From Aurantibacillus circumpalustris (GTDB lineage: Bacteria; Bacteroidota; Bacteroidia; B-17B0; Aurantibacillaceae), in NCBI RefSeq assembly GCF_029625215.1, contig NZ_CP121197.1:1736001-1800000 (forward strand): a DNA stretch of 64,000 nt, read 5' to 3'. Position 1 is the first letter of the stretch. The number at the start of each line of letters is the position of its first letter. This document shows, in pieces, positions 1-64,000 of the stretch. The position numbers were made by a program, and so were the translations under genes. Under the pieces are notes generated by a model. That model worked only from the letters and a program-made list of their open reading frames with translations. It ran no database searches and was not told where the DNA came from.

Positions 1-1454
1 AGATCATTTAAAGAGGCATAAGAATTTATTAAGTTTATATGTGCCATGGTATAATTAGGCTTTAATGCAATTGCTTTGCTAAATAAATCTATCGCCTCCT
101 TGAACCTGTTTTGACTATAAAGGATAAAACCTTTATTATTTAAAGCGAGTCTATCATTTGGAAACTTGTTAAGTAAATCTGTTGCAACTGTGTCGTCGTT
201 TTTCCAAATCTTGCACCTTGAAAATGTAAGTATAGAAAGCGTAATGACTAGTCCAGCAACTATTAATGCTGCAAAGGGTTTATTATGGGCGAAACCTTTT
301 TTACTTACAAAAGAGTCGAATACCATGGCCAGTATATAGAAGATGCCTAAGTACGAAATATATGAATAGCGATCTGCCATAATGGCTTCACCAATAGAAA
401 CGAATTGTAATACAGGAAGTAAGTTTAGCAAGAAGAACAAAAATCCAAAAACATATAAGCGTGAATGTTTTAATGTTTTGTATAAACCAAAAAACAGAAG
501 CAAAACTAGGAAAGGAGCAAAATAAAAGGAGGAAGGTAAAGTTCCTTCAGCAATGGCAGGGTAGGGGTAGAAGATGGATAAATTTATAGGAAGAAATAGT
601 TTAAAGAGATAAGTGAGAAGCGAATGCGATCCAAAAAAGAAACGTTGTGAGAGCGAATAAGTGTCGTGTAGAAGCCCGTCTGCTTCTTGTGCCACCAAGG
701 CTATCATCCCAAAAATGATTGAGATAATAAGGAAAGGTATTTTTTCAATCCAAAGCCATTTATCGAATTTACGCTGCGTGTAAAAATCGAGTAAAAGCAA
801 TACAAAAGGAAAAGTTATGGCTGCTGGTTTTGAGAGCACTGATAAAATAAAAAGAAAACAAATTGTTGTGAGAATCACCGATGGATTTTGAGTGAAGGTT
901 TTTTTATTTGATTTTTGAAGCGATGTGTTTTTTAATGTCAGGTACTGGTAATAGAGTAGTAACCCCAAAAGAAAAAAGAAACTGTATAGTAGATCTTTTA
1001 GCTCAGAAACCCAAGCGACAGATTCTACGTGCATGGGATGAATTGCAAATAGAAAAGATACAAGTGTCGCAACAAATAATTTTTTTTTACTTAGTAGGTA
1101 AGCAAAGTAAAAAACTAAAAGAGAGTTGGCGATATGAATTAAAATATTTAATCCGTGAAAAAAATGAGGATCCAAACCAGCAAACTTATATTCTATTGTG
1201 TAGACAACCATTGTGAGCGGGATATAATTCCCGATAAAATAATTTGGATCAAAAAAATAAGCAACTGCTTCTGTTAAAGGTTTGCTCAGATTACCGTTAT
1301 CAAACACGTAAGCATTATCATCCCAATTAATAAAGTTGTTTTTGATAGCGGGAGAATAAGAAAAATAAGTGATTAAGGCGATTGCACCTATAACTAAGAA
1401 AATATTTGTTTGGCTAAAAGGGACTTTAGACGACTTAACTGACTTAACGTTCAT
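1..1454 (-). CDS. TMTC-like membrane glycosyltransferase with C-terminal TPRs (3' end cut by window edge)
   Basis: The reading frame is open from the ATG at 1454 to the left edge, about 484 codons, so the C-terminus is missing. The N-terminus has one membrane segment followed by NFINWDDNAYV, the 'WDD' luminal/periplasmic motif of TMTC/PMT-type proteins. It continues with HPMHVESVAWVSELKDLL, the hallmark loop of the TPR-containing TMTC family (DUF1736 type), then many hydrophobic segments. The last visible part is a TPR (LALNNKGFILYSQNRFKEAI). TMTC proteins are GT-C fold enzymes that in eukaryotes O-mannosylate proteins. Bacteroidota have many homologues of unproven substrate, and O-glycosylation or lipid-linked sugar transfer is an inference. 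No frameshift was seen in the segments translated by hand. Confidence 0.8.
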   Translation of the reverse strand, partial: MNVKSVKSSKVPFSQTNIFLVIGAIALITYFSYSPAIKNNFINWDDNAYVFDNGNLSKPLTEAVAYFFDPNYFIGNYIPLTMVVYTIEYKFAGLDPHFFHGLNILIHIANSLLVFYFAYLLSKKKLFVATLVSFLFAIHPMHVESVAWVSELKDLLYSFFFLLGLLLYYQYLTLKNTSLQKSNKKTFTQNPSVILTTICFLFILSVLSKPAAITFPFVLLLLDFYTQRKFDKWLWIEKIPFLIISIIFGMIALVAQEADGLLHDTYSLSQRFFFGSHSLLTYLFKLFLPINLSIFYPYPAIAEGTLPSSFYFAPFLVLLLFFGLYKTLKHSRLYVFGFLFFLLNLLPVLQFVSIGEAIMADRYSYISYLGIFYILAMVFDSFVSKKGFAHNKPFAALIVAGLVITLSILTFSRCKIWKNDDTVATDLLNKFPNDRLALNNKGFILYSQNRFKEAIDLFSKAIALKPNYTMAHINLINSYASLND

Positions 1455-1496
1455 TATGAATTTTTATGGTTAGGCGTAAAACAGTTATATAAGTAA

Positions 1497-1850
1497 TCAA
1501 TTTAATTTCTTTGGTTTTTTCTTGCTGGCTTTGGCAATAGTGTTAAATTCGAGACATAAATTTATCCAGTAATTAAAAGATTGTTTTGTTTTCATGCCCT
1601 CCTCGCTCACGTATACATAACCCTTCATGGGTCTTTTGGTAAAATCCATGGGCCTACAACCTACCCTTTCAAAAGCAACATCTTCCATTTTAGGATCGAT
1701 GCGACACATCATTTCATCTTTTATCACTCCAACACACATTTTACCATTTACCATAAAACAGACACCTCCAAACATGTACTTTTCTTCTACACTCTTCAAA
1801 TGCACAAGAGCCTCACGAATTTTGTCAGTGATTTTTTCGGAATAAGCCAT
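1497..1850 (-). CDS. TfoX N-terminal domain protein
   Basis: About 117 residues when started at MAYSEKITDK (ATG at 1850). The frame is open further upstream, but those residues are low-complexity and run towards the divergent tetR promoter. The fold is indicated by YMFGGVCFMVNGKMCVGVIKDEMMCRIDP, typical of stand-alone TfoX_N proteins, and by FTKRPMKGYVYV. A lysine-rich tail (KKKPKKLN) ends the protein. In gammaproteobacteria TfoX/Sxy controls competence. Single-domain bacterial homologues such as this one have no settled role. It is divergent from the tetR gene and may share its operator region. Confidence 0.8.
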   Translation of the reverse strand: MAYSEKITDKIREALVHLKSVEEKYMFGGVCFMVNGKMCVGVIKDEMMCRIDPKMEDVAFERVGCRPMDFTKRPMKGYVYVSEEGMKTKQSFNYWINLCLEFNTIAKASKKKPKKLN

Positions 1851-1906
1851 GAGTAAATGTAATGTTTTTAGGGCTTTATTAAAAAAAGCAAAAAAAACGT
1901 TTAAAG

Positions 1907-1952
1907 TGACCAACTAGTCATAATAAGATGTATATTTGTGACCGTATAGTCA
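1907..1952 (+). promoter_or_regulatory. Twin TGAC-N6-GTCA operator over the tetR/ABC promoter
   Basis: Two copies of the palindrome TGAC-N6-GTCA lie at 1907-1920 and 1939-1952. Their starts are exactly 32 bp apart, about three helical turns. Between them, TATATTTG at 1931-1938 matches the Bacteroidota -7 element TAnnTTTG, placing the transcription start near 1943, inside the second palindrome. No good -33 element is visible; the first palindrome sits there. The arrangement fits autorepression by the TetR protein encoded at 1958. Confidence 0.65.
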
Positions 1953-1957
1953 TAATT

Positions 1958-2611
1958 ATGTCAAATAGCACCTTTAATAATTTAAGTCCTGATAAAAGAG
2001 ATCGTTTTATAAATGCTGCTCTTGAAGAGTTTGCCGTGAATGATTTTAACTCTGCAAGCATCACGCAAATAGTAAAAGTGTTGGGCATTGCAAAAGGGAG
2101 TGTTTATCAATATTTCGAAAATAAATTAGAACTCTGGTTGTTTCTAAAAAAGCATTGTGAAACCACTAAGCTTGGTTATATAAAAGAAATAAAACGGACA
2201 GATTACCCGGATTTTTGGAAATACTACAGGGCCGTGTATGCTAACGGAATTAATTTTGATTTGGAGGCTCCCTTATGCAGTTTGTTTTTGTACCGGGTGG
2301 GTTTTAAGGAAACGAGTAACGAGTTATTGCCTTATTTAAATAGTTGGAAGAAACAGGCGAATGATATGTTCATTCAATTGATTGAGGCGGAAAAAAAATC
2401 CGGTTCTTTTAATAAAAAAAATTCAACGAACATTATGGCGCACTTCATGGTTACGATGAGTATGAGTGTTGCAGAATTACTTCAAAATAATTATAAGGTA
2501 GATTTTGAAAAAAATATTAAAAAGGGAAAACCACTTTTTGGAGGCAACGCTAAAGAATTAATGAAGGCCGTGGACGAGTTGATTAAATTATTAGAAAAAG
2601 CATTAAAATAG
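1958..2611 (+). CDS. TetR/AcrR family regulator of the ABC exporter operon
   Basis: About 217 residues from ATG 1958 (MSNSTFNNLSPDKR). An upstream in-frame ATG at 1928 exists but lies upstream of the predicted -7 element. The N-terminal helix-turn-helix is clear: ITQIVKVLGIAKGSVYQYFENK, with the usual YQYF at the end of the recognition helix. The C-terminal ligand-binding half (residues 60-217) is helical and has no recognisable ligand signature. The gene ends 5 bp before the ABC ATPase and is the first gene of a four-gene operon. Two TGAC-N6-GTCA palindromes overlap its promoter, so it most likely represses itself and the exporter and is released by a toxic substrate; the substrate is unknown. 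Confidence 0.85.
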   Translation: MSNSTFNNLSPDKRDRFINAALEEFAVNDFNSASITQIVKVLGIAKGSVYQYFENKLELWLFLKKHCETTKLGYIKEIKRTDYPDFWKYYRAVYANGINFDLEAPLCSLFLYRVGFKETSNELLPYLNSWKKQANDMFIQLIEAEKKSGSFNKKNSTNIMAHFMVTMSMSVAELLQNNYKVDFEKNIKKGKPLFGGNAKELMKAVDELIKLLEKALK

Positions 2612-2616
2612 AAAAC

Positions 2617-3462
2617 ATGATAGAGGTTAGAGATCTTATATACACATATGCGGGAGCAGAACAACCTGCTATTAAAAAGGTAAGTTTTGATATTCCTAAA
2701 GGCGAGGTATTTGGCTTTTTAGGTCCGAGTGGTGCAGGTAAGAGCACGGTTCAAAAAATACTTTTTAAACTGCTTTCAAACTATGTAGGTCGGTGTTTGA
2801 TTGATGGTAAAGAAGTGAAGGATTGGGATAAAAGTCTGTATGAAAAAATAGGAGTGGGTTTTGAATTGCCGAATCATTATTTAAAACTATCTGCTTTAGA
2901 AAACCTTAATTTTTTTAGAGGATTTTATAGTTCGTCCACCGATCCAATGGAATTGCTTGAGATGGTAGGACTTGAGCAGGACGCTAATAAAAAGGTGGGC
3001 GATTTTTCAAAGGGAATGAAAATGCGTTTGAATTTTATTCGTTCGTTTATACACAATCCTGATATTTTATTTTTAGATGAACCTACTTCGGGTTTAGATC
3101 CTGTGAATGCAAGAATTATTAAGGATATTGTTTTGAAACTCAAAAAAGAAGGCAAAACGATTTTCATAACAACACATCAAATGCACGATGCCGATGAATT
3201 GTGTGATCGCGTTGCGTTTTTGGTAGACGGTAAAATTTTAGCCATCGATGAACCTAAGACTTTGAAACTGAAACATAGCAACAGAAAGGTCGAAGTGTCT
3301 TTGAAAAATAGAGCTGATAAATTGGAGTTTTCACTAGACAACTTGGGAAACAATGCAGAGTTTATAAACGCCATAAAACTAAACATAATTGACACGATTC
3401 ATTCGAAAGAGGCTAGTCTGGACGATATTTTTATTAAAGTAACCGGAAAAAGTTTAACATGA
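2617..3462 (+). CDS. ABC transporter ATP-binding protein (drug-export type)
   Basis: A 281-residue nucleotide-binding subunit. Walker A is GPSGAGKST (about residues 36-44), the signature is DFSKGMKMRLN in place of LSGGQ, Walker B is ILFLDEPTSGLDP, and the H-loop is TTHQM. The C-terminal ~60 residues are the accessory region common in DrrA/CcmA-type exporters. Gene order ATPase-permease-permease behind a TetR gene resembles the mycobacterial fluoroquinolone exporter Rv2688c-Rv2686c, but that comparison is from memory of the family and does not establish the substrate. The stop overlaps the start of the next gene by 4 bp (ATGA), which suggests translational coupling. Confidence 0.88.
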   Translation: MIEVRDLIYTYAGAEQPAIKKVSFDIPKGEVFGFLGPSGAGKSTVQKILFKLLSNYVGRCLIDGKEVKDWDKSLYEKIGVGFELPNHYLKLSALENLNFFRGFYSSSTDPMELLEMVGLEQDANKKVGDFSKGMKMRLNFIRSFIHNPDILFLDEPTSGLDPVNARIIKDIVLKLKKEGKTIFITTHQMHDADELCDRVAFLVDGKILAIDEPKTLKLKHSNRKVEVSLKNRADKLEFSLDNLGNNAEFINAIKLNIIDTIHSKEASLDDIFIKVTGKSLT

Positions 3463-4151
3463 AACAGTTTATTCATTTACTGAAACTCGATTTTATTTTA
3501 TTGCAACGCTACAAAGTAATTGGAATTTCAATCGCCCTAACGGCTGTTTACATTGCAATTTTTAAAGGAATTGCTCAGTTTGGAAATACGGATAAAATAT
3601 TGATTCTCCTCATTTTTAATGATCCTGCCTTGTTGGGATTTTTATTTACCGGTGTGATGATTCTTTTTGAAAAAAATGAAAACACGCTTCAGGTTTTGGC
3701 TGTGAGCCCTTTAAAGGAGCGAAATTATATCCTTTCAAAAACAGTTTCACTCACTAGCATTTCTTTGTTTTGTTGCTGCGCAATGGCTTCTGCAGCTGTT
3801 GGAACAAATTTTAACATGGTGCATTATTTTTTTGCAAGCGTTTTAACTACTGGCTTTTTTACCTTCTTGGGAATGATTATGGTAGCAGGAGTAAATACCT
3901 TTAACCGGTTTATATTGAAGTCTGTGGGAGTGCTTATTTTGCTTTCACTTCCCTTTTTAGGATACTATGAATTACTTTCAAGAAATTGGTTTTTGTGGAT
4001 GCCGACGCAAGCCTGCATTGATCTTTTTAAAGCAAGCTTTGAAAAAAATACAACTACCATGCAAATTATTTACGGCTATGTGGCAGCCATTTTATGGACA
4101 GTAGTAACGTACTTATATGCTTTACGTTTGCTTACAAAGAATCTTAACTAA
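3459..4151 (+). CDS. ABC exporter permease subunit 1
   Basis: 230 residues with about six hydrophobic segments and little outside the membrane. It begins with a short basic cytoplasmic stretch and a first segment around VIGISIALTAVYIAIF. The loop ILFEKNENTLQVLAVSPLKERNYILSKT resembles the coupling-helix region of ABC2-type permeases, and the next gene has the equivalent ILEEKDENVLQAIRVLPIS. The two therefore look like paralogous half-permeases of a heterodimeric exporter. The start overlaps the ATPase stop; the next gene begins 5 bp after this stop. Confidence 0.82.
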   Translation: MKQFIHLLKLDFILLQRYKVIGISIALTAVYIAIFKGIAQFGNTDKILILLIFNDPALLGFLFTGVMILFEKNENTLQVLAVSPLKERNYILSKTVSLTSISLFCCCAMASAAVGTNFNMVHYFFASVLTTGFFTFLGMIMVAGVNTFNRFILKSVGVLILLSLPFLGYYELLSRNWFLWMPTQACIDLFKASFEKNTTTMQIIYGYVAAILWTVVTYLYALRLLTKNLN

Positions 4152-4156
4152 TTAAA

Positions 4157-4870
4157 ATGAAAAAAATAATACTTCTTACACTCAACGATTTTAAGCATGT
4201 GTTCAGGGATCGCATGTTGATAATTTTTTTATTTGTACCCGTATTGTTAATTTGTTTCGCTAAGTATTTTATTCCTTACATAACTGATATCTGCCCTGCG
4301 GTAAGGCAGTTTCATCCTCAAATAATGATGATGGGATGTATTCAAACTTCAGTGATGTTTGGGTTTATTACCGGTTTTATTATTTTGGAGGAGAAGGACG
4401 AAAATGTTTTGCAGGCCATTCGGGTTTTGCCAATTTCTGCTGGTTACTTTATACTTTACCGTTTTTTGTTTGCTTCCTTTTTTTCTTTTAGCGGTGCTTA
4501 TAGCATGATTTTATTGGTCGATTTGGCCTGGCCAGGTTATTGGAATGGATTTTTATTGGCCTTACAGTATGGATTAGCAGCACCTTTTATAAGTTTGATT
4601 ATTTCAACTTATGCCAAAAACAAAGTTGAAGGATTGGCGCTTTTTAAGGGAATTAATTTATTGATTATCATTCCTATTCTTGGTTTTATATTCCCGGGAA
4701 CTTGGAGGTATTTTCTTTCTTTTATCCCCATGTTTTGGACTTATAAATTATATGACGACGCTGTAAATAATTTAAGTACTTTGGTTACCTTTCTTATGGG
4801 CCTTCTCGTTTACACGGCTGTTTTCATTTTTTTGATCAAAGAATTTAAAAAACGTGTGTTTAATAATTAG
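4157..4870 (+). CDS. ABC exporter permease subunit 2
   Basis: 237 residues, six predicted membrane segments. The cytoplasmic start MKKIILLTLNDFKHVFRDR is the usual N-terminal amphipathic region of ABC2 permeases. ILEEKDENVLQAIRVLP is shared with the preceding subunit, which supports a pair that assembles with the ATPase at 2617. It is the last gene of the tetR operon; the next gene is convergent and only 14 bp away, with no clear hairpin terminator between them. Confidence 0.82.
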   Translation: MKKIILLTLNDFKHVFRDRMLIIFLFVPVLLICFAKYFIPYITDICPAVRQFHPQIMMMGCIQTSVMFGFITGFIILEEKDENVLQAIRVLPISAGYFILYRFLFASFFSFSGAYSMILLVDLAWPGYWNGFLLALQYGLAAPFISLIISTYAKNKVEGLALFKGINLLIIIPILGFIFPGTWRYFLSFIPMFWTYKLYDDAVNNLSTLVTFLMGLLVYTAVFIFLIKEFKKRVFNN

Positions 4871-4884
4871 GAAAATAACAAGCT

Positions 4885-5688
4885 CTAAATAATAAGTCTT
4901 ACACCGCCCAGTTCAGAAACCTTGTAAGTAAATTTATTTCCAGGTGAACCAATAAACATAAAGTTTTTTGGTATTTCCCATTTGTTGGATGGCTCTTCTA
5001 TTAATTCAGGATCAAACACGCCATTAATTTCTAGGTATTCAATATCAATTTCGGGATAAGAACGGTCTAAAACTTTGATGTCTTTTGTTAAAGGAATATT
5101 ACTTTCTCCTTTTGTAATGGTTGCGATTTTAAGTTTTTTAGTTGTTTCATTATCGCTTACATATTGCATAACGCGATTAAGTACAGCGACATTATCCCCT
5201 TTCGTAAAAAAAATAAATTCCTGAGAATTAATTTTTGAATGAAGTTTTTCAAGATAAATATTACTTAAACGAACAAATTTGTTAAGAGGTCTGTACAGGT
5301 ATTCAATACTTTCTATTAAAAATTTTACGACTACTGATCTATTGAGCATTAAAGTGGAGACAAGAAATGTTGGCACAAGGTATTTTATAAATGTAAAAAA
5401 TAATCCCTGATTAACACGGTAATTGCCGATAAATGCAACGATGATCAATGATACGGCAAACACTACTGCAAGTCCGCGTGCTTTTTCAGGACGCGGTAAT
5501 TTAGCTCGTTTTATTTTTAATAATAAATTTCCAATTCCAAATAAACCCATTACGGCCAAAAACGAAAAGGTGTAAACTCCGGCGAGTGATCTCAGATCGC
5601 CTTTGGTTAGAATGCATTTAAAAATTGTTATATAAAAATAACAACAAGCAACCTTCCGTTGAGTAGGAAATGAAATGATTGTCAACAA
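4885..5688 (-). pseudogene. C-terminal remnant of an APC-family amino acid permease
   Basis: An open frame of 267 codons, but only the end of a permease is present. LTKGDLRSLAGVYTFSFLAV, then GNLLLKIKRAKLPRPEKARG, match the late transmembrane and cytoplasmic loop of APC-superfamily transporters. They are followed by two more membrane segments and a soluble C-terminal domain of about 150 residues. The preceding ~30 residues (MLTIISFPTQRKVACCYFY...) look unrelated, and the first ~10 membrane segments expected of the family are absent. The next gene upstream ends 5 bp away, so the missing part was probably deleted. A functional truncated protein cannot be excluded because the frame is intact. 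Confidence 0.65.
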
Positions 5689-5692
5689 TCCT

Positions 5693-6943
5693 TTATTTAT
5701 AACGCTTTAACAGATTGCTTACTGTTAAACCCTGCACAACGATTGAAAAAAGAACAATACAAAATGTGATCACCAAAAACATTTCGCTGTAAGGTGTTTG
5801 TTTACTCAGAGAAAGTACGAGGGCGATCGAAATGCCACCACGCAAGCCCCCCCAGGTTAAAGTAGTTAATCCGAGTAATTTATTGTCTTGTTTGCGATTA
5901 AGAATGAGGTAAGAAGGAACAAGTGAAATAAAACGTGAAAGTAAAGTTATTACTATGAAAACACCTCCAAGTAATAGATAATTTGTATGCAAAGGGATAA
6001 TAAAAACTTCTAAACCAATTAAAACAAATAGAATGGTGTTACAGATTTCGTCAATCAATTCCCAAAATTTGTCCACATACTCAGCTGTAATGTTAGACAT
6101 GGCTTCTTTTTTTCCTTGATTTCCAATTAAGAGTCCTGCAACAACCATAGCCAGAGGACCAGAGGCATGAATAAAATCAGCTAGTGTATAACCTCCCATT
6201 ACAATGGAAAGAGAAATTAAAACTTCACTTTGGTAATGATCAATTGATTTCATAAGTCGATAGCCAACATATCCCACTGCTAAACCAACTCCAAGCCCAC
6301 CAATTACCTCATGCAAAAAAATCTCGAATAAACTATTAATTGTAAGACTATCTATTCCAAGTTGTAAAACAGAATACATAATCATAAAAACCACTACACC
6401 AACACCATCATTAAAAAGTGATTCACCAACAATTTCGACTTTTAATTTTTTTGGAACATTGTATTTTGCTAAAATCCCAATAACTGCAATGGGATCCGTT
6501 GGTGAAATGAGTGCGCCAAAAAGTAAACAAATAATAAGTTGCGGATGATAGCCGAACAATGGTAAGATCCAATAAGCTAGAAAGCCAATTAAAAATGTAG
6601 AAATTAAAACTCCAATTGTAGCGTAAGAGATGACAGTAGCCCTCGCGTCTTTTAATTCAGAAAATTTAACGTGGAGCGCTCCAGCAAAAAGTAAAAAACA
6701 TAAAATAATATCAAGTACGAAGGAACTAAAATCAAAAGCATTCATGTAATCACGCAATGGAGCAATGTTTTCGGGATAAAAGGAGCCGTAAATTTTAAGT
6801 GAAACACCAACAATCAAACTCAAAATCATTACACCAATTGTAGATGGGAGTTTTAACCAACGATGATTCATATATCCGAGTGAGGCAGACAAGGTAATAA
6901 TAATGGATATGGCAGTAAAAACAGTCATAATTTGGTGACGCAA
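5693..6943 (-). CDS. CPA1-family Na+/H+ antiporter
   Basis: 416 residues and about 12 membrane segments, normal for NhaP-like CPA1 exchangers. FGALISPTDPIAVIGIL holds the conserved TDP motif and VGESLFNDGVGVVVF holds the ND ion-binding pair of this family; WGGLRGGISIALVLSLS is the late conserved glycine-rich helix. It would exchange Na+ (or K+) for H+ across the inner membrane for pH and sodium homeostasis. No long C-terminal cytoplasmic domain is present. It ends just before the APC remnant and is divergent from the DUF389 gene, with about 100 bp for two promoters. Confidence 0.9.
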   Translation of the reverse strand: MRHQIMTVFTAISIIITLSASLGYMNHRWLKLPSTIGVMILSLIVGVSLKIYGSFYPENIAPLRDYMNAFDFSSFVLDIILCFLLFAGALHVKFSELKDARATVISYATIGVLISTFLIGFLAYWILPLFGYHPQLIICLLFGALISPTDPIAVIGILAKYNVPKKLKVEIVGESLFNDGVGVVVFMIMYSVLQLGIDSLTINSLFEIFLHEVIGGLGVGLAVGYVGYRLMKSIDHYQSEVLISLSIVMGGYTLADFIHASGPLAMVVAGLLIGNQGKKEAMSNITAEYVDKFWELIDEICNTILFVLIGLEVFIIPLHTNYLLLGGVFIVITLLSRFISLVPSYLILNRKQDNKLLGLTTLTWGGLRGGISIALVLSLSKQTPYSEMFLVITFCIVLFSIVVQGLTVSNLLKRYK

Positions 6944-7041
6944 GATACTACTTAAGTAACAATTGTTGCAACATTTATTACGTTTTCTGTAATGTGACTT
7001 ACTTGTTTATTTAGTATTTTGCAGCGCATTCTTCACGCGTA

Positions 7042-8376
7042 ATGAACGACAATAAAAATCAATATTCTCTCAGAAACCTGCTTCGGTATAGGTTTAACTT
7101 GGACGCGGAAAAGGCCGATGAAAATACAATTATTGATTCCATTAAGTCGAACATTGAGTTTAAAGGCACAAATTTGTGGACTTTAATTTTCGCCATTCTG
7201 ATCGCTTCAATAGGTCTAAACGTAAACTCTACTGCGGTAATTATTGGCGCCATGCTTATCTCTCCGCTAATGGGACCTATTATGGGAATTGGATTGGGTG
7301 CAGGTATTTTTGATTTTCAATTAATTAAAGATGCTTTAAAAAATTTATTTGTTGCAGCTGCTATAAGTTTAATTGCTTCAACTGTTTACTTTTTTATTTC
7401 GCCTTTGCATGAAGCCAGATCGGAATTACTAGCAAGAACAACACCAACAATATGGGATGTTTTAATTGCCTTGTTTGGAGGTCTTGCCGGAATTATCGCA
7501 AGTTCACGAAAAAGCATTACGAATGCAATTCCTGGGGTTGCTATTGCTACTGCTTTAATGCCACCGCTTTGTACGGCAGGTTATGGATTAGGTACAGGAA
7601 ATATTTATTATTTTTTAGGAGCCTTTTATCTTTTTCTTATAAACTGTGTATTCATAAGCGTTTCTACTTTTTTAATTGTAAGGTATCTAAAATTTAAACC
7701 TGTTCATTTAGTAAATGAAGAAATGGAAAAAAAGGTGCGCAAGTACATTTGGTGGATCGCCATTCTAACCATTATTCCAAGTATTTTTCTGGCTTACCGT
7801 TTTGTGGAGCAAGAAATATTTAAACAAAATGCAGAAAGCTTTATTAATAGAGAAGTAAGATCGAACGGAATATTTGTGATTGACAAAACGATTGATGTTA
7901 GAGACAGAAGAATTGAACTTTTTGTTTATGGCGAGAAATTAACGGATAGTTTGTCGCGCACAATTGTAAAAAAGAAAAAGTTATACGGATTAGAAAAAGC
8001 AGAAGTCATCATTGAACAAACTCTTAATACTAACCAAAGAACAAAAGAACTTATAGCTGAGAAACCTGATATTAGTCTCGAATTAAAAACGCAACTAATC
8101 GAAAAGGATAAATTGATTAACAAATTAAATATGAGAATAAACAGTCAGTTTCAAGCCGCTGACTCTTCTATTTACAGAGAATTTTCAGCACTCTATGGTA
8201 AACCAAAAGAATTAATTATTTCAAGAACTTTGGATTTTACGGAAAAAGGCTTAGATACAATTACTTTGGTATACTATTTACTCCACAAAAAACCCAAACA
8301 CATTGATAAGTCACAATTGGAAAACTGGCTGAAAGAACGCACGAAATCTAAACGTTTAAAAGTCGTTTCAAATTAA
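7042..8376 (+). CDS. DUF389 (TIGR00341-type) membrane protein
   Basis: 444 residues. A cytoplasmic N-terminus (about 45 residues) leads into the DUF389 core: NSTAVIIGAMLISPLMGPIMGIGLG is the family signature, followed by further helices including ALFGGLAGIIASSRKS and GVAIATALMPPLCTAGYG. After the last membrane segment (about residue 255) comes a ~190-residue soluble region with a coiled-coil stretch (ELKTQLIEKDKLINKLNM). The molecular function of DUF389 is not established. The surroundings are ion transporters and stress genes, so a transport or membrane-stress role is inferred. It is convergent with the GNAT-nitrilase gene. Confidence 0.85.
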   Translation: MNDNKNQYSLRNLLRYRFNLDAEKADENTIIDSIKSNIEFKGTNLWTLIFAILIASIGLNVNSTAVIIGAMLISPLMGPIMGIGLGAGIFDFQLIKDALKNLFVAAAISLIASTVYFFISPLHEARSELLARTTPTIWDVLIALFGGLAGIIASSRKSITNAIPGVAIATALMPPLCTAGYGLGTGNIYYFLGAFYLFLINCVFISVSTFLIVRYLKFKPVHLVNEEMEKKVRKYIWWIAILTIIPSIFLAYRFVEQEIFKQNAESFINREVRSNGIFVIDKTIDVRDRRIELFVYGEKLTDSLSRTIVKKKKLYGLEKAEVIIEQTLNTNQRTKELIAEKPDISLELKTQLIEKDKLINKLNMRINSQFQAADSSIYREFSALYGKPKELIISRTLDFTEKGLDTITLVYYLLHKKPKHIDKSQLENWLKERTKSKRLKVVSN

Positions 8377-8419
8377 GTGTTCATTTTATAAAAGTAGTTC
8401 CGTTCTATTTAATAGTTCA

Positions 8420-9970
8420 TTATACCTCAATAACTTTTTCTCCGTCCAAATAAGTTAACTTGTAAGGGCCTTGCTTACGATCGTTCCACGTTTGTACATC
8501 ACCCATTTCCCGATTACGGTCTAATAACCCAAGATCTAAATCTTGATAAATTAAAGTCTCCGTATTAGAAACTGCTTCAGCGGCTATCCCCTCTCTAGAA
8601 AATTCAACATCAGAAGGAGTAAGGATGGCAGATTGAGAAAAATGAATATCTAAGTTTTCAACCTCTGGTAGATTACCTACACAGCCTGTGATGACAGTGT
8701 AAACTTGATTTTCAATGCACCGTGCTTGAGCGCAGTACCTAACTCTCAAATAAGCTCTCCTGTCATCTGTATTAAAAGGCACAAACAAAATTTTAGCACC
8801 TTTACTAACAGCAATTCTAGCAAGTTCAGGAAACTCAATGTCGTAACAAATTATGATGGCAACTTTTCCTTTATCGGTATCAAATACTTCAACTTTATTT
8901 CCACCTTTAACTCCCCACCATTTTTTTTCGTAGGGTGTAATGTGAATTTTATATTGTTTACCATGGGTGCCATCTCGTTTGAAGAGAAAAGAAATATTAT
9001 AAAGAGTATCGTTTTCAGTGCAAAAATGAGATCCTCCAATTATATTAATATTGTATTTAACAGCCAGGGAGGTAAATAAATTAATATACTGCTCTGTGTA
9101 ATTAGATAACTCTCTAATAGCAATAGCAGGAACTTTGTTTGGTAAAAATGATAATAATTGCATTGTCATCATTTCTGGAAATACAACAAAATCACTTTTA
9201 TAGTCGGAAGAAGCATCAACAAAATACTCGCACTGTGTTGCAAATTCTTCAAAACTTTTAATGGAGCGCATTTGATATTGCACGGCACTTACACGAACAT
9301 AGGGTGAATAGTCTATTTGACTCATTGCACCTTTACTTTTATAATTAAAATTTGTCCATTCTAAAAGTGTAGCAAAGCCGGCAGATTCTTTGTCATTTGG
9401 CAAATAATCAGGAAGGATACGTTTTAATGCAAAACCATTGGCTAGTTGTGCTGTTAATACAGGATCGTATATTTTTTTATCAATAACACGGCTAACGTAT
9501 TCATCAATTTCTATTTTTTTCTGGTGCTTATGAAAATTTGGCAAACGCCCACCAATTAGAATACGACGAAGGTTATAATGTTTCGCAAGGTTTTTTCTTG
9601 CATCGTATAAACGTCTTGATAATTTCATACCGCGGCTTTTTGGACTAACCATTATTTCCATACCATAAAGCGTGTCGCCGCTTAACGTGTGATTTGAAAT
9701 ATTTCCATTGTCGGTTAGTTCTCCCCAGGAGGATGTTTCGGAATAATTTGCAAAATTAATTATCAGAGAAGAAGAAGAGGCTATAATTTCACTATCCATT
9801 AGAATGCACAATTGGCCTTCAGGAAAAATTGTTGTGAGATTCTCGAACTGAGCCTCGTTCCAGGGCTTCATGCCTGGAAAACAGGCAAGTTGTAATTCAA
9901 CAATTTGTTTGTAATCAGATTTTCTGATTTTCCTTAGTTTTATTCTTTTAATAGCAGTCTCTTTTTCCAT
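8420..9970 (-). CDS. Bifunctional GNAT acetyltransferase / carbon-nitrogen hydrolase
   Basis: 516 residues joining two enzymes. Residues 1-~210 form a GNAT-like domain (IRKSDYKQIVELQLACFPG; MEIMVSPKSRGMKLSRRLYDAR is the acetyl-CoA loop region). Residues ~220-516 form a nitrilase-superfamily amidohydrolase with its catalytic triad visible: Glu in FPEMMTMQ, Lys in YKIHITPYEKKWW, Cys in IIICYDIEFPE. The fusion recurs in several bacteria; the physiological amide is not known. A single-chain acetyl transfer and deamidation on a common metabolite is inferred. The start at MEKETAIKRIKLRK is the first ATG and is well placed before the GNAT domain. Confidence 0.88.
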   Translation of the reverse strand: MEKETAIKRIKLRKIRKSDYKQIVELQLACFPGMKPWNEAQFENLTTIFPEGQLCILMDSEIIASSSSLIINFANYSETSSWGELTDNGNISNHTLSGDTLYGMEIMVSPKSRGMKLSRRLYDARKNLAKHYNLRRILIGGRLPNFHKHQKKIEIDEYVSRVIDKKIYDPVLTAQLANGFALKRILPDYLPNDKESAGFATLLEWTNFNYKSKGAMSQIDYSPYVRVSAVQYQMRSIKSFEEFATQCEYFVDASSDYKSDFVVFPEMMTMQLLSFLPNKVPAIAIRELSNYTEQYINLFTSLAVKYNINIIGGSHFCTENDTLYNISFLFKRDGTHGKQYKIHITPYEKKWWGVKGGNKVEVFDTDKGKVAIIICYDIEFPELARIAVSKGAKILFVPFNTDDRRAYLRVRYCAQARCIENQVYTVITGCVGNLPEVENLDIHFSQSAILTPSDVEFSREGIAAEAVSNTETLIYQDLDLGLLDRNREMGDVQTWNDRKQGPYKLTYLDGEKVIEV

Positions 9971-10012
9971 GTAATTTTTAAAAAGTATAACAACAGCAGA
10001 CTTTCAATTTTA

Positions 10013-10426
10013 TTAATTGGAATAAAAATCTGTGACTTTTGCTAGAAGTTGATTTTCGCTCATTTGCTCAGCAGCTTCCATAAAAAGGGTTCGTTTGTAA
10101 AGAGATTTTTCGTCCTCTTTTTCAATTCTTGTTTTAAGATGAACTTTGGTTTCTGCCGGGCCGAATATATATACCGAATCTTCAGCGTCAATATGATGTA
10201 TGACTTCTTTTAAGAAATCATTTAATTGATGTTTTTTTCTTTCGTCAAATTTACCTTCATGATTCATATGTTGGGAACCATTAAAGGAGCCTTTATTTCC
10301 TTCTTTGTTATGATGAGTGCTGTTTTCAATTTTCGACTCAACTTTTTTAACCGACGTGTTATCTCCATTTACATGCACGATCAAAGCTTTTTCGCTATCT
10401 ATCCAGATACCTAATTTGTTTTGCAT
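10013..10426 (-). CDS. Small conserved-looking cytoplasmic protein, possibly eRF1-domain-2-like
   Basis: 137 residues, no signal or membrane segment. It starts LGIWIDSEKALIVHV, has a His/Asn/Gly/Ser-rich linker at about 38-62, and ends with VYIFGPAETKVHLKTRIE. The pattern (short beta hairpin naming a residue-bearing strand, then an I-F-G-P strand-turn) resembles the Rossmann-like domain shared by eRF1 domain 2, Dom34 and bacterial 'host attachment' proteins. The resemblance is by eye and weak. It lies between two stress or ion-transport genes on the same strand but has over 40 bp and 255 bp gaps, so it is probably its own unit. Confidence 0.6.
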   Translation of the reverse strand: MQNKLGIWIDSEKALIVHVNGDNTSVKKVESKIENSTHHNKEGNKGSFNGSQHMNHEGKFDERKKHQLNDFLKEVIHHIDAEDSVYIFGPAETKVHLKTRIEKEDEKSLYKRTLFMEAAEQMSENQLLAKVTDFYSN

Positions 10427-10681
10427 AATTAATTTTTTTGGTTAATAATAAATGGTCAAGACAAAATAAAGTCTAATTAATTTTAGTTGAAAAGACTTTA
10501 AAGAGCTATAATTCCTGTCATTTCTAAATTACTCAATTTTTAAATAAAGACCAATTATTCTTCCTTGAAAACTTTGTTTTCTTTTAGTTTATAACATTTT
10601 TTGCAAAGTAAAATTAGCTAAATGCACTAATTGTAGCATTAAAGATTAACACCATTAAATTAGGATTAAATAACAAGCTAA

Positions 10682-12460
10682 TTAAAATGAAGATAAAAGT
10701 TCGTTGCGGTATTTAGAGAGAATAATTGACTTTGAAAGGAAGCCTAAATAGCGTTCATTTTCAACTACCGGTAAATCCCACTGACCCGATTCATCGTATT
10801 TTTTCATGATGGAGAAGATGTCATCTTCTATCCAAATTTTTGCGATAGGTTTAACCATAAGCTCTTTAGCGATTATTGTATCATATAAATCGGGATTGAA
10901 CATTTCTTCTTTAATACTGTCCACATAAATAATTCCTTTCAAGTTACCTTTTTTATCAAGCACAGGAAATCTGTTTCGCTTAGAGTGCTTTATGTGTTCA
11001 ATGATCATTCTTAATTTTTCTTCTGGCTCAATAACTTCGAAATCCTTTTCAATTAGATTTCGAATATTAATTCTGCCCAAAAGACTCATGTCTTTATCAC
11101 CAGAAACAATAGCACCTTGCTGTTTTAATTTTTTTACTTCAATGGATTCAGGATGAAAATATTTAACCACAACAAAACTAACGGAAGAAACTATCATTAA
11201 CGGAATAATTAAATCGTAACCGCCAGTAATTTCAGCAATGAGAAAGATAGCTGTGAGAGGTGCGTGAAAAATCCCGCTAAGTATACCCGCCATTGCAACT
11301 AAAGTTAAATTAATAAACGGTACGTTATTAAAGCCAAGAAGAATAAGAACATTCGCAAAAATAAAACCTAGGTAGGCTCCAATGAACAAGGAAGGTGCAA
11401 AGTTTCCACCGTTACCACCACTTCCTAAAGTAATTCCAACTGCAAAAGCTTTTAATAAAAAAGTTATTGTAATTAATAGAAGTAACAAATACTGGTTGCC
11501 AATAAAGGGACTTAAAATACTATCCTTAAATAAAGCAGTCGGTTTCATTTCAGCAAGACTTTTTATGCTGTCATAACCTTCTCCAAAGAGGGAAGGAAAG
11601 AGCGCGAGAAGAGCAGCGAGAGCAAGCCCTCCGTATAAGCACCTTTTTACACCAGAAGTTATTTTGCTAAAATAGTGTTCAACCTTTTCAAAAAGAACAA
11701 CGTGATAAAGAGAAACAAATCCGGCTAAAAGTCCAAGAAGTATGTAATAAGGAACGTTGTGATAATCGAACGGTTGAATTAGTCTGAAGTAAAGAAGAAT
11801 ATTTTCTTCCAATATTATTTTTGAAATTAATGTACCAGAGGCAGCTGCAATTAGAAGCGGAATGATTGCTGTAATGTTTATGTCCACAATAAGTACTTCA
11901 AGTGCAAAAAGAAATCCGGCAATTGGTGCATTAAATGCTCCTGCTATACCACCAGCTGCACCAGCCGCAAGTAAAAGGGTTTTTTCTTTATAGGTTAGTT
12001 TGTAGCGTTGACCAAAATTGGAACCAATAGCGGCGCCTGTACTTACAATAGGCGATTCTAACCCAGCGGAGCCACCAAATCCAACTGTAATACCGCTTGT
12101 AATAATGTGAGAATAGATTTGCCCAAAAGGTAAAATGCTTCCTTTTTTGGCGATGGCATACAGTATAGGTATAGTGCCTCTGAATAAATTGCCGCTAAAA
12201 AAGCGGTTCGTAATAAAAACGGTCAATCCAATACCAAGTAATGGCATCAAAAGGTAGATATACTTATAATCGAATGTAAGTAAGTAACCTTCTAAAACAT
12301 ATTTTCTAATAAAGTGTACAAATAATTTAAGAATAACTGCAGCGAGTCCAGCGCTTGCTCCAACAGCAATGCCCGAAAATATTAAAAATTGTTTTCCGTT
12401 TAATTTATCATGAATCCAACTGATGGTTTTATCGAGATAATTAATCTTATTTAAATTCAT
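10682..12460 (-). CDS. ClC chloride channel/antiporter with CBS domains
   Basis: 592 residues. Residues ~20-440 form the ClC membrane domain: GTIPILYAIAKKGSI occupies the place of the first anion-selectivity loop, GGSAGLESPIVSTGAAIG carries the glutamate equivalent to the gating residue (E148 of E. coli ClC) although Gly-Pro is replaced by Ser-Pro, and GSGGNGGNFAPSLFIGAYLG is the third conserved loop. Residues ~450-592 are a CBS pair (VIEPEEKLRMIIEHI... and ELMVKPIAKIWIEDD). It moves Cl- (possibly in exchange for H+) and the CBS pair probably senses nucleotide or ionic state. A perfect FNR-like box sits upstream at 12709-12722 with well-placed promoter spacing. Confidence 0.9.
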   Translation of the reverse strand: MNLNKINYLDKTISWIHDKLNGKQFLIFSGIAVGASAGLAAVILKLFVHFIRKYVLEGYLLTFDYKYIYLLMPLLGIGLTVFITNRFFSGNLFRGTIPILYAIAKKGSILPFGQIYSHIITSGITVGFGGSAGLESPIVSTGAAIGSNFGQRYKLTYKEKTLLLAAGAAGGIAGAFNAPIAGFLFALEVLIVDINITAIIPLLIAAASGTLISKIILEENILLYFRLIQPFDYHNVPYYILLGLLAGFVSLYHVVLFEKVEHYFSKITSGVKRCLYGGLALAALLALFPSLFGEGYDSIKSLAEMKPTALFKDSILSPFIGNQYLLLLLITITFLLKAFAVGITLGSGGNGGNFAPSLFIGAYLGFIFANVLILLGFNNVPFINLTLVAMAGILSGIFHAPLTAIFLIAEITGGYDLIIPLMIVSSVSFVVVKYFHPESIEVKKLKQQGAIVSGDKDMSLLGRINIRNLIEKDFEVIEPEEKLRMIIEHIKHSKRNRFPVLDKKGNLKGIIYVDSIKEEMFNPDLYDTIIAKELMVKPIAKIWIEDDIFSIMKKYDESGQWDLPVVENERYLGFLSKSIILSKYRNELLSSF

Positions 12461-12678
12461 AAGTTTTTTTAATAATTAACGGGAGTCTTAATAATTTAAA
12501 TACAATACTAAAGCAGCAGAATATTTGAAGCATCAGATTTGACAAGTTTAAAATTGTTGACTGTTTATGTCTTAAAAGGATAAAGATGAAACTCATGATA
12601 TTTAAACTTGAGTTTCGGGTTATTACAACAAATCATTTACAACTTCGTGTGCTTTTAAAATATATATACTGTACACAA

Positions 12679-12722
12679 CAAAGTTAAAGTTAATAGCGCC
12701 TAACGAAATTGATAATTATCAA
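12679..12722 (-). promoter_or_regulatory. FNR-type class II promoter for the ClC gene
   Basis: TTGATAATTATCAA at 12709-12722 is a perfect FNR/Crp-family palindrome. On the minus strand, TAACTTTG at 12686-12679 matches the -7 element TAnnTTTG. The box centre lies 36.5 bp from the last base of the -7 element, so about -41.5 from the predicted start near 12674. This is the classical class II activator position and matches the spacing seen at 13079-13122 exactly. Confidence 0.65.
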
Positions 12723-13078
12723 TGAAGTTATCGTTAAAAATGGGTAAATGATTTATCAGTAATAACAAGTGATTACAGAGAAGTTAATTTTTTAACTATA
12801 AATTTTATTTACAAAAAACTTGAAGAAGAAATAAACGAATGCAAAATAATTTAATTGACTCTTGTTAATTTTTTTACTAGTAACAGCCATAACTTGCGAA
12901 CAGTTATACTTGCTCAATGAACAAGGGCGGCTCTATAAAAAGCAAAATGTAAAATTGGTATGCGGTATTTTTTTGCATCTGTTAAGTTTGACTTCTTATT
13001 TGTAAAAGCCTACCTGTTGAGATTAGAATAGAGTCAACTACAATTCTGCGTAAAAATGAATAAATAAATCCACTAAAC

Positions 13079-13122
13079 TTGATTTGTATCAAAGGTTTTA
13101 ATGTTTAGCTTGTTTATTTTTG
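13079..13122 (+). promoter_or_regulatory. FNR-type class II promoter for an orphan transcript
   Basis: TTGATTTGTATCAA at 13079-13092 is a perfect TTGAT-N4-ATCAA box. TATTTTTG at 13115-13122 matches TAnnTTTG. The centre-to-end distance is 36.5 bp, the same as at the ClC promoter. The predicted start is near 13127, which opens directly onto two strong hairpins and not onto a known gene. Confidence 0.6.
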
Positions 13123-13126
13123 TCCC

Positions 13127-13212
13127 GTATGTGTATGCCGAAGAACATAGTTTTTCGGTTGTTGTATGAGCACACAGGAAAGGTGGTGTATGGCCTTTCC
13201 TGTGATGCTTAA
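13127..13212 (+). ncRNA. Candidate FNR-activated structured small RNA
   Basis: Two adjacent hairpins follow the predicted start. The first, 13138-13158, pairs CCGAAGAAC with GTTTTTCGG (one G-U pair) across the loop ATA. The second, 13173-13204, pairs CACAGGAAAGG perfectly with CCTTTCCTGTG across a 10-nt loop. No U-tract follows, so the second is not a standard terminator. A 27-codon frame (ATG 13129, stop ending 13212) runs through both hairpins, so a tiny peptide or a leader is the main alternative. No known RNA family is recognised. Confidence 0.4.
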
Positions 13213-13289
13213 TTCAAAACAGTTTTAAAAATCCCAAAAAACGCCCGTATCAATGTGAAATATTTAATTTAAGAAATTTAATGGAATAA

Positions 13290-13317
13290 TTGACATTTGT
13301 CAATTGGATTAATTTTG
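13290..13317 (+). promoter_or_regulatory. Crp/Fnr gene promoter with overlapping palindrome
   Basis: TTGACATTTGTCAA at 13290-13303 is a perfect TTGAC-N4-GTCAA palindrome. TAATTTTG at 13310-13317 matches the -7 element. The palindrome covers the -33 side of the promoter (its centre is 20.5 bp from the -7 end), where a bound dimer would block RNA polymerase. This fits autorepression of the regulator encoded from 13338. Confidence 0.55.
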
Positions 13318-13337
13318 TACATTTATTCCAATTGCTT

Positions 13338-14030
13338 ATGGAATTTAATATTGATAAATATAAATTAAAATCGCAATCGTTTTTTGATATGCTTGGCCCC
13401 AACGAGGTTCAGTATACAAAAGATAACATAATACGTAAAGAATATAAAAAAGGTCAGGTCTTGTTTAAGGAAGATGGATTTTCAAAAGGTATCTACATCG
13501 TAAAAAAGGGAAAAGTTAAAATTCATAATACCGGTGGTGAGGGTAAAGAGAGTATTATTTATATTTATAAGAAATCTGATTTCTTTGGATATCGGCCTTT
13601 AGTTGCTAATGAACCTAATCCTGTTACTGCTACTGCAATGGATAATGTTGTAGTTTCTTTTATTCCGAAGGAAGTTTTTGAAAGTCTATTAAATACCTCA
13701 AATTTATTCGCAAAAAAACTTTTGATAAATGTTACCAGTGAGTTTAGTGTTTGGATTAATAAAATAACTCTTTTTTCTCAATACGCCGTAAAAGGAAGAG
13801 TAGCATTGAGTTTACTCATTCTGAGTAAAGTTTATGAAGGAGATAAGCCAGCTAATTTTATTACAATAAATATTGGCAGAGATGATTTGGCTGCTTATGT
13901 TGGTACCGCTAAAGAAACATTAGTACGTATGCTGCGCGTTTTTAAAGATGAAGGGGTAATAACCTCAAGTGGCACCAAAATCACAGTTGTTAAGCCAGAA
14001 GTTTTAGAAAACTATCTGAACTATTTTTAA
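13338..14030 (+). CDS. Crp/Fnr-family transcription regulator lacking cysteines
   Basis: 230 residues from ATG 13338 (MEFNIDKYKLK). A TTG at 13290 is in frame but lies inside the promoter palindrome. The N-terminal cyclic-nucleotide-binding-type beta barrel spans about residues 35-130 (GQVLFKEDGFSKGIYIVKKGKVKI). The C-terminal winged helix contains RDDLAAYVGTAKETLVRML; the recognition helix keeps Glu and Arg at the DNA-contact positions of FNR and CRP, with Val where FNR has Ser212. There is not a single cysteine, so it cannot carry an FNR 4Fe-4S cluster; the signal it senses is unknown. FNR-like boxes flank it on both sides, making it the likely local regulator. Confidence 0.88.
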   Translation: MEFNIDKYKLKSQSFFDMLGPNEVQYTKDNIIRKEYKKGQVLFKEDGFSKGIYIVKKGKVKIHNTGGEGKESIIYIYKKSDFFGYRPLVANEPNPVTATAMDNVVVSFIPKEVFESLLNTSNLFAKKLLINVTSEFSVWINKITLFSQYAVKGRVALSLLILSKVYEGDKPANFITINIGRDDLAAYVGTAKETLVRMLRVFKDEGVITSSGTKITVVKPEVLENYLNYF

Positions 14031-14042
14031 AACCTCAAATAT

Positions 14043-15089
14043 TTATTTATTATTCTCTCCACTTTTATTATTTTTCATAATAACTGTTCTGATTGGAAAA
14101 GGTATTTCAATGTTATTTTTAATGTAACTTTTATGGAGTGCTTTAATAAACTCGTGTTTAATTAAAAATTGATTTCCAAATTCTTGAGCTCGTAAAATAA
14201 CCGCGAAATTAATACTTGAGTCAGAAAAAGTATGATAACGTGTGAAGGGCGTAAACTCTTTAGCGCCACCTTCAACTGTTTGCAATATTCTAGTGGCTGT
14301 TTCAAGAGTAATTTTCTCTACAATATCAAGATCACTGTCATAGCTGACACCTACTTCAACAGCAAACGACATTTCAAGCTCTGGAAAAAAATAATTCGTA
14401 ACTATTGAAGTTGAAATTTTTGTATTTGGAATAATAATAAGATTGTTTTGAATGGCTTTAATGATTGTGTTACGCCAGGTAATATCCACAACATGACCTT
14501 CTTCACCAGAGCTTAGTTTTATGTAATCACCGGTACGAATTTTTTTTGAAGCAATAATTTGAATTCCGGCAAAAAGATTTGATAAAGTTTCTTGTAAAGC
14601 AAGTGCAACAGCCAAGCCTCCTACACCTAAGGCAGTCAGTATTGGAGCAATGGATACTCCAAATACCTGCAGAATAAGCATAGCGCCTATCAAAAGAATC
14701 ACAATTCTAATAATATTGAGTATAATGCTATTTGAAGGTGCTCTTCCAGAAGTGTCTTCTGCAGTTACTTTGATAAGGTTTACAAATAAGCGAATTGCAA
14801 ATACAGCCAAAGATAAGATGAGAACTGAAGCAGTTATTTTATGGGTAATTATTCTTAGTTCAGTTTGAACGACATGCGCTTGGACACCAATCGAAAATCC
14901 AAGAATTAAAAACCATAATACAACAAGGCCTCCAAGCGAATTAAATATAACATCATCAAACTTCCACGTAGTTTTTTTAGCGAATAATTTTATGCGCTTT
15001 AAAACAAATTTCTCCAAAAGAAAGCCAATAGTAAGGCCTACAAAGGAATAAAGTCCAATGTTAATGTAAAGATAAATAGTGTCTGACAT
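14043..15089 (-). CDS. MscS-family mechanosensitive ion channel
   Basis: 348 residues. Four hydrophobic segments lead to the pore helix and MscS core: LGVGGLAVALALQETLSNLF is the glycine/alanine-rich TM3, followed by KKIRTGDYIKL and the beta domain (GHVVDITWRNTII, LIIIPNTKIS), then the alpha/beta C-terminal domain ending at IEIPFPIRTV. It opens under membrane tension to release solutes at hypo-osmotic shock. It is convergent with the Crp/Fnr gene, 12 bp apart. Its start is 45 bp downstream of the stop of the small membrane protein gene at 15135-15245, so the two may be co-transcribed from the FNR-type promoter at 15273-15317. Confidence 0.9.
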   Translation of the reverse strand: MSDTIYLYINIGLYSFVGLTIGFLLEKFVLKRIKLFAKKTTWKFDDVIFNSLGGLVVLWFLILGFSIGVQAHVVQTELRIITHKITASVLILSLAVFAIRLFVNLIKVTAEDTSGRAPSNSIILNIIRIVILLIGAMLILQVFGVSIAPILTALGVGGLAVALALQETLSNLFAGIQIIASKKIRTGDYIKLSSGEEGHVVDITWRNTIIKAIQNNLIIIPNTKISTSIVTNYFFPELEMSFAVEVGVSYDSDLDIVEKITLETATRILQTVEGGAKEFTPFTRYHTFSDSSINFAVILRAQEFGNQFLIKHEFIKALHKSYIKNNIEIPFPIRTVIMKNNKSGENNK

Positions 15090-15134
15090 AAAAAGTTAAT
15101 TATTAATTTAGTTTTTTGTAATACTAGCTTGATT

Positions 15135-15245
15135 CTATTTTTTCTTTTTCCTTGTCTTAGTATAAGTAAGTCCTACAAACATAAAAAATAACATTAATAA
15201 AATCATTAGAATAGATACAATATCTGCTACACCAAAATGTTTCAT
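15135..15245 (-). CDS. 36-residue single-pass membrane microprotein
   Basis: ATG at 15245 to TAG at 15135, 36 residues. It has a short polar N-terminus (MKHFGVADIV), one strongly hydrophobic helix (ILMILLMLFFMFVGL), and a positively charged tail (TKTRKKKK) that fits the positive-inside rule with a cytoplasmic C-terminus. A frame with so clean a membrane profile is unlikely by chance. It starts about 23 nt after a predicted FNR-dependent transcription start and precedes the MscS gene on the same strand. It is reminiscent in size of CcoQ/CcoS-type oxidase microproteins, but no homology can be claimed. Confidence 0.6.
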   Translation of the reverse strand: MKHFGVADIVSILMILLMLFFMFVGLTYTKTRKKKK

Positions 15246-15272
15246 GCTAAAAAAGCTCAAAATTTAGTTGGC

Positions 15273-15317
15273 CGAAATTAACAAAGATGTGAGTGTCAAG
15301 CCATTGATAATTATCAA
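15273..15317 (-). promoter_or_regulatory. FNR-type promoter upstream of the microprotein and MscS
   Basis: TTGATAATTATCAA at 15304-15317 is identical to the box at 12709-12722. On the minus strand TAATTTCG (15280-15273) differs from TAnnTTTG at one base and lies 37.5 bp from the box centre, within 1 bp of the spacing at the two better promoters. The predicted start is near 15268, 23 nt before the microprotein ATG. Confidence 0.5.
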
Positions 15318-15626
15318 TAGTATTTTTAATTTAAGAACTTTGGATTTATACAATCAAGCTCGTTTCTCCAATTAGAATACTGTCAAAATGCAAGCATAAC
15401 CCTTGATGTAACTCATTTATTTGGCAGATGTTTGTTTAAAATCGCTTCGCAAAAGATACGCATAGGAAATAATTAATACTAAATTTGCGCTGTAGTAAGA
15501 AGCTAAAGAGCTCTATGTTTAAGCATTTAGAAGTACTTAGAAATAGTGAAGATTAAACTAGAACCAAGCTTGCTACTAATTTAAACAATATACATTTGAG
15601 CTTTCATCCATCAAAACAAAAAACAA
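15318..15626. other. Gap before the SulP gene
   Basis: 309 bp with no credible frame and no perfect palindrome. It must contain the SulP promoter, but no good TAnnTTTG element near 15627 was seen. The FNR-like box at 15304 is too far from the SulP start (310 bp) to assign to it. Confidence 0.4.
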
Positions 15627-17168
15627 GTGAAAAAATATTTAAATCTATTCGACGTTAAACAAAGAGTCGATTACAAAAATGAAGTTTTATCTGGCCTTAC
15701 AGTGGCTTTAGCATTAGTTCCTGAAGCAATAGCATTTGCTTTAATTGCGGGACTTTCCCCTCTTACTGGATTGTATGCAGCTTTCACGATGGGACTTATA
15801 ACCTCAATTTTTGGAGGAAGACCAGGAATGATCTCAGGAGCGACTGGAGCTGTTGCAGTTGTCATTGTGTCGCTTGCCAAATCACATGGAGTAGAATACA
15901 TTTTTGCAACCGTAATTTTAGCTGGGATAATACAAATGCTCGCAGGTTTTTTGAGATTAGGAAAATTCATTCGTCTTGTTCCCCATCCTGCTATGTTTGG
16001 TTTTGTGAATGGTTTAGCAATTGTAATTTTTTTGGCACAATTGGATCAATTTAAAATGCCGAATGTTGATGGTGCCTTGCAGTGGATGACTGGTGATACT
16101 TTACTCGTGATGCTTGGTTTAGTGGGTTTAACAATGCTTATAATTTGGGGACTACCAAAATTAACGAAAATTGTTCCTTCCGCATTAACCGCTATTATTG
16201 TTGTTTCGGCCATTGCAATTGGATTTGGTATTAATACCAAAACAGTTGGAGACATTGCTTCGGTGAGCGGCGGATTCCCTCCCTTTCATATTCCAGATAT
16301 TCCATTCACTGGTGAAACACTTAAAATTATTTTTCCTTATGCATTAATAGTAGCAGGCGTAGGACTCATTGAAAGTCTATTGACTTTAAACTTAATAGAT
16401 GAGATTACAGGTACTAAAGGAAGAGGAAATAAAGAAGCCGCAGCGCAGGGTGCAGCTAATATTATTACAGGATTGTTTTCAGGTATGGGTGGTTGTGCTA
16501 TGATTGGACAAAGTTTAATTAATATTTCTTCAGGTGCACGAGCACGATTATCCGGTATTTTTGCTTCAGTGATGTTGTTATTGTTTATAATGTTCGGCGC
16601 TTCAATTATAGAGCGCTTGCCAATGGCTGCATTAACCGGTGTTATGATTATGGTGGCAATAGGAACCTTTGAATGGGCGAGCTTAAGAACATTTAATAAA
16701 ATGCCGAAGTCAGACGTTTTGGTAATGGTATTGGTTACACTTGTTACAGTATTCTTGCACAATTTGGCTTTGGCAGTTTTAGTTGGTGTTGTTATTTCAG
16801 CATTAGTGTTTGCGTGGGAAAATGCAAAACGAATCAGGGCTAGAAAATTTGTTGATGAGAATGGGATTAAGCACTACGAAATTTTCGGGCCTTTATTTTT
16901 TGGTTCCGTTTCGGCCTTTAACGAAAAGTTTGATGTTTCAAGTGATCCCAATGAGGTTGTAATTGATTTTGCAGAAAGTAGAATAGTAGATATGTCCGGG
17001 ATAGAAGCTTTAAATAAACTAACAGAAAGATATTTAAATGTCGGAAAAAAATTGCATCTCAAACATTTAAGTGCTGATTGCAAAGTACTTCTAGCAAATG
17101 CGGATAAAATCGTAGACGTTAATATTCTGGAAGATCCGACCTATATAGTTGCTGTGGATAAAATTTAG
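15627..17168 (+). CDS. SulP-family inorganic anion transporter with STAS domain
   Basis: 513 residues with a GTG start (KKYLNLFDVKQR). The SulP signature is clear in VLSGLTVALALVPEAIAFAL and GLSPLTGLYAAF, then about 11 membrane segments (GMISGATGAVAVVIVSLAKS is another conserved core helix). From about residue 420 a STAS domain follows (VVIDFAESRIVDMSGIEALN). The family carries sulphate, bicarbonate or other anions, and substrate cannot be read from sequence. It stands alone on its strand among stress and ion genes; an FNR-like palindrome lies 16 bp after its stop. Confidence 0.9.
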   Translation: MKKYLNLFDVKQRVDYKNEVLSGLTVALALVPEAIAFALIAGLSPLTGLYAAFTMGLITSIFGGRPGMISGATGAVAVVIVSLAKSHGVEYIFATVILAGIIQMLAGFLRLGKFIRLVPHPAMFGFVNGLAIVIFLAQLDQFKMPNVDGALQWMTGDTLLVMLGLVGLTMLIIWGLPKLTKIVPSALTAIIVVSAIAIGFGINTKTVGDIASVSGGFPPFHIPDIPFTGETLKIIFPYALIVAGVGLIESLLTLNLIDEITGTKGRGNKEAAAQGAANIITGLFSGMGGCAMIGQSLINISSGARARLSGIFASVMLLLFIMFGASIIERLPMAALTGVMIMVAIGTFEWASLRTFNKMPKSDVLVMVLVTLVTVFLHNLALAVLVGVVISALVFAWENAKRIRARKFVDENGIKHYEIFGPLFFGSVSAFNEKFDVSSDPNEVVIDFAESRIVDMSGIEALNKLTERYLNVGKKLHLKHLSADCKVLLANADKIVDVNILEDPTYIVAVDKI

Positions 17169-17184
17169 AAACGGATTATTAAAA

Positions 17185-17198
17185 TTGATATAAATCAA
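17185..17198. promoter_or_regulatory. FNR-like box downstream of SulP
   Basis: TTGATATAAATCAA is a perfect TTGAT-N4-ATCAA palindrome. No TAnnTTTG element sits at the 36-37 bp spacing on either strand, so a target promoter cannot be named. The next open frame begins at 17306. Confidence 0.4.
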
Positions 17199-17305
17199 TT
17201 CTGTTGAAAATAATGTGAATTTAAATGTTAATGATTCTTAGAAGCGTTAAAAAAGACAAAGCTTTTTTTTATCCGCCTATTTATTTTTAATTTTAAAGTG
17301 GAGCA

Positions 17306-17653
17306 ATGCTAAATTCTTTAAAAATAATCTTGGTCATAAGTTTTTTTATGCTTCTCGGAAGTGAGAAGATATCCACTAAACTAAATAATAAAATTACAAA
17401 GATTACGAGCTTCAAATTAAGTACGGGAGATTTATCGCAGAGCGATTTCATTTCTAATGATTTTTCAATCACCAAAGTAAAAATTAAGCGAAAGTGTAAG
17501 GCTACCGAAATTTTAAAAATACAATTTGCTTTTCAAGTTATAAATCAAGTAAAATATCTTAAAGACAGTTTTCTTAAAAGTGCTTTTGAATATACTACAC
17601 ACTACAAGTATTTCTTCCGATCCAAAAGAGGACCACCTATTTTAATAGGTTAA
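17306..17653 (+). CDS. Doubtful 115-residue hypothetical protein
   Basis: It begins with a signal-like hydrophobic stretch (SLKIILVISFFMLLGSE) and continues with a basic, lysine-rich sequence without recognisable domain; the end (YFFRSKRGPPILIG) looks like non-coding DNA read through. It follows an FNR-like box by about 110 bp. It may be an expressed short secreted protein or chance. Nothing else in this interval looks coding. Confidence 0.3.
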   Translation: MLNSLKIILVISFFMLLGSEKISTKLNNKITKITSFKLSTGDLSQSDFISNDFSITKVKIKRKCKATEILKIQFAFQVINQVKYLKDSFLKSAFEYTTHYKYFFRSKRGPPILIG

Positions 17654-17775
17654 TGTGTCAATTTTACCTCGTAAAACTTTGTTCTAATTAATTAGAATTA
17701 TAAGTTTCATTCGAACGATTATTCACCCTATTTCTAGTTTTTCGTGAACTAAAGATTAGAATTAAAAAAATTAAT

Positions 17776-18297
17776 ATGCGATCAATTAAAAATTATCTTT
17801 TCAAAGGCACTTTCTTTTTTGCTCTTACACTTTTACTCCTCAGTTTTAAGGACGAAAAAGACTCTCTGCATGGGAGAGCTTTTAATACCAGTATGTCTGA
17901 AACAAAGAACGGTATTGTAAAAAGAAAGGTTATTGCAGATCATATTTATTTTAAGAACGGAAAATTAAAAAGTGATTTTCTTCGTAAAAAATTTGGATTT
18001 AAATGGATTCGATACAGGATAAATAAAGACTCTATGTATGTTGATTCTACAGGTGTTGACGTACGATTACTTGTTGTTGAAGCTTCGGCTACAGATGAAA
18101 CAAATCAAACAGTAATGATGAATTTTACCACCCTTGAGTGGGATATTGATGGGGAAATTAAAATTACGAAAAACGATCGATTACGTCATAAATATGCTTT
18201 GGCAGGTCGCGAAAAATTAGGAAAACCGAAAAAAATTAAGAAAAGAAAATCAGAGGAAGATGAAAGCGATCCTCTTTTTAAAATCGTAATGCCTTAA
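17776..18297 (+). CDS. Hypothetical secreted or membrane-anchored protein
   Basis: 173 residues. One hydrophobic helix near the N-terminus (GTFFFALTLLLLSF) could be an uncleaved signal anchor. The rest is soluble: FLRKKFGFKWIRYRINKDSM, then VDVRLLVVEASATDETNQT, and a strongly charged tail (KKIKKRKSEEDESD). No known domain is recognised. It lies between two other hypothetical genes on the same strand but with gaps over 120 bp, so an operon is not evident. Confidence 0.6.
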   Translation: MRSIKNYLFKGTFFFALTLLLLSFKDEKDSLHGRAFNTSMSETKNGIVKRKVIADHIYFKNGKLKSDFLRKKFGFKWIRYRINKDSMYVDSTGVDVRLLVVEASATDETNQTVMMNFTTLEWDIDGEIKITKNDRLRHKYALAGREKLGKPKKIKKRKSEEDESDPLFKIVMP

Positions 18298-18467
18298 TAT
18301 CCCAGAGTAATAATTCTAAAAATTTCTTAAAAGAATGATTCTAATTTTTTATTTTCGTTTTTATTTTGTATATTCAAGTAACAATAAAATATTACAGTAA
18401 AGACTGTAAGGCGTAGTTACCCTTTAAATATTTGGCGCCTCATTTTCTAATTTAAACATTTATTTAT

Positions 18468-19064
18468 ATGAAAAAATTAATCTCACTTATTCTTATGTTT
18501 GCTATGTACTCTGGTTTTGCACAAAGAGGAAAAGCAAAAATGCTTCCAGTCCTGGAAAAAGGTTATTACATTAATACAAGAAACGATACGGTTTGGGGAA
18601 AAGTCCAAACAAACCCTGAAGACCCAACGGATTTATATAAACAATTTGGTTTCAAAAACAACCGCAGTAAAAAACCTAAAATGCTTAATGCGCAAAGAGC
18701 TAAAGCTTATGGAGTAGGAGATAAGGACTATGTTAGTGTAGAGTTAAACGGAAAAAAAATATTTCTTCAAAGGTTAGTTACAGGAAGATTAAATTTTTAC
18801 CAATACGAATACAATGGGAAAATTGAAGGCTATGCAGCAATAGAATCGGATTTCTACATTAAAGACACAGGTGCCGATCCTTCTGAGGCTGATTTAAAAG
18901 AACTCAAAAAAATATCAGGACTGTTTTACAAACGTGGTTTAAAACCATACTTTAAGGATCAACCAATGATATGGTCAGACCTAGACAAATATAATTTTGA
19001 TGAAGTAAGCGTTATCGCTGCGGTGAAAGAGTTTAATAAGTTTTATTCAAAAACGGGTAACTAA
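18468..19064 (+). CDS. Hypothetical secreted protein of a Bacteroidota type
   Basis: 198 residues with a signal peptide (KKLISLILMFAMYSGFAQ, cleavage after Ala-Gln region). The mature start KGYYINTRNDTVWGKVQTNP resembles a common Bacteroidota periplasmic pattern ('G-x-Y-x-x-NDT-x-x-G-K-I') of unknown function. A strong hairpin terminator follows at 19127-19180. No enzyme motif is seen. Confidence 0.7.
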   Translation: MKKLISLILMFAMYSGFAQRGKAKMLPVLEKGYYINTRNDTVWGKVQTNPEDPTDLYKQFGFKNNRSKKPKMLNAQRAKAYGVGDKDYVSVELNGKKIFLQRLVTGRLNFYQYEYNGKIEGYAAIESDFYIKDTGADPSEADLKELKKISGLFYKRGLKPYFKDQPMIWSDLDKYNFDEVSVIAAVKEFNKFYSKTGN

Positions 19065-19126
19065 ATTTTGTTCAACTAAGGGTTCTTAATTTTCAAACTA
19101 GTTTTTGGTTTTAAAGTCATGATCAC

Positions 19127-19180
19127 AAAGACCTTTCAAAATCTTTACTTATTCGTGAAGACTTTGTAAGGTCTTTTGTT
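19127..19180 (+). terminator. Long-stem intrinsic terminator after the gene at 18468
   Basis: AAAGACCTT (19127-19135) pairs perfectly with AAGGTCTTT (19168-19176). The inner arms (CAAAATCTTTAC and GTGAAGACTTTG) also pair with two mismatches around a 6-nt loop, giving a stem of about 22 bp followed by a T-rich run. It may also serve the convergent MscS gene whose stop is at 19263. Confidence 0.65.
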
Positions 19181-19262
19181 TTATAGATTAAATTTATCGG
19201 AATATTCTTTTATCAATCACACATTAATGGATAGTATCATACTTTTTAAGTGTAATTAAACT

Positions 19263-20114
19263 TTAATCTTCCTTAGTTTGTTTCGCATCGCCAACCGTAT
19301 TTAAATGTACTGTTCTTTGAGGGAAAGGAATGATAATACCATTTTTCTGAAACTCATCAAAAATTTGAATGCGAATTTCACTTTTAATTCCTTCTACTCG
19401 AAATACTTTTTCTGTCCAAAAAAATAATTGAAATTTTATTGCTGAATCACCAAAATCAACCAAACGCACAAAGGGTTCTGGATCTTTTAATATTTCTGAT
19501 TTAGAGGCTGCTACATTTTTAATTATTTTCATAACTAAATGAATGTCCGATCCATAATCAACGCCAAGGTCAATTTCAAAACGTGAGGTGATACCAGAAT
19601 GTGTCCAGTTAATTAATTTATTATTTGTGAGCGTGGAGTTAGGAAGTATGATATATTTTTGATCTCGGGTCTCAACCGTGGTTGTTCTGAGATTAATCAC
19701 TTTTACCCGCGAAATCATTCCTTCCAACTCTATGATATCACCAACCTTAACGGTTGCATCGACAAGAATAATAAAACCGGCTACTAAATCTCCAAATAAA
19801 TGTTGAATTCCCAAACCCAATCCAACAAGCAGAGCGGCAGAACTGGCGAGTATAACACTCACATTGATACCGATAACCTGAAGGACAATAATGGAGTAGA
19901 AAACTAAAAAGAAATATTTTGCGATCTGAAAAAACGCGAATTTTCTTCCTGAGTCAATCTTTAAGAATGTGAAAATACTTTTTTTTGCAACTCTAAGTAC
20001 GAACCAGGTTAGAACACTTAATAGCAGAATTATAACAAATTTTTTTATGAAAAAATCATTGTGTTGCAGTGTATGAACAAATTTATCGAACATGGTACTT
20101 ATTTTTTGATTCAC
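19263..20114 (-). CDS. MscS-family mechanosensitive ion channel (short)
   Basis: 283 residues, close to E. coli MscS length. Three membrane segments, then the pore/core region (ILASSAALLVGLGLGIQHLF, DATVKVGDIIELEGM), beta domain (TRDQKYIILPNSTLTNNKLI) and C-terminal domain ending GIIIPFPQRTV. It follows the larger MscS gene on the same strand after a 65-bp gap, so the two and the upstream barrel may form one unit. With the genes at 14043 and 20180 it makes three MscS paralogues within 8 kb. Confidence 0.9.
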   Translation of the reverse strand: MNQKISTMFDKFVHTLQHNDFFIKKFVIILLLSVLTWFVLRVAKKSIFTFLKIDSGRKFAFFQIAKYFFLVFYSIIVLQVIGINVSVILASSAALLVGLGLGIQHLFGDLVAGFIILVDATVKVGDIIELEGMISRVKVINLRTTTVETRDQKYIILPNSTLTNNKLINWTHSGITSRFEIDLGVDYGSDIHLVMKIIKNVAASKSEILKDPEPFVRLVDFGDSAIKFQLFFWTEKVFRVEGIKSEIRIQIFDEFQKNGIIIPFPQRTVHLNTVGDAKQTKED

Positions 20115-20179
20115 GAGCTTAAGTTTTAAAAATATTCTTAATTAATTATTTATTTAGGCAATTGATTTTTCAAATGTGG

Positions 20180-22033
20180 CTATTGTGCATCTTTTGTAAC
20201 ATTCACATTAAATGGCGGTGCCTTATAGTCTTTAGAAAGGTAGTCGCTTGGTATGGTTGTCGAATTCCCATCTCTAGCAGCTCTGTAATGCGGAGAAAGA
20301 ATTTCGATGCCTGATTCATTAAAACAATCTTGGATGTTTTGATGCAAAATAGAATAAATCTCAGCTTGCCTATTTGCATCTTTTGTGTATGCATTTATTT
20401 GATAGGAAACATAAAAATCATCTAGGCTCGTTTGTAAAACAAATGATTTTGGTTCTTTTAAAATAAATTCAATTCGTGATGCTGCTTCCACTAAAGCAGC
20501 ATGCACCTTTTTCCATGGTACATCGTATCCAATTGTAACGGTAGAGTGAATAATTAAGCCGGTATCGCTTGCGTTACTGGAGTAATTTGTTGTGTGGTTC
20601 GACAGCACAGCAGAATTGGGTACTGTAATTTCTTCATTTTTAATTGTACGAATACGCGTTACTAGCATGTTTTTTTCGAGAACGTCACCAACGACTTCTC
20701 CAATTTTTACGCGATCGCCAATTTTAAAAGGACGCATATAAGTTATCACTAAACCCGCTATCATATTCGTGATTGCAGAAGAGGATCCAAGTGAAAAAAG
20801 AATTCCGAGAAAAACGGAAACACCTTGAAATGCAGCTGAATCAGAACCTGGTAGATATGGAAATATAACAACAACCATAAAGGAGTACAAAACAAACCTC
20901 AGAATATTAAAAGTAGACATGGCCCAATCACTATGAAAACCGTTAAGCTTAATATTTCCTTTTTCAATTTCACTGAAGAAATAGTGAATCGCTTTTAAGA
21001 CATACTTAGTTATGTAATAGATTACAAGAATTGTAAATAGATTAGGGAGGAAATGCCACACACCTAATAAAACATTTTTTGCTGGTGAGAGAATCCAATT
21101 GAGTAGTGTGTCGGTAAATGATTTGGTCTCTGGAAATACGCTAAAGATAAGAGGTAGCGAAAGATACATTAATAATATAATTACGAGTAAACGTACCGCG
21201 TTATTAATCTTCAGGGCAAATTGCCTGTGTTTCTGAGGACTAAATATTTTGAATTTCTTAAAGCTTACTCCATTTAAAAAATGCTCTTGGTTTTGAATTA
21301 AGTAATTTTTAGATTTTTTAAATAAGCGATTAATTAGAAAGATTAGAAACCAAAGGCAAGCAATGATTATGAGTATTTGAACAATTCGTTTTAACCAGTT
21401 AAATAACCCATTTTCACTTTTATATTTGCTAATACTATATTTAATTTGATCAAGATATTTTTCAGAAAGATCGGAAATGGGGGCATTGAACCATAATCCA
21501 TCAATGTCTGTAATAGACATGATGATATTGTCGTTTTTGTATACGATGTCCACCGACGACTCATTGGCATTTAGTTCTAAGGAGTCTAAGTTTAAAAAGT
21601 CATCATCATAAAGTTTACGAAGTCTCTCCGAGATTGCTTCAGCACGCGCTTTTGCATTAAACGAACCGGTTTTAGTATATATGTTTAAAATAGTGTCATT
21701 AAAAAGTACTACAGGAAAACTTTTTGAGAATTTTTTTAAGGTTTCAATTTTTTCAAGTTGCGCAACTTTTTTTAGTGAATCTTTCACAGTTAAGGCCTCA
21801 AGCTTTTTTTCCAGCTTTGCTTTTTCATAGGCGGAAGCGTTCGCCATGGTAGCTTGTAATTGAACTCTAACCATTGAATCAATTTTATGTTGCTCCTTCT
21901 GAGCAAGAATTAATTGTTGAATAACCGAAGCACTATCTTGTTGTGCTTGTTCTTGAGTTTTGTTTTTTTGTGCAACGCCATTAAAAAACAAGCCAATTAC
22001 AAAAGCGAGTAAAATAAGTAAACTTTTTTTCAT
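20180..22033 (-). CDS. Large MscS-type channel with periplasmic N-terminal extension
   Basis: 617 residues. A signal peptide (SLLILLAFVIGLFFNGVAQ) precedes a Gln/Lys-rich coiled-coil stretch (residues ~20-100) and a periplasmic domain. Five or so membrane segments follow (from about residue 215), then the MscS core (GVSVFLGILFSLGSSSAITN, RPFKIGDRVKIGEVVGDV, ITVPNSAVLSNHTTN) and C-terminal domain. The arrangement resembles MscM/YbiO-like channels with a long periplasmic part. The start is 5 bp after the barrel gene stop, so they are co-transcribed, and the periplasmic domain could interact with that outer-membrane protein. Confidence 0.88.
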   Translation of the reverse strand: MKKSLLILLAFVIGLFFNGVAQKNKTQEQAQQDSASVIQQLILAQKEQHKIDSMVRVQLQATMANASAYEKAKLEKKLEALTVKDSLKKVAQLEKIETLKKFSKSFPVVLFNDTILNIYTKTGSFNAKARAEAISERLRKLYDDDFLNLDSLELNANESSVDIVYKNDNIIMSITDIDGLWFNAPISDLSEKYLDQIKYSISKYKSENGLFNWLKRIVQILIIIACLWFLIFLINRLFKKSKNYLIQNQEHFLNGVSFKKFKIFSPQKHRQFALKINNAVRLLVIILLMYLSLPLIFSVFPETKSFTDTLLNWILSPAKNVLLGVWHFLPNLFTILVIYYITKYVLKAIHYFFSEIEKGNIKLNGFHSDWAMSTFNILRFVLYSFMVVVIFPYLPGSDSAAFQGVSVFLGILFSLGSSSAITNMIAGLVITYMRPFKIGDRVKIGEVVGDVLEKNMLVTRIRTIKNEEITVPNSAVLSNHTTNYSSNASDTGLIIHSTVTIGYDVPWKKVHAALVEAASRIEFILKEPKSFVLQTSLDDFYVSYQINAYTKDANRQAEIYSILHQNIQDCFNESGIEILSPHYRAARDGNSTTIPSDYLSKDYKAPPFNVNVTKDAQ

Positions 22034-22038
22034 GGTAT

Positions 22039-22821
22039 TTAGTTTTGAATCGGTGTTTTAATTTTGTTTAAATTCAATCTCCACGAGATTCCTCCGCTGA
22101 TAAAATAATCTGCTACACTGTTTTTGCCGTACCCTGTAGAAACATCAAATTGAAAATTGTTGTTGAGCAACCAAGCGAATCCACAATCGAAACGCGTTTC
22201 AAATGTTTTATCACGGTACTGGCCGTAATTTTCTACAAAAGAACTTAGTTTTTTATAAACTGGGAAAGAAAAGTTAATGACATACCTCCCTGTAGGAATG
22301 GCGTTGTTGCCTCCGTATAAAAGTATCCAATTAGTGGTTAAGGTAGTGCTTTTTGGAAGCCGCCAATTGGCTACAAATACAATGATAGGCGCTACATATC
22401 TAGTACCATAAGTTTTAGAAATATCGGGCATTCTTAAGCGCATCTGAAAACATGTTGCAGGTCTAATTCCTTTTTGATTTGATAGATGAACCCTGAATCC
22501 TACAAGTAAATTACTTAAACCACTAGTTGATACCAGAGTGTCGTTAACCGAATTTTTGTCGCTTTTATAATCAAGCATTGCACTTAGTTCAATTAGTTCT
22601 GAAATACCAAACCTCACCACATGACTAGTAACATACGTATGACTAGTTTGTTCAATATTATTATTATCGTATTCTATACCTTGTTGAAATTGTAAGATGT
22701 TTTTCCCAACCGTGAATGGACCAATAGCCTGTCCAGGACGTGCAGTGCGTATGGTTTCATTATATTGCGCATTTAAATGACTGATAATTAGTATAAAAAA
22801 GAGTGTAAGGTGTTTTCTCAT
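22039..22821 (-). CDS. Outer-membrane beta-barrel, Phenol_MetA_deg-type transporter
   Basis: 260 residues with a signal peptide (KHLTLFFILIISHLNAQ). The mature start TARPGQAIGPFTVGKNILQF is characteristic of the 'transporter'/Phenol_MetA_deg family of Bacteroidota barrels, and alternating hydrophobic strands continue to the end (YFISGGISWRLNLNKI). Transported compound unknown. It is the first gene of the barrel-MscS(-MscS) unit, which links an outer-membrane pore with mechanosensitive inner-membrane channels. Confidence 0.75.
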   Translation of the reverse strand: MRKHLTLFFILIISHLNAQYNETIRTARPGQAIGPFTVGKNILQFQQGIEYDNNNIEQTSHTYVTSHVVRFGISELIELSAMLDYKSDKNSVNDTLVSTSGLSNLLVGFRVHLSNQKGIRPATCFQMRLRMPDISKTYGTRYVAPIIVFVANWRLPKSTTLTTNWILLYGGNNAIPTGRYVINFSFPVYKKLSSFVENYGQYRDKTFETRFDCGFAWLLNNNFQFDVSTGYGKNSVADYFISGGISWRLNLNKIKTPIQN

Positions 22822-22973
22822 TTATAGGATTTAATTTTTCAATTTATTTGCCAAAAATGTGAATTCAAAGTCGCCAAAGGTCAGTATGAATATATGTAAT
22901 ATTAGCGCAACCTTATCAAAGGCGCGAAAATATATTTGTTGGTTTTAGAAGGGGACTTCTTTTGCACTAATAA

Positions 22974-23540
22974 CTAGAATTCAAATTTTAAAGTATCTGG
23001 AACGCTTAGTACTGGTATTTTAGAGTGATTGACAAATTGTTGAGCATAAGTGCCATTAATTATTTGCGCGAGTGAAAAGTCGTGTTTTGTCATAATAGCT
23101 AATAAATCTGCTTTTTGTTCTTTTGCATGATCTAAAATGGCTTTGGTAAAGTTTGAATTACTTAAGAAAACGGATTCATATTCAATACCCTCATTTTTTA
23201 AAAATGCTATTACCTGACTGACATATTGTTTTACCTTCTCCTTTTCGGTTTTATTATTTCCACTCGTATATCCTGTAACAATTATTTTTGAAGAAAATGT
23301 TTTTGCAATTTTAGCAACCAGATTTACTTTATTTCTCGAATTAAGTTCGGCTCTTATTGGCACTATGATTGTTTTGTAACTTTTTTTGGTGGACCGTTTT
23401 TGAACAGTCAAAACAGGGCACGATGCGTGGTTAACAACTCTAAATGCAGTACTTCCAACAAAAAACTCTGTCACGCCTGAAGTACCATGCGTTCCCATAA
23501 TAATTAAGCTAGCTTTAATTTTTTTGGAATCGCAGACCAA
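22974..23540 (-). pseudogene. Universal stress protein lacking its N-terminal half-domain
   Basis: 188 codons remain. The frame opens at a TTG (23540) directly after an in-frame stop and begins in the middle of the first Usp domain (VCDSKKIKASLIIMGTHGTS). The ATP-binding loop G-2x-G-9x-G-S is intact in MGTHGTSGVTEFFVGSTAF, and a complete second Usp domain follows (KTIIVPIRAELNSRNK onward). Bacteroidota tandem Usp proteins are usually near 280 residues, so about 90-100 residues are missing. No trace of the missing part was seen upstream to 23712. A palindrome related to the Crp/Fnr autoregulatory one is upstream. Confidence 0.6.
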
Positions 23541-23559
23541 TTAGCCTAAGGTTTTTTGT

Positions 23560-23573
23560 TTGACTTTTGTCAA
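23560..23573. promoter_or_regulatory. TTGAC-N4-GTCAA palindrome upstream of the usp remnant
   Basis: TTGACTTTTGTCAA is a perfect palindrome with the same half-sites as the one in the Crp/Fnr promoter (13290-13303). No -7 element at the expected spacing was found on either strand, which fits loss of the original promoter-gene junction with the truncation. Confidence 0.4.
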
Positions 23574-23712
23574 GTGTTCTCGCGTAACCCTTAAATAGGG
23601 CAATGCGCAGGGAACGAAAAATTTTTATTTTTTTATTTTTAAGTATTTACAACTTTTTAACTTGCACGGTAACTAAGAAAAATTCTGTACAAATAAGTTG
23701 AATTAATCCGAC

Positions 23713-24078
23713 TTATTTCTTCAACGGATGCCCAAGATAAATCATAATTAGTGGCATTAAAAGAAACGGAATTTCTACAAGTGCGGTTTTAATATTTCCT
23801 TCTTTTAGTGCAAAAGCCATAATCATAAGTATGATAGTTGCGTTTATAACATTTGCAATAAAAAATGTTTGTGGAAAAACAACCAATACAGCCACTATTA
23901 ACGAAAGAATAGCAATAAGCAAAATCATGTTATGCCCAATGCCAATATCAGACATCATTTTTGCTTCTTCAGGTTTTAAATTATTTGTAATACCAGACCA
24001 ACCGTGTTTTAAACTAAAAAAAACGGTAATTAAAATTAGAACAGCACTAATAATTTTTATGATCATTTTATTTGTCAT
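23713..24078 (-). CDS. Four-helix membrane protein of unknown function
   Basis: 121 residues. Four hydrophobic segments are visible (IIKIISAVLILITVFFSL; MILLIAILSLIVAVLVVF; FFIANVINATIILMIMAFAL; ALVEIPFLLMPLIMIYLG). The start overlaps the end of the SPFH gene by 11 bp, so translation is coupled and the two proteins probably work together in the membrane. No family is recognised with confidence. Confidence 0.7.
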   Translation of the reverse strand: MTNKMIIKIISAVLILITVFFSLKHGWSGITNNLKPEEAKMMSDIGIGHNMILLIAILSLIVAVLVVFPQTFFIANVINATIILMIMAFALKEGNIKTALVEIPFLLMPLIMIYLGHPLKK

Positions 24079-24976
24079 TTAAAATAAAAGAGGTTCCGCT
24101 ACTTCCATTTCCCATTATAATAACTTTTGTATTTGGTGATGTGGCAATTTCTTTATTGGCTTTAATCATTTCGTACTGTAATTGTTGTTTACTTAAACCG
24201 GTATTGATAATTTTTTGATAGTCGGCTATACCTTGCGCTTCCACACGTTTACGTTCTGCTTCCTGTTTTTCTTTTTGTAAAACAAACTGCATTTTTTGTG
24301 CGTCTTGCTCCGCATTAATTTTTGATTCAATCGCAATTTTTACAGATTGTGGTAATGTAATATTTCTCACCAGTAACTGCTCTAAAACTAAACCCCTGTC
24401 TTTAAAATCTTTTTCAATGCCTTTAAAAATTCTGCCTTGAAATTCATCTCTGCGGGTAGAGTAGAGTGCAACCGCATCATAATAAACAGCGTTATCACGT
24501 ATTTTTGTTCTGGTAATTGGTCGCACAATAATGTTTTTATAGTCAGATCCTATTTCTTTTAAGATACGTGGTGCTTGATTTGGAAGCACACGGTATAAAA
24601 CTGTGAGATCAATAATTACTTCCAAACCATCTGCCGATAAAACACGAATGGCATCGTCGCCTCCTTGTTCACCTTCAGTGTGTACGCCCGACATGGTATA
24701 GTTTTGTGTCTTAATATCAAACATGGTTACGCGTACCAATGGATTGATAAAATTTAGCCCACTTTCTAAAATACGATTGTCCACCTTGCCAAATAATGTC
24801 TGCACGCCGGTATGCCCGGCTTCTATTTGTTTTACCATGGCGGTTGAAGCTCCAACTAGAATAATAACAACGCCAAAAATGTTCGCAAGTGAATAATAAC
24901 GGTTTAACTGATAATTCGTTCTTACTACAAAATAAGAAACTAGTAAAATAATAATTCCTAAAACGATCAATAACAT
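24068..24976 (-). CDS. SPFH/prohibitin-family membrane protein
   Basis: 302 residues. Two N-terminal hydrophobic segments (LLIVLGIIILLVSYFVV and IFGVVIILVGASTAMV) precede the band-7 domain: KQIEAGHTGVQTLFGKVDNR, LFGKV and GLNFINPLVRVTMFDIKTQ are typical of prohibitins. A coiled-coil follows (AEQDAQKMQFVLQKEKQEAERKRVEAQG). SPFH proteins build membrane cages or microdomains and guard membrane proteases such as FtsH. It has an unusually strong ribosome binding site and is coupled to a small four-helix protein. Confidence 0.9.
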   Translation of the reverse strand: MLLIVLGIIILLVSYFVVRTNYQLNRYYSLANIFGVVIILVGASTAMVKQIEAGHTGVQTLFGKVDNRILESGLNFINPLVRVTMFDIKTQNYTMSGVHTEGEQGGDDAIRVLSADGLEVIIDLTVLYRVLPNQAPRILKEIGSDYKNIIVRPITRTKIRDNAVYYDAVALYSTRRDEFQGRIFKGIEKDFKDRGLVLEQLLVRNITLPQSVKIAIESKINAEQDAQKMQFVLQKEKQEAERKRVEAQGIADYQKIINTGLSKQQLQYEMIKANKEIATSPNTKVIIMGNGSSGTSFILNDK

Positions 24977-24980
24977 CTGA

Positions 24981-24990
24981 ATCCTCCTTT
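24981..24990 (-). promoter_or_regulatory. Strong Shine-Dalgarno for the SPFH gene
   Basis: On the minus strand AAAGGAGGAT ends 4 bases before the ATG at 24976, placing AGGAGG at normal spacing. It decides that start. Most genes in this window, as usual in Bacteroidota, have no recognisable Shine-Dalgarno sequence, so this one stands out. Confidence 0.6.
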
Positions 24991-25510
24991 AATTTATGTG
25001 AATACTTTTTTAAACCGCAATTGGACAGCAGAAGCCTTTGAAAAAGATGAACTGTTGTCTTAGTGCGGGTAATCCCTCCCGATAGCAATCGGGATAGTTA
25101 TTGTTAGTGTTTCTGTTCAGTGACGTTACCTGTGAAATACTTACAATAACTTATATCGTAGACGGGTAATTTTTTCAACCGTCTATTCAGGGGTAAATGT
25201 ACATTACTCTTTAGTTCTTTCCCTTTTTTTTTGGAACATAATTACAAATCTTGCAAAAAATCAATTATTGAATCTGCCTTAAGTAGTGATATAAAAAGGG
25301 CATTCGCTTTTTTGTTAAAAAACTAACGTTTTCGTCGTTTTTGGGTGCGATTTACGTTTTTTTGATCAATATCCACTTAAATTCACGCCTTTTTATGGGA
25401 AATTAGAAAGCAAATATTTATGTGTATTTTATCGAAATTATACGTAAAAAAAGATACAGCTAATTTTTTTAGCTTCTCTACAGATAAAATGCTATCTTCA
25501 TCTACCCTAT
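24991..25510. other. 520-bp gap with a small hairpin
   Basis: No credible gene. The hairpin at 25077-25094 pairs TCCCGAT with ATCGGGA across AGCA, a common short inverted repeat of Bacteroidota intergenic DNA. Promoters for the divergent SPFH and kinase genes must lie here; a one-mismatch FNR-like sequence at 25362-25375 has no matching -7 element. Confidence 0.4.
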
Positions 25511-28500
25511 ATGAAAACACTTTTATACATATTTAGTGTTCTTTTCTCCCTGCCAATATTCTCGCAGCAAATTTCTACAAATGATACGGCACAATTGTTT
25601 TACCGACATTTTACGGTTCAAGATGGTTTGCCTAGCAATGAGGCCTATTTTGGATATCAAGATAAAGCGGGTTATATCTGGATTTGCACTGATAATGGGG
25701 TTTCACGCTTCGATGGCATTCAATTTAAGAATTATAATAGTGCCGACGGGTTGCGTTCGAATACCATTTTTGGATGCAAAGAAGATAAAAAAGGTAATCT
25801 GTGGATGTATTCATTTGCAGGAGAGTTGTACAGCTATCAACCCAAAACAGATAATTTTTATAATCCTCGGTTTAATGATTCTTTAGCACATCTGTTAGCT
25901 GGACGTGCGATTCTCGATTTAGTGTTTGAAGGTGATACGACTTATGTTGTAACGGTAGGTGCTTACGTGAAATTGATTTCCAAATCAAAAGGTCAAACCG
26001 AAATGCATTTGATAGAGGGAGAATCTCAAACGCTTAGCGTAAAAATTCTTAGCAATGGTGAGCTGGTAGTGATTAATTCAACAGAAGAAAATGTTACGCG
26101 TTTTAATTTTGAAATAAACGGTAAGGGTTTTCCACACGTAGAAACAATTCGTAACATTCCGATAAATGGTTTGGTGCAACAACAGTTATCTTCACTGCAA
26201 CAAGGAAACGATCTTTACATTGTTTTTGGTGAAAACCTCTTAACTTACAATTTCAAAACGAAACAACACAGTATTGAAATACTTCCTTTTACGCATATTC
26301 CAGCACTAAAAAAATCGAGTTATGGGTTATTAAGCGGTAGCTACGGTAAAGGTTTATGGCTGCTGAATAAGGCTGGAAATTCGTTTACGTATAATCAGTT
26401 AATTAAAGGTAAAAATATTTCGGGTTGTTTTGAAGATAAACAGGGCGGTATTTGGGCTTGTTCACAAACTGATGGTGTTTATTTTATGCCGAACAGCACA
26501 ACGCTTTCATTTGCCAGAAGTTTAAATGACGCTTCACGGAGAGTAACCGCTATGTTTACAAATGGTGATAGTGCTTTTTACATGACTTATGCGGGCGCCA
26601 TGTATATGGTAACGGCAAACGAGTTACCGATACAGAAAAAACTCATTGAGCCAGGGTTGTATAACATGCGTAACATGATGACCTTGAATAAAAACGAAAT
26701 TTTATTATCTGCTGCTGGAAGAAATTTAAAATATACTATCTCTTCTGGAAAGGTTGATGGAATTAGTTCGCGCGATATTTGTGAGAGAGGAACTAAACAA
26801 TCTCAAATAGATGTTTTTTCAAGACACCATTATCTCATGATGAAAGACTGTCATGGTGCTAGTCAAAATGAATCATTGATTTTTGAAGATTGGAAACATG
26901 GCAAGATTTTTTCTCAGTCAGTTGGCGAAAATGGAAAAATGTGGTTAGGTACCATTAATGACCTTATCTATTTCGACAGATCAACACAAAAAATTTCAGA
27001 GATTGGAAAGAAAAACGGAATTAGAAATTTCTCAGTAAAATACATTCTTTCCCTTGGAAAAGATTCGGTGATGGTTGCAAGCAATCAAGGTGTGTTTTTA
27101 GTAGTGGGTGATGAGATTAAAAAAAGTATTACTCACGAAAATGGTTTGTCTAGTGATAAGGTGCTTACCTTATTTCCACTTGATGGAGAGTTATGGGTTG
27201 GCACGTCAAAAGGAATTGACAGAATAAAAAATTATAAAAATTCCAATAAGGCATTGGTTGTTTCTGTCACTGGTCTTACCGGAATTTCAAAATGCCCGGT
27301 AACACATTTAGTGAGTATTGGAAATTATATACTCGCCGGCACTGATGAAGGCGTTTATATTTTTGATAAGAAACAATTATTTGATAAGTCGATAGATGTT
27401 GTTCCTGTAATTACAGACTTAATGGTAAATGATGATGTAAGGATAACTGAGTTTAACGATCGGGTAGAATTAAATTACAACAAAAATTCATTAAACATCC
27501 ATTTTAATGCACTCAACTATCGAAACGCTTTGTTTAATAATTACCGATACCGTTTAAGCAACGATGAAGAAACAAATTGGTCATATACCACTCAAAATTA
27601 TGTACTCTTTCCTTTATTGTCTCCGGGCAATTATGAATTTGAACTTCAGGTAATGAATCCAAATGGTAGTTGGAGTGAAACAACGAGTAGTTTTAAACTC
27701 ACCATTCACAAAGCGTTTTGGCAGACCTGGTGGTTTATTTTTCTATTGGTGATCGGAACCATTTGCGGGGCATATTTGTTTTTCCGCGCACGTATCAGAC
27801 AAATGCAAAAGCTTGGAGAATTAACCGGAGAATTGTCTGAAGCTAAAATGCAGACACTTGGTATGCAACTCAATCCGCATTTTGTTTTTAATGCGCTGAG
27901 TTCCGTTTCTGATCACATGGCCAAAAATGATCCGAAAACGACTCTGAAAATACTTGCTAAGTTCGCAACACTCATGCGTTTGGTATTTAGGAATTCTCGG
28001 CACGCAATCATTCCGTTAGAAGACGAGTTAAAAGCGTTAAACTTATATATTGAGTTGGAAAAGATGCGCACAGGAAAAGAATTTATTTGTGACATGAACA
28101 TTGAAACAATTAATGTTGCCGAATGCAAAGTCCCTGCCTTGTTATTACAACCTTTTGTTGAGAATGCTATTTGGCATGGTATAGAGCCTCTTCCTGCAAA
28201 CGGAAAATTAGACTTATTATTTATACGCGTTGGTGATACCTTACAAATAGAAATCACCGACAATGGTGTGGGAAGACTTAAGGCAGCGCTCAATAAACCA
28301 AAAGATAAGAGACGTATACATAGCATTGAGATAATAAAAGAACGACTTGAACTTCTCAAAACAAAATACGATGCTTACACGCATTTCGAAATAACAGATG
28401 CATTCGAAGATCAAGAGCTTTGCGGCACAAAAGTATTAATCATTCTACCCTGGCTATCTGATTCAGAAGCCCGCGGAAGGGATCGTATAGTGAAGCGTTT

Positions 28501-28531
28501 TATGTTGGATGGCAACAGTGCTTATAATTAG
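25511..28531 (+). CDS. Propeller sensor histidine kinase, LytS/YpdA type
   Basis: 1006 residues. Signal peptide (TLLYIFSVLFSLPIFSQQ), then a periplasmic beta-propeller of two-component-regulator repeats (GLPSNEAYFGYQDKAGYIWI; GYIWICTDNGVSRFDG), a Y_Y_Y domain (about residues 640-735), one membrane helix (WWFIFLLVIGTICGAYLFF), and a cytoplasmic His_kinase core with NPHFVFNALSS (phospho-accepting His) and an ATPase domain (LLLQPFVENAIWHG, ITDNGVG). The paralogue at 29338 ends at the equivalent of KVLIIL; here about 27 further residues follow (SDSEARGRDRIVKRF...), encoded by GC-richer DNA that looks like inserted repeat. No response regulator is adjacent on this strand. Confidence 0.88.
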   Translation: MKTLLYIFSVLFSLPIFSQQISTNDTAQLFYRHFTVQDGLPSNEAYFGYQDKAGYIWICTDNGVSRFDGIQFKNYNSADGLRSNTIFGCKEDKKGNLWMYSFAGELYSYQPKTDNFYNPRFNDSLAHLLAGRAILDLVFEGDTTYVVTVGAYVKLISKSKGQTEMHLIEGESQTLSVKILSNGELVVINSTEENVTRFNFEINGKGFPHVETIRNIPINGLVQQQLSSLQQGNDLYIVFGENLLTYNFKTKQHSIEILPFTHIPALKKSSYGLLSGSYGKGLWLLNKAGNSFTYNQLIKGKNISGCFEDKQGGIWACSQTDGVYFMPNSTTLSFARSLNDASRRVTAMFTNGDSAFYMTYAGAMYMVTANELPIQKKLIEPGLYNMRNMMTLNKNEILLSAAGRNLKYTISSGKVDGISSRDICERGTKQSQIDVFSRHHYLMMKDCHGASQNESLIFEDWKHGKIFSQSVGENGKMWLGTINDLIYFDRSTQKISEIGKKNGIRNFSVKYILSLGKDSVMVASNQGVFLVVGDEIKKSITHENGLSSDKVLTLFPLDGELWVGTSKGIDRIKNYKNSNKALVVSVTGLTGISKCPVTHLVSIGNYILAGTDEGVYIFDKKQLFDKSIDVVPVITDLMVNDDVRITEFNDRVELNYNKNSLNIHFNALNYRNALFNNYRYRLSNDEETNWSYTTQNYVLFPLLSPGNYEFELQVMNPNGSWSETTSSFKLTIHKAFWQTWWFIFLLVIGTICGAYLFFRARIRQMQKLGELTGELSEAKMQTLGMQLNPHFVFNALSSVSDHMAKNDPKTTLKILAKFATLMRLVFRNSRHAIIPLEDELKALNLYIELEKMRTGKEFICDMNIETINVAECKVPALLLQPFVENAIWHGIEPLPANGKLDLLFIRVGDTLQIEITDNGVGRLKAALNKPKDKRRIHSIEIIKERLELLKTKYDAYTHFEITDAFEDQELCGTKVLIILPWLSDSEARGRDRIVKRFMLDGNSAYN

Positions 28532-28830
28532 CTAGCGGGGTGCAGTGATCCGGCCTCATAAAATTTTGCGATAGAAATTCAGAGGGTTTTAAAAGGAGTT
28601 ACGAAAAAGCATATTAGTACTTATGCGTTTAGTTGTTTACTAAGGCTTTTTTGGAAAGCTCGTGCGAGGGCGCTACGCTTTTCTGGCCCTTCGCCAGACG
28701 GCAAAAGTATTTTTTACTTTTGAGCGGGCTAGTGGGTGGCGTGGCGTCGGCTTAAAACACTCTGAATTTCCGCAAAAGTTTATGAAGCCTTGATTTTTGC
28801 CTACTTTTTATCAAGAAAAAGTAGGAAGAA
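28461..28830. repeat. GC-richer structured intergenic element overlapping the kinase 3' end
   Basis: The base composition rises sharply compared with neighbours (for example GCCCGCGGAAGGGATCG at 28469-28485 and a G/C-rich run near 28660-28755). It contains several hairpins: CAAAAGTA/TACTTTTG around 28700-28722, and CCTACTTTTT (28800-28809) pairing perfectly with AAAAAGTAGG (28816-28825). It carries no gene of its own beyond the tail of the kinase. The make-up suggests a dispersed repeat element; a second copy is not in this window. Confidence 0.45.
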
Positions 28831-28960
28831 AAATTTAGAGATCTTAATTTTATTTTGACTAGCGAAGATTTGAAAAATACTCCGAGCAATCGCAATTTAC
28901 TTTAATCTCCAACGGCTCAAACTAATCAATGCTTTTGCTAAATCAAAAAAAATTAAAGCA

Positions 28961-28988
28961 CAAAAAAAAGGCTCTTAAAAAGAGCCTT
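28961..28988 (-). terminator. Intrinsic terminator of the small lipoprotein gene
   Basis: AAGGCTCTT (28969-28977) pairs perfectly with AAGAGCCTT (28980-28988) with a 2-nt gap. Read on the minus strand the stem is followed by eight T residues (28968-28961). It lies 26 bp after the stop at 29014. Confidence 0.85.
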
Positions 28989-29013
28989 CAGTGCTTAGTA
29001 AGAATAGTATTAA

Positions 29014-29271
29014 TTAACGACCAATCTTTTTTGGTTTATCTCCGCCATCGCGATCATCATCTCCAGACCCAACAATTGCACCACCCTCAGTATTGTCATC
29101 TTCAACAAGCAAGTCGCCAAATTTACCACTCGCCTGACTTGTGCTTTCAGATGTTGATTTTGATTCAGTATTAGAATGATTACCGCATCTCGGTTTCACT
29201 CCAGACTTATGACACCCAACAAAACCAAATGCTGGAATCAAAAGTATTAGTATTATTTTTAAAGCTTTCAT
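29014..29271 (-). CDS. Small acidic-tailed lipoprotein
   Basis: 85 residues. The signal peptide KALKIILILLIPAFGFVGC ends in a lipobox-like FVGC, so the mature protein would be about 65 residues anchored by the lipidated Cys. The rest is low-complexity: Ser/Thr/Glu-rich (NTESKSTSESTSQASG), then Asp/Gly-rich (GSGDDDRDGGD), with a basic end. No domain recognised. A clean terminator follows, and the gene lies between two large kinases on its own. Confidence 0.65.
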   Translation of the reverse strand: MKALKIILILLIPAFGFVGCHKSGVKPRCGNHSNTESKSTSESTSQASGKFGDLLVEDDNTEGGAIVGSGDDDRDGGDKPKKIGR

Positions 29272-29337
29272 TTCAATTCTACTTAAAGTACAATAAAGTT
29301 ATAGAATAAGTTTTAAATCTCCAAAATTTTAACAATT

Positions 29338-32300
29338 TTAAATAATCAGCTCTACTCTGGTCCCTAAAACGTTATTTTCCGTGTCTTTTAACTCAAACGG
29401 ACCGTTAATTGAAATGTTAATATGGTTGGTAACCGCTAATAACTGAATTCTTTGGGTAGTTATGGAAGTGCCTCTGGATACATGCAGACTTCTTTTCGAC
29501 ATTTTTCTAGCCTTACTTTCTTCTATACCAATGCCATTGTCTTGAATACTAAAAATAATACGTTCATCGCTGCCTTGCTCAACACGAATGTCTATTCTGC
29601 CAGTTTTATCAGAAGGTAAAATACCATGTAAAATTGAGTTTTCTACGTAGGGTTGTAAAAGCATTGGCGGAATTTCTATAGATTCAACATCGATATCATC
29701 GGCAATGCTTATGTTGTATTGAAATTTATCCTCAAAGCGCATTAGTTCAATTTGTAAATAGAGATCAAGCCTACTTATTTCTTCAGATACAGGAACAAGA
29801 TTACTCATGGAGCTATCTAAGTTCATGCGAATGAGTTTAGCAAAACGCGACAAATATCTATTTGCAGAAAGTTTATCCTCTTTGTCCATATAATACTGAA
29901 TAGAGTTTAGCGCATTAAAAATAAAATGTCGGTTCATACTCGAATTCAGACTTTGATGTTCAAGCAGCATGAGCTTAGATTTATATTCCAATTGTTGTGT
30001 TTGATGTTTTTTGCGAATTTCATTAATACTGTATTTGTATATTCCAAATAGCAAGAGTAAACCGGCTAAAATGCAGAGTAAAATAAACCACCATTTAGTC
30101 CAGAACGGCGGTAAGATTTCAAAATTAAAAGTCGCCGGAGTTTTATTCCAACTACCCATCACATCTCCTGCAATAACTTTAAAAATATACTTGCCATGTG
30201 GTAAATTAGAATAGGTTGCAAATGTAGCTTCGGTTTCCGCGGACCAATAATCATCAAAGCCTTCGAGCTTGTATTTATATCTTACCGAAGTAGGGTTACT
30301 AAGTTTAACGCCTATGTAATCAAAAGTAAAATGACTTGTTTGATATTTTACTTGTAAATTTTTTGGTAAAAGAGTTGCTTGATCTATTTCGCTTGTAATT
30401 TTTGTCCAGTTTGTATCGCGTAAAAATAATCTTACGCCAGAAATATGCGTGATGGGTTCAATATTATCTGAGCGAAAATCTTTTATGTTAGGATCATATT
30501 TAATTACACCTTCAGTAGTTCCCATCCAAATGTTTCCCACATGATCTCGGTAGGCCGCATTTTGGTTGCATTCCATACCTGGTAAGCCATCAAATATGGT
30601 ATAATGTCTGAATTTTGCTTTTCTAGATTTTAGATATTCTTTAGCGTCTAAAACAAAGATGCCGCTATTAGTTCCTATCCAAAGCGATTGGTTTTTATCC
30701 AATTCCAAAAAACAAACGTTGTTAGAATTAAAAATACCTTCTATCAAAATTCTCGAAAAGGTTTTGCCGTCGTAATAGTTAATTCCTGCTCTTGTTCCTA
30801 TCCAAAGATTGGTGTCTTTATCTTCAACTAATGATAATAAATTGTTATTGCAGAGTCCGTCACTAGTTGTGTATTTTGTAAAACGATTGTTTTCAAATTT
30901 GTATAGCCCATTTTTGGTTGCAAACCATAAACGGTTTTTTTTATCTTCAACAATACTCATTACATCTCTGCCAATGTTAACGCTATCGCTGACATAATTT
31001 TTAAAAGCTGCACCATCAAAAACTGCAACACCTTGGGTGGTTCCAAACCATAAATTTCCGCTATGATCTTGGCAAATAGAAAATATTTTCCTCGCACTAA
31101 GACCTTCATTAATCCCGTAATTTTTAAATGTTTTACCATTATAAGAACTAATTCCGTCTGATGTGCAAAACCATAAATTGTTTTTTTTATCTTTTAAACT
31201 TGCCCAGATAGTATTGTTATTTAAACCTTCGTTTGTGGAGTAAACGGTAACTTTATTTTTTTCTTTTTTAGTAATACCCTTATCAAATGTCGAGAACCAG
31301 AGGTTTTGATTTTGATCTTCCAAAACCGATAAAACAAGGTTGCTACTTAAACCATCTTTGGTAGTGAGATACGTGAAGGTTTCACCTAAGAATTTACACA
31401 AGCCTTTTCCATCAGAGCCAATCCAAATATTTTTTTCTTTGTCTTCAAATACAATGTTTGTTTTATCTAAAGGTAAGCCATCTGTTTCGGTAAATCTTGT
31501 GAAGGTTTTTCCGTCAAATCTTGAAAGTCCGAATTTAGAAGCAAACCAAATATTTCCTTCAGAGTCTTCTATAGCAGAGCGAATCCAATTATTTATTAAA
31601 CCATCGCCCTCGCTGTAGTTTTTAAAGGTTTTACCATCATAACAGTAAACACCTTCGCCGAAAGTACTGAACCATAAATTTTTATGTTTATCTATAAAAA
31701 TATGACTAACATTTTGTGGCTGAAGAATATTTTGGCCGAGCGTTTTAAATGACTTTCCGTCGTAAAAACATATTCCGCTTTTCGTTCCAAACCAAATAAA
31801 CCCTTTATTATCGGTACAAGCCGCTCGCACATAATTATTTGCAACACCATTTTCATCGGTGAAGTATTCAAACGTGGTTCCGTTAAATTTACACACACCT
31901 GAACCATCGGTAGCCAGCCATAAATTACCTTTGTTGTCTGAAGCAATAGCGGTTACCAGATTTTCAGCCATACCTTCCTTAAAAAAATACGACTTAAAAT
32001 CCTTTCCGTTAAAATGGTTAAGTCCACCCATGGTACCAATCCACAAACCATTTGAGGTGTCGGCTAAAAGTGAAAAAATTTGATTGTCAATTAATCCGTT
32101 TTGTATAGAATAATTCACAAATTTTTTACCGTCATACTTGGTCAAACCTGCTAATGTACCGAGCCATAAATAACCATTCTTATCTTGAGCAATAGATCTG
32201 ACTTGTGATTGAGCTAGGCCTGATTCAGTAGAGTAATTAATAAAATTATAATGTTGAGCATGAAGAGAGTTAAATACAATCAAAGTAGTTAACACGAATA

Positions 32301-32361
32301 GTATACATAATTTTATTTGCTGAGTATTGCTATTAATATTTCTAAAAACCCAAGTATCCAT
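29338..32361 (-). CDS. Propeller sensor histidine kinase with many Reg_prop repeats
   Basis: 1007 residues. After a signal peptide (LCILFVLTTLIVFNSLHAQ) come about 14 repeats of the two-component-regulator propeller (pattern 'D-x-x-G-N-L-W-x-x-T-x-x-G-x-x-x-F-x-G-x-x-F'), for example DNKGNLWLATDGSGVCKFNG. A Y_Y_Y domain (KYKLEGFDDYWSAETEATFA), a membrane helix (WWFILLCILAGLLLLFGIY) and a LytS-type kinase core follow: MNRHFIFNALNSI, with Arg where Pro is usual but the His kept, then LLLQPYVENSILHG and IQDNGIGIEES. It precedes the LytTR regulator on the same strand in reverse order (regulator upstream, 86 bp), so both likely form one unit. The periplasmic ligand is unknown. Confidence 0.88.
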   Translation of the reverse strand: MDTWVFRNINSNTQQIKLCILFVLTTLIVFNSLHAQHYNFINYSTESGLAQSQVRSIAQDKNGYLWLGTLAGLTKYDGKKFVNYSIQNGLIDNQIFSLLADTSNGLWIGTMGGLNHFNGKDFKSYFFKEGMAENLVTAIASDNKGNLWLATDGSGVCKFNGTTFEYFTDENGVANNYVRAACTDNKGFIWFGTKSGICFYDGKSFKTLGQNILQPQNVSHIFIDKHKNLWFSTFGEGVYCYDGKTFKNYSEGDGLINNWIRSAIEDSEGNIWFASKFGLSRFDGKTFTRFTETDGLPLDKTNIVFEDKEKNIWIGSDGKGLCKFLGETFTYLTTKDGLSSNLVLSVLEDQNQNLWFSTFDKGITKKEKNKVTVYSTNEGLNNNTIWASLKDKKNNLWFCTSDGISSYNGKTFKNYGINEGLSARKIFSICQDHSGNLWFGTTQGVAVFDGAAFKNYVSDSVNIGRDVMSIVEDKKNRLWFATKNGLYKFENNRFTKYTTSDGLCNNNLLSLVEDKDTNLWIGTRAGINYYDGKTFSRILIEGIFNSNNVCFLELDKNQSLWIGTNSGIFVLDAKEYLKSRKAKFRHYTIFDGLPGMECNQNAAYRDHVGNIWMGTTEGVIKYDPNIKDFRSDNIEPITHISGVRLFLRDTNWTKITSEIDQATLLPKNLQVKYQTSHFTFDYIGVKLSNPTSVRYKYKLEGFDDYWSAETEATFATYSNLPHGKYIFKVIAGDVMGSWNKTPATFNFEILPPFWTKWWFILLCILAGLLLLFGIYKYSINEIRKKHQTQQLEYKSKLMLLEHQSLNSSMNRHFIFNALNSIQYYMDKEDKLSANRYLSRFAKLIRMNLDSSMSNLVPVSEEISRLDLYLQIELMRFEDKFQYNISIADDIDVESIEIPPMLLQPYVENSILHGILPSDKTGRIDIRVEQGSDERIIFSIQDNGIGIEESKARKMSKRSLHVSRGTSITTQRIQLLAVTNHINISINGPFELKDTENNVLGTRVELII

Positions 32362-32447
32362 AAACGAAAATAATCATATTATTGCATTAAACGTTTTTAA
32401 GACGGTAGGATGGTAATTATAATGTATAAAATGTAATTCTGAATTAT

Positions 32448-33242
32448 CTAAATGGAACTAGATTTTTTCCCGGTTTTAAAAAACGCCAGAAATTGTGGGG
32501 CTCGTAATCGGGATATTCCAAGCTTTGCATTGTTTTTCATAATAACAAAATGCCCATCATCGTTAAGGAATTCCTTAACGAACAAAATATTTACAATGTG
32601 CGATTTATGAATCCTGAAAAAATGTTTGGGATCTAAGATGCCTTCATAGATACCGATGGATTTGGTGTCAAGATATTTTGTACCATCTGTAAAAATAATC
32701 GAGGTATAGTTACCTTCCCCTTCTAAATACATAAAATCATTGGGATCAACAATTTTGAAACCCTTAGCATGATTGATTGTTATGCGTGGTAATGCCTCAG
32801 GTGGAAGCATTGATCTGGATAGGTTTTCGAGTGATTTTATATAGATTGATAACTGTTCGTGATTTTCGTTAAATAAGTGGTTTGTGGCAATGAGTTTTTC
32901 AACCGCCATTTTTAAATCGTCCACATCAACGGGTTTCATTAAATAGTGAATAGCATTTGCATTTAAAGCGCGAATAGCATATTCCTTAAACGCCGTAACA
33001 AAAACCACCTGAAATTTTTTATTTGGAAGCGATTCAAGAAAATCAAAGCCTTCGGTTCCGGAGGGCATACAAATGTCTAAAAAAATAACCTGCGGGTTAA
33101 GAAGTTTGACACTCTCTCTTGCAGTTTCCTCATTGCTTGCAGTACCTATAACCTCGATTTCGGGACAGTAATTTTTTAAAAGAAATTTTAAATTCTCTCT
33201 TGCATGAATTTCATCATCTACTATTAAAGATCTCAGCTTCAT
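32448..33242 (-). CDS. LytTR-type response regulator
   Basis: 264 residues. The receiver domain shows the acidic pair (IVDDEIHARE), the phospho-acceptor Asp in VIFLDICMPSG, Thr in VVFVTAFKEYA and Lys in YLMKPVD. After a linker, a LytTR DNA-binding domain spans about residues 155-255 (MYLEGEGNYTSIIFTDGTKYL; FFRIHKSHIVNILFVKEF). The partner is the kinase at 29338 just downstream; the kinase at 25511 has no regulator of its own nearby and may also signal to this one. Confidence 0.92.
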   Translation of the reverse strand: MKLRSLIVDDEIHARENLKFLLKNYCPEIEVIGTASNEETARESVKLLNPQVIFLDICMPSGTEGFDFLESLPNKKFQVVFVTAFKEYAIRALNANAIHYLMKPVDVDDLKMAVEKLIATNHLFNENHEQLSIYIKSLENLSRSMLPPEALPRITINHAKGFKIVDPNDFMYLEGEGNYTSIIFTDGTKYLDTKSIGIYEGILDPKHFFRIHKSHIVNILFVKEFLNDDGHFVIMKNNAKLGISRLRAPQFLAFFKTGKKSSSI

Positions 33243-33578
33243 TTATGTAAATATGGTGTTTTTGCGTTTAAGAAAAAAATGACAATTAAGCTTACTTAAC
33301 CAAATAGTTTTTGAAAAATTTATTTGGGCACCTCAATCGGTTTTTTTGGATAGACTCTAGCGAGCCTGCGATTTATGGTGTACGGTTTTACCCCCAAAAC
33401 AAACTAAATCTTTTTAGACTATTTTTTAACAAGGGACTTTAAAAAAATCAATTTTTAATTAAAATATTGGCCAATATAATGCTTGTAAAACGTTATTGTT
33501 TTTGTAAATTCGCATAGCTTAATACCTAAAATTAATGTGACTTAAAGCAATGTTCTATTTTACACGATATTATTAATT
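33243..33578. other. Intergenic region before the SprB-repeat gene
   Basis: 336 bp between divergent genes with no credible frame. No convincing -7 element or palindrome was identified. Confidence 0.4.
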
Positions 33579-36500
33579 ATGAGAAAATTTGTACTAGCAT
33601 TTTTATTTTTTGTTTTTGTAGCGAATTCAGAAGCACAGTTATGCCAAACACTGACAATAAATTCGACTAGCATTATGTGTTTTAACTATGCAACTGGGTC
33701 TGCAACGGTTAGTGTAATAGGCGGGGGGACATCACCCTATACTTACACATGGAGTCCATCTGGCGGTAATAGTGCCACAACAAGCAGTTTGACTACTGGA
33801 ATTTATACTGTTACAGTTGCAGACGCGGGAACATGCGTTGTAACTGCAACGGTAAATGTTCTACAAGCACCTTATTTGCAGGCGCTTATTACTAAAACCA
33901 ATATTGTATGTTATGATGGGGTAAATTTTGGCACAGCGAGTGTTCAGACGATTGGAGGCACTGGTGTAAAGAGTTTTACTTGGAGCCCATTTGGAGGTAA
34001 CAGCTTTATACAAGGTGGTTTAAATACAGGTACCACGTACACTTGTTTTGTTAAAGATGCTAACAATTGTACTGCAAGCGAAACTGTAGCGATTACCGGC
34101 CCCTCATTTTCTCTCACTGCAACCACTTCGCAAACAAATAATTTCTGTGGATTGTCGAACGCTGTTTCCACTGCCACAATTGCTGGAGGTACAGGGCCAT
34201 ACAGTTATACCTGGAGTCCAAGTGGAGGTGTAGGCACAACTACCTCCGTTTTATCAAGTACTACACTGCCTACGGGTATATACACGTTAACTGTAGTGGA
34301 CAACAACACGTGTGTAGCCACAAAAACAATTAACATTCTGCAATCATCGCAGTTTACAATAAATCCAACGGTTACAAATGTTACTTGTAATGGCGCCGCT
34401 AACGGTGCGGCGACAGCGAGCTTAAATGGTGGTACAGCTCCGTTTACCTATACTTGGAGTCCAAGTGGCGGAAACGCAGCCACGGCGAGTGGTTTAGGCT
34501 CGAATACTTATACTATTTCAGCTCGAGATAGTTACAGTTGTGTAGGCTCTAAGACAATTTTCATTAGTCAACCGGCTATTCTGACTTCGACAGCCAGTCA
34601 AATAAACGTTTTATGTAATGGCGGAACAGGAACTGCTGTTGTTAATTTATCAGGAGGCAATTTACCTTATGCCTATGTTTGGACACCTGCTGTTACTGGT
34701 ACTGGTTCTAATGTAAATGTAACGGCAGGAAATTATACAGTTAGTGTGACAGACGCAAGTTTATGTACAACTTCTAAAACATATACGTTTCTATCACCTC
34801 CGCTCTTGGTGGTAACACCATCGCAGACAAATATTTTGTGTGGTGGTATTTCTTCAGGAGTTGCAGCGGTTAGCGCAAGTGGCGGTACTGGATCTTATAG
34901 TTATGCATGGCTTCCTTCGGGAGGAAGCGCTTCAATTGCGACAAATCTTGCAGCTGGAAACTATACGGCTAATGTTTTTGACGCTAACAACTGTTTGAAT
35001 ACGAAAACCTTTACCATAACAGCACCACCTGCTATTACAGGAACAGCAAGTAGTTCCCCTGCTAATTGTAACAATCCTGATGGGAGTGCGGCAGTAGTAG
35101 CTGGAGGCGGAACCGGAGTCTTAACCTATACTTGGATACCTTCTGGAGGCAATGCTGCAACTGCGAATGCAATTAACGCTGGACAATATACTTGCACCGT
35201 AAAGGATGCGAATAATTGTACATTAAATTTACCGATTGTAGTTTCTGTTATTAACCCAACTGTATTACCTAGTGCCAATACAAACAGTATTTGTGCAGGT
35301 TCTAGCGCTACACTCAATGCATCGGGATGTGTTAGTTATTCTTGGGTACCAACGTTCAGCCTTTCTTCTATCACAGGTTCTATTATAACGGCTTCGCCAT
35401 CCGTAACAACGGTGTACACAGTAACTGGTGCGAGTGCTTTTGGATGTTTGACTACAAATACACTTGTTCTTAATGTTACGCCTTATCCAACGCTTTCTTT
35501 ATCTCTTAACGCATCTAATCTTTGTTCGGGGGCAGTTGCTAATCTTGTTGCGCAAGGAGCAGCTAATTATATTTGGAATCCTGTTACTGGTCTGAATAGT
35601 GCGCTTATAGCAAACCCAACTACTACACTCACTGGTCCGATCATATATACAGTGACAGGTATTTCAGGACTTGGGTGCACAGGAACTGAAACAATTAGCG
35701 TTTCCCCTTTGGCATTACCAGTTCTTACAGTTTTTGCTCACTCGTCTTCACCAATTTGTTCAAGTGAAACGGTAACTCTTACTGCTTTGGGTGCAGAGAC
35801 TTATTCTTGGAATGTAGGCATAGATACGACTAGTATTATTCAACAATATCTTCCGGCTTCAACGGTGGTGGTTGTTAGTGGAACGGCAACAAATGGCTGC
35901 TCTAGCACTGCAACGTTGCAAGTAGATATTATTTCAATACCCGTTGTATCAATTTCGGGAAGCACGATTGTTTGTAAGGCGGAATCTATAATTCTCACAG
36001 CTAACGGTGCCGCTACATATACCTGGAGTAATGGAACTAGTGGATCTTCGGCACTGGTAACACCTACGGCAAACACTTCGTACACGGTAAGAGGCTTTGA
36101 CCCAAGTGGTTGTAATAGCACTGCCACAACTCAGGTATTTATTTATGTAACCCCAACGGTAATTATTTCTGGAAATAGTGAAGTGTGTAAGGGAGAAAAA
36201 ATTACTCTTACCGCCTCTGGTGGTTCAACTTATACATGGAGTACAGGTGAGAAAACTACAACAGTGACATACACTTTAAATACAGCTGCTGTAATAAGTG
36301 TTAGTTCAAGCATAGGAGGTTGCATACCTGGCGTAGGCTCACTTTCTGTAAAGGTTAATTCTTTCCCTACTTTAGTTTTGCCAGTAACTTCCGGACAAAT
36401 ATATGCAGGACAAAGTTTTCAAATTGAAGCCAGTAGCAGTGCCACAAAATATTCATGGATGCCAAGTGAAAGTCTTGATTGCCCTAAATGCACTAATCCA

Positions 36501-36875
36501 ATAGCTAAACCTAAAGTTAGCACAACCTATACAGTGGAAGCCAGCAACGAAGCTGGATGTAAAAGAACGGCAACGATTTATATTGATGTTGATAATACTT
36601 GTAGAGATCCATTCACACCAACCGCATTTAGTCCTGATAACGATGGTAATAATGATACATGGTGCATCTACAGCAGCTGTATGAAGACAGTAAGTGGCGA
36701 AATATATAATCGCTGGGGTCAGAAAGTCTTCACTATTAATGATGTTAATCAATGTTGGGATGGTAAGGTGAATGGTTCAGAACAAAGCCCGGGGGTTTTT
36801 ATTTTTCAAGCCAAGGTCACATTAGTCAATGAAGAAACAAAAATATTAAAAGGTAACTTTACGTTAATAAAATGA
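33579..36875 (+). CDS. SprB-repeat surface protein with T9SS type B sorting domain
   Basis: 1098 residues. Signal peptide (FVLAFLFFVFVANSEAQ), then six or seven SprB-type repeats to about residue 565 (pattern GGT-x-PYTYTWSPSGG ... L-x-x-G-x-YTV-x-V-x-D-x-x-x-C), then several Ig-like/adhesin repeats to about 1010 (ICAGSSATLNASG ... TTVYTVTG). The end is a CHU_C/T9SS type B sorting domain (PTAFSPDNDGNNDTW, IYNRWGQKVF, WDGKVNG, ILKGNFTLIK). SprB is the mobile gliding adhesin of Flavobacterium; this smaller relative should be exported by the type IX system and held on the surface. The stop overlaps the next gene by 4 bp. Confidence 0.9.
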   Translation: MRKFVLAFLFFVFVANSEAQLCQTLTINSTSIMCFNYATGSATVSVIGGGTSPYTYTWSPSGGNSATTSSLTTGIYTVTVADAGTCVVTATVNVLQAPYLQALITKTNIVCYDGVNFGTASVQTIGGTGVKSFTWSPFGGNSFIQGGLNTGTTYTCFVKDANNCTASETVAITGPSFSLTATTSQTNNFCGLSNAVSTATIAGGTGPYSYTWSPSGGVGTTTSVLSSTTLPTGIYTLTVVDNNTCVATKTINILQSSQFTINPTVTNVTCNGAANGAATASLNGGTAPFTYTWSPSGGNAATASGLGSNTYTISARDSYSCVGSKTIFISQPAILTSTASQINVLCNGGTGTAVVNLSGGNLPYAYVWTPAVTGTGSNVNVTAGNYTVSVTDASLCTTSKTYTFLSPPLLVVTPSQTNILCGGISSGVAAVSASGGTGSYSYAWLPSGGSASIATNLAAGNYTANVFDANNCLNTKTFTITAPPAITGTASSSPANCNNPDGSAAVVAGGGTGVLTYTWIPSGGNAATANAINAGQYTCTVKDANNCTLNLPIVVSVINPTVLPSANTNSICAGSSATLNASGCVSYSWVPTFSLSSITGSIITASPSVTTVYTVTGASAFGCLTTNTLVLNVTPYPTLSLSLNASNLCSGAVANLVAQGAANYIWNPVTGLNSALIANPTTTLTGPIIYTVTGISGLGCTGTETISVSPLALPVLTVFAHSSSPICSSETVTLTALGAETYSWNVGIDTTSIIQQYLPASTVVVVSGTATNGCSSTATLQVDIISIPVVSISGSTIVCKAESIILTANGAATYTWSNGTSGSSALVTPTANTSYTVRGFDPSGCNSTATTQVFIYVTPTVIISGNSEVCKGEKITLTASGGSTYTWSTGEKTTTVTYTLNTAAVISVSSSIGGCIPGVGSLSVKVNSFPTLVLPVTSGQIYAGQSFQIEASSSATKYSWMPSESLDCPKCTNPIAKPKVSTTYTVEASNEAGCKRTATIYIDVDNTCRDPFTPTAFSPDNDGNNDTWCIYSSCMKTVSGEIYNRWGQKVFTINDVNQCWDGKVNGSEQSPGVFIFQAKVTLVNEETKILKGNFTLIK

Positions 36876-37915
36876 GAAAACAATTATTTATATATCTGAG
36901 TGCAGCACTTTTTGTTACAAATGCTTTTGGTCAAGACGCGCACTTTACCCAATATTTTTTGGCACCACAGCTTATCAACCCATCGTCTTTTGGCGTGATA
37001 AATTCTTTCGAAGCTGGAATTCAATATAAAGGACAATGGAATTCATTTACAAAAGGGTATACCACTTATGCAGCCTTCGCTAATAAAAGTTTTAAAAAGG
37101 AAAAAGACATTAACTCATCAAAGGCATATATGTCCGCAGGGCTTAATGTTTTATACGATCAGGCTGGAAGCAGTCAACTCACTCATTTTAAAGTAGAGTT
37201 ACCTGTGAATGTAACCAAAAAATTAAGCGAATTCAGTTTTTTAACGGCAGGGTTGTATCTTGGTTTTGGGCAGTTAGCTATAAAAAAGGATGACTTTACA
37301 TGGGGCAATCAATTCGATGGTTATCAGTATAATCCTACGTTTAATAGCAACGAACTAAATCGTTTACAAACCAAAAATTATTTAGATGCTGGTTTGGGTT
37401 TGAATTTTGTGACTCTGAGAAAAGTAAAAGATTTAACCGATATAAGTACGCCAAAAAATATTGTCGGATTTTCAATTAACCATCTTAATAAACCAAATTA
37501 CAGTTTGTATAATACGCAGGCACTGGGTATTCGTATTAATTTTCATGAGCAGTATTACATAGATATCAAAAACACATTTTATAGCCTGGTACCATCAATA
37601 ATGGTTCAATATCAATCAAAAGCCTACGAAGTAATTTTTGGAACGTATTTGAGAAGATCATTTAGAGAAAACGCTGAAGGTAAGGGAACAAAACACCTGA
37701 GTTTTGGCGCCTTTTACCGATTGAACGATATGTGTGCATTAAGTTGTCTTTTTGAATTGAATAAATATACCATCGGCTTGAATTATGATTTTAATGTTTC
37801 AAAACTTTTAAAATCTTCAAAAAGTTTTGGTGGACTCGAAATTACTTTGAAAATGAACAGTCCATTTAAGTACTCAAATAATGAAACAAAAGCCTTTAAC
37901 GGAAAAGTATTATAA
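36872..37915 (+). CDS. PorP/SprF-family type IX secretion membrane protein
   Basis: 347 residues with signal peptide (QLFIYLSAALFVTNAFGQ). The mature start DAHFTQYFLAPQLINPSSFG is the family hallmark ('QDPQFSQYM--P-YLNPA'-like), and the rest is an outer-membrane barrel with aromatic-ended strands (SFGAFYRLNDMCALSCLFEL). In Flavobacterium, SprF is needed for surface delivery of SprB; type B cargo genes are usually paired with such a protein. The 4-bp overlap with the SprB-repeat gene makes the pair a cargo-plus-dedicated-partner operon. Confidence 0.9.
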   Translation: MRKQLFIYLSAALFVTNAFGQDAHFTQYFLAPQLINPSSFGVINSFEAGIQYKGQWNSFTKGYTTYAAFANKSFKKEKDINSSKAYMSAGLNVLYDQAGSSQLTHFKVELPVNVTKKLSEFSFLTAGLYLGFGQLAIKKDDFTWGNQFDGYQYNPTFNSNELNRLQTKNYLDAGLGLNFVTLRKVKDLTDISTPKNIVGFSINHLNKPNYSLYNTQALGIRINFHEQYYIDIKNTFYSLVPSIMVQYQSKAYEVIFGTYLRRSFRENAEGKGTKHLSFGAFYRLNDMCALSCLFELNKYTIGLNYDFNVSKLLKSSKSFGGLEITLKMNSPFKYSNNETKAFNGKVL

Positions 37916-37936
37916 ATAGGATTAATTAAGAAAGGT

Positions 37937-37970
37937 AAAAAACCTTTCCAATTATTGGAAAGGTTTTTTT
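37937..37970. terminator. Bidirectional intrinsic terminator
   Basis: AACCTTTCCAA pairs with TTGGAAAGGTT across a 3-nt loop (37952-37954), flanked by A-tracts on the left and a T-tract on the right, so it works on both strands. It separates the PorP-like gene from the convergent DtxR gene. Confidence 0.9.
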
Positions 37971-37975
37971 GTGAC

Positions 37976-38632
37976 CTAAAGTGTTTGCACAATAATACAT
38001 TCGGCAGCTTTAGGACTTATATTAACTTCCATTTTTTGACAAACAAGTACAATTGAATTATCAAACTCCTCAATAATTCTTATACTAATAGTGGCACCAA
38101 TTATTAATTTGTGTTTTTCTAAGTATTTTAAAAAGGCACTCGAATGATCTGTAACGCCCATTACTTTGTAATTTGATTTTATTTTGGCTTCTGAAAGTTT
38201 TATAAAATTACTTTTTTGAATTTTTCCTTTAGCATCAGGAATAGGATCACCATGTGGATCATAAATAGGGTTTCCTAAAATGGCAGAAAGTTTATTAATG
38301 AGTTTGTCATTTTTAATATGTTCTAGCTCCTCTGCTATTTCGTGCACTTCATCCCAACCAAAACCTAATTCTTTGGCAAGATACGTTTCCCAAATTCGAT
38401 GCCTTCTTACAATACTCAAAGCCAATTTTGCACCGTTAGTGGTTAAACGCGTGCCGTAAGATTTTTCGTAGATCACATATTTTAACTCGTGTAATTTCCT
38501 TAAGCCTTCAGTTACCGTGGCGGGTTTAAGTCCCAATTTTTCAGACAATTTTTGATTACTCACAACAGCTGTGTTATTAGAAGAAGAGTTGTATATGGTT
38601 TTAAGATAGTTCTCTATAGTTTCAGGTCTCAT
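37976..38632 (-). CDS. DtxR/MntR-family metal-dependent regulator
   Basis: 218 residues. Winged helix at 1-70 (VVSNQKLSEKLGLKPATVTEGL), dimerisation/metal domain with HRIWETYLAKELGF and VHEIAEELEHI, and a C-terminal FeoA/SH3-like domain (about 145-218). In the metal helix, the position of DtxR Cys102 is Glu, with Glu and His following at the 105/106 positions; this is the MntR arrangement and favours Mn2+ over Fe2+ by family knowledge. An 18-bp palindrome covers its own promoter. It is divergent from the di-heme/Rieske/porin operon. Confidence 0.9.
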   Translation of the reverse strand: MRPETIENYLKTIYNSSSNNTAVVSNQKLSEKLGLKPATVTEGLRKLHELKYVIYEKSYGTRLTTNGAKLALSIVRRHRIWETYLAKELGFGWDEVHEIAEELEHIKNDKLINKLSAILGNPIYDPHGDPIPDAKGKIQKSNFIKLSEAKIKSNYKVMGVTDHSSAFLKYLEKHKLIIGATISIRIIEEFDNSIVLVCQKMEVNISPKAAECIIVQTL

Positions 38633-38640
38633 AAAATTTA

Positions 38641-38660
38641 TTTTAGGTATACCAAAAATA
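38641..38660. promoter_or_regulatory. DtxR/MntR-like operator over the regulator's promoter
   Basis: TTTTAGGTATACCAAAAA at 38641-38658 is a palindrome with only one unpaired position and a perfect GGTATACC core, close to DtxR-family boxes. On the minus strand TATTTTTG (38660-38653) matches the -7 element for the dtxR-like gene and overlaps the operator. For the divergent operon a weaker -7 (CAACTTTG, 38687-38694) lies about 35 bp away, so control of both directions is plausible. Confidence 0.6.
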
Positions 38661-38710
38661 ATAATTATAAATAACTAAACTATCATCAACTTTGTAAAAA
38701 TAATTAAACG

Positions 38711-39901
38711 ATGAAAAAAATAATTTTTGCTCTTCTGCTTTTTGGAACAATCATAGCAGGCTGCAAAAAAATTATGCCTTCTTCACCAAAAGAAGATGAA
38801 TTATTAGATGGACCAGTAGAGGGCTTAACAACTGAGGAAACGCATCAGTTTTTACTGGGTGACGGAGCATTTAATAATGAAATTTTTACAACACAAAACG
38901 GACTAGGACCAATTTTTGTTGCAAATTCTTGCGGAAGCTGCCACGCTGGCGACGGAAAGGGCCATCCTTTTACAACACTTACACGATTTGGTCAAACAGA
39001 CAGTACCGGAAATAAATATTTGAGTTTGGGCGGACCGCAATTACAAAACCGCGCCTTGCCTGGTTATACACCTGAAACTTTACCTAGTGACGCAAGTTTT
39101 TCGAAAGTATTACCTCCCGCAAATACTGGTTTAGGATTTTTAGATGCAGTAAGTGATGCGGATCTACTTGCAATGTCAGATCCTAATGACTTAGATGGCG
39201 ATGGAATTTCTGGTATACCAAATTGGGTGTCTGTACCAAACTATTGCCAACTTCGTCCAAATGCTATTTCCCAAAACGGAAAATACATAGCGCGTTTCGG
39301 AAAAAAAGGAGCCGCTTACGATTTACTGCAGCAAACGGCAAATGCTTATAATCAGGATATGGGAATTACATCTTCTTTTGAACCTTACGATACCTATTCA
39401 AAGTTAGAAGTAGATCCAGAAGTAAATAACAATAAAGTACATACTATTGTTTTTTATTTAAAGACGTTAAAGGCACCAATACAGCGGAATCAAAATAATG
39501 CTAAGGTACAAGCGGGTAAGCAACTATTTAGTTCTTTGGGTTGTGAAAAATGTCACCGATCCGAATTAAAAACGCAGTCATCAACTATTGCAGCTTTATC
39601 CAATAAAACATTTTTTCCTTACACAGATTTGTTGTTGCATGATATGGGAAAAAATTTGGATGACAATTACACAGAAGGTTCTGCAAAAACACACGAATGG
39701 AAAACTCCAGCACTTTGGGGATTGGGTTTGTCGAAAATTACGCAAGGTGGAAGTTATTTTCTAATGCACGATGGAAGGGCACATTCTATTGAAGAAGCGA
39801 TTCAATGGCACGGTGGTGAAGCGCAACAAAGCAACACTAATTTTCAGAACTTAAGTACTGCCGATCAACAAAAACTAATTCATTTTTTAGAAAGCCTTTA
39901 A
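38711..39901 (+). CDS. Di-heme c-type cytochrome lipoprotein (DHOR/DUF1111 family)
   Basis: 396 residues. Lipoprotein signal KKIIFALLLFGTIIAGC. Two haem c sites are present: CGSCH (about residue 75) in a domain with a GDGKGHPF loop, and CEKCH (about residue 274) in the second domain, followed by HDMGKNLDDNYTEGSA and HDGRAHSIEEAIQWHGGEA, which are conserved in the 'di-heme oxidoreductase' family (PF06537). The family is related in architecture to di-heme peroxidases/MauG but its reaction is unknown. It is followed after the stop codon immediately by the Rieske gene and then a porin, so electrons may pass between cytochrome and Rieske centre at the periplasmic or outer membrane. Confidence 0.88.
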   Translation: MKKIIFALLLFGTIIAGCKKIMPSSPKEDELLDGPVEGLTTEETHQFLLGDGAFNNEIFTTQNGLGPIFVANSCGSCHAGDGKGHPFTTLTRFGQTDSTGNKYLSLGGPQLQNRALPGYTPETLPSDASFSKVLPPANTGLGFLDAVSDADLLAMSDPNDLDGDGISGIPNWVSVPNYCQLRPNAISQNGKYIARFGKKGAAYDLLQQTANAYNQDMGITSSFEPYDTYSKLEVDPEVNNNKVHTIVFYLKTLKAPIQRNQNNAKVQAGKQLFSSLGCEKCHRSELKTQSSTIAALSNKTFFPYTDLLLHDMGKNLDDNYTEGSAKTHEWKTPALWGLGLSKITQGGSYFLMHDGRAHSIEEAIQWHGGEAQQSNTNFQNLSTADQQKLIHFLESL

Positions 39902-40342
39902 ATGGATAGACGTAAATTTATTAAATCAAGCTGTTTAACTTGTGCAGGAGTTATGGGTGCAACGTGGCTACTTGAAAGTTGTACTAGTCATAAATACATT
40001 ACAAATGTTTCGGTAAACGAAAACAAACTGAGTGTTAAAAAATCGGAATTTAAGGTTCTTAAAAAGGAAAAAATCATTGAACAAAAGTTTGTTTTAATTA
40101 AAATCAATGCGATTCCTTTTCCTATTGCTCTTTATAAAATAAACGAGAATGAGTACAAAGCACTATACCTGCAATGCACACATCAGGGCTGTGAACTTGC
40201 GGCGCACGATACCTTAATGGTTTGTCCTTGTCACGGTGCTGAGTTTAATCCTAAAGGTGAAGTAACCAATGGTCCGGCTGAAACGAATTTAAAAACCTTT
40301 GTAACATCTTCCGACGATGAAACAATTTACATTCAACTCTAA
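39902..40342 (+). CDS. Rieske [2Fe-2S] protein
   Basis: 146 residues. Both ligand pairs are present: CTHQGC and CPCHGAEF. The N-terminus MDRRKFIKSSCLTCAG has a twin-arginine-like pair, and a later Cys (LLESC, about residue 27) could be a lipobox, so export in folded form and anchoring is likely. The start codon follows the cytochrome stop with no gap. It is not next to cytochrome b genes, so it is not a bc1 subunit; it looks like a partner of the di-heme protein. Confidence 0.9.
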   Translation: MDRRKFIKSSCLTCAGVMGATWLLESCTSHKYITNVSVNENKLSVKKSEFKVLKKEKIIEQKFVLIKINAIPFPIALYKINENEYKALYLQCTHQGCELAAHDTLMVCPCHGAEFNPKGEVTNGPAETNLKTFVTSSDDETIYIQL

Positions 40343-40346
40343 GTAA

Positions 40347-41573
40347 ATGAAACACTTAATTATATTTATTTTTTTATGTCTGGTAACGAACCAAGTTATG
40401 GCTCAGGCAGATACAAACAAAGTAAAAAGAGTGCCAACAGACACTTCAAAAATGTTACTCAATTTAGATGCGGTATACAACCGTCCGTTTTTGCAATACG
40501 GTAAAGTACCTATTGCGATTGGAGGTTACGCTGAAGCGAATACACATTACGCAGTAACAGACGGCGTAACGGATGGCTTGTCATTTCAAATGCGCAGAAT
40601 GACTTTGTTTTTATCTTCTACCATTCATCGTAAAGTAAAATTTTTAACAGAGATTGAATTTGAAGACGGAACGAAAGAAATTAATTTGGAATTTGCAGCC
40701 ATAGATTTTCAATTTCATCACTTACTTAATTTTAGGGGAGGAATTATTATGAATCCCATTGGTGCATTTAATCAAAATCATGACGGACCACGATGGGAGT
40801 TTGTGGATAGACCGATCTCCGCTACACAATTACTACCCGCAACCTTTAGTAATGTTGGTTTTGGTTTTTTTGGAAAAGTTTACAAGCCAAATGTAGTGTG
40901 GGCTTATGAGTTGTATTTAACCAATGGCTTGAATGATAATATTATTTCCAACACACAAAACAAAACGTTTCTTCCAGCCACTAAATTAAATCAAGATAGA
41001 TTTGAAGAAAGTTTTAATGGCGAGCCTTTAACAAGTGCAAAGACTTCTTTTAGATATAGAAAACTTGGTGAGATCGGTATATCCTATATGGGAGGTGTTT
41101 ACAATAAATTTCAATCAGACGGTTTGGTCTTGGACAAAAAAAGAAGAGCCGATGTTTTTGCGGTTGATTTTAATACCAGTCTGCCAAAATTAAATACAGT
41201 AATTACGGCGGAGTTTGCCTGGACGTTTATTGATGTTCCAAATACCTATTCGCAGCAATTTGGAAAAAAACAGCATGGAGGGTTTATAGACATTGTGCAG
41301 CCACTTATAAAAAAGAAACTGTTCGGATTCGAAAAAGCAAGCCTGAACGCGGCAATCCGAGTAGAGTATGTAGATTGGAACGTAGGAAAATTTAAAGAAA
41401 CAGGAGGAAACATTTCAGACGAAATTTTTGCGATTGTCCCTGCGATTAGTTTTAGAACTTCACCACAAACGGTGCTTCGTTTAAATTACAGGTACGAATG
41501 GAGAAAAGATTTATTAGGAAATCCTTTTGCACGAACCGCCGCTATACAGTTTGGGGTTAGTAGTTATTTTTAA
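40347..41573 (+). CDS. Outer-membrane porin (OprO/P-like barrel)
   Basis: 408 residues with signal peptide (HLIIFIFLCLVTNQVMAQ). A barrel start with FLQYGKVPIAIGGYAEANTH, then FQMRRMTLFLSSTIHRKVKF, alternating strands, and an aromatic C-terminus (FGVSSYF) suited to BAM insertion. It resembles phosphate-selective porin-type barrels; the substrate is not evident. It starts 4 bp after the Rieske gene, so it belongs to the same operon and would let a metal or small anion substrate reach the periplasmic redox proteins. Confidence 0.78.
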   Translation: MKHLIIFIFLCLVTNQVMAQADTNKVKRVPTDTSKMLLNLDAVYNRPFLQYGKVPIAIGGYAEANTHYAVTDGVTDGLSFQMRRMTLFLSSTIHRKVKFLTEIEFEDGTKEINLEFAAIDFQFHHLLNFRGGIIMNPIGAFNQNHDGPRWEFVDRPISATQLLPATFSNVGFGFFGKVYKPNVVWAYELYLTNGLNDNIISNTQNKTFLPATKLNQDRFEESFNGEPLTSAKTSFRYRKLGEIGISYMGGVYNKFQSDGLVLDKKRRADVFAVDFNTSLPKLNTVITAEFAWTFIDVPNTYSQQFGKKQHGGFIDIVQPLIKKKLFGFEKASLNAAIRVEYVDWNVGKFKETGGNISDEIFAIVPAISFRTSPQTVLRLNYRYEWRKDLLGNPFARTAAIQFGVSSYF

Positions 41574-42127
41574 CGACCAATTTTTACGAAGCAGTAATTA
41601 GTGTTTTTCTTGAAATTCGTGTTGATTATTTAGTAATAAAACTAGGGGATAATGAAACAGATGAAAAAATTTCGTTTCCATAAAGTTCAATGAAGAACAA
41701 CGTTTGGCGGCTACAAGTTGTGCCGCCGTCCGTGATTTAAATGTACTGAAGTCCGGCGAGATATTAAAATGCAAAATGACGGGCATGGATTTTGCTTGGT
41801 GTTACCAGTAGTGGCGGGTACAAAGCTTTATTTAGATTATTTGCGCGATTTATGACGAAAATAATTACCTGTCCAATAACCGCACCAATTAAAGCTGTCA
41901 GCAATGTTTTAGTCACGTCGAAGTCGTTGTCGGTAGAAGAATTACTTTGTTACGATAAAATTATTTTCAGTGAATCGTGTTTGTCGAGCAGATGAGTAAT
42001 TACGGAGTCTTTGTTCATGTCTATGGTCGTCTATGTTGGGTTTCTGTCCTTGCGCTTATTGGTTATAACTTCATGTTTATGAAGCTTGAAACACTTGTTA
42101 TTAGAGAGATTTTCAGGGTGTAGAATA
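41574..42127. other. Gene-free interval before tRNA-Phe
   Basis: About 550 bp. Short open frames on both strands (up to 67 codons) have no start context, signal or recognisable domain. The segment near 41700-41770 is somewhat GC-richer, which could be the trace of a decayed gene, but nothing can be identified. Confidence 0.4.
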
Positions 42128-42130
42128 AAA

Positions 42131-42154
42131 AAAGCAGAACAATTGTTCTGCTTT
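42131..42154 (-). terminator. Terminator of tRNA-Phe
   Basis: AAAGCAGAAC (42131-42140) pairs perfectly with GTTCTGCTTT (42145-42154) across AATT. Read on the minus strand it is followed by a T-tract and lies 8 bp after the tRNA. Confidence 0.85.
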
Positions 42155-42162
42155 TCTTTTTG

Positions 42163-42235
42163 TGGTGCCTCCAGGAATCGAACCAGGGACACAAGGATTT
42201 TCAGTCCTTTGCTCTACCGACTGAGCTAAGGCACC
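42163..42235 (-). tRNA. tRNA-Phe (GAA)
   Basis: 73 nt. The acceptor arms GGTGCCT and AGGCACC pair fully, the D arm is GCTC...GAGC, the anticodon arm is AAGGA-CTGAAAA-TCCTT with anticodon GAA, and the T arm is CCTGG-TTCGATT-CCTGG. The discriminator is A and the CCA end is not encoded. It is a single gene, not part of a tRNA cluster. Confidence 0.97.
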
Positions 42236-42479
42236 AGCTCACTCTTTTTTAATTCGAGGTTGCAAAAATACATATTTTCCGTGTTCTACAAAATTTTTAA
42301 TGAAAAAAAACGAAATTAAAATAAGAATCAGCACTTTCAAGGGCTTTTGGGTCTAAAATCCTTTTCATATTCAAAACTTCTTTATGGCAGCCTGAAAAAA
42401 GTAAATCTTCATACCCGGCTATTTCAATTTTGTAAGTGGTAAATATTCTGGGAGAAATTTTATTATTTTCGTTCTAATC

Positions 42480-43613
42480 ATGAGTGATTCTTTTATTAAG
42501 TATTTAGGTTTACTTTTTCTCGTTGCTGCTGCACAAGGAATTTTTTTTGTTTTCACGCAACTTACTCAGCTTAAAAAACTCAACACGCCCAAATTTTTTC
42601 TTTCTCTGATTGTTCTTTTTTTCTCAGTTTCGTTAATTGAAAGTGGGCTTTGGTGGGCAGAAAAAATGGATCAGTTTGTCCATTTTATTTTAATTAGTGA
42701 TCCTTTAACGTTTTTATTTGGGCCGTTGGTTTACTTTTATTTTAGAAGTAATTTTTCACCAAAGGCTTTTGTTAAAAAGGATTTAATTCATTTTCTGCCT
42801 TTTTTTCTTGATCTACTGTATTGCTCTCAGTTTTATTTTAACTCCACTGAAACAAAGGTTGCCATGATGAACAATGAGATTTTGTTTGGCGATTTTTTTA
42901 GAGTGGATGTGAACGGATTGTACGTATTGTTTGCAAAAGGAATTTCACTGAGCGTGTATTGTTATTTTATTGGAAAAAATTTTTATGCTAAAACGGTTGT
43001 TCTTAAAGAAATAAAAATCTGGTTTTACCTTTCTTTCGGTGTTTTTGTTTTTTATACTTTTAATTTCATTACATTCCATCTACTGGTGCGGTATCACTTA
43101 ATAGGTGGTTGCGCAGATTATGGCATTGCCTCCGCTTCCGGTATCTTTATTTATTTGTTTTCGTGGTTTGGTTTTGTTAGGCCAAAGGTGTTTGATGGTT
43201 ATTCTTTAAACGAAAGTTTAATTCCTATATCTATCGAAAAATACAAATCCTCAGTACTTACCGAGAGCTTGGAAAATGAACTGATTTTGCGTTTAAAAGA
43301 ACTCATGATTTCAGAAAAATTATATAAAAACGACGAAATAAACCTGGAGTTCTTATCCAAACAATTGGGCGTTTCAAGAAACAGCATTTCTCAAGTAATC
43401 AATAAAACTGGAATGAATTTTTTTGAATACGTTAATTATTGGCGCATTGAAGAGGCTAAAAAAATATTATCCGAAACAAATAAAAAAGAATTGAATATTA
43501 TCGAAGTGGCTTACCAGGTGGGATTTAATAATAAAGTTTCTTTTAATAAATTTTTTAAAAAATCAACCGGTCTCACACCTACAGAGTTTAGACGAGTAGC
43601 CGCAAATAAATAA
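42480..43613 (+). CDS. Membrane-bound AraC-family transcription regulator
   Basis: 377 residues. Seven predicted membrane segments fill residues 1-230 (for example LGLLFLVAAAQGIFFVF and PLTFLFGPLVYFYF). A cytoplasmic linker follows, then an AraC-type double helix-turn-helix at ~275-377: LEFLSKQLGVSRNSISQVIN and IIEVAYQVGFNNKVSFNKFF, ending KKSTGLTPTEFRR. Such 7TM-AraC proteins are frequent in Bacteroidota and presumably regulate from the membrane in response to a periplasmic or lipid signal; target genes are unknown. A possible target is the secreted-protein gene downstream. Confidence 0.88.
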   Translation: MSDSFIKYLGLLFLVAAAQGIFFVFTQLTQLKKLNTPKFFLSLIVLFFSVSLIESGLWWAEKMDQFVHFILISDPLTFLFGPLVYFYFRSNFSPKAFVKKDLIHFLPFFLDLLYCSQFYFNSTETKVAMMNNEILFGDFFRVDVNGLYVLFAKGISLSVYCYFIGKNFYAKTVVLKEIKIWFYLSFGVFVFYTFNFITFHLLVRYHLIGGCADYGIASASGIFIYLFSWFGFVRPKVFDGYSLNESLIPISIEKYKSSVLTESLENELILRLKELMISEKLYKNDEINLEFLSKQLGVSRNSISQVINKTGMNFFEYVNYWRIEEAKKILSETNKKELNIIEVAYQVGFNNKVSFNKFFKKSTGLTPTEFRRVAANK

Positions 43614-43754
43614 TCGGTTTAGTTTAAAGCCCCCCTTCGCATTTCTAATTGGAATAGCTCTCCCAGTATTTTGAAAATTCCGTTTACAAGGGCAATTTTT
43701 AGTGAAAAAAGGTAATTCTTTACACAAATTACCCTCAAACGGCATTCATTAAAA

Positions 43755-43762
43755 TAGATTTG
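43755..43762 (+). promoter_or_regulatory. -7 element for the T9SS cargo gene
   Basis: TAGATTTG matches TAnnTTTG and lies 22 bp upstream of the ATG at 43785. A -33 TTG at the usual distance is not clear. Confidence 0.45.
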
Positions 43763-43784
43763 CGACAAACCAATCCTTTTTATT

Positions 43785-44771
43785 ATGAAAAAAAACCTAA
43801 TCGCCTGTTTACTTCAAACTGCCCTGATTTTTAATTGTAGCTGTTCTTTTGCTCAGCAGACATATCTGTTTTCAAAAACCACAGGGAACGCTTATTCCGA
43901 TTTGCTTAATGATAACAATGTACCTGCTTTTAATCCAGCAGGACTTTATAATATAATGAGTTTCCAGGGTGAAACATTCAAATTTTTTGATGTGCCTTTT
44001 ACTTTTGGTGGTTTAAAAACGCTAGCTATTGGCGAAGCACCTTTTTTAAGGGTGGATAATGATAGTTCGGCTATTATTATCGATGTAGCTTTTAGTTACA
44101 TTGATACTATAGATGCAACAAGTCGTATATCTTATGCTACTAATGGTACTGCTGGAAGTAAAATTTTAAAGGTGCAGTACAAAAACTTTAAACTCAGTTA
44201 TGGCCAAGGTGGAAATTTTATTAATACCCAGATATGGTATTATCAGCAGACAGGGGTTATCGAACTTCATTACGGACCAAGATCGACAAACAATGCTAGT
44301 GGATTTAATACTTCTAATGGACCGAATATTGGAATTTTTTATTCGCCAGACAATTTTGGCAGTTGCTACGAAAAACTGTGGTGCAATGGCTCACCTGGTA
44401 ATCTAAGTCTAGATTCTGCTGCCACATTAGTTTTTAGTGCTATGAGCGGTGTGCCGGATCAGGGAACAGTATTTAAATTCACTCCAAAAACCACGGCAAC
44501 TGTTAGTACTGTGTCGGTAAACGAACTTAGCAAAGCCAATGGGTTTGAATTGTTTCCGAATCCTGCAAGCACTGCAGTCGAGATAAAAGGTGATTTTGCT
44601 AGTGCTCGACTGGATGTGTATGATTTGACCGGTAAAATAGTAAAACAAATTAGTGGAATAGCTACAAACACTATAGAAATTAATATTTCAGATCTGCCAG
44701 AGGGTTTCTATAACGTGGCAATTAATAACCAAAAAACGAGGTATTTTTCAAAACTCGTGATTGTCCATTAG
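43785..44771 (+). CDS. Secreted protein with T9SS type A sorting domain
   Basis: 328 residues. Signal peptide (IACLLQTALIFNCSCSFAQ), then a ~220-residue beta-rich region without a recognised catalytic motif. The C-terminal ~75 residues are a Por-type sorting domain (FELFPNPASTAVEIKG, LDVYDLTGKIVKQ, LPEGFYNVAINN, FSKLVIVH). It should be secreted by the type IX system with the tail removed. A -7 element precedes it, so it is probably monocistronic. Confidence 0.87.
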   Translation: MKKNLIACLLQTALIFNCSCSFAQQTYLFSKTTGNAYSDLLNDNNVPAFNPAGLYNIMSFQGETFKFFDVPFTFGGLKTLAIGEAPFLRVDNDSSAIIIDVAFSYIDTIDATSRISYATNGTAGSKILKVQYKNFKLSYGQGGNFINTQIWYYQQTGVIELHYGPRSTNNASGFNTSNGPNIGIFYSPDNFGSCYEKLWCNGSPGNLSLDSAATLVFSAMSGVPDQGTVFKFTPKTTATVSTVSVNELSKANGFELFPNPASTAVEIKGDFASARLDVYDLTGKIVKQISGIATNTIEINISDLPEGFYNVAINNQKTRYFSKLVIVH

Positions 44772-44853
44772 TTTACCGATAAGCTAAGAAAACGCTCTTC
44801 TGCTAGTTTCTAATTTTTTTGAGTAAGTTTTAAAATTAGTTACCTTCGGAATT

Positions 44854-45579
44854 GTGAATTTTGTGCTCGATTTTGGAAATACCCGAATTAAAACCGGTTT
44901 GTTTGAGGGTAATAACCTTGTTGAAACATGTGTCTTTGCCTCGGAAAAAGAACTGCTCAAGCAAATTGATTCTTTCTCCAACATAAAAAATTGTTTAATC
45001 GGCTCTGTAACAAAAGATCATGTTCAAACGTCTAAACAGCTAGCATTAAAATTTAATACACGCGTGTTTGAGTCGACCACACCCATTCCTTTGGTAAACC
45101 TATACAAAAGTGCACTTACTCTTGGTTCTGACCGCATTGCCGCGTCAGTTGGTGCTTGGAGCTTATATCCAAATAAAAACGTTCTAACAATTGATGCCGG
45201 AACGTGTATAAAATATAATTTTGTGAACGAGAAAAATGAATACCTGGGTGGTGCTATTTCTCCTGGTATCCCAATGCGACTGAAAGCTATGCACCAGTTT
45301 ACACAGGCTTTGCCTTTGGTAGAATTAGATAAGAATTACGATAAATTAACAGGTCAAAGTACGGCCGAATCTTTGCTCAGTGGTGCGCTCGTAGCAGCTG
45401 CTTGCGAGGCAGATGCCATGATTGACCGGTATATGGAGCAGCATGAAAATTTGCAAGTTGTTATTACCGGTGGCGACGCTGATTATTTGTGCAAACAACT
45501 TAAAAATCGTTTCTTTGCCAACCAAAATATTTTGTTACAAGGCTTAAACACCATTTTAAATTTTAATCTTGAAAAATAA
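44854..45579 (+). CDS. coaX: Type III pantothenate kinase
   Basis: 241 residues with a GTG start (NFVLDFGNTRIKTGLFE is the nucleotide phosphate loop of the ASKHA fold). LGSDRIAASVGAWSLY, TIDAGTCIKYNF and GGAISPGIPMRLKAM are the conserved pantothenate and phosphate regions; length is normal for CoaX. It phosphorylates pantothenate in the first step of coenzyme A synthesis, in the cytoplasm. The end overlaps the next gene by 11 bp; coaX next to an outer-membrane protein and lptC is a common Bacteroidota arrangement. Confidence 0.93.
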   Translation: MNFVLDFGNTRIKTGLFEGNNLVETCVFASEKELLKQIDSFSNIKNCLIGSVTKDHVQTSKQLALKFNTRVFESTTPIPLVNLYKSALTLGSDRIAASVGAWSLYPNKNVLTIDAGTCIKYNFVNEKNEYLGGAISPGIPMRLKAMHQFTQALPLVELDKNYDKLTGQSTAESLLSGALVAAACEADAMIDRYMEQHENLQVVITGGDADYLCKQLKNRFFANQNILLQGLNTILNFNLEK

Positions 45580-47125
45580 GGCACTTATAGTAATTACCCT
45601 GTTAGCACTTTTACCTTTTCTAGGGCAAACACAAAGCAATACATTTAGTCCTTATTCTCGCTACGGAATTGGTGAACTCAGGCAACCAACATTTTCTCAC
45701 AATACGGGTATGGGCGGTGCGCACATTGCACTGAAGCCAGATTCAACCATGCCGATTTTTATCAACGTAGGAAACCCTGCTTCTTATGCGCTTATTAAAT
45801 TAACTACGCTTGAGGTTGGAGGAAGTTTTTTGTATTCAAATTTTAAAGGAAGTAATAGTACCAGTTTAAAAAAGTGGGGAACTAATTTTTCTTACGGAGC
45901 CATTGGATTTCCTATAAGAAACAACGGTGGTGCCTGTTTTGGAGTTGCACCATACAGCAGTGTGGGTTATGAGACGAAAAATATTAAACAAGAAGAGAGT
46001 ATCGGGCAAGTAGAATACAATTATAAGGGTGATGGAGGATTAAATAAAGCTTTTATCGGTTATGGTATTATGCCGTTTATTAAAAGAATGGGCAAGTTTC
46101 GTTCAAACTATTATTATACTCCTGATTCGTTAAAAGTATTATCTCACAAACAATATATGCGCCGCCAAGGCATTAATAAATTGCTTAGCGATTTTTCGAT
46201 TGGCTTTAATGTAAATTATATTTTTGGAACTATTGTAAACACCACACGCGTATTATATCCGAATGTTAACACGACTATCTATGATAATACTTACCGCGAA
46301 AGAATTTTAAATACAAAAACTTTTACGGGAAATTTCGGGGCGCAAACAGGCATCTCAGTTGATAGTGTAAAAGATCACAAAGGACGAGCGCATCGTATTG
46401 AATCAGCGTTGCAAACATTTAAGGCTTTGGGCGTGTTTACAACAGAAGAATTAAAAGTGAAAAAGGACAGTATTGAGGCATCAACTCAGCTTGTTAAAAG
46501 GGCTTTGAAACAACGCGTTAAAATTACTTTTGGTTATTTTATGAATCTCAATAATTCATTAAATGTGGATTATACAACTGGAGTGTATAACTATATTTTA
46601 AATGGTTTTGGTCAAGAAATCTTACGCGATACCGTTTTTTATACACCAGATAAAAAAGGAAGTATAAAAATGCCATTGGAACAAGGCTTTGGTATAGGAC
46701 TCAAAAAAGGCGAAAAATTAAGTGTTGTAGCCGATTTCGCAATTACCAATTGGCAAAATTTTAAATACCTTGATGAAACTAATGATCTTAGAAAAAGTTA
46801 CCGCATAGCCGTAGGAATGAATTTTGTTCCAGAAAAATACGCGGCTGGCCGTGATGCTTTTTTTAAACGCTTAAATTATAGACTAGGTGCCTCTTATAAA
46901 AGCGGATCTATTTATTTAAACAATTCTTACATTTCAGACTATTCAGTTTCAGCAGGTATTGGCATACCGGTGGGCATTGGGCGTTTGTCTTCTATGGTGA
47001 ACATTAGCGGACAATATGGATTTATGGGTTCTAATGATCCTACTTTAATTAAGCAGAATTACTGGCGCGTAAATTTCGGCTTTACTTTTTGCGACCGTTG
47101 GTTTCAAAAATACAAATACGATTAA
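45569..47125 (+). CDS. FadL-like outer-membrane protein
   Basis: 518 residues with a likely TTG start overlapping coaX. Signal peptide (ALIVITLLALLPFLGQTQS), then SPYSRYGIGELRQPTFSHNTGMGGAHIAL, a beginning seen in FadL-type/PorV-like Bacteroidota barrels, and barrel strands to the end (YWRVNFGFTFCDRWFQKYKYD). Probably a transport or assembly pore for hydrophobic compounds; substrate unknown. Translationally coupled to coaX and followed at 3 bp by lptC. Confidence 0.75.
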   Translation: MKNKALIVITLLALLPFLGQTQSNTFSPYSRYGIGELRQPTFSHNTGMGGAHIALKPDSTMPIFINVGNPASYALIKLTTLEVGGSFLYSNFKGSNSTSLKKWGTNFSYGAIGFPIRNNGGACFGVAPYSSVGYETKNIKQEESIGQVEYNYKGDGGLNKAFIGYGIMPFIKRMGKFRSNYYYTPDSLKVLSHKQYMRRQGINKLLSDFSIGFNVNYIFGTIVNTTRVLYPNVNTTIYDNTYRERILNTKTFTGNFGAQTGISVDSVKDHKGRAHRIESALQTFKALGVFTTEELKVKKDSIEASTQLVKRALKQRVKITFGYFMNLNNSLNVDYTTGVYNYILNGFGQEILRDTVFYTPDKKGSIKMPLEQGFGIGLKKGEKLSVVADFAITNWQNFKYLDETNDLRKSYRIAVGMNFVPEKYAAGRDAFFKRLNYRLGASYKSGSIYLNNSYISDYSVSAGIGIPVGIGRLSSMVNISGQYGFMGSNDPTLIKQNYWRVNFGFTFCDRWFQKYKYD

Positions 47126-47128
47126 GTT

Positions 47129-47692
47129 TTGTTAAAACAATGTCGCATAGCTTTGCCCTTTATTCTTCTAAGTGCAGTTTGCGCACTTTTTGTTTCGTGT
47201 ACAAACGATCTTAAAGATGTAATGGCATTGCCTAAAAACGAATTAAGTCCGTCGCAAATAGGTGATACGGTTACAATGATTTACACAGATAGTTCTCAAT
47301 TAAAGGTGATGCTTAAGGCAAATAGGATGTTGGTTTTCGAGAAAAATGTGAGTGAACCATTTAAGATTTTACCAAATGGTTTTTTCGTAACCTTTTTTGA
47401 AGACGATAAAATATCAGCCACGCTTAAGGCGAATTATGGCGTGCAATACGATGTAAGCAAAAAAATGGAGGCCAAGTATGCGGTTGAAGTTGTAAATAGA
47501 GATGGCACAAAACTCGAAACTGAAAAACTTATATGGAACGAACTCACAAAAAAAATATATACCAATGCTTTCGTAAAAATAACAACTGAAACCGAAATTA
47601 TAACAGGAGTAGGTATGGAGAGCAATCAAGATTTCACAAAGTATCAATTAAAAAAAATAGTAGCAACCCTTCAATTAAAAGACGATGAGTAA
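47129..47692 (+). CDS. lptC: LPS export factor LptC
   Basis: 187 residues, probably a TTG start. A single N-terminal hydrophobic segment ending in a lipobox-like LFVSC suggests a lipid anchor in place of the usual membrane helix. The remainder is the LptC beta-jellyroll: DSSQLKVMLKANRMLVF, ISATLKANYGVQYD, and KLETEKLIWNELTKKIYTN. LptC passes lipopolysaccharide from LptB2FG to the LptA bridge. It lies in the coaX-OMP-lptC cluster and overlaps the next small gene by 8 bp. Confidence 0.82.
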   Translation: MLKQCRIALPFILLSAVCALFVSCTNDLKDVMALPKNELSPSQIGDTVTMIYTDSSQLKVMLKANRMLVFEKNVSEPFKILPNGFFVTFFEDDKISATLKANYGVQYDVSKKMEAKYAVEVVNRDGTKLETEKLIWNELTKKIYTNAFVKITTETEIITGVGMESNQDFTKYQLKKIVATLQLKDDE

Positions 47693-47933
47693 AGATTTTC
47701 AAAGTAAGGTGTATATCTTTTTAGAACGCCTTTGGTTAGTGGCAGCAGCGCTGGGTGTGTGTTGCGTGGTTTATTTTCTTATCATGAAGGATAATGACAG
47801 CGCCCTTTTCTTTTTCGGTTTTTTTGTGTTATCTGCTTTACTTTATTTGCTGCGTAAAAGACAAAGAGTAAAATACGAGAAGTTTCTCGAGAATAACGGA
47901 AATGATTATGAACCAGGAAAGAAAATAGACTAA
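47685..47933 (+). CDS. Small two-helix membrane protein
   Basis: 82 residues with two membrane helices (LWLVAAALGVCCVVYFLIM and ALFFFGFFVLSALLYLL) and basic/acidic ends. The 8-bp overlap with lptC implies coupled translation. No family is recognised; a role with the LPS export cluster is only suggested by position. Confidence 0.75.
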   Translation: MSKDFQSKVYIFLERLWLVAAALGVCCVVYFLIMKDNDSALFFFGFFVLSALLYLLRKRQRVKYEKFLENNGNDYEPGKKID

Positions 47934-47940
47934 TATTAAA

Positions 47941-48235
47941 TGTAAGATGTAAAATGTGAAATGGAAGAGGGGGTGGAGTGTTTTTTGAGTTCACATTTTC
48001 TTTATGTAAGATGTAAAATGTGAAATGGAAGAGGGGGTGGGAGTGTTTTTTGAGTTCACATTTTCTTTATGTAAGATGTAAGATGTGAAATGGAAGAGGT
48101 GAGTATATTTTCCATCTCCACTTCTATCTTCCAACTTACCTTTTCCAACTTACCTTTTCCATCTTCCCTTTTCCATCTTCCATCTCCACTTCCATCTTCC
48201 CTTTTCCATCTTCCCTTCCTGACAGCCGTTCATCC
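47941..48235. repeat. Tandem 64/65-bp repeat followed by a pyrimidine-rich tract
   Basis: A unit beginning TGTAAGATGTAAAATGTG recurs at 47941, 48005 and 48070 (two full copies and a shortened third). From about 48108 to 48222 the strand changes to almost pure pyrimidines built from words such as CTTTTCCATCTTCC. The repeat units carry the purine-rich GGAAGAGGGGGTGG, so the two halves are partly complementary and could fold back. Nothing here is coding. Confidence 0.75.
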
Positions 48236-48277
48236 CAAAACCTTTTAAGAGAATTATATAAATAGTAATTTTAAGAA

Positions 48278-49519
48278 ATGCTGTTTGTATTACTTAAAGA
48301 GAGTGTATTATTTGCTTGGCAATCATTAGTGTCAAACAAATTGCGTTCTTTTTTGAGCTTACTCGGTATTACAATTGGAATCTTTGCAATTATTCTTGTA
48401 TTCACAATTGTTGACGGACTAGAAAGTAATATTCGTGGAAGCGTAGAATCTCTTGGTAATAATGTTGTATATGTTCAAAAATGGCCATGGAGTTTCGGTC
48501 CCGATTATCCTTGGTGGAAATATATTAATCGCCCAACACCCCAATATTATGAACTTGATGAATTACAAAGGCGCTGTAAAACAACCGAGGCGGTTGCCTA
48601 TCGGATTGGTGCACGTAAAACAATCAAGTATAGGTCCAATAGTATAAAAAATGCAGTAGTGGCGGGAATTTCCCACGATTTTTATAAGATAAAAAACTTT
48701 GATCTCAGTTCGGGAAGGTATTTTACGCAAAACGAAACCGAAGCTGGCTACCGTTTGGTTTTAATAGGTGCTGAAATTGCTGCTGGTCTTTTTGGAGACG
48801 AAGATCCGATTGGAAAACAAATTAAGATTTCAGGGCATAAGTCTACGGTAATAGGTGTCATAAAAAAGGAAGGAGAAAGTTTATTAGGAATGAGTTTTGA
48901 TTATCAAGTCGTAACACCTTATAATTTTGCCCGTTATATCATGGATGTGCGTTCCGAAAGATCAGATCCAACCATTTATGTTAAGGCAAAACCAAATGTG
49001 AGCAATGCTGAAATGATGGATGAATTAACCGGAGTATTACGCGGACTTAGGAAAATAAAACCAATCGCCGATCAAAACTTTGCTTTAAATGAAACCAGTC
49101 TCTTAAGCAAAGCTTTTGATGCCTTATTCGATATTATTGGAACAGCAGGTTGGATTATTGGTGGTTTTTCAATACTGGTTGGTGGTTTTGGAATTGCCAA
49201 TATTATGTTTGTATCCGTTCGTGAGCGAACCAACTTAATAGGAATTCAAAAAAGTTTAGGAGCTAAAAATATTTTTATTTTGTTTCAATTTTTAAGTGAA
49301 AGCGTTTTGCTAAGTTTTATTGGCGGATTTTTTGGATTGCTTCTCACTTTTATTATTACTGAGCTTGGAAAGGATGCTATGGGTATGGATATTAGTTTAA
49401 GCAGTGCCAATATTATTCTTGGTTTTACCATTTCAATACTTATAGGAATAATTAGCGGTTTTATTCCGGCATACAGTGCATCACAGTTAGATCCGGTGGA
49501 AGCGATAAGAACGAATTAG
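48278..49519 (+). CDS. MacB/FtsX-type ABC transporter permease
   Basis: 413 residues. N-terminal helix (RSFLSLLGITIGIFAIILVF), a periplasmic MacB core domain (about residues 45-280, with VESLGNNVVYVQ), then three helices forming the FtsX domain (SILVGGFGIANIMFVSVRERTNLIGI is the family signature; GFIPAYSASQLDPVEAIR ends it). Such subunits export lipoproteins or toxins, or act in mechanotransmission, with a separate ATPase that is not encoded nearby. Confidence 0.9.
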   Translation: MLFVLLKESVLFAWQSLVSNKLRSFLSLLGITIGIFAIILVFTIVDGLESNIRGSVESLGNNVVYVQKWPWSFGPDYPWWKYINRPTPQYYELDELQRRCKTTEAVAYRIGARKTIKYRSNSIKNAVVAGISHDFYKIKNFDLSSGRYFTQNETEAGYRLVLIGAEIAAGLFGDEDPIGKQIKISGHKSTVIGVIKKEGESLLGMSFDYQVVTPYNFARYIMDVRSERSDPTIYVKAKPNVSNAEMMDELTGVLRGLRKIKPIADQNFALNETSLLSKAFDALFDIIGTAGWIIGGFSILVGGFGIANIMFVSVRERTNLIGIQKSLGAKNIFILFQFLSESVLLSFIGGFFGLLLTFIITELGKDAMGMDISLSSANIILGFTISILIGIISGFIPAYSASQLDPVEAIRTN

Positions 49520-49524
49520 TACGA

Positions 49525-49640
49525 TAGTTTAAAATTGTTCAAACAGGTTCAAATGAGTTTAAATGGTTGAAAGGGTTCAATAAAGAGAATAGTTTAAAAT
49601 TGTTCACAAAAGTTCAAGATGGTTAAAATGAAATTACGTT
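49525..49640. repeat. Short direct repeats of TAGTTTAAAATTGTTCA
   Basis: TAGTTTAAAATTGTTCA occurs at 49525-49541 and again at 49590-49606, 65 bp apart, each followed by degenerate GTTCAA words. The spacing is close to that of the tandem repeat at 47941, although the sequence differs. No gene is present in the 218-bp interval. Confidence 0.6.
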
Positions 49641-49737
49641 GGATTAGTGCTCAAATTGCATTGATTGAAAATACTTTAGTTGAAAGTCGTTTTGAACTAA
49701 TTAAACCACATTTGAACTCCTTTAACCCTTTTCGCCA

Positions 49738-50076
49738 ATGAAACGTCCCCGCATCATATCTATTATTTGTATTATTGGCTACCTGGCTGTACTCATTACT
49801 TTCCCTCAAGTATTTTCACCGCCAATTAAAAAACTGGGTATGTTTATGCCTGCCTTATTCGGAATTTTAATCTCTGCGCAGTTTATAGCCTGTGTTGGCG
49901 TTTGGTATTACAAACAATGGGGCGTTCAAATGTATTTATTGGCTTTTTTTGCAAAAACTATATTTTTCTTGACTACTCAACAAACCGGGTTTAGCTTTTA
50001 CTTTGGTGGACTTATTTCCTTGGTTTCCATTATCTTATTATTAAGACACTATCCTAAGATGAATCCAAATCTTTAA
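49738..50076 (+). CDS. Small four-helix membrane protein
   Basis: 112 residues almost entirely hydrophobic, with four segments (IISIICIIGYLAVLITF; MFMPALFGILISAQFIACVGVW; MYLLAFFAKTIFFL; FYFGGLISLVSIILLL). It resembles many short Bacteroidota membrane proteins of unknown function. No operon partner is evident. Confidence 0.65.
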   Translation: MKRPRIISIICIIGYLAVLITFPQVFSPPIKKLGMFMPALFGILISAQFIACVGVWYYKQWGVQMYLLAFFAKTIFFLTTQQTGFSFYFGGLISLVSIILLLRHYPKMNPNL

Positions 50077-50257
50077 AATACGAGCCTTATTCACCTAAAT
50101 TCTTAATCTCAATTTAGAGGAGAATGGTCTAAAAAAACCCCATTTTTAGAAAAAAGTTTGTTTCATGAAAATAAAATTGTATATCTTTAAATAGGAATTA
50201 AAAAAGACCCATTTTTTCATTCCCTCACTAGAACATACATTTTAATCACTCGAACTA

Positions 50258-52474
50258 ATGGTTGGCGAAGTAGAAACATCAGAAATCCTAGATACCCTAA
50301 AAAGCTTTTTTGGCTTTAATGGATTTAAAGGTAACCAAGAAAAAATTATTAAAAGCTTACTAGGCGGCAAAGACACCTTTGTGATAATGCCTACTGGCGG
50401 GGGAAAGAGCTTGTGCTACCAGCTTCCTGCCATGCTAAGTGAAGGAACTGCAATTGTAGTATCGCCTCTAATAGCACTCATGAAGAATCAGGTGGATGCT
50501 ATACGCGGATTTAGCAAGGAAACAGGCATTGCCCACTTTTTAAACTCATCTTTAAATAAAAGCGACATTGCCCAAGTTAAAAAGGATGTGCTTTCTGGTA
50601 AAACAAAATTATTATACATAGCTCCCGAAACTTTAACAAAGGAGGATAACATCGCTTTTTTTAAAGAATTCAAAATTTCATTCTTTGCCATTGACGAAGC
50701 GCATTGTATTTCGGAGTGGGGCCATGATTTTAGACCAGAATACCGTCGTTTACGTCCTATAATAGATGCAGTAGGTTCAGTTCCGGTAATGGCACTTACA
50801 GCAACTGCTACCCCAAAGGTGCAGCAAGACATTCAAAAGAATTTAGGGATGATGGGGGCTGAACTTTATAAGTCCTCATTTAACCGCGATAATTTATATT
50901 ATGACGTAAGGTCAAAACAAAACGTTATAAAGGAGATTATTAAGTATGTAAAATCCAATTCGGGTAAAAGCGGAATTATTTATTGCCTAAGCCGTAAAAA
51001 AGTAGAGGAAATTGCTGAAGCTTTAAAAGTGAATGGTATAAAAGCTGCACCTTACCATGCAGGTTTGGATGCAAAAGAACGCGCCAGAACTCAAGACGGC
51101 TTTTTGATGGAAGATCTAAATGTGATTGTTGCAACAATTGCTTTCGGTATGGGAATTGATAAACCAGATGTGCGTTTTGTAATTCACCACGATATTCCAA
51201 AATCCCTAGAAGGATACTATCAGGAAACCGGTCGTGCTGGTCGTGACGGAGGGGAAGGTAAATGCGTTACTTTTTACAGTTACGATGATATTTTGAAGTT
51301 GGAAAAATTCATGAAAGACAAACCAGTTGCCGAACAGGAAATTGGTAAACAAATGCTTTCTGAAACCGCTTCTTTTGCTGAAACTAGTAGCTGTCGCCGA
51401 AAATTTTTACTCCATTATTTTGGAGAAGAGTTTGATGAGGTAAAATGTAATGGTATGTGCGATAATTGTCGCCACCCTAAACAAAAATTTGAAGCTAAGG
51501 AGGATCTTGAGTTGGCTTTAAAATGTATAAGTGAAATTAAAGAAAAACATAAAATTAAAGATGTGATAAATGTGTTGATGGGGAACTTAACTGCTACCGC
51601 CAAAACATATAAGCACAATACTGTTGAATCATGGGGCGCTGGAGTTGATCATGATAAGGATGATAAATTTTGGCAAGCAGTTTTAAGACAAACTATTGTA
51701 AACGGATTTTTATCAAAAGACATTGAAAATTATGGTTTGTTGCGCTTAACAGATAAAGGAAAGGCCTTTTTGAAAAAACCAGTAAGCATTAAATTTACAC
51801 TTGATCACGATTATGCTAAAGGCGATGCTCCTACAGGTGATGATGATATTGTTGTTGGAGGAAAAGGTGGTGGATCAGCAGCGGATGAGATACTGTTTGC
51901 CATGCTCAAAGATCAGGTTAAAAAAACAGCCAAAGCAAAAGGTTTACCTCCCTATGTTATTTTTCAAGAGCTGTCTTTGGAAGAAATGTCGATTCAGTAT
52001 CCAATAACCATGGATGAAATGACAAAGATAAGTGGTGTTGGTTCTGGTAAAGCAGCCAAGTACGGTAAAGCTTTTGTGGATTTGATAAAAAAATACGTGG
52101 ATGATAATGACATCGAACGTCCGGTTGATATGGTGATTAAGTCGGTAGTAAATAAATCTGGTTTAAAAGTATACATCATCCAAAATATTGATAGAAAAAT
52201 TGGCTTAAAAGAAATGGCAAAAAGTAAAAACCTTACCCTTCCAAAACTTTTAACGGAAATAGAAACCATTGTTGAATCTGGCACCCGCATAAATATCAAT
52301 TATTACATTGATGATTTGATGGACGAAGAAAAACAAGATGAAATTCTGGAATACTTTAAGGAAAGTGAAACGGATAGTGTTGAAGATGCTTTAAAGGAGT
52401 TAGGCGAAAACGATTATTCTGAAGAAGAGATTCGTGTGATGCGGATAAAGTTTTTATCAGATTTTGGGAATTAA
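50258..52474 (+). CDS. recQ: ATP-dependent DNA helicase RecQ
   Basis: 738 residues. Helicase motifs: GFKGNQEKIIKSL (motif 0), MPTGGGKSLCYQLPA (I), VVSPLIALMKNQ (Ia), AIDEAHCISEWGHDFRPEY (II and aromatic loop), ALTATAT (III), and QETGRAGRDGGEG (VI). Zinc site: CRRKFLLHYFGEEF with CNGMCDNC. Winged helix at ~410-530, then an HRDC domain (ILFAMLKDQVKKTAKAKGL) and a C-terminal HTH region found in Bacteroidota RecQ. It unwinds 3'-5' in recombination and repair. A hairpin terminator follows. Confidence 0.95.
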   Translation: MVGEVETSEILDTLKSFFGFNGFKGNQEKIIKSLLGGKDTFVIMPTGGGKSLCYQLPAMLSEGTAIVVSPLIALMKNQVDAIRGFSKETGIAHFLNSSLNKSDIAQVKKDVLSGKTKLLYIAPETLTKEDNIAFFKEFKISFFAIDEAHCISEWGHDFRPEYRRLRPIIDAVGSVPVMALTATATPKVQQDIQKNLGMMGAELYKSSFNRDNLYYDVRSKQNVIKEIIKYVKSNSGKSGIIYCLSRKKVEEIAEALKVNGIKAAPYHAGLDAKERARTQDGFLMEDLNVIVATIAFGMGIDKPDVRFVIHHDIPKSLEGYYQETGRAGRDGGEGKCVTFYSYDDILKLEKFMKDKPVAEQEIGKQMLSETASFAETSSCRRKFLLHYFGEEFDEVKCNGMCDNCRHPKQKFEAKEDLELALKCISEIKEKHKIKDVINVLMGNLTATAKTYKHNTVESWGAGVDHDKDDKFWQAVLRQTIVNGFLSKDIENYGLLRLTDKGKAFLKKPVSIKFTLDHDYAKGDAPTGDDDIVVGGKGGGSAADEILFAMLKDQVKKTAKAKGLPPYVIFQELSLEEMSIQYPITMDEMTKISGVGSGKAAKYGKAFVDLIKKYVDDNDIERPVDMVIKSVVNKSGLKVYIIQNIDRKIGLKEMAKSKNLTLPKLLTEIETIVESGTRININYYIDDLMDEEKQDEILEYFKESETDSVEDALKELGENDYSEEEIRVMRIKFLSDFGN

Positions 52475-52633
52475 GCCACGAATTACACAAATTACACGAA
52501 TAAATCCCGCTACAGGCGGGATTTATTTTTATTAGTAATAAGGCCAACGTATAATTTCAATTCTGCAAAGCATTATAAATTTGCCTACAATGTATTTCAA
52601 AATAGTTTAGCGTAATTCGTGAAATTGGTGGCT
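52475..52633. repeat. Imperfect inverted repeat flanking a short spacer, with hairpin terminator inside
   Basis: The sequence just after recQ (AGCCACGAATTACACAAATT) recurs in inverted orientation at about 52608-52633, whose complement reads AGCCACCAATTTCACGAATT. The arms enclose about 110 bp, like a MITE-style or REP-like element. Inside, AAATCCCGC (52502-52510) pairs with GCGGGATTT (52516-52524) before a T-rich run and probably terminates recQ. Confidence 0.6.
52502..52530 (+). terminator. recQ terminator
   Basis: A perfect 9-bp stem (AAATCCCGC / GCGGGATTT), loop TACAG, followed by ATTTTTA. It lies 28 bp after the recQ stop. Confidence 0.8.
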
Positions 52634-52686
52634 AATAATTTGTCAACCCTAATAATTTATCCTCTTTTTTTTCGTTTCTTTAAGAC

Positions 52687-54261
52687 TTGTTGTTCTCACC
52701 AAAAATACACCGTTATATTTTTCTCTTCGGCATTATAGGCCTTGGCTACGGCATGATGATGGGTGCTGTTCCTACGAGTGTACCACAATTAATTTTATTG
52801 GGAAATTGGATTGCGGAGGGGAATTACAAATGGAAGTGGAACCAAATCAAAACAAATAAATTATTTTGGATACTGAGTGCTGTGTTTTTAATTCACATTC
52901 TTGGATTTCTTTATTCAAATAATTTGGTAGAAGGGTGGAAAGATTTACAGATTAAGATCCCACTTATGTTTTTGCCACTTTTATTTTTTACGGCAAAACC
53001 ATTGTCAAAACAAGAATTCAACGGCGCTTTGTATTGTTTTATTGTTGGTTGTATTACTAATACGCTATGGTGTTTAACCTACACTTTTGTTTTACATCAA
53101 AACGAAGTCGTACGAAATGCTTCACGTTTTATGAGTCACATTCGTTTAGGCTTGTATTTAAATGTTGCCATAACGGTTTGTATTTATTTTGCTGTCAAAG
53201 CACAAGGGCTTATTAAAAAAGCGTTTTTTAGTTTATGCGCTGTTTATTTTATTTTTATTTTGTTTGTTTTAGGTTTGGCTTCTGGTTTGGTAAACTTTGC
53301 AATTCTTTTTTTTCTTGCCATGTGTGTGATTATTTATTGGCAAAAAACACTTTTTAAAATTGCAGGATTTGTTTTTCTGGTTGGTTTTATATCATTGTCG
53401 GTATCATATATAAATTCAATCGCAGCAATTCAATTAACTACTAAGCAGTCTGAAAATAATAAAGAACTCATATTTTCTGGCTCTGGTAAGACCTATCTTC
53501 ATTTTGAAAATCGCGGTCAGAAAGAAAATGGAAACTATGTTCAAATAAACATTCAGCCGGATGAACTAAAAAGAGAGTGGAATAAAAAAGCGCCCGCAGA
53601 TAGTTTTAATTACGAATCACAACAGAACATTCAACGTTATAATGTATTGATACGTTACTTGTCGAGCATGGGGTTAAACAAAGATTCATTTGGAGTTGCG
53701 CAATTAAATGAGAGAGATGTATTAAATATAAAAAAGGGAGTTTCGAATTACGCCTATCCAACATGGTCGTTTTTACATAAACGAACTTACGAATTGGTAA
53801 ATGAGTACGATGAATTTAGAAACAACCGAAAAATTAATGGGCATTCATTAACCATGCGTCTGTATTTTTGGAAAGCAGCACTTCATCTGATAAAGCAGAA
53901 TGTTTTGTTTGGAGTGGGAACCGGAGACTTACAAGAAGAGTTAAATAGAACCTATGTCGAAACGCATTCTCCATTAGAAGTTGAATGGTTTAAACGTCCA
54001 CATAATCAATTTTTGTCAATCGCAGCAGTTTACGGAATAATCGGTTTGTTGATTTTTATTATCGGAATTGTTTATCCCGCTTTTAGTTTGCGAAAACATC
54101 TACCAAAAGTGTATTGGCCATTTTTTATTATAGCCGTGATTTCATTTTTTATGGAAGATACTTTAGAAACTCAGGCAGGCTGTACATTCTATTCTTATTT
54201 TACGGCATTATTTGTATCCGCAGGGTACTTTGAAAAATATAAGATGAGTAGTGATACTTGA
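52687..54261 (+). CDS. O-antigen ligase/polymerase-like membrane protein
   Basis: 524 residues with a TTG start (a second TTG follows immediately). About ten membrane segments enclose a large periplasmic loop (~residues 235-395) that contains YVQINIQPDELKREWNKK. The Wzy_C-type motif is in NVLFGVGTGDLQEEL and RPHNQFLSIAAVYGIIGLLI, where the conserved HNxFL region is present. Such proteins polymerise or ligate surface polysaccharide. No sugar-biosynthesis genes are nearby. Confidence 0.8.
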   Translation: MLFSPKIHRYIFLFGIIGLGYGMMMGAVPTSVPQLILLGNWIAEGNYKWKWNQIKTNKLFWILSAVFLIHILGFLYSNNLVEGWKDLQIKIPLMFLPLLFFTAKPLSKQEFNGALYCFIVGCITNTLWCLTYTFVLHQNEVVRNASRFMSHIRLGLYLNVAITVCIYFAVKAQGLIKKAFFSLCAVYFIFILFVLGLASGLVNFAILFFLAMCVIIYWQKTLFKIAGFVFLVGFISLSVSYINSIAAIQLTTKQSENNKELIFSGSGKTYLHFENRGQKENGNYVQINIQPDELKREWNKKAPADSFNYESQQNIQRYNVLIRYLSSMGLNKDSFGVAQLNERDVLNIKKGVSNYAYPTWSFLHKRTYELVNEYDEFRNNRKINGHSLTMRLYFWKAALHLIKQNVLFGVGTGDLQEELNRTYVETHSPLEVEWFKRPHNQFLSIAAVYGIIGLLIFIIGIVYPAFSLRKHLPKVYWPFFIIAVISFFMEDTLETQAGCTFYSYFTALFVSAGYFEKYKMSSDT

Positions 54262-54282
54262 TTGTTGAAGAATTTATAGGGC

Positions 54283-55155
54283 TTAAAAAGCCACAAAATC
54301 TTGTGGATTTATAGGAGAACCATTAAACCAAAGTTCAAAATGCAAATGCGGACCATGACTTTTTTCGCCGCTGTTTCCGACTATAGCGATGGCTTCACCA
54401 GATTTTACCCGATCTCCAGTAGTTTTCAAAAACGAAGAACAGTGCTTATAAATACTTATGAGGTTATTGGGGTGTTGAACTTGTACTACATTACCATCTC
54501 CGGCAGAAAAACCAGTAAAAATAATGGTTCCATCGAGCGTTGTTTTTATTGTTTCATGTTGTTTGGTAACAATATCTACTCCAAAATGTTCCTCGTTAAT
54601 ATCGAAAGACTCCGTAATAAGTCCTTTTACAGGCGTAAAGAAAACGGCTTCCGTTAAACCAGTGTACTTTAACTTTGCTATACCAGTTGAGGTATTGCTC
54701 TTATTTTGTTCATATTCTTCCCGAAACTGGATATCTGTAGAACTCGGTTTTGTATTTACTTTAGCAAACTTGCCGGTGGTGTCTTTTTTCGGTTTTTGGG
54801 TTTTTGTTTCAATTTTTTCATCAACTGCCTTTAGTACAGCATTCAAATAAACGTCGTGTGAGCCTAGTGCTTGTTCAAGAGAATCGGCCTTAATATTTAG
54901 TTCAAGAATTTGTTTTCTCTCCGCAATATCTCCATAACCAGGAATGTACTCTCTTAAAGACGTAAAAGCTACAATACTAATAACAAAACTGGTCATAACA
55001 ATGGTGATTGCCAGCATGCCAATAATTAGGCCATAGGGCGTTAAGCGCACAGAGACTTTTTCCCCAAAAGTCGCGTCATTTAATATAACGAGACGGTATT
55101 TTTTGCTTAGAAAACGCAAAAAACGTTTCCATCTTGTAGCTTTTAGCCCCTCCAT
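54283..55155 (-). CDS. M23-family metallopeptidase with membrane anchor
   Basis: About 290 residues from ATG 55155 (MEGLKATRWKRFLRF). An earlier in-frame ATG at 55203 would overlap the tetR operator and promoter, so the shorter start is preferred. One membrane helix (GLIIGMLAITIVMTSFVISIV), a coiled-coil stretch (ERKQILELNIKADSLEQAL), then an M23 LytM-type domain: NEEHFGVDIVTKQ (H and D ligands) and GPHLHFELWFNG (HxH). It would cut peptidoglycan cross-links or regulate an amidase in the periplasm. Divergent from the RND efflux operon. Confidence 0.9.
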   Translation of the reverse strand: MEGLKATRWKRFLRFLSKKYRLVILNDATFGEKVSVRLTPYGLIIGMLAITIVMTSFVISIVAFTSLREYIPGYGDIAERKQILELNIKADSLEQALGSHDVYLNAVLKAVDEKIETKTQKPKKDTTGKFAKVNTKPSSTDIQFREEYEQNKSNTSTGIAKLKYTGLTEAVFFTPVKGLITESFDINEEHFGVDIVTKQHETIKTTLDGTIIFTGFSAGDGNVVQVQHPNNLISIYKHCSSFLKTTGDRVKSGEAIAIVGNSGEKSHGPHLHFELWFNGSPINPQDFVAF

Positions 55156-55190
55156 CGGATGTAAAGATGCAAAAAAAGAATAATTTTTAA

Positions 55191-55228
55191 CGGAAACTTG
55201 CAAGACAATTAAAGTTTCCGTAGTTTTG
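55191..55228 (+). promoter_or_regulatory. RND-operon promoter with TetR operator palindrome
   Basis: TAGTTTTG at 55221-55228 matches the -7 element and TTG at 55198-55200 is a -33 element 20 bp upstream. The perfect inverted repeat CGGAAACTT (55191-55199) / AAGTTTCCG (55212-55220), 12 bp apart, covers the -33 element and the spacer up to the -7 element. A TetR dimer bound here would block the promoter. The predicted start is near 55233, 13 nt before the ATG. Confidence 0.75.
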
Positions 55229-55245
55229 TGGCCGAATTAATAAAA

Positions 55246-55860
55246 ATGGAGCCACAAGAAAAAATATTAAAAACAGCATTAGGGTTATTTTTTAAATATG
55301 GAATAAAGCATATTACCATGGATGATATTGCCAAAGAGCTTGGTATGTCTAAGAAAACGATCTATCAATTTTACAAGGAGAAGGATGATTTAGTAAATCA
55401 GCTTTGCAATATTCAGTTGCTTGAGCAAGAGCGTCATTTTGATGAAATGAACAAATCGGCTAAAGATCCCATTCATGAAATAATGTTAATTTCTGAAATG
55501 ATGATGACGATGATGCAAAACATTAACCCCATGTTTTTCCTCGATTTACAAAAATTTTACCCAACAGGCTTTCAAAGATTTCAATCATTCAAAGAAAATT
55601 GCGCTTATAAAAACGTACTGACAAATATTAAAAAAGGAATTGAGTTAGGCGTTTACCGCGCTGATTTGGATGTGGAATTTGCTTCGCGATTACGAATGGC
55701 ACAAATAGACATGCTAATGTTTGGGAATTATTTCAGTTTTGAAAGAGTAAGTTTTGCAAAAACCAACACGTTGGTGTTGGATATTTTTGTTTTTGGGATC
55801 TGCACAATAAAAGGACACAAATTATTTAATAATTATAAAAAAATAAACGAAGAAGAATAA
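55246..55860 (+). CDS. TetR/AcrR regulator of the RND efflux operon
   Basis: About 204 residues from ATG 55246 (MEPQEKILKTALGLF). A GTG at 55228 is in frame but lies on the last base of the -7 element. The helix-turn-helix ITMDDIAKELGMSKKTIYQFYKEKDDL is canonical. It is the first gene of a tetR-tolC-adaptor-pump operon; the palindrome inside its promoter implies autorepression. The inducing compound is unknown. Confidence 0.9.
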   Translation: MEPQEKILKTALGLFFKYGIKHITMDDIAKELGMSKKTIYQFYKEKDDLVNQLCNIQLLEQERHFDEMNKSAKDPIHEIMLISEMMMTMMQNINPMFFLDLQKFYPTGFQRFQSFKENCAYKNVLTNIKKGIELGVYRADLDVEFASRLRMAQIDMLMFGNYFSFERVSFAKTNTLVLDIFVFGICTIKGHKLFNNYKKINEEE

Positions 55861-55870
55861 AGCAATACCT

Positions 55871-57238
55871 ATGAAACACATTACAAAATATGCATTAATT
55901 CTTACCCTGATGGTAATGGTGCATCAAACAAAATCACAAGACAATAAAACAAGCTTTAGCTTGCAGGAGGCGATTGATTATTCGCTTAAGCATAGTCCAA
56001 ATTATTTGAACGCGGAATTGGATTTAAAAAGTGCTGATTACAAGCGAAGAGAAATTACCGGACTTGGTCTCCCTCAAATTAATGGTAGCATTGATTTAAA
56101 GGACTACTTAGAATTGCCGACCTCTTTACTTCCTCTGCAAGCTTTTGATAAAACGGCACCTGCCGATGCCTATCAAGCAGTTAAGTTTGGAACAAAATAC
56201 AATTCAACAGCTGGTTTAAGTTTTTCTCAATTAATCTTTAGTAGTGATTATATATTCGGCTTAAAGGCATCGAAAGAATTTATGAATCTTTCTAAAATAT
56301 CCGTTGCCAGAAGTAAAGCAGATTTAACTTCTCAAGTCGCAAAGGCATATTATATGGTACTTATTAGTAAGGAACGCATTAAGTTACTCACTGCAAATAT
56401 AAGTAAGTTGAAGAAAATTTTTGACGATACCAAAGCGCTTAACGAACAAGGTTTTGCTGAACTTATTGATGTTGAAAGGCTAGAAGTTCAGTACAATAAT
56501 CTTGTAACTGAAAAAGAAAAGACAGTTAAACTAATTGGTTTAACTGAATCGGCGTTAAAATTTCAAATGGGATATGGAATTAATGAAACAATTGTTTTGA
56601 CAGATAGTTTGCAGATTGAAAAAGAACAAGCAGAATTATCCTCAAATAATATTGACGTTACACAGCGGCCGGATTTTAAATTATTACAGGCACAACAGAC
56701 TTTGTTGGATATAGATGTAAAACGACTTAAGTGGGGATACTTGCCAACATTGGCAGCTTATGGTTCTTATCAGTATAATACACAAAGGAACTCGTTGACT
56801 TTTTCAACGGATAAAAATGATCCAACAAAACAAAAACAATGGTATAAGATTGCATTAATTGGTGTTACGCTGAATGTAAATGTATTTGATGGGTTACAGC
56901 GTCATTACAAAATACAACAAGCTAAAATAACTTCATTAAAGAATCAAAATACGCTTAAAACAATTCAGATGGGCGCTGAGTTGGAGGCTAGTGTAGCTGG
57001 TATTTCTTACAATAATGCATATTCGAGTATGCTTTCGCAAAAACGAAATATGGAATTAGCGGATCACGTTTATGAAACTGCGCAAAAAAAGTATCAGGGT
57101 GGTGTTGGAAATAATATTGAAATTATTAACGCAGAAACTTCATTGAAAGAATCTCAGACCAACTACCTAAATGCAGTGTATGATATGATAATCGCTAAGA
57201 TCGACTATCAAAAAGCAACCGGAACCTTAGTTAAATAA
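55871..57238 (+). CDS. TolC-family outer-membrane efflux channel
   Basis: 455 residues with signal peptide (YALILTLMVMVHQTKSQ). Two copies of the OEP repeat: FSLQEAIDYSLKHSPNYLNAEL and, in the second half, VTQRPDFKLLQAQQTLLDIDVKRL; amphipathic coiled coils (LSKIAVARSKADLTSQVAKAYY-like stretch at residues ~140-170) and a final GGVGNNIEIINAETSLKESQ, all typical of TolC/OprM. It starts 10 bp after tetR and forms the outer-membrane exit duct of the tripartite pump. Confidence 0.92.
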   Translation: MKHITKYALILTLMVMVHQTKSQDNKTSFSLQEAIDYSLKHSPNYLNAELDLKSADYKRREITGLGLPQINGSIDLKDYLELPTSLLPLQAFDKTAPADAYQAVKFGTKYNSTAGLSFSQLIFSSDYIFGLKASKEFMNLSKISVARSKADLTSQVAKAYYMVLISKERIKLLTANISKLKKIFDDTKALNEQGFAELIDVERLEVQYNNLVTEKEKTVKLIGLTESALKFQMGYGINETIVLTDSLQIEKEQAELSSNNIDVTQRPDFKLLQAQQTLLDIDVKRLKWGYLPTLAAYGSYQYNTQRNSLTFSTDKNDPTKQKQWYKIALIGVTLNVNVFDGLQRHYKIQQAKITSLKNQNTLKTIQMGAELEASVAGISYNNAYSSMLSQKRNMELADHVYETAQKKYQGGVGNNIEIINAETSLKESQTNYLNAVYDMIIAKIDYQKATGTLVK

Positions 57239-57316
57239 AACCGATTATAGATTAATAAAACGTATACAATGAAATCCAATAATAAAAAATATAACAACAC
57301 TCTAAAAAACAAAATC

Positions 57317-58429
57317 ATGAATAAAAATTCTCTACTCATACTGGCTGTAACAATCCTATTGGTTGCCTGCGGTGGTGGCGTTTCTGATAAAAAAGCAGAA
57401 CTTGAAAAATTGAAAAAAGAAAGGGCAAGCTTAGAAACAAAAATTTTAGCCTTAGAAGAAGAAGAAGCAAAAACGGATACTACTGCAGCTGAAAAGCTTA
57501 CGGATGTTGTAGTAAAGCCGCTTATGCCAGTAACCTTTAAATCTTATATAGAAGTACAAGGAAGAGTAGATGCGGAAGAAAGTGTTTCTTTGGCAACAGA
57601 AATGCCAGGAACGGTGACAAAAATTAATGTAAAAGCGGGTGATCGCGTTACTAAGGGGCAAATTCTTGCCGAAACAGATGCGCGCGCGATGCTACAACAA
57701 TTGGCAGATCTTCAAGTAAATTTGGAGTTATCAAAGCAAGTATTTGAAAAACAAAAGAATTTATGGGAGCAAAAAATCGGAACTGAAATTCAATACCTAC
57801 AAAGTAAAAACACAAAAGAAAGTTTAGAGTTGAAAATTTCTGCGCTTCAAGAGCAATTGCGTATGACAAAAATAATATCTCCAATTGATGGAACGGTTGA
57901 CCTAGTAAATCTTAAGATTGGTCAAGCGGTTGCACCCGGTTACGGTGTAATTAATGTGGTTAATTTTTCTAATTTAAAAGTAAAAGCCGATGTCGCTGAA
58001 ACTTACGCTTCACGTGTAAAAAATAATAATGAAGTATTGGTAATGTTTCCAGATATGAACGACACAGTAATATCTAAAATTAACTACGCATCTCGTGGAA
58101 TAAATGCATTAACCAGAACTTTTGCTGTTGAGGTATTATTAAATGGAAAGAAAGAATTTCATCCAAATACTGTCGCTAAATTAAAAATAAACGATTACCA
58201 ATCAGCGAAACCAGTAATTGTTGTGCCGGTTAAATTTATTCAGAAAACCTCAGATGCAAGTTATGTCATGGTAAGTGCAAATGGTGTTGCAGTGCAAAAA
58301 ATGGTTACAGTTGGACGCGAATACAATGGTGTTGCAGAAATACTTACCGGTTTAAAGGAGGGTGATTTAATGATTACTCAAGGGTATGACCTTGTTAATG
58401 ATGGCACAAAAATAAACGCAAAAAAGTAA
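57317..58429 (+). CDS. RND efflux periplasmic adaptor lipoprotein
   Basis: 370 residues from ATG 57317 (MNKNSLLILAVTILLVACGG), which puts the lipobox LLVAC at the right distance; an earlier in-frame ATG at 57269 would bury the signal. A coiled coil (KKAELEKLKKERASLETKIL) is followed by the HlyD/AcrA lipoyl halves (AEMPGTVTKINVKAGDRVTKG-like, split by a hairpin ~residues 125-190), barrel domain and membrane-proximal domain (VTVGREYNGVAEILTGLKEG). It bridges the RND pump and the TolC channel. Confidence 0.92.
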   Translation: MNKNSLLILAVTILLVACGGGVSDKKAELEKLKKERASLETKILALEEEEAKTDTTAAEKLTDVVVKPLMPVTFKSYIEVQGRVDAEESVSLATEMPGTVTKINVKAGDRVTKGQILAETDARAMLQQLADLQVNLELSKQVFEKQKNLWEQKIGTEIQYLQSKNTKESLELKISALQEQLRMTKIISPIDGTVDLVNLKIGQAVAPGYGVINVVNFSNLKVKADVAETYASRVKNNNEVLVMFPDMNDTVISKINYASRGINALTRTFAVEVLLNGKKEFHPNTVAKLKINDYQSAKPVIVVPVKFIQKTSDASYVMVSANGVAVQKMVTVGREYNGVAEILTGLKEGDLMITQGYDLVNDGTKINAKK

Positions 58430-58472
58430 TTAAGATTATTAAACCAAAACGTTTAATACAAAAATTTAAATC

Positions 58473-61400
58473 ATGTTAGATAAAATAAAAGAATTCAAAC
58501 CGTCCAGTTGGGCAATAGACAACAAAATGACTGTCTATTTGATTACCATCTTTATTTGTATTGCAGGTATAATGTCCTACAATTCTTTGCCAAAAGAAAA
58601 TTTCCCAGACATAACGGTTCCAACTATATTCATCAGTACAGTTAATGGTGGAAACTCTCCTACTAATATTGAAAATACGATTACAAAACCGATAGAAAAG
58701 AGATTAAAATCGATTTCTGGTGTAAAAAAGTTTAACAGTACTTCTTTACAAGACGTTTCTGTAATTGTGGTAGAATTTAGGACCGATGTAAAGGTAGAGG
58801 TTGCAAAACAAAAAGTGAAAGACGCTGTGGACGAAGCACGCGCTGATATGCCTCAAACTTTAACAAAGGAACCAATGATTAAGGAAATTGCTTTTTCTGA
58901 AATCCCTATTATGTACATAAACGTTGCCGGTAATTACGATTTAAAGCAATTAAAAAAATACGCTGAAGATTTACAAGACAGAATCGAAGGTCTAAAGGAA
59001 ATTAACGAAGTAAAAATAGTTGGTGCGCTCGATCGCGAGATTCAGGTAAATATTGATGCCTATAAAATGCAAGCTGCGCAACTAACATTTTATGATATTT
59101 CAAGCGCTATTTCAAGAGAAAATCTTTCCATCACCGGTGGTAATGTGCCACTCGAAGGTATGAAACCAACTTTAAGTATTAAAGGTGAGTTTAAAGATCC
59201 TAAAGAACTTGAAAATATTATTATTTCATCTGCTTCAGGCGCTAAACTTTTCTTAAGAGATATTGCTGAAGTAAAAGATGGGTTTAAAGAAAAGGAAAGT
59301 TACTCTAGTAAAAAAGGTAAAAATGTAATTACACTTAATATTATTAAACGCTCGGGTGAAAATTTAATTGATGCTGCTGATAAGATTAAGGGAATCATTG
59401 CTCAAATGGAAAAAACAGATTTCCCTAAAGGGCTTGATATTACTGTAAGTGGCGACCAAAGTGCTAAAACTAAAACGACTCTTCAAGAACTTATCAATAC
59501 AATTATTATCGGATTTATTTTGGTAACCATTGTATTAATGTTTTTTATGGGCGTTACGAATGCACTTTTTGTGGCACTTTCGGTTCCGCTTTCTATGTTT
59601 ATTGCCTTTATGATTATGCCGAGTATCGGCTTCTCATTTAATATGATTGTACTCTTTGCATTTTTACTCGCGCTGGGTATTGTGGTGGATGATGCGATTG
59701 TTGTAATAGAAAACACACATCGATTATTTGCAAACGGTAAACGCGATATCAAGACTGCTGCTAAAATGGCTGCAGGTGAAGTGTTCTTACCTGTACTTTC
59801 AGGAACCATTACAACCTTAGCGCCGTTTATTCCTTTAGCTTTTTGGTCTGGTATCATTGGAAAATTCATGTACTTTCTTCCTATTACTTTAATCATTTCG
59901 TTACTCGCATCGTTATTCGTTGCCTATATTATTAATCCGGTTTTTGCGGTAGACTTTATGAAGTCGCACGAAGAAGAGCAAGCAAACTATGGTAAGCTAA
60001 ATAAAAAGGCAAGAATGCAATTATTACTGTACGGTGTTTTAGCATTATTCAGTTATTTAAGTGGTAGTATAGGGATAGGTAATTTTATTGTTTTTCTTGC
60101 TTTCTTTTTAGTGTTGCATAGATTGTGGTTGTACAAAGCAATAGAAGCTTGGCAATTTAAAATATGGCCTAACTTTGTTAATGCATACGTAAAAGTATTA
60201 GAGTGGTGTTTGCGTAAACCATGGAGACCTGTGGCTGCAGTAGTTGGATTGTTCTTTTTCTCTATTTTCTTTTTTGTAGTGCGTAGTCCGTCAGTTGTAT
60301 TTTTTCCGCAAGGTGATCCAAACAACGTATATGTTTATGTAAAATTGCCAGAAGGAACAGATCCAGCAGTTACAAATGAAATGATGCGCAAAGTTGAAAG
60401 TAAAGTTTATAGTGTAATTGATGAAAACGATCCGGTAGTTGAATCTATGATTTCTAATGTAACTATTGGTGTAACAGATCCACAGGATGGGGATCAAAAT
60501 TCTTATCCAAATAAAGGAAAGATCGCGATTAATTTTGTTGAGTTTGAAAAACGTCATGGTAAGTCTACATCAGAATATCTAACAAAACTCCAAGGTTTGA
60601 ACTGGGAATTGCCTGGGGCGGAAATTGCAGTAAATAAAGAACAATCTGGTCCGCCACAAGCTAAACCAATTACCGTTGAAGTTTCTGGCGATGATTTTCA
60701 GGAATTGGTTGAGAATGCGGATGCGTTTGAAACTTTTCTTAAGAAAGCAAAAGTGGAAGGTGTTGATAATCTAAAATCAGATTTTGTAAGTAATAAACCT
60801 GAAATTGTTTTTGACATCGATCGTGAACGCGCTCAACGTGAAGGTCTTTCTACCTCGCAGGTTGCAATGGAAATACGAAGTGCTGTATATGGTAACGAGG
60901 CGACGAAATTTAGAGACGTTGATGATGAATATCCTGTAAACCTTCGTTTTGAATACAATCAGCGTAGAGATATTGAAACAATCAGAAACTTAAAAATCAC
61001 CTACCGTGATATGAATATGGGTGGAGCAATACGTAGTGTGCCAATTTCAGCGGTATCTGATATTCGCTATGATTACACTTATGCTGGTATTAAACGGAAA
61101 AATAATACACGATTAATTACTTTATCTGCAGACGTAAAAGAGGGGTATAACGCAAATGAGGTTGCCGCAAAAGTAAAAAATATCATGAAAGGCTACCAAG
61201 CAACGGGTGCTGTGAATGTTAAGTTTGCCGGACAAGATGAAGAACAGGCAGAAACAATGGCTTTTCTGGGTAGAGCAATGATGATAGCTATTGGTTTGAT
61301 GTTATTAGTGTTGGTTGGTCTATTTAATTCATTAGGAAAACCACTCATTATTCTATCAGAGATTCTATTTAGTATTATTGGTGTGCTTCTTGGTGTGGCC

Positions 61401-61937
61401 GTTTTTAAAATGGATATGAGTATTATTATGACCGGAGTGGGTATTATTGCGCTTGGCGGAATTGTGGTGCGGAATGGTATTCTCCTGGTCGAGTTTGCCG
61501 AGTTTGCGCGTGAAGGCGGAATGAACTTGTATGATGCTACCGTGGAAGCAGGACGGACACGTATGACTCCAGTTATATTAACAGCGATTGCCGCTGTGTT
61601 AGGTTTGATTCCGCTGGCAGTGGGTTTGAATATTAATTTCGAAACATTATTCACACATTTAAATCCGCACATCTTTTTTGGTGGCGACAGTGTTGTGTTT
61701 TGGGGACCATTAAGCTGGACAATGATTTTCGGATTAATTTTCGCAACTATTTTAACGCTGTTATTAATTCCTTCTATGTACTTAATTGCAGAACGCTTAA
61801 AGCGTAAATCAGTTATTATTTTAAAACACTTTGATCTGCCAACAGCAGCTATGTATATTCCATTCTTAATCTTGGTTTTACGACTGATACTTTATATCAG
61901 AGGCCGAAAATTAGATTATGGTAATTTAGATTATTAA
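58473..61937 (+). CDS. RND-family efflux pump (AcrB/HAE1 type)
   Basis: 1154 residues. First membrane helix MTVYLITIFICIAGIMSY and porter domain (PDITVPTIFISTVNGGNSPT), the central helix pair with LALGIVVDDAIVVIENTHRL (the Asp-Asp proton relay pair), a C-terminal half with GIIALGGIVVRNGILLVEFAE and GRTRMTPVILTAIAAVLGLIPLA. There is an insertion of extra hydrophobic residues around residues 505-560 (LLLYGVLALFSYLSGSIGIG) compared with E. coli AcrB. A proton-driven trimeric exporter whose substrates are unknown. Last gene of the operon, followed by a terminator. Confidence 0.93.
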   Translation: MLDKIKEFKPSSWAIDNKMTVYLITIFICIAGIMSYNSLPKENFPDITVPTIFISTVNGGNSPTNIENTITKPIEKRLKSISGVKKFNSTSLQDVSVIVVEFRTDVKVEVAKQKVKDAVDEARADMPQTLTKEPMIKEIAFSEIPIMYINVAGNYDLKQLKKYAEDLQDRIEGLKEINEVKIVGALDREIQVNIDAYKMQAAQLTFYDISSAISRENLSITGGNVPLEGMKPTLSIKGEFKDPKELENIIISSASGAKLFLRDIAEVKDGFKEKESYSSKKGKNVITLNIIKRSGENLIDAADKIKGIIAQMEKTDFPKGLDITVSGDQSAKTKTTLQELINTIIIGFILVTIVLMFFMGVTNALFVALSVPLSMFIAFMIMPSIGFSFNMIVLFAFLLALGIVVDDAIVVIENTHRLFANGKRDIKTAAKMAAGEVFLPVLSGTITTLAPFIPLAFWSGIIGKFMYFLPITLIISLLASLFVAYIINPVFAVDFMKSHEEEQANYGKLNKKARMQLLLYGVLALFSYLSGSIGIGNFIVFLAFFLVLHRLWLYKAIEAWQFKIWPNFVNAYVKVLEWCLRKPWRPVAAVVGLFFFSIFFFVVRSPSVVFFPQGDPNNVYVYVKLPEGTDPAVTNEMMRKVESKVYSVIDENDPVVESMISNVTIGVTDPQDGDQNSYPNKGKIAINFVEFEKRHGKSTSEYLTKLQGLNWELPGAEIAVNKEQSGPPQAKPITVEVSGDDFQELVENADAFETFLKKAKVEGVDNLKSDFVSNKPEIVFDIDRERAQREGLSTSQVAMEIRSAVYGNEATKFRDVDDEYPVNLRFEYNQRRDIETIRNLKITYRDMNMGGAIRSVPISAVSDIRYDYTYAGIKRKNNTRLITLSADVKEGYNANEVAAKVKNIMKGYQATGAVNVKFAGQDEEQAETMAFLGRAMMIAIGLMLLVLVGLFNSLGKPLIILSEILFSIIGVLLGVAVFKMDMSIIMTGVGIIALGGIVVRNGILLVEFAEFAREGGMNLYDATVEAGRTRMTPVILTAIAAVLGLIPLAVGLNINFETLFTHLNPHIFFGGDSVVFWGPLSWTMIFGLIFATILTLLLIPSMYLIAERLKRKSVIILKHFDLPTAAMYIPFLILVLRLILYIRGRKLDYGNLDY

Positions 61938-61941
61938 AACT

Positions 61942-61975
61942 AAAATGCTCCCTCAAAAAACGGGGAACATTTTTT
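61942..61975 (+). terminator. RND operon terminator
   Basis: AAAATGCTCCC (61942-61952) pairs with GGGGAACATTTT (from 61962) with one mismatch around a short A-rich loop, then a T-run. It follows the pump stop by 4 bp. Confidence 0.75.
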
Positions 61976-61987
61976 AAATTGTGTAGT

Positions 61988-62983
61988 ATGAAAAAAAATA
62001 TTTTAAGTTTATTTGCAATTGGAATTATTTTTAGTTCCGCTTATTCTCAAAACAATGTTCTTTTGGAAACTAAGTATTATAGTTTTCAAAGTAACGCGCA
62101 ACTCAATGCTCATGCATATTTATACAATAGAGCTATGGGATGCAAGTATAAAAAGGTTTCGGATGATTCACTAGCATATTATTCTTTTAAAGATAAATTG
62201 AAATTATTAAAGCCCGAAGATCTGTCTATCCTAAAACCTGTTCTAATGTTTTACAGAGATTCACTTATAAGTAAAGATTTTTTGTTTGATAGTTTGATGC
62301 GCGATTTTTCTGATAAGTTAAGTCTGGATATTGAAGCGAAATCGGGTTGGCAAGCCGCAGCAACAGCACGACTAAAAGTCTTCCAACCTTATTTCAATAA
62401 ATTGTATTGGAAGGAAATTGAAGCTGATAACAAAGCCTGGATAAACGCGCATAAAAATGAATTAGTTAAGCAAGAACTAACTGTTGTTCCTGAATTAGAA
62501 AGAATTTACCAAACACAATTGCCGAGTTCAAAAATTGTTGTGGATCTTACTTGCTACGCAACCTGGGCGGGAGCTTGCAGTTACAAGGATAGTTTTGCGC
62601 ATATTATATTCGCAAGCAAACATGGTTCTAATAATGGTGACTTAGCGACAGAAGTTGTGTTTCATGAAACTTCCCATTTTTTAGTAGATGAGGTACAGAT
62701 AAAAATAGCTGAGCTTACAAAGGGTAAAGACATAAAAAAAACTGTCAACTTATGGCATACCATAATTTTTTACACAACGGGTTATGTATTCGATAATCAG
62801 TTTTCGACCGAAGCTAAAAAAGTTGTGCCTTTTTATGTTCAAATGAAGTTTGAGGACAAGTTTCCAGATTTTAAAGTAAGTGTAGAGGCTTGTAAATCGT
62901 ATTGGGATCAATACATAAAGGGTCAAACAACATTTGATGAAGCTATAAAAAGTGTTGCTAATTTTGTGCAGGAAAAGAAGTAG
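61988..62983 (+). CDS. Putative secreted zinc metallopeptidase-like protein
   Basis: About 331 residues from ATG 61988 (an upstream in-frame TTG at 61979 is less likely). Signal peptide (KKNILSLFAIGIIFSSAYSQ). Helical N-terminal part (residues 30-190), then EVVFHETSHFLVDEVQIKIA, which contains an HExxH zinc motif (HETSH). A later LWHTIIFYTTGYVF and acidic residues could supply the third ligand. No peptidase family can be named, and the protein may instead be non-catalytic. Gene lies alone between two terminated units. Confidence 0.6.
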   Translation: MKKNILSLFAIGIIFSSAYSQNNVLLETKYYSFQSNAQLNAHAYLYNRAMGCKYKKVSDDSLAYYSFKDKLKLLKPEDLSILKPVLMFYRDSLISKDFLFDSLMRDFSDKLSLDIEAKSGWQAAATARLKVFQPYFNKLYWKEIEADNKAWINAHKNELVKQELTVVPELERIYQTQLPSSKIVVDLTCYATWAGACSYKDSFAHIIFASKHGSNNGDLATEVVFHETSHFLVDEVQIKIAELTKGKDIKKTVNLWHTIIFYTTGYVFDNQFSTEAKKVVPFYVQMKFEDKFPDFKVSVEACKSYWDQYIKGQTTFDEAIKSVANFVQEKK

Positions 62984-63050
62984 TATAAGTAAAATATTTA
63001 ATATTGCCTCTGTTTGATATGTGGCTTTCTAAAGTTGATAATTGTGTAGA

Positions 63051-64000
63051 ATGAAATTTAAAATTGTTCCAGTTTTGGTGTTGTGTTGTTGGTTTTCTGG
63101 ATACTCACAAAATGTAGATTCGCTTAAAAAAATTCTAAATCAGTTTTCACAGGCAAATGCGCTGGATTCGTCCCGGTGCAGTGTTCTTCTAATTTTGACA
63201 GAATATGCTCCTGAGGGTGAGTGGGAAGGATATAATGCCGAACTTAAAAAAATTAGTGAAGCCAATCTTAAATCCAAAACTCTTGATAGAAGTAAAATCA
63301 GATTTTTTAAATCATGTTTGGCGGACGCCTTTAATGGAGAAGGTTTCATATGTCAGACAAGCAAGTCCAATAGTTTCAAAGCACTCGAAAACTACCGTAA
63401 AAGCCTAACATTGAGGGAGGAAATTGGCGACACGTTGGGAATAGCAGAATCCTATAATAATATTGGGGGAGTATATGAAAATCAGGGAAACATTACGAAG
63501 AGTATTGAATATTATCATAAAAGCCTGAGACTAAATAATCTTCTTAAAAACAATTATGGTATTGCTATAACACTTAGTAATGTTGGACGAATATACTCCC
63601 AACAAAAAAATGAAGATAAGGCTCTTGAATATTTTCAATCTAGTCTCGTAAAACATAGGGAATCAAAAAATGAGGAAGGGGAGGCAATAACATATAATAA
63701 TATTGCGGTTGTGTATTATAAAATGGGCGACACACTCAAGGCTTTATATTCTTATGAGAAAAGTTTAGTGTTACAAGATAGACTTGGCAATAAGCCTAGT
63801 AAAGCCCTTTTACTCAATAACATTGGACTTATTTTTCTAAACAAGGGCAATTTCGAAAAGGCAATTTTTAACTTTAATGAAGGATTGGAAATATCGGAAC
63901 AATCGGCCTACGTGAAGGGAATCATATTTTCACTGTTTAATATAGGTCGATTTTACACGGATAAAAAAAATTATTCATTAGCAATTTTTTATACAAAGAA
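63051..64000 (+). CDS. TPR-repeat signal protein (3' end cut by window edge)
   Basis: Open from ATG 63051 to the right edge, 316 codons. Signal peptide (FKIVPVLVLCCWFSGYSQ), then about five TPRs of the TPR_12 type, each with the pattern Y-NNIG-x-x-Y-x-x-x-G-(8)-A-x-x-Y-x-x-SL (NNIGGVYENQGNITKSIEYY; NNIAVVYYKMGDTLKALYSY). In Bacteroidota such periplasmic TPR arrays are commonly followed by a membrane helix and a kinase, adenylate cyclase or LuxR-type helix-turn-helix. The output domain is beyond this window. Confidence 0.75.
   Translation, partial: MKFKIVPVLVLCCWFSGYSQNVDSLKKILNQFSQANALDSSRCSVLLILTEYAPEGEWEGYNAELKKISEANLKSKTLDRSKIRFFKSCLADAFNGEGFICQTSKSNSFKALENYRKSLTLREEIGDTLGIAESYNNIGGVYENQGNITKSIEYYHKSLRLNNLLKNNYGIAITLSNVGRIYSQQKNEDKALEYFQSSLVKHRESKNEEGEAITYNNIAVVYYKMGDTLKALYSYEKSLVLQDRLGNKPSKALLLNNIGLIFLNKGNFEKAIFNFNEGLEISEQSAYVKGIIFSLFNIGRFYTDKKNYSLAIFYTK

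Follow-up and report, generated by a model that had tools for sequence, protein, structure and literature searches.

The window analysed here is a stretch of 64,000 nucleotides from Aurantibacillus circumpalustris (contig NZ_CP121197.1, positions 1,736,001 to 1,800,000). It carries, at 13338-14030 on the plus strand, a gene for a Crp/Fnr-family regulator with a cNMP-binding domain and an HTH_Crp_2 domain, and the gap between this gene and that of a ClC channel contains predicted Fnr-type boxes. The start is taken as the ATG at 13338, the position at which the orthologous proteins also begin. With this start the gap measures 877 bp; the 829 bp given in an initial annotation of the locus would correspond to a TTG start at 13290, which is itself the first base of an Fnr-type box (TTGACATTTGTCAA, 13290-13303, no strand assigned). 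That box lies 34 bp 5' of the regulator ATG, corresponding in place to an exact box that 19 of 26 orthologues carry 33-40 bp upstream of the start codon, and no recognisable -7 element accompanies it on either side in the window genome.

Further upstream, an exactly palindromic Fnr-type box (TTGATTTGTATCAA, 13079-13092, plus strand) begins 259 nt before the regulator ATG and is centred ∼41.5 nt 5' of the inferred transcription start. It is followed, after a 22-bp spacer, by an exact -7 element of the Bacteroidota type (TATTTTTG, 13115-13122, plus strand), for which the consensus is TAnnTTTG. A second Fnr-type box (12709-12722, minus strand) belongs to a promoter directed away from the regulator and towards ClC, with its -7 element (TAACTTTG) at 12679-12686 on the minus strand. 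Its spacer is likewise 22 bp, so that the perfect box, the -7 element and the spacing shared with the ClC promoter were all found as first described. This ClC-side promoter lies 616 nt from the regulator on the opposite strand, and a borderline hairpin (-8.5 kcal/mol) occurs ∼92 nt downstream of it.

Exact matches to the box, a 22-bp spacer and TAnnTTTG occur twice in the whole 4.6-Mb genome, and both (12722, minus strand; 13079, plus strand) fall in this same gap between the ClC and Crp/Fnr-type genes. Spacers of 20-24 bp yielded no additional exact promoter genome-wide, the reversed control pattern had no match in the genome, and allowing one mismatch added three sites. Across 87 family genomes, the exact pattern was found at 65 sites in 38 genomes compared with 4 matches of the reversed control, indicating that such matches are mostly not due to chance; many of the 65 stand before protein genes.

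The regulator contains no cysteine among its 230 residues. It therefore cannot carry the 4Fe-4S cluster of FNR and is not an Fe-S FNR; the Fnr model is its best NCBIfam match, at 64 bits against a cut-off of 228. The labels "FNR" and "redox" used in the initial annotation are thus too specific for this neighbouring protein. HTH_Crp_2 matches seven times in the genome, and the one paralogue that was looked at (3812618) has no TTGAY-type box within one mismatch in the 250 nt upstream, where a TGTGA...TCACA palindrome is seen by eye. Because the box sits before the starts of the orthologues and the palindrome of the paralogue differs, the window regulator is likely to bind TTGAY boxes, as judged from these sequences. 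The box variants at orthologous loci partly track the type of regulator (L107 and L115, which share one genome; L105, L113 and L116): TTGAC...GTCAA accompanies most MEFN/MFDI-type proteins, TTGAT at one or both ends accompanies most MFNL-type proteins, and the L116 box reads TTGACAAATATCAA. This pattern possibly reflects a change in binding specificity.

The promoter at 13079 predicts a short structured RNA at 13127-13212 on the plus strand, the same strand as the regulator, with its start 211 nt upstream of the regulator ATG. Hairpin 1 (13137-13159), first described as a 9-bp stem with one G-U pair, is present and is extended to 10 bp by the fold; hairpin 2 (13167-13211) contains the perfect 11-bp stem (13173-13183/13194-13204) within a stem of 18 bp with one bulge. 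The fold of 13127-13235 reached -40.0 kcal/mol (z = -5.8), and none of 200 shuffled sequences was equally low. Among 1,716 GC-matched 109-nt segments of the window, the one equally low was an overlapping segment that starts at 13121, and 2 of all 3,196 window segments (both strands, step 40) were equally low. The absence of a U-tract noted at the outset was borne out for hairpin 2, and hairpin 1 is followed by a weak, U-rich tail ∼36 nt past the -7 element. No terminator-like site was found 3' of this weak one in the direction of the regulator. The 86-nt RNA carries the hexamer TGTATG at three places (13132, 13163 and 13187), predicted to be mostly unpaired; some 6-mer occurred at least three times in 112 of 5,000 shuffles of the window RNA.

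A frame of 27 codons runs through both hairpins, from an ATG at 13129 to a TAA at 13212 on the plus strand, as had been reported. Its codon score is -0.17 per codon, whereas gene segments average +0.16 and 99% of those of the same length score higher; the scores of 85 spurious ORFs span a range that includes it. Searches of 86 other family genomes returned weak matches at most (best E = 0.14). As neither coding-like codon usage nor conservation of the frame was seen, a small-protein gene was rejected and the frame was judged non-coding, which disfavours the peptide that had been offered as an option.

No homologue of the 231-bp stretch was found in 198 related genomes (best match E = 5e-5); the matches listed cover at most 55 of the 231 bases, and the best of them, at L009, lacks the box. 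The hairpins themselves thus gain no support from comparison. The genome itself contains no further copy of the hairpin DNA, so this DNA is not a dispersed repeat, and that reading was rejected. Exact searches of viral contigs with the arms of hairpin 2 gave no match. A known Rfam family was likewise rejected, as none matched the RNA region at gathering score. A relaxed Rfam search of 12461-13340 (E up to 10) gave eight matches, all far under their thresholds, the best being a microRNA family (E = 0.015, 22 bits versus a threshold of 57).

A scan of 84,980 species genomes yielded 49 loci, from which we used the 26 (L102-L127) whose regulators are 37-65% identical to that of the window, leaving out 23 more distant ones. 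At 20 of these 26 loci, a promoter on the strand opposite the regulator (box, 21-23 bp and TAnnTTTG, at most one mismatch) lies within 420 nt of the regulator; its spacer is 22 bp as in the window, or 21 bp at some loci. An intrinsic terminator with its T-run 56-83 nt past the -7 element was predicted at 18 of the 20, compared with 41 of 280 TAnnTTTG sites that lack a box, taken from the same loci (Fisher p = 2.5e-12, treating related loci as independent). The terminator finder had been widened after a stricter version missed large loops; with the stricter version, 13 of the 20 loci were positive, as were 26 of 301 control sites. The L123 terminator is weak (-8.7 kcal/mol), and this locus is not among the 24 RNAs used below. 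L121 and L124 have the promoter with no terminator found, and L107, L116, L117, L118, L125 and L126 have no opposite-strand promoter within 420 nt, although L116 has one at 693 nt. The L102-L127 loci hold eight further terminator-ended copies, seven opposite the regulator and a weak one on its strand (L108). On the strand of the regulator, a non-coding, terminator-ended promoter within 420 nt was found at 0 of the 26 loci.

The genes that lie past the relatives' RNAs vary by locus and include a 445-residue gene, which we take to encode a lysine 2,3-aminomutase-like (KamA-like) protein, as well as ClC, MscS-like and other genes. This variation speaks against the RNAs being the leader of any single gene. 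A long ORF begins 105-112 nt past the -7 element at L108, L113 and L115, and ORFs of 85 and 66 codons begin 35 and 70 nt past it at L110 and L111, respectively, so that the RNAs of these loci may be read through or serve as leaders. In the terminator stems of 19 RNAs, pairing was kept with both sides changed in 8 of 11 pairs, which is evidence for the terminators rather than for a common function. At the 14 loci scanned, the relatives' RNAs matched no Rfam family. From these comparisons, short RNAs that are linked to the regulator and driven by an Fnr-type box look like a property of the lineage.

Fnr-box promoters with at most one mismatch also fire into the regulator at 9 of the 26 loci, where the regulator ATG lies 3-42 nt past the -7 element. 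At L105, L111, L115, L116, L122 and L124 this distance is 3-7 nt, and the regulator mRNA may be leaderless there, to judge from the spacing.

The motif TTTT(C)CAT occurs in the 5' ends of 11 of 24 RNAs of the relatives, compared with a shuffle mean of 1.1 and with 0 of 2,000 shuffles reaching 11, the 24 being related and hence non-independent sequences. It is complementary to ATGAAAA or ATGGAAAA. The predicted pairing of 16 RNAs with start regions was no stronger than with the interior of 115 neighbouring ORFs (p = 0.91); relative to shuffled RNAs, the contrast between the two was better by ∼1 SD. When four genomes were searched for targets using one form of the motif, 83 matches were obtained versus 88 for the reversed control, and of seven of these 83 viewed in context, one resembles a start codon by eye. 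Given the pairing result and the number of control matches, start-codon pairing was rejected and no target is claimed. The exact promoter together with TTTYCAT was found class-wide in 1 of 395 genomes (control 0), a sample in which the window's family was represented by only 15 genomes, the known carriers of the motif form in that family not being among them, so that the result bears only on rarity elsewhere in the class.

We also built a covariance model, R1, from 19 of the 24 extracted RNAs. At E ≤ 0.1 it matched in 85 of 87 family genomes, and an Fnr-type promoter stood just upstream of 10 of the 30 loci it returned and was absent from 20. R1 is mainly a generic terminator model and was rejected as evidence of membership.

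Compared with the RNAs of L102-L127, the window RNA has the same box type, spacing, -7 element and neighbouring regulator and a similar length, and its promoter (box, 21-23 bp, TAnnTTTG) lies within 420 nt of the regulator. The relatives' RNAs, in contrast, are on the strand opposite the regulator, finish at a terminator with a U-tract at 56-83 nt and are, for the most part, U-rich in their 5' portion, none of which applies to the window RNA; its hairpin 2 ends 82-89 nt past the -7 element, slightly beyond their terminator range. TTTT(C)CAT is absent from it, this motif not being strict even among the relatives (11 of 24), and it had no meaningful match to R1, which is itself unspecific. Because orientation, U-tract, motif and model are not shared, we did not file the window RNA as a member of the class. 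The ClC-side promoter at 12722 does share the class orientation.

Taken together, the sequence data establish the predicted promoter, the fold, the lack of any sign of coding and the existence of the class among relatives, and they support the general idea of a non-coding RNA driven by an Fnr-type box at the regulator. The regulatory RNA proposed in the initial annotation is supported in part: its exact and near-unique promoter, its exceptional fold, its non-coding frame and the terminator-ended stretch at 18 of 26 loci speak for it, and the lack of a homologue in the genomes searched, of a U-tract after hairpin 2 and of the motif, together with its direction into the regulator, speak against it. 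Our tentative first choice is a free non-coding RNA that is activated by a Crp/Fnr-type regulator and corresponds, after strong divergence, to the short terminator-ended RNAs of most relatives examined. A regulator of this family, most likely the product of the gene at 13338, would bind the box at 13079-13092 and activate transcription from ∼13127. The product would be a non-coding RNA of ∼85 nt with two stable hairpins, whose 3' end would lie at or just past hairpin 2, through processing or a terminator without a U-tract. Such an RNA might act in trans as part of the response of the regulator.

Nearly as likely is a structured leader, in which 13079 is a distal autoactivation promoter and the hairpins lie in a 211-nt 5' leader of the regulator mRNA, where their role may be to protect the mRNA or to control how it is translated. 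The two readings differ solely in the 3' end of the RNA. The RNA points into the regulator on its own strand, with the ATG 126 nt past the end of the frame and no terminator-like site beyond the weak one of hairpin 1. The box at 13290-13303 has no recognisable -7 element, so the regulator may need another promoter, and the nine loci with a promoter into the regulator make autoactivation plausible. At those nine loci, however, the ATG follows the -7 element by 3-42 nt, leaving a 211-nt structured leader without parallel, and there is no homologue for comparison. We weakly prefer the diverged short RNA to the structured leader.

It is unlikely that the box is a chance match beside an intergenic palindrome that is non-functional or incidentally transcribed. 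The lack of sequence conservation in 198 related genomes would agree with this, but two exact promoters in one gap beside the regulator, where the control pattern gave 0, the extreme fold and the regulator-linked RNAs of the relatives argue against it. That the transcript is a leaderless mRNA encoding a peptide of 27 residues is very improbable given a codon score (-0.17) in the range of 85 spurious ORFs and a best match of E = 0.14, even though the ATG lies 6 nt past the -7 element, as the regulator ATG does at 3-7 nt in six relatives, and the stop coincides with the end of hairpin 2.

A broader interpretation, which we regard as possible though doubtful, is a module that couples Crp/Fnr-type regulators of this Bacteroidia lineage, lacking Fe-S cysteines, with RNAs of their own. 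Each RNA would be driven by an Fnr-type operator next to the regulator gene, with 9 of 26 loci also firing into the regulator; the RNAs would multiply and diverge quickly around this gene, and the window RNA would be a strongly folded two-hairpin replacement arising from another operator in the gap. If true, an RNA gene that stands beside its own regulator (18 of 26 loci) and changes rapidly in sequence would offer a case of the origin, multiplication and replacement of regulatory RNAs. To our knowledge, few Bacteroidota sRNAs have known regulators.

Among characterized systems, FnrS is the closest working analogue. FnrS pairs with mRNAs via Hfq, and PhrS and AniS are Anr- or FNR-linked sRNAs activated by a Crp/Fnr-family protein. 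FnrS resembles the window RNA as a small RNA with an Fnr-type box promoter, and a low-oxygen type of response would be a further likeness. It differs in belonging to another phylum; here the regulator lacks the Fe-S cysteines and the RNAs lie beside the regulator gene. The FnrS model of Rfam had no match at gathering score, nor in the relaxed search (E up to 10) of 12461-13340. PhrS and AniS are alike in their activation by the Crp/Fnr family and come from other phyla, their sequences having been compared through Rfam as a whole. FnrS is reported as an FNR-activated sRNA of enterobacteria and NarS as likewise FNR-dependent (PMC8139620). Rfp18 of Flavobacterium and MasB of Bacteroides, likened here by description, are sRNAs of the same phylum with proposed mRNA pairing (PMC9723704, PMC10994844). 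MasB is placed in the Cur regulon (PMC10994844), and the words Fnr and Crp are absent from the main texts of both papers (PMC9723704, PMC10994844). Searches of open-access literature on Fnr- or Crp-linked sRNAs, with the emphasis on Bacteroidota, brought up none that we recognised as such an RNA of this phylum.

Several genes recur within ∼3 kb of the regulator at L102-L127, namely those for the ClC channel, the 445-residue KamA-like protein, a GNAT-nitrilase-like protein, MscS-like, OtsA-like and PanD-like proteins and response regulators; apart from those tested in the window, these names are our presumed assignments. These neighbours are perhaps a low-oxygen survival regulon. In many family genomes, Fnr-box promoters also stand before one recurrent kind of protein that starts M(N/T/K)QKPS.AF (L073, L075, L076, L078, L080, L082, L083, L089, L092, L094, L095 and L098), whose gene appears to be a recurrent target of such promoters. 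In the window itself, a further Fnr-type box (TTGATAATTATCAA) lies at 15304-15317 on the minus strand and is followed, 58 bp downstream, by a small hydrophobic ORF of 36 codons (MKHFGVADIVSILMILLMLFFMFVGLTYTKTRKKKK; start ∼15245, minus strand) that precedes an MscS-like gene; by eye, this box is accompanied by an imperfect -7 element (TAATTTCG) with a spacer of 23.
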